A stretch of 11,231 bases of DNA, taken from the NCBI RefSeq assembly GCF_000186865.1, contig NW_008705575.1, positions 476,630-487,860 on the forward strand, written 5' to 3'. A model generated the notes under the pieces. The model searched no databases and was not told the DNA's origin. It saw nothing but the letters and a program-made list of their open reading frames with translations. The stretch comes from Aureococcus anophagefferens. Lineage: Eukaryota > Sar > Pelagophyceae > Pelagomonadales > Pelagomonadaceae. A program made the translations under genes and the position numbers. Positions 1 through 11,231 of this stretch are shown in pieces; the stretch's first letter is position 1, and every line of letters starts with the position of its first letter.

Positions 1-110
1 GACTGGAGCTCGAAGTAGGACTTGACGACGACCTCGACGGCGCTGTTCGGCGCCGCGTGGACTACCGTCGCGACAATGGCTGCTAGGAGCGCGTAGCTGA
101 GCAGCCCCAT
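1..110 (-). CDS. N-terminal fragment of a secreted/ER-targeted protein (partial)
   Basis: Seen: reading the minus strand from an ATG at 110, the frame stays open for 36 codons to the window edge. It begins MGLLSYALLAAIVATVVHA followed by A-P-N-S. This has the shape of a signal peptide: a short start, a hydrophobic core of about 14 residues (L3 to V17), and small residues before a likely cleavage point (V-H-A or H-A-A, then P). The mature part begins S-A-V-E-V-V-V-K-S-Y-F-E-L-Q. Inference: the protein enters the secretory pathway, or the plastid if a transit peptide follows, though there is no Phe at the cleavage point as in the plastid-type presequences elsewhere in this window. The family cannot be named from so little. 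Its ATG lies 105 bp from the preferred start of the divergent + strand gene. A chance open frame is possible but unlikely given the textbook signal-peptide pattern. Confidence 0.55.
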   Translation of the reverse strand, partial: MGLLSYALLAAIVATVVHAAPNSAVEVVVKSYFELQ

Positions 111-215
111 GCTTCTCGGGATTTCCCCTCAATGTTGCACGGCAATGAAATCAGGTTGAAGCTCTCGAGCTCTGATGGCCGCCTTCGAAGGCAGCCCGTA
201 GTCGCGCCGTGCGAC
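111..215. promoter_or_regulatory. Divergent 5' region with a 12-bp palindrome
   Basis: This is the space between the ATG of the left-edge minus gene and the preferred ATG (216) of the SRPBCC-like plus gene. It is clearly less GC-rich than the coding parts and contains a perfect 12-bp palindrome, GCCTTCGAAGGC, at 181-192. I infer that it holds both 5' untranslated regions and a shared promoter. No TATA box is evident. If the plus gene really starts at 132, only 21 bp would separate the two starts, which also argues for 216. Confidence 0.35.
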
Positions 216-581
216 ATGTCCGTGTCCGTCGACGTGACCCAGAGCTTCACGTGCGACGTGCACGCGCTCTGGAAGCTCATCGGCAGCTTCTATGACTTGA
301 AATGGACGGGGGACGATCCCTGGGAGTTCGACGGCATCTACCGCACGCTTCCCGAGCACGGCATGAAGGAGCAGCTGGTCTACAAAGGGGAGACGTGCTA
401 CACCTACAAGATGGTCGAGGGGCCGTTCAAGAACTTCACGGTCACCATCTCCGCGGCGGCCGACGGCGCGGGCTCCGTCGCGACGTACGCGGCCGTCGGC
501 GACCTCTCCGACGAGGAGCGGGCCATGGTGCGCGACGGCACGCGGGAGCTGCTCGCGGCCCTCGCGGCGACGCGCCCCTAA
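216..581 (+). CDS. SRPBCC/Bet v 1-like (START-superfamily, polyketide-cyclase-type) protein
   Basis: A small single-domain protein of 121 residues, ending at TAA 579-581. The pattern near the start, V-T-Q-S-F-T-C-D-V-H-A-L-W-K-L-I-G-S-F, then an alternation of predicted strands (Y-R-T-L, E-Q-L-V-Y, C-Y-T-Y-K-M-V, F-T-V-T-I-S) and a long C-terminal helix from D-E-E-R-A to L-A-A-L, resembles SRPBCC proteins, which bind hydrophobic ligands in a helix-grip cavity. The known family also includes cyclases and lipid carriers; the ligand here is unknown. An in-frame ATG at 132 would add 28 residues, but it has a poor context (T at -3) and nearly abuts the divergent gene. ATG 216 has G at -3 and places the start right before the domain. 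No signal peptide is seen. The gene ends 8 nt from the converging stop of the next gene. Confidence 0.6.
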   Translation: MSVSVDVTQSFTCDVHALWKLIGSFYDLKWTGDDPWEFDGIYRTLPEHGMKEQLVYKGETCYTYKMVEGPFKNFTVTISAAADGAGSVATYAAVGDLSDEERAMVRDGTRELLAALAATRP

Positions 582-587
582 AATAAA
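582..587 (+). terminator. AATAAA polyadenylation-type signal
   Basis: AATAAA lies directly after the TAA stop of the SRPBCC-like gene, in a short A-rich patch within a very GC-rich region. If used, cleavage would fall inside the last codons of the converging glycosyltransferase gene, so the two transcripts would overlap at their 3' ends. The match is to the classical metazoan/plant signal; its use in this alga is inference. Confidence 0.3.
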
Positions 588-589
588 AA

Positions 590-2682
590 CTAGCGCGGGC
601 GCCCGTAGTAGAGGCGGAACAGCTGCTCGGGCGTGGCGCCGACGTGCCACCAGAGCAGCGTGAGCGCGTTGAGCGCGTTCGTCTTGAGGATCCCCGCCTT
701 GAGGAAGCGCCGCGGCGACGTGAGGGCCGCCTCCCGGAGCGTGACGACGCGGCCGCGCTTGCGCGCGCGGAGCGCGAGGTCGAGGTCCTCGAGGAGCGGC
801 ATGCGCGCGACGCCGCCGAGGTCCGCGAGCGTCGCCTTGGACAGCGCGAGGCCCTGGTCGCCCCAGGGCAGCTCGAGGTACGTCGACCGCACGTGCGCGC
901 CGAGCTCCACGGCCGCGAGCGCCGGCCGGCCAGAAGAGCCGTCGAGCGCGAAGCCGAAAGCCGCGAGCGTCGTCCCGGGCTCCGCGAGCGCGGCGAGGAC
1001 GAGCGCGTCGTAGGCAAGCGGCGGCCGCGTGTCGCCGTGGAGGAAGAGGACGGCGTCGCCCGTCGCGGCGGCCGCGCCCGCCGCGAGCGCGGGGCCCCGG
1101 CCCGCGGCGGACGTCGACTCGCGGACGACGACGCGCGCTTTCGCCGCGTCGACGGCCGCGCCGAAGGCGCGGGCCGTCGCCGCCGTGTCGTCCGTGGACC
1201 CCGCGTCGACGACGACGATCTCGACGAACTTCGCGGCGCGGTCCGCGCACGCGGCGAGCGTCCGCTCGAGGCCGCGCGCCTCGTTGTGGGCCGGCACGAC
1301 GACCGAGAGCGTCTTCGGCCGCGAGGACGCGCTGCCGCTGGGCCGCGGCCGCGCGAGGGCGTCGCGGACGTAGGCGGGGACGCACTGGAGCACCATGAGC
1401 GCCTGCGCGACGAGCACCAAACCCGCGAACGCGAGCTCCCGCACGAACCGCGGCGGCGCCTCGCCCCCCCGGTCGAGCGCGTCGAGGCTCGCGACGGCGA
1501 GGTCGCCGGCGGCGTCGGCGCCGTAGGCGTGGTGGCACTCGGCCGTGACGAGGTCGTGGAGCGCGTCGACGCCCGCGTGGGGCGCGCGCCGCGCGAGCGG
1601 CGGCGGCGGCATTCCGCGGCCGTCGGCGAGGAGCAGGCGCCCGTACGCGCGCGCGGCCCGGCGCAGCGCGGGCCGCGCGCAGGCCGGGAAGGCCGAGAGG
1701 CGCATGGGCGACTTGGACACGGCCTCGATGGCCCGCGACTTCAGGACTTTTTCGAAGCACGGCGCGCCGTACCACTTCCGCCAGTCGTCGTCGCTCCACG
1801 CCGCGCGCTGCGCGCAGACGTCGAAGGCCCGCTTCGGCGGCGCGTCGACGCGGCCGCCAAAGACGCGCGCGCGCACGCGGGCCTCGAGCGCCGCGCCGCC
1901 GTCCATCTGGAAGGAGCTAAAGTCGACGACCGTCAGGTCGACGTCGGACGGGAGCGCGGCCAGCTGCGCCTCGAGCGCGGACCAGCCCAGGCGCCAGTCG
2001 AAGATTTTCGCGACCTCGTCGTCGTCGAGCTCGGAGAAGCGGCCCAGCGGCAGCGCGTCCCCGCGGCCGAAGACGGCTTTTTGCACCTCCGGCCACGAGA
2101 GGAACGGGTGCAGCGCGCACGCGCGCACGGCGCCGGGTCCGAGGCGCGAGAAGTCGCGCGCGGCCTTCATGGCCGCCCAGGCCTCGCGCCACGTCGCTTT
2201 GGTGTGTGCTTCAACAACAGCCTCGCCGTGCACGCGCAGCGCGCGCGCGTCCGGCGCCACGCCGAACGCCGCGAGCGCGCCCGAGTCGACGCGGTCGAGC
2301 ATGGACTTGAGCCGCGACTCGAACTGGAGGCAGGGGCTTCGTATGACTATAATCCACCACCGCGCGAGGCGCGCCCAGAGCGGCACCATGGCCGGGAGCA
2401 CCTTGTTCGTGACCTCCTTGACCACGACCGTCGCGACGGCCGCGTCGACGGCCTCGACGGCCGCGAGCACGCGCGCGAACGTCGCCTCGGCGCGCGACAC
2501 GCCGGCCGCGGGCGGGCCCAGCAGCGACGGCTCGTTGACCTGGGCGTCGAAGGGCAGCGCTCGTACAGGAACTTCTCCGTCGCCGTCGTGCCGCCGCGCG
2601 CGAGGCCCAGCAGGAAGACGAGGCGGAGTTGGTTGTTTTTTATCAGTTGTTCCAACTTGTCGAAGCTCGGCGATGCGTTCAT
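590..2682 (-). CDS. Sulfotransferase-like domain fused to family-2 glycosyltransferase; frame broken once near 2557
   Basis: About 697 residues if one base is read twice near 2557. Start: ATG at 2682, two codons after an in-frame TAA. Residues 20-40 hold a PAPS 5'-phosphosulfate loop (V-F-L-L-G-L-A-R-G-G-T-T). After the frame change, residues 111-125 hold the 3'-phosphate motif, I-I-V-I-R-S-P-C-L-Q-F-E-S, with R115 and S123 eight apart as in known sulfotransferases. The region to about residue 278 fits the rest of that fold. A hydrophobic stretch (417-436) follows, then a GT2 domain (459-697): nucleotide-binding L-S-V-V-V-P-A-H-N-E, V-V-V-D-A-G-S-T-D-D, the H-G-D-T metal site, W-G-D-Q and P-L-L-E-D. 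This closely resembles the bacterial TIGR04283 transferases (rSAM/selenodomain-associated transferase 2). Likely role: sulfation plus glycosyl transfer on an unknown acceptor. The two motifs of the sulfotransferase half sit in different frames, so the gene is frameshifted, mis-sequenced or decaying. Stop TAG is at 590-592. An alternative reading is two separate genes. Confidence 0.7.
2552..2563 (-). other. Point of reading-frame change inside the sulfotransferase domain
   Basis: Upstream of this point the minus frame starting at 2682 encodes the PAPS loop and then F-L-Y-E-R. Downstream the sensible protein (L-P-F-D-A-Q-V-N-E-P) continues in the frame one base back. The change corresponds to one missing base, or a -1 shift, within GAGCGCTGCCC. 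No slippery heptamer of the X-XXY-YYZ type is present, and the interval is too short for an intron. Confidence 0.65.
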
Positions 2683-2757
2683 CGCTGCTTACGACGACGC
2701 CATCGTTGCGGCGATTTTCATGGCGCCATAGCTCTCCGTCCAGTCTTGTCGTCAACT

Positions 2758-2765
2758 TGACGTCA
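2758..2765. promoter_or_regulatory. Perfect CRE-type bZIP palindrome TGACGTCA
   Basis: TGACGTCA lies 75 bp upstream of the ATG at 2682, in AT-richer non-coding sequence. The consensus is the classical cAMP-response/bZIP site. In diatoms, TGACGT-containing elements are known to mediate CO2 and light responses through bZIP factors. The core GACGTC is frequent in this genome because GAC-GTC codons are common, so chance occurrence is a real alternative, but the full 8-mer outside coding sequence is a better candidate. Confidence 0.35.
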
Positions 2766-2816
2766 CAAAACGGAGTTGTCGCGACTTGGGTAACACGAGA
2801 TGACCGGCGCCGCTTT

Positions 2817-2945
2817 GCTCCGGATCGCCGCGATGGTGCGGGGTCGCTCCGGATCGCTCCGGATCGCCAGGACCGCGTCCGAGGGCGCGGGATCGCTCTG
2901 GATCGCCGCGGATCGCGCCGGGATCGCGCCGGATCGCTCCGGATC
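2817..2945. repeat. 10-bp minisatellite, unit GCTCCGGATC, about ten degenerate copies
   Basis: The plus strand carries a run of decamers around GGATCGC: GCTCCGGATC is present exactly at 2817-2826 and 2936-2945, with variants such as TCTGGATCGC and GCCGGGATCG between. The period is mostly 10 bp with a few slips. It lies 135-263 bp upstream of the sulfotransferase-GT start and just 3' of paralog A. Because of the dense GATC sites it would be very sensitive to GATC-cutting enzymes. No function can be read from it. Confidence 0.7.
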
Positions 2946-2999
2946 ATGATCGCTGCCAGGATCCTGGTGGCGCCGGCTCTAACGTTCTGGTGGCAAGTC

Positions 3000-4460
3000 T
3001 TAGTACGACCACCCGGGGCGCCAGCCGCGGCGGGCGACGATCTGTTCCCGGCGCGTCGGGAGGTAGTGGGGCCCGGGCAGGCCGCCGTGGGGGAAGGGGC
3101 GGCCGAAGGGCGTCGGGCGGTAGCGCGGGCCCCAGTGGCCGAAGGGGCGGGGGTGGTCGTAGATCCGGGGCACGTCGAAGCGCGGGTCCCACGGGACGTC
3201 GAGGTAGGGGCGGGGATGATGGTGGTGATGATGATTGTCGTAGATCCGGGTCGCCGCGAAGCGCGAATCCCACGGGTCCTGCGCGTGCCCGCCGCGGACG
3301 TCGCGACGGTCCCGCAGCTCGTCGGAAAGCTTGGATTTGGTCGCTTCCATCAAGCGCGCGCTCTCGGCGCGGCCGTCGTCGACGGACCGGCGGACGTCGC
3401 GCAGCTGCGCGTCCACGTTCTTGGCCAACGCGTCGGCCGCGTCCCGCTGCTTGCCCACGGCGTCGCCCACGTCGCGCTTGACGGCGTCCAGGGCGGCGTC
3501 GACGGCGTAGAGGCGCCGCTCGAGCGCGCCGTCGTCGGCGGCGCGGGCGGGCCGCCGGGCGACGGCGTCCTCCACGGCGCGTTCGAGCCTCTCGAAGCGG
3601 CGCGCCATCTCGTCGGCGTCGGATCGGGCCGCGACGGGCGCCGGGTCGCGCCGTCGCTGCTCGTTCGACGTCGTGTCCCCGGACAGCGACGCGCGGAGAT
3701 TCTTGACGGTGTCCGCGAGCTCCCGGAGCCGGTCCTCGACGCCGTCGGCCGACGGCGCGTGCTGCGCGGAGGCGTCGGCGTCGGACGTCGTGTCCCGGGA
3801 CAGCGACGCGGGGAGGTTCGCGACGGTCTCCGCGAGCTCCCGGAGCCGGTCCTCGACGCCGTCGGCCGACCGCGCGTAGGCGTCGGCGCGGTCGTAAGTA
3901 CGGGTCGCCGCGAAGCGCGAATCCCACGGGTCCTGCGCGGCGCCGTGGACGTCGCCGCTGGGCGGCGCCGCGGGCAGCGCCGAGGGCGGCGCCGCGGGCG
4001 GCGACGCGGGCGCGGGCGGCGCCGCCGCACGCGGCCGCGCCGTGCGCGTCGCGTAGGCGCCGCCCTGCCCGGGGTCGTCGCGGAACGCCTCGTTGCCCCG
4101 GCCCCGCGTGTGCGGGTTGGCGGTGGCGGCCTTGGCGAGGCGGTCCTGCTCCATGCCGGCCAACGCCTGCTCGGCCTGGACGTTGTCCTTCGCGACCGTT
4201 GCGGCGATCCGCGCGGCCTCCCACGCGGTCTCCTCGGTCGCCGTGTCGATCGGGCCGCTGGACCGGAGGGCGGCCACGGCCGTCTGCGCCGCGAGCTCCA
4301 CCTCGCTCGGTTCGAGGCGGGCGTAGTCGTAGTTCGCCGTGACCGGCGGGTATGGCGTCGGGTATGGCGACGTCGAGCGCAGGACCGTCGTCTCCCGCTG
4401 AGGCGTAGGCGTCGTGAAGGCGGCCGCGGCCGCGGACAGCGCGCACAGTTTACGGAGCAT
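3000..4460 (-). CDS. Plastid paralog A: presequence-bearing repeat/coiled-coil protein of unknown function
   Basis: A protein of 486 residues with start ATG 4460 (A at -3), chosen because it aligns with the start of the divergent paralog; ATG 4487 would add nine residues. Residues 1-14 form a short signal peptide ending A-A-A-A, then F15-T-T-P-T-P and an S/T/R-rich stretch. This matches the heterokont bipartite plastid presequence (cleavage before Phe, 'ASAFAP'-like). Residues 50-110 are a helical segment shared with paralog B (E-V-E-L-A-A-Q-T-A-V, E-E-T-A-W-E-A-A). An Ala/Pro linker spans 140-168. D-P-W-D-S-R-F-A-A-T-R occurs twice (177, 395). S-A-D-G-V-E-D-R-L-R-E-L-A occurs twice (198, 237). 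Coiled coil is likely at 283-385. A six-His run (410-415) precedes an aromatic, Pro/His/Arg-rich tail with W-D-P-R-F. Function unknown; the layout suggests a structural or scaffold protein in or around the plastid. Confidence 0.75.
   Translation of the reverse strand: MLRKLCALSAAAAAFTTPTPQRETTVLRSTSPYPTPYPPVTANYDYARLEPSEVELAAQTAVAALRSSGPIDTATEETAWEAARIAATVAKDNVQAEQALAGMEQDRLAKAATANPHTRGRGNEAFRDDPGQGGAYATRTARPRAAAPPAPASPPAAPPSALPAAPPSGDVHGAAQDPWDSRFAATRTYDRADAYARSADGVEDRLRELAETVANLPASLSRDTTSDADASAQHAPSADGVEDRLRELADTVKNLRASLSGDTTSNEQRRRDPAPVAARSDADEMARRFERLERAVEDAVARRPARAADDGALERRLYAVDAALDAVKRDVGDAVGKQRDAADALAKNVDAQLRDVRRSVDDGRAESARLMEATKSKLSDELRDRRDVRGGHAQDPWDSRFAATRIYDNHHHHHHPRPYLDVPWDPRFDVPRIYDHPRPFGHWGPRYRPTPFGRPFPHGGLPGPHYLPTRREQIVARRGWRPGWSY
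3247..3285. repeat. 39-bp exact direct repeat, copy 1 (partner 3901-3939)
   Basis: The 39 bases at 3247-3285 recur exactly at 3901-3939, 654 bp (218 codons) away in the same frame of paralog A. They encode the D-P-W-D-S-R-F-A-A-T-R motif. Exact identity at the DNA level, including synonymous positions, points to recent duplication or gene conversion rather than selection on the protein alone. Confidence 0.85.
3667..3870. repeat. Tandem duplication in paralog A, period 117 bp
   Basis: Two similar 87-bp copies at 3667-3753 and 3784-3870 are separated by 30 bp (period 117 bp, 39 codons). On the minus strand they encode residues 198-226 and 237-265, with the shared core S-A-D-G-V-E-D-R-L-R-E-L-A-x-T-V. 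The copies differ at only a handful of bases, several of which change the protein (E/D, A/K, P/R). Confidence 0.85.
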
Positions 4461-4909
4461 CGTCCAGAAGCCGAAGCGACTGTTCATACGCGTTTCTGAT
4501 GTCACACTCTCACACAGTTCCCGGCCTCAACAAGCCGACGATGTTGCTTTCCCCCCGACCGTGAGGGAGGCAGGATTAGAGCACGGATCTATCGTTAGCG
4601 GAGGCACTGGCGACGCACCACCGCCTCGCGGTAGGACTCGTCGACGAATGCAGCGGCGAGGGCCGCGAGGCGGAATACGCTCGCGGCCGCGGCCTTTTTC
4701 CATGGCGGCCCGGGGGCGCAGCCCATCTGTGTTCTCCGGCCATTGCGCGCGCGAGCGCCCAGAGAAACAAACAACGCTGCCTCGCCTCATTTCGCGGCGG
4801 GGACTACGGATAGTATGTTGACCGGATGTTGTGAAGAAGTGGCAAACCTCCACTCGCAGGCGACGTCATCGAGCAGGAGACTCATCGAGACGAACGCACC
4901 TCGAGAAGC
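4461..4909. promoter_or_regulatory. 449-bp divergent promoter region between plastid paralogs A and B
   Basis: This head-to-head intergenic region has lower GC than its neighbours and no convincing coding frame. CRE-like octamers, each one mismatch from TGACGTCA, lie near both starts: TGATGTCA at 4497-4504 (36 bp from ATG 4460) and CGACGTCA at 4861-4868 (41 bp from ATG 4910). I infer 5' untranslated regions at both ends and a shared promoter between. No TATA box is obvious. The symmetric placement of the two elements is suggestive only, since GACGTC is common in this DNA. Confidence 0.5.
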
Positions 4910-6169
4910 ATGGCGCTCCGCAATCTTTGCACACTCACCGCGACCGCGGCGGCTTTCACGACGCCGACGCCGCAGCACGCCACCACCGCCCTGCGGTCGA
5001 CCTACCAAGGCGGGCCGGCCGCGGACTACCTCGAGGTCGAGCGGCGCGAGGTCGAGCGCGCGGCGCAGACGGCCGTGGACGCGCTCCGGTCCAACGGCGC
5101 CCCCCTCGACCCGGCGACGGAGGAGGCCGCGTGGGAGGCCGCGTGGATCGCCGCGTCCGTCGCGAACGTCGAGCGGCTCAAGATCAAGCAGGACGCGGCG
5201 GCCCGCGTCGCCGACCGCGTTCCCGCCTACGTGCCGCCGCTCGGCGGCCGCGTCGCCGGCGCCGTCGACGAGTTCGTGGCGGACAAGCCCGCGTACGCGG
5301 AGGCCGCGACGTCGTCCGCGCCGTCCTGGCTCGGCGCGCAGGCGGCGCCCGAGCCGGCCCCCGAGGACGTGTTCCGCGGCTACGCGCCGGACCCGCGGGG
5401 CCCCGTCGTCGCCGACCGCCGGGCGGGCGCCGAGACGTTCCGCGACGCGGACCCGTGGATGCGTCGCGACGCAAGACCCCCGCGCTTCGCGACGCCCCGG
5501 GACCCTCACGCCTACGGCGGCGGGATGCCGAATCCCATCGTACCCGGCGGCTACGCGCGCGACCCGCGGGATCCGCGCGAGCGAGGCGCGTACCCGGAGG
5601 ACCCGCGGGATCCGCGCTTCGAGGCGCCGCCCGGCGGCGACGTCCGCGGCTACGGCCAGGACCCGCGGGACATGCGCGGGCCCGGCGGCTACCAGCAGGA
5701 CCCGCGGGAGATGCGCGGGCCCGGCGGCTACGGCCAGGACCCGCGGGAGATGCGCGGGCCCGGCGGCTACGGCCAGGACCCGCGGGACATGCGCGGGCCC
5801 GGCGGCTACCAGCAGGACCCGCGGGACATGCGCGGGCCCGGCGGCTACGGGCGGCAGGACCCGCGGAATCCGCGCTTCGCTCCGGAGAACGTCCGCAGCT
5901 ACTCGCCCGACCCGCGGGACGAGCCCATGGGCGGGCTCGGCAACTTGCCGCAAGACCCGCGGGATCCGCGCTACCTGCGCCCGCGCGACCTCCGGACCTA
6001 CGACTCCTCCGCCGCCTACGGCGGCGCGCCGCGCCAGCGCTCCATGTGGGGCAACTCGGTCGTCCCGAGGAACGAACCCAAAGCCGCCGCCGGGCGGGCG
6101 AGCAACGAGAAGTTCCGCGACGAGGACCCGTCGGTCAGATCGGGCGCACGGCGCCGCGTGCGCCGGTGA
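4910..6169 (+). CDS. Plastid paralog B: presequence-bearing protein with 13-residue D-P-R repeats
   Basis: A protein of 419 residues; ATG 4910 has a good context (A at -3, G at +4). Residues 1-15 form a hydrophobic signal peptide ending T-A-A-A, then F16-T-T-P-T-P-Q and an S/T/R-rich transit-like stretch almost identical in plan to paralog A. The helical block at 45-90 (E-V-E-R-A-A-Q-T-A-V, E-E-A-A-W-E-A-A) is the homologous core. From 155 on the protein is low-complexity: 14 D-P-R tripeptides between 161 and 354, including five tandem 13-mers at 247-311 (G-Y-x-Q-D-P-R-[D/E]-M-R-G-P-G). F-R-D-x-D-P motifs at 177 and 402 match F-R-D-D-P of paralog A, and D-P-R-D-P-R-[F/Y] matches its D-P-W-D-S-R-F. 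The tail is strongly basic (A-R-R-R-V-R-R). Probably disordered and multivalent; function unknown. Secretion or cell-covering localisation is the main alternative to the plastid. Confidence 0.75.
   Translation: MALRNLCTLTATAAAFTTPTPQHATTALRSTYQGGPAADYLEVERREVERAAQTAVDALRSNGAPLDPATEEAAWEAAWIAASVANVERLKIKQDAAARVADRVPAYVPPLGGRVAGAVDEFVADKPAYAEAATSSAPSWLGAQAAPEPAPEDVFRGYAPDPRGPVVADRRAGAETFRDADPWMRRDARPPRFATPRDPHAYGGGMPNPIVPGGYARDPRDPRERGAYPEDPRDPRFEAPPGGDVRGYGQDPRDMRGPGGYQQDPREMRGPGGYGQDPREMRGPGGYGQDPRDMRGPGGYQQDPRDMRGPGGYGRQDPRNPRFAPENVRSYSPDPRDEPMGGLGNLPQDPRDPRYLRPRDLRTYDSSAAYGGAPRQRSMWGNSVVPRNEPKAAAGRASNEKFRDEDPSVRSGARRRVRR
5648..5842 (+). repeat. 39-bp coding minisatellite, five copies
   Basis: Five in-frame tandem units of exactly 39 bp start at 5648, 5687, 5726, 5765 and 5804. 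Each encodes Gly-Tyr-[Gly/Gln]-Gln-Asp-Pro-Arg-[Asp/Glu]-Met-Arg-Gly-Pro-Gly. Units differ at two codon positions only (GGC-CAG versus CAG-CAG; GAC versus GAG), giving the order GQ-D, QQ-E, GQ-E, GQ-D, QQ-D. A sixth, diverged unit with one extra codon follows. Such perfect units suggest recent expansion by slippage or unequal crossing-over, and copy number may vary between strains. Confidence 0.9.
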
Positions 6170-6395
6170 TGGTCGAGATGAGCCTCCCGGATCGAGTCGA
6201 GCGCGCGCGGCCCACCGCGCGCGCGCGACCGGCGGGACCCTCGGCGCGGCCGACGAACGTCGTCGTCGCGCCCCCTTCGTCTACATGCCCCCTCCGCCCT
6301 AGTCGCGCCCTCCCTGTGCCCCCCCCCCTCTCTCGTTCTTCCTCCTTTCGATTCCTCCCCGCGCCGCGACTAACAGACATCAACTTGAACCTCGT
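6170..6395. other. Convergent intergenic region with a pyrimidine-rich tract
   Basis: The 3' ends of paralog B (+) and the methyltransferase gene (-) face each other across 226 bp. About 6270-6362 is strongly pyrimidine-rich on the plus strand, including a run of C followed by CTCTCTC and TTCCTCCTTTC. No AATAAA is seen on either strand near the stops. It probably holds both 3' untranslated regions. Confidence 0.4.
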
Positions 6396-7907
6396 TTAAT
6401 CCGCGCACCGCACGCACCCCGTCCGCACGAAGACCTCGTGGAAGGTCGGCGCGCCCTGGGCCCTGAAGGACGGCGCGAAGCGGGGCTCGTCGCACGCGCA
6501 GCGCCGGTCGCCGCAGTCCAGCGGCGCGAGGCCCGCCCGGAGGAGCGCCGGCCGCACCTCCGCGACCCAGTTCCGGTTCGAGGGCTGGTCCCACTCGACG
6601 CAGACCCAGGACGCGCGGTCCAGCAGCTCGGGGAAGTCGCGGACGACGTCCACGAAGGCGCCCTCGCAGTCCGCGAGGACCGCGTCGAACGGGCCGCCCG
6701 CGAGCCGCCTGTGTGGAAACCAAATCTTCAACCCGACTTCAATGTTAGCGTATGCGAACGTTTCGACGCAATCTCTTTGGCTGTGTCTCGAGAACTCGAG
6801 GAGAGGAATCGATTCGTCCAAAAATCAGCCGAATCGATTTCGATTTGACCGAGATAGAGAGGTTTGAAGTTTGGTCAGGACCCCCTGAACCAGTGGTTGG
6901 TTTCCACACTGCGAGCCGCTCGAGGGCCGCGAGGTCGTGGTACGCGTCGACGACGTCGCCCAGCACCATGGTCGTCGGCTGGCGCGACCGGCCCAGGAAG
7001 CCCTGGACGGTCGTGAAGCGGCCCAGCCGCGCCGCGAGGTGGTACTCGGGGAAGAATCGGCCTGGGCACAAGAGTTATTCAACGTCGCTTCAACGTGAGT
7101 GTTCCGCGCGCGCGCGTTACGGAAAACACATCCACGCTTCGAGACCGTTCCGAGAGATGATCGCTCGTCCAAAAATCAGCCGAAACGAGTGGAAAATGGC
7201 CGAGATCGGAGCCTTTGAAGTTGGGAATTTCGCTCTCTTGTGCTGCCCTGGAATCGGCTTCCCGGATCGACGACGACCTGGCGCGTCGGGTCGTCGAGGA
7301 GCGCGTCGGCGACCATGCACGTCGCGCCGAAGCCGGCGCCGATGGTCAGTAACCGCGCGCTCCGCGGGAGCAGCAGCGACAGGCGCTGCTCGCAGAGCTC
7401 CTCGTTGCACGCGAAGCCCCGCGCCCGCAGCGCCGCCCTCACGCGCCCGAAGTCGTCGTCCGTCGACTCGAGGAACGCCGCGCGCGCCAGCGCCCGCGGC
7501 GTGCACCGCGCGGCGATGGTCTCCGGGCCCGCGACGCGCAGGAGCTCCGCGAGCTGCGGATCCGGCGGCGGCGCCGCGGGCTCCGGCGCGAGGCGCCGGC
7601 GGCGGACGGCCGGCGCCGGCGCGGCCGCGGGCGCCGGCGCGGGCGCGGGCGCCGGCGCGGCGCCGCCGACGACGACGACGACCTCGCCCTCGGCGACCTG
7701 GGGACCCAGGGGCGCGTCGAGGCGCAGCGGCGCGCCGCCCTTGCGCTCGAGGCCCGTGGCCGGCACGGGCGACGCCTTGTTGTAGGCCTCGAGAGCCTTG
7801 CGGGCCGTCGTCTTCGCGCCGACCTGCAGCTTCAGCGCCCGGCCGTCGAGCGACGCGAGCACGACCGCCTTCTTCGCCGGGGGCTGCATCTCACAGGGGA
7901 CCTCCAT
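6396..7907 (-). CDS. FkbM-like SAM-dependent methyltransferase, three exons split by two introners
   Basis: Exons 7907-7259, 7061-6920 and 6708-6396 (649, 142 and 313 nt; sum 1104, 367 residues, stop TAA). Splicing at the introner borders (phase 1 in Ser217, phase 2 in Glu264) joins three different frames into one sensible protein. Residues 12-81 may be a beta-grasp/ubiquitin-like domain (A-V-V-L-A-S-L-D-G-R-A-L-K-L-Q-V). An Ala-Pro linker (82-100) and R-R-R-R follow. The methyltransferase part spans about 165-360: motif I L-L-T-I-G-A-G-F-G-A-T (186-196), end of strand 2 V-V-V-D-P (211-215), F-D-A-V-L-A-D-C-E-G-A-F (271-282), corresponding to the D-x-E-G-A-E signature of FkbM-type enzymes, then V-C-V-E-W-D (299-304) and F-H-E-V-F-V (353-358). 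Substrate unknown. ATG 7907 has G at -3 and +4. The family call is moderate; the exon structure is firmer. Confidence 0.7.
6709..6919 (-). mobile_element. Introner 2: transposon-derived GC-AG intron (211 bp)
   Basis: The element occupies 6709-6911. Its ends form a terminal inverted repeat of 15 bp with one mismatch (CAGTGTGGAAACCAA at the 5' end; the 3' end is the complement of CTGTGTGGAAACCAA). It is flanked by a perfect 8-bp target-site duplication, GCGGCTCG on the gene strand (6912-6919 and 6701-6708). Removing the element plus one duplicate restores G-A-G C-G-G C-T-C, giving E-R-L-A-G-G-P across the junction. The intron thus starts with GC, taken from the duplicated target, and ends with the element's own CAG. 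A GT two bases inside the element would put exon 3 out of frame. It shares an exact 20-mer with introner 1. Confidence 0.9.
7062..7258 (-). mobile_element. Introner 1: transposon-derived GC-AG intron (197 bp)
   Basis: The element occupies 7062-7250. Its ends pair as CAGGGCAGCACAAGAG and the complement of CTGGGCACAAGAG, that is 12 of 13 positions plus a 3-nt bulge. It is flanked by a perfect 8-bp target-site duplication, GCCGATTC on the gene strand (7251-7258 and 7054-7061). Exact removal gives D-P-G-S-R-F-F-P-E-Y-H across the junction. The donor is GC from the duplicated target and the acceptor is the element's CAG. No GT donor nearby keeps the frame. The interior matches introner 2 at a constant offset of 351 bp from about 7078 to 7225, including the identical 20-mer TTCGGCTGATTTTTGGACGA (minus strand; 7165-7184 and 6814-6833). 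Confidence 0.9.
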
Positions 7908-7963
7908 CGCCGCGCTTGAAGCGCAAGAAGCCGAAGGTGCCTTCGAGACCGGCGACGCTCGCA
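7908..7963. promoter_or_regulatory. 56-bp bidirectional promoter/5' region with a palindrome
   Basis: Only 56 bp separates the ATG of the methyltransferase (7907, -) from that of methionine aminopeptidase 1 (7964, +). It contains the inverted repeat GCGCTT-G-AAGCGC (7912-7924), close to the methyltransferase start. Transcription of at least one gene must start inside this space or inside the other gene's coding region, so overlapping 5' ends are likely. No TATA box is seen. Confidence 0.45.
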
Positions 7964-9208
7964 ATGTCGACACTCGACGCCTCCGAGACGGCCACGGAGG
8001 GCGAGGCCGCCCCGGCCATCAACGTCTGCGCCGCCTGCGGTGCGGAAGCGAAGATGGCCTGCCCGCAGTGCGTGAAGCTCAAGCAGAAGGAGCCCGCGGG
8101 CTTCGACGGCGGCGGCTTCGGCGTCGTCTATTTTTGCACCCAGGACTGCTTCAAGGCGAACTGGAGCGCGCACAAGAAGAGCCACAAGCCCTGGGCGGCG
8201 GCCATCGACGTCGCGACGCCCCTCGACCCCGAGGAGGCGAAGCGGCCGCCGGACTGCTTCCGGGGCTACTCGGACTACACGGGCGACCTGCGGCCCTGGG
8301 CGTACCCGAAGGACGACACGGCGGCGCGCCTGCGGCGGCTGCCGGCGTCCATCGCGCGGCCGGACTACTCGCAGACGGGCCAGCCGAGGAGCGAGCAGAT
8401 GGAGAAGCGGAACCGCGCGATCCGCGTCTACAGCGCCAAGGACATCGCGGGCATCCGCGAGGTCTGCAAGATCGGCCGCAAGGTGCTCGACGCCGCGGGC
8501 CGCGCCGTCGGCCTGGGCGTGACGACGGCGGAGGTCGACCGCGTGACCTACGAGACGACCGTCGAGCACGGCGGCTACCCGTCGCCGCTCAACTACTACG
8601 ACTTCCCCTGCAGCGTTTGCACGTCCGTGAACGAGGTCATCTGCCACGGCATCCCCGACCTGCGGCCCCTCGAGGAGGGCGACGTCGTCAACGTCGACGT
8701 CTCCGTCTACTACGGCGGCTACCACGGCGACCTCAACGAGACGTTCATCGTCGGCAAGGGCGCGGACGAGGACTACCGGCTGATCGAGACCGCGTTCAAG
8801 TGCCTCATGGCCGGCGCGAACCTGATCCGGCCGGGCACCATGTACCGCGACGTCGGCGGCGCCGTCGAGCGCGTCGCCAAGGCCGCGAACTGCTCCGTCG
8901 TGCGCACGTACTGCGGCCACGGCATCGGCGAGTTGTTCCACACGGCGCCGAACATCCCCCACTACACGAAGAACAAGGCCACGGGCATCATGAAGCCGGG
9001 CCACATCTTCACCATCGAGCCCATGATCAACCTCGGCGTCTGGCGCGACCGCACCTGGCCCGACCAGTGGACCGCCGTCACCGCGGACGGCAAGAAGTCC
9101 GCGCAGTTCGAGCACACGTTCCTCGTCACCGACGACGGCTACGAGATCCTCACCATGCGCGACGACGAGCCCAAGATGGTCTGGGACATCGCCAAGCAGC
9201 AGAGGTAG
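7964..9208 (+). CDS. METAP1: Methionine aminopeptidase 1 (MYND-type zinc finger, M24 peptidase)
   Basis: A protein of 414 residues, close to the usual size of eukaryotic type 1 enzymes. It removes the initiator Met from nascent proteins at the cytosolic ribosome when the second residue is small. The N-terminal C6H2 zinc finger has C22, C25, C33, C36, C58, C62, H70 and H74 and is known in this family to aid ribosome association. The M24 'pita-bread' domain runs from about 150 to 405. Its two-metal site is complete: D245 (V-N-V-D-V-S), D256 (H-G-D-L-N-E-T-F), H319 (C-G-H-G-I-G), E352 (T-I-E-P-M) and E383 (Q-F-E-H-T-F), with substrate-contacting H228 (C-H-G-I-P-D) and H326. There is no type 2 insertion and no transit peptide, which supports the cytosolic type 1 enzyme. 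The first ATG in the domain context is 7964 (A at -3 in CGCAATG); the frame is open further upstream but overlaps the divergent gene. Intronless, stop TAG. Confidence 0.96.
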   Translation: MSTLDASETATEGEAAPAINVCAACGAEAKMACPQCVKLKQKEPAGFDGGGFGVVYFCTQDCFKANWSAHKKSHKPWAAAIDVATPLDPEEAKRPPDCFRGYSDYTGDLRPWAYPKDDTAARLRRLPASIARPDYSQTGQPRSEQMEKRNRAIRVYSAKDIAGIREVCKIGRKVLDAAGRAVGLGVTTAEVDRVTYETTVEHGGYPSPLNYYDFPCSVCTSVNEVICHGIPDLRPLEEGDVVNVDVSVYYGGYHGDLNETFIVGKGADEDYRLIETAFKCLMAGANLIRPGTMYRDVGGAVERVAKAANCSVVRTYCGHGIGELFHTAPNIPHYTKNKATGIMKPGHIFTIEPMINLGVWRDRTWPDQWTAVTADGKKSAQFEHTFLVTDDGYEILTMRDDEPKMVWDIAKQQR

Positions 9209-9639
9209 GTTTTACGGTCGTAAATCCGGGCTTTTTCTTTTTCGAGCATCCGAGTCGTCGGCGCGTCGACCCGGTGTCGCGAGCGGCCGACCTGCGCGCA
9301 CGTTTCTCGGCGTGCCTTAGGGCGCCCCGCTCCCCGCTGCACGACCCCGATAGGTGTTGCCATGCACTGGCGCTTGCTGCCTGCGAGGTGTCGCAGAGCC
9401 TTCGCAGCCCCTCCTTTCGCCGCGGAGCCCGGGCTTCAAGTTGTGAACGACTGCAACAACGTCTCACGAATCGAGCTTGCTGGTTTGGCTCGCGAAGAGC
9501 GCCAGCCTCTCGCGATTTTGCAACAGTTCCCGGGCCGCGCGCAACGCTACGCGCATCGCAAGACCGCCCGTGCAACGCGCCGCCGGTTTCGCCGCCAAAA
9601 AAGGCGCCAACAGTCCAAACACCGCCCGCAAACTCGCCG
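9209..9639. other. 431-bp intergenic region between MetAP1 and the F-box-like gene
   Basis: Lower in GC than both neighbours. At 9211-9224, just after the MetAP1 stop, is a perfect inverted repeat TTTACG-GT-CGTAAA followed by a T-rich stretch, possibly part of the 3' end signal. The rest should hold the 3' untranslated region of MetAP1 and the promoter and 5' untranslated region of the next gene. A plus-strand frame is open through the whole region into the next gene, but it has no Met before 9640 and no recognisable domain. I see no introner here. Confidence 0.4.
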
Positions 9640-10794
9640 ATGCTCGAGCAAGTGGACATTGCGAGTTCGCGGGCGGGCGAGGTCGTCGCCGCGCACGGCG
9701 CGCTCGTCGCGAGCGCCTGGCGCGCCCTCGAGGGCATCGCCGGCGCCGTCGGGAGCGACGCCGGCGAGCTGCTGGGCGGCGACGGCGCGCCGCGGGCCGG
9801 CGGCGCGCCCGCGGCGTCGGAGCTCCCGGCGCTCATGGCCGCGCTCGGCCACTGGCGGCGGTCCATGGACCGGGCCCTCGCGGGCCAGCGGAGCGCCGCC
9901 GAGGGCGAGGGCGGCTGGCCCGAGGAGAAGGGCGCGCGGGGCAAGCGGCGGCGCCGCGCGAAGCTCGACGGTCTCGTCGCCTTATCGGACGGGCTGGGCG
10001 CGTCCGCGTTCGCGCAGGTCGTGCTCTGCTCGGGCTACTGCGGCCCCGCGGGCCTCGGGCGGCTGGGCGCCTGCTGCGCCGCCTTCGGGGGCCGCCTGCC
10101 CTTCTCCGTCGCGGGCGAGCGGCCGTGGCTGTCGCTCGCCGAGGCCGCGTGCCGGCGCCTCGCGGCGACGTACCTGCGGCCGTCGCTGCGGCCCCAGGTC
10201 AAGGCGCTGACCCTGGCGGCGCGCTGCGGCCGGGCCTTTGGCGTCAAGAAGCTCACGGACGCCGTCGCGGCGCGCACGGGCCGCCTCGAGCGCTGGCGGG
10301 CGACGCTCAAGGTCGGCGACCGCCTCGACGTCATGGACAACGACAGCAAGCGCGCGGCGCCGGGGGACCGGGGCCGCTGGTGCGAGGCGGAGCTCGTGGG
10401 CCACGCGCCGCCGCCGACGGACCGGTCCCGCACGCGCGCGCTCTGGAAGGTCCACTTCCGGTCCTGGGACGGGAAATTCGACGAGTTCATCTTCTCGGAG
10501 CACGCGGAGCGGTTCCGGCCGGCCTTCACCATGGTCGCCGACTGGCGCCGCCACCTCGCCGCGGGCGACGAGGTCGAGGTGCGCCGGCCCCGCGACTTCC
10601 ACGCGCCGCGGACCTTCTGGTTCCAGGGCGTCGTCGTCTCGCGGTCCGGCGACCACGTCAACCTCCGGCTCCAGGTCATCGACGCGTCCCTCGTCCAGTC
10701 CGTCGACCAGCCCTGGACCGTCCACGTCGACTCCGAGCGCATCGCCATGAAGTACGAGCACATCTCGCCGGACCTCTGGCAGAACCTCCGGTGA
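9640..10794 (+). CDS. F-box-like protein with two Tudor/chromo-barrel-like modules
   Basis: A protein of 384 residues, intronless, stop TGA. The first in-frame ATG is 9640 (C at -3, a modest context). A basic patch G-K-R-R-R-R-A-K (101-108) may be a nuclear localisation signal. Residues about 118-178 (S-A-F-A-Q-V-V-L-C-S-G-Y-C-G-P-A-G-L-G-R-L-G-A-C-C-A-A-F, then W-L-S-L-A-E-A-A-C-R-R-L) have the spacing of an F-box-like domain, the adaptor that recruits targets to SCF ubiquitin ligases. Residues 224-296 (L-K-V-G-D-R-L-D-V-M-D, W-C-E-A-E-L-V, W-K-V-H-F-R-S-W-D, F-D-E-F-I, R-F-R-P) look like a Tudor-knot/chromo-barrel module, a small barrel that often binds methylated lysine or nucleic acid. 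A second, more diverged barrel may span 303-375 (A-G-D-E-V-E-V to W-T-V-H-V-D-S). Inferred role: chromatin- or RNA-linked ubiquitin ligase adaptor. Domain calls are by pattern only. Confidence 0.65.
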   Translation: MLEQVDIASSRAGEVVAAHGALVASAWRALEGIAGAVGSDAGELLGGDGAPRAGGAPAASELPALMAALGHWRRSMDRALAGQRSAAEGEGGWPEEKGARGKRRRRAKLDGLVALSDGLGASAFAQVVLCSGYCGPAGLGRLGACCAAFGGRLPFSVAGERPWLSLAEAACRRLAATYLRPSLRPQVKALTLAARCGRAFGVKKLTDAVAARTGRLERWRATLKVGDRLDVMDNDSKRAAPGDRGRWCEAELVGHAPPPTDRSRTRALWKVHFRSWDGKFDEFIFSEHAERFRPAFTMVADWRRHLAAGDEVEVRRPRDFHAPRTFWFQGVVVSRSGDHVNLRLQVIDASLVQSVDQPWTVHVDSERIAMKYEHISPDLWQNLR

Positions 10795-10890
10795 CCGACT
10801 CGGCGGCGGGGGGGGCGCGCGCCGCGGACGCCCCGGCATAACACGACCGTTCGACCCGGCGGGGCCGCCCCCCGCGCGGCGTTCTTTCGG

Positions 10891-11231
10891 TTAGACGTTC
10901 CCCCGCGTCGGCGACGGCGGCGGCCGCGCGTCCCGGAGCGCCTTGAGCTCCGCGGCGTGCTTCTCGGCCGTCGCCGCGCGCTCCCGCTCGACCTTCTTCA
11001 TCTTCTTCTCCACCTTGGACGCGACCTCGTTGAGCTTGGCCTCGTGGGACGCCTTGAGCTTCGCGACCGCGGCCGCGTGCGCCTCGGCCGCGGCCGCCGC
11101 GGCGTCGGACGCGGTCTTCTCCGCCGCGGCGCGCGCCGCGGCGAGCTCGTCGGCCTGCTGCCGCAGCGCGTCGTAGCGCAGCTGCTCGAGCTCCCTGCGC
11201 TGCGCCTCGAGCGCGCCCGAGCCCGCGTCGG
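10891..11231 (-). CDS. C-terminal part of a coiled-coil protein (partial)
   Basis: The minus-strand frame is open from the right edge for 112 codons to TAA (10891-10893). It reads as a continuous charged helix with heptad-like spacing: L-E-A-Q-R-R-E-L-E-Q-L-R, then Q-Q-A-D-E-L-A-A-A-R, an Ala-rich centre, V-A-K-L-K-A-S-H-E-A-K-L-N-E-V, K-K-M-K-K-V-E-R-E-R and A-E-L-K-A-L-R-D, ending in a short Pro-rich tail (R-P-P-P-S-P-T-R-G-N-V). It has no Cys, Trp or Phe. Likely a long structural or tethering coiled coil; the family cannot be named. It converges on the F-box-like gene with 96 bp between stops, a GC-rich spacer with runs of G and C. The opposite strand is also partly open but gives a Ser/Ala-rich translation with no features. 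Confidence 0.7.
   Translation of the reverse strand, partial: DAGSGALEAQRRELEQLRYDALRQQADELAAARAAAEKTASDAAAAAAEAHAAAVAKLKASHEAKLNEVASKVEKKMKKVERERAATAEKHAAELKALRDARPPPSPTRGNV

Follow-up and report, generated by a model that had tools for sequence, protein, structure and literature searches.

The two introns of a three-exon gene in Aureococcus anophagefferens are very probably non-autonomous DNA transposons, that is, MITE-like introners with co-opted GC or GT donors. The gene lies in a stretch of 11,231 nt (C15:476630-487860), here called the window, and copies of its introns were sought in a genome of 49.05 Mb in 86 contigs. In the proposed mechanism, a transposase acting in trans would insert the element into an exon, and repair of the insertion would duplicate 8 bp of the target. 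On the RNA, the terminal CAG of the element would serve as the 3′ splice site, the branch point would presumably come from the element as well, and the 5′ splice site would be whatever GC or GT opens the duplication. Removal of the first duplication copy together with the element would then restore the original message. Insertions that lack a leading GY (GC or GT) on the gene strand could not be removed in this way and would mostly be lost by selection. GC would be admissible and GT favored about 3-fold, which, with coding GC four times commoner, would leave about half of the introns as GC-AG.

The host gene and its two introns

The host gene occupies 6396..7907 on the minus strand, with its start ATG at 7907 and its stop codon at 6396-6398, and encodes 367 amino acids when spliced. 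The initial annotation labeled it FkbM-like. That label is not upheld by Pfam, where the product matches Methyltransf_24 only, with an E-value of 0.024 that falls short of the Pfam cut-off, and the similarity is best described as weakly methyltransferase-like. Intron 1 (7062..7258, 197 nt, phase 1) is made up of a family B introner and one copy of its target duplication, and intron 2 (6709..6919, 211 nt, phase 2) likewise of a family A introner and one copy of its own; both are GC-AG introns on the minus strand. Exact removal of both yields a 367-codon frame and a spliced CDS of 1,104 nt, stop counted. The frame ends after 243 codons if the gene is unspliced or if intron 2 alone is removed, and after 321 codons if intron 1 alone is removed.

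Each intron is flanked by an exact 8-bp target duplication, whose first copy lies within the intron and contributes its leading GC as the donor, while the second copy is exonic. The two identical copies of GCCGATTC at intron 1 lie at 7251..7258 and 7054..7061, and those of GCGGCTCG at intron 2 lie at 6912..6919 and 6701..6708, all on the minus strand. The elements themselves span 7062..7250 (family B, 189 bp where 192 is typical) and 6709..6911 (family A, 203 bp) on the same strand, and their terminal CAG is the acceptor in both introns. Each element reads CAG at its start and its end on the gene strand, which leaves the second base of the termini unpaired. The family A element has a perfect 13-bp inverted repeat, with arms at 6711-6723 and 6897-6909, each two bases inside the element end. 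The inverted repeat of intron 1 is imperfect, and the right end of this element lacks 3 nt that are present in the 192-bp form of its family. The initial annotation had described the exact duplications, the donor and acceptor arrangement, and the frame restored by exact excision, and on all of these it is confirmed at the sequence level. It also noted that both introns begin and end in inverted repeats, of which that of intron 1 is the imperfect one.

Elsewhere in the window, two repeats were noted by eye. Short tandem-like GGATCGC/CGGATCGCTCC runs lie between genes at 2811-2950, and a coding tandem repeat (DPR / MRGPGGYGQ-like units) lies at 5640-5870 in a plus-strand frame that runs from near 4911.

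Copies of the element in the genome

An 18-mer core is common to both introns (6815..6832 in intron 2 and 7166..7183 in intron 1, minus strand) and occurs 2,205 times in the 49-Mb genome (1,119 + 1,086), against 0 for its reversed control. The two window elements are 75% identical over a middle block of 61 nt but have different ends, and they are therefore treated as subfamilies A and B of one element. Family A is mostly 203 bp long, with commonest ends CTGTGTGG..., and family B is mostly 192 bp long and terminates in GGGCAG. Assignment to either family is by interior sequence, and some family A copies have TGCCG ends.

The sample from contig C1 comprises 94 of the 100 core places listed (30 loci and 64 places within 60 stretches, with the last six left out). 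Filters on flanks and duplicate contexts, with at most 2 core mismatches allowed, gave 95 C1 places, 91 of them with the exact core. Eight extra loci favor the subfamilies found in the window, and counts for C1 alone are given alongside those for all loci. A duplication, defined as 8 bp with up to 2 mismatches, is present at 83 of the 95 C1 core places and is perfect in 68 of these 83; none was found at the other 12, which were dropped, as were 15 of the 83 that lack a clear gene strand. Over all loci, a coding strand could be called from the flanks of 79 of the 96 duplication-bearing copies. The element thus presents the features of introners: many near-identical introns in different genes, a constant 8-bp duplication, and terminal inverted repeats.

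Some copies depart from the common forms. In L011, L026, L028, L045, L077, L089, and L094, the left and right ends resemble different subfamilies and look as though they were swapped by recombination or conversion; the existence of such copies implies that perfect arm pairing is not needed for persistence. L036 (237 bp) and L031 (147 bp) are of unusual length, and both retain the duplication, GY, and CAG.

The core also has two exact matches in a viral collection, L105 and L106. A duplication was found at neither of them, and their similarity to the compared elements extends over at most 25 bp at 96% for L105 and 35 bp at 71% for L106. The ORFs of L105 resemble phage tail genes by eye. Given the missing duplications and the short similarity, viral carriage of the element was rejected and both matches are taken as chance.

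Among the copies compared, the nearest relative of intron 1 is 98.9% identical and that of intron 2 is 96.6% identical. These rather young copies, together with the perfect duplications, fit the recent insertion that the initial annotation proposed. L103, a paralogous open frame of the same genome with 26% identity, aligns free of stops across both intron sites, and L104, also of the same genome with 37% identity, does so across the second site, both identities being scored without composition correction. In L103, 22 additional residues lie two to three positions ahead of the second site. Because the paralogues are this weak and L103 has these extra residues, the empty sites are seen roughly and at the protein level.

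Splice borders, frame, and donor choice

The strand test removes the element and one duplication and scores the coding strand from the flanks, with no splice sites assumed. Its codon model was trained on six window frames (2,771 codons), which are not independently verified genes. Flanking codon usage made the gene strand callable in 68 of the 83 C1 copies. On that strand, the donor is GC in 36, GT in 31, and GG in 1, and the acceptor is CAG in 67 and CCG in 1; the sole GG/CCG exception, L033, is spliceable in neither orientation. With a stricter strand margin over all loci, GY and AG are found in 53/53, against 18/53 and 13/53 on the opposite strand. At zero margin, with ambiguous strands included, GY is found in 87/93 and AG in 90/93.

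The reading frame agrees with these borders. When the left and right flanks are scored separately, exact excision leaves their best frames in register in 75 of 83 copies and in 50 of the 51 with clear flanks. On the strand chosen in this frame test, 48 of these 50 read GY...AG and 2 do not. If the element were retained, 6 of 83 copies would preserve the frame. Intron phases 0, 1, and 2 occur 30, 14, and 24 times in the 68 C1 copies, an order that, judged without a formal test, is the one expected from GY positions within codons. Across the genomic copies, then, the acceptor lies in the element, the donor lies in the duplication, and exact excision is in frame, which bears out, at the sequence level, the proposed introner logic of one splice site carried and one co-opted (GY 67/68, CAG 67/68, frame 50/51).

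Introns formed in both orientations relative to the core among the 79 called copies of all loci, with counts of 22 versus 19 in family A and 25 versus 13 in family B. Family A works both ways because its commonest form, CTG...CAG (33/51 copies), reads CAG outward at either end. The chief forms of family B, CAG...CAG (23/45) and CTG...CTG (14/45), each offer an acceptor at one end only. In the family A copies of C1, the second base differs from the CTG form on the donor side in 10/33 and on the acceptor side in 0/33 (Fisher p 0.0009). Protection of the acceptor by splicing would be expected to produce this contrast, and small subfamilies, that of intron 2 among them, may have inherited some of the donor-side change. 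The donor-side end of family B reads CAG in 31/38 called copies, in both sub-forms, where a perfect inverted repeat would give CTG, and the remaining ends are CGG (5), CTG (1), and CCG (1). This CAG may be an ancestral terminus or may have a role in splicing.

Other readings of these data were weighed. Two ordinary old GC-AG introns, flanked by repeats that are coincidental or derive from intron sliding or tandem duplication, could have the same phases (1 and 2) and lengths near 200, both of which are ordinary. However, the core has about two thousand copies elsewhere, the ends are inverted repeats, and 8-bp duplications recur at 83 of 95 sampled places, so the copies leave that explanation a negligible probability. 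Barely more credible is the view that the copies are solo MITEs in non-expressed or broken genes and are never spliced. Splicing is predicted here from DNA, which this view has in its favor, but elements that are never spliced would not yield GY and CAG on the codon-defined strand in 67/68 copies or frame agreement in 50/51. The GY at the start of the duplication might instead reflect a target preference of the transposase and not splicing. In favor of this, copies that lack a clear gene strand fit as well, and 95 of 96 duplication-bearing copies read GY and AG on one strand or both. Yet GY stands at the gene-strand donor end in 33/33 family A and 34/35 family B copies of C1 regardless of element orientation, whereas the last two duplication bases, read in reverse on the opposite strand, are GY in just 8/33 and 14/35, with a chance GY frequency of 0.20 in flanking exons. 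A transposase acting on near-identical ends would be blind to the gene strand. Target preference was rejected as the origin of GY on this strand asymmetry, and it is given a very low probability.

The initial annotation also suggested that the element has specialized on GC-AG splicing, choosing or tolerating GC donors alone, as both window introns start with GC. Donors were tabulated genome-wide, as that annotation had itself proposed, by counting the family B start pattern CAGGGCAGSAMAAG and taking as donor the dinucleotide eight bases upstream. The pattern occurs 1,202 times (its reversed control once), and the donor is GC in 619, GT in 533, and neither in 50. In coding sequence, GC/(GC+GT) is 0.790 in the window frames and 0.792 in the C1 copy flanks (about 4:1), whereas GC makes up 0.54 of the family B GY donors. 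Set against this fourfold excess in coding sequence, the near-even donor counts mean that GC is under-represented among them, and a specialist would instead show donor GC clearly above the coding supply. Relative to background, GT is over-represented 3.2 to 3.3-fold over GC, and for each available site the dinucleotides other than GC and GT occur about 60 times less often than GC. The subfamily of intron 2 offers a point for specialization, with GC in 5 of its 9 starts (CAGTGTGGAAACCAAC), GT in 2, and neither in 2. On called strands over all loci, family A has GT 22 and GC 19 (n=41) and family B has GC 23, GT 14, and GG 1 (n=38), so both donors are abundant. GC specialization is thus refuted for family B as a whole and highly improbable overall; the nine starts of the intron 2 subfamily are too few to bear out a tiny GC-only subfamily. 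At a GC share of 0.54, a gene with two such introns would have GC donors in both with a probability of about 0.29 (0.54 squared).

The element is instead a GY user within a GC-rich genome. The donor dinucleotide is set by what the target offers, which makes the family a countable natural experiment in which relative success can be read from more than a thousand insertions. For family B, GT:GC:other stand at about 3.2 : 1 : 0.016 when scaled to the sites available. This suggests that a high GC-AG share can arise from base composition alone.

Beyond these two bases, the donor holds little information. In a sample of 100 GC and 100 GT duplications (the first listed of the family B starts), each of the positions +3 to +8 lies less than 0.1 bit from the coding background, which derives from the six window frames and not from independently verified genes. 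GTRAG occurs in 0/100 GT donors. Small departures in the donor logo, at +3, +6, +7, and +8 for GC and at +5 and +7 for GT, are weak (uncorrected p 0.004 to 0.025). An exon-side AG consensus was not found, with A at -2 in 19/79 and G at -1 in 21/79, counts that were not tested against background. The donor therefore seems to need little more than GY, which means that donor recognition is either very relaxed in the host or aided by the element.

In the predicted minimum-energy folds of both introns, made with no shuffle control, the intron ends pair with each other to form a terminal stem, which starts 10 to 15 nt in from the donor and stops 2 to 4 nt short of the acceptor. If splicing is efficient, the 5′ splice site might be positioned by an element-borne cue, such as the terminal hairpin or a U1-like site, an idea that is given a rather low probability. 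A candidate U1-like landing site in family B is CAGGGCAG at +9, which resembles the consensus CAGGUAAG. A search for U1 snRNA with RF00003 gave no match, and its positive controls were silent as well. Such a cue, if real, would make the element a portable cassette able to specify a donor at a set distance within foreign sequence, and the case makes testable how a spliceosome finds a two-base donor.

Relation to known systems

The hAT superfamily is characterized by an 8-bp duplication and the terminus YARNG, and hAT-like targets follow the palindrome nTnnnnAn. The elements described here share the 8-bp duplication, and ends that read CAGTG or CAGGG fit YARNG. The acceptor-side end differs, as it reads CTG inward in 78/79 called copies; YARNG thus does not stand at both ends. 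The donor-side ends of family B read CAG in 31/38. There is no clear sign of an nTnnnnAn target, with A at position 7 in 13/79 against an A frequency of 0.128 in the training text, a comparison made with no test. A genome search for hAT transposase (PF05699 and PF14291) found no match, with positive controls silent as well. PF12762 (DDE_Tnp_IS1595, Merlin/IS1595) was likewise not found in a single six-frame search that ignored introns and whose control matched in 1 of 14 genomes.

Introner elements of Aureococcus anophagefferens and Micromonas pusilla were reportedly described in Nature by Huff, Zilberman and Roy in 2016. By every sequence-level feature tested, the window introns belong with the introners attributed to A. 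anophagefferens. Those introners (Huff, Zilberman and Roy 2016) are given as about 210 bp long in an excerpt of PMC9481584, and excerpts of PMC10228655, PMC9481584, and PMC7789003 present them as transposon-like, with inverted-repeat ends, constant-length direct repeats, and co-opted splice sites. The copies described here likewise have inverted-repeat ends, constant duplications, co-opted splice sites, and both orientations. The high GC of the genome, the length of the introners, and the 8-bp duplications are in keeping with a pelagophyte such as Aureococcus. Insertion in both orientations was already reported by Huff et al. 2016, according to an excerpt of PMC10228655, so two-way insertion is not new. 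The A. anophagefferens splice motifs are called canonical in the excerpted part of PMC7789003, whereas about half of the family B donors here are GC. No statement on GC donors of Aureococcus introners was found in the portions of the open-licence literature that were available.

The introner elements of Amoebophrya, as excerpted from PMC7789003, have inverted repeats, direct repeats that overlap the intron borders, and relaxed donors, all of which recur in the elements here. They differ in that their direct repeats are 3-5 nt long and their splice motifs are far more varied.

A 175-genome survey, in the part available from PMC9860276, gives an Aureococcus sp. example in which both splice sites are carried and 12 bp are added, whereas the elements here add no bases after excision. 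The same part reports GC donors at 0 to 50.0% per introner family, and the GC share of family B, 619/1,202 (51.5%, by another counting method), stands near the top of that range. It further describes families in which the 3′ site is carried and the duplication provides the 5′ site, and the elements here resemble these in their duplications, their inverted repeats, their carried 3′ site, and a 5′ site that would be drawn from the duplication.
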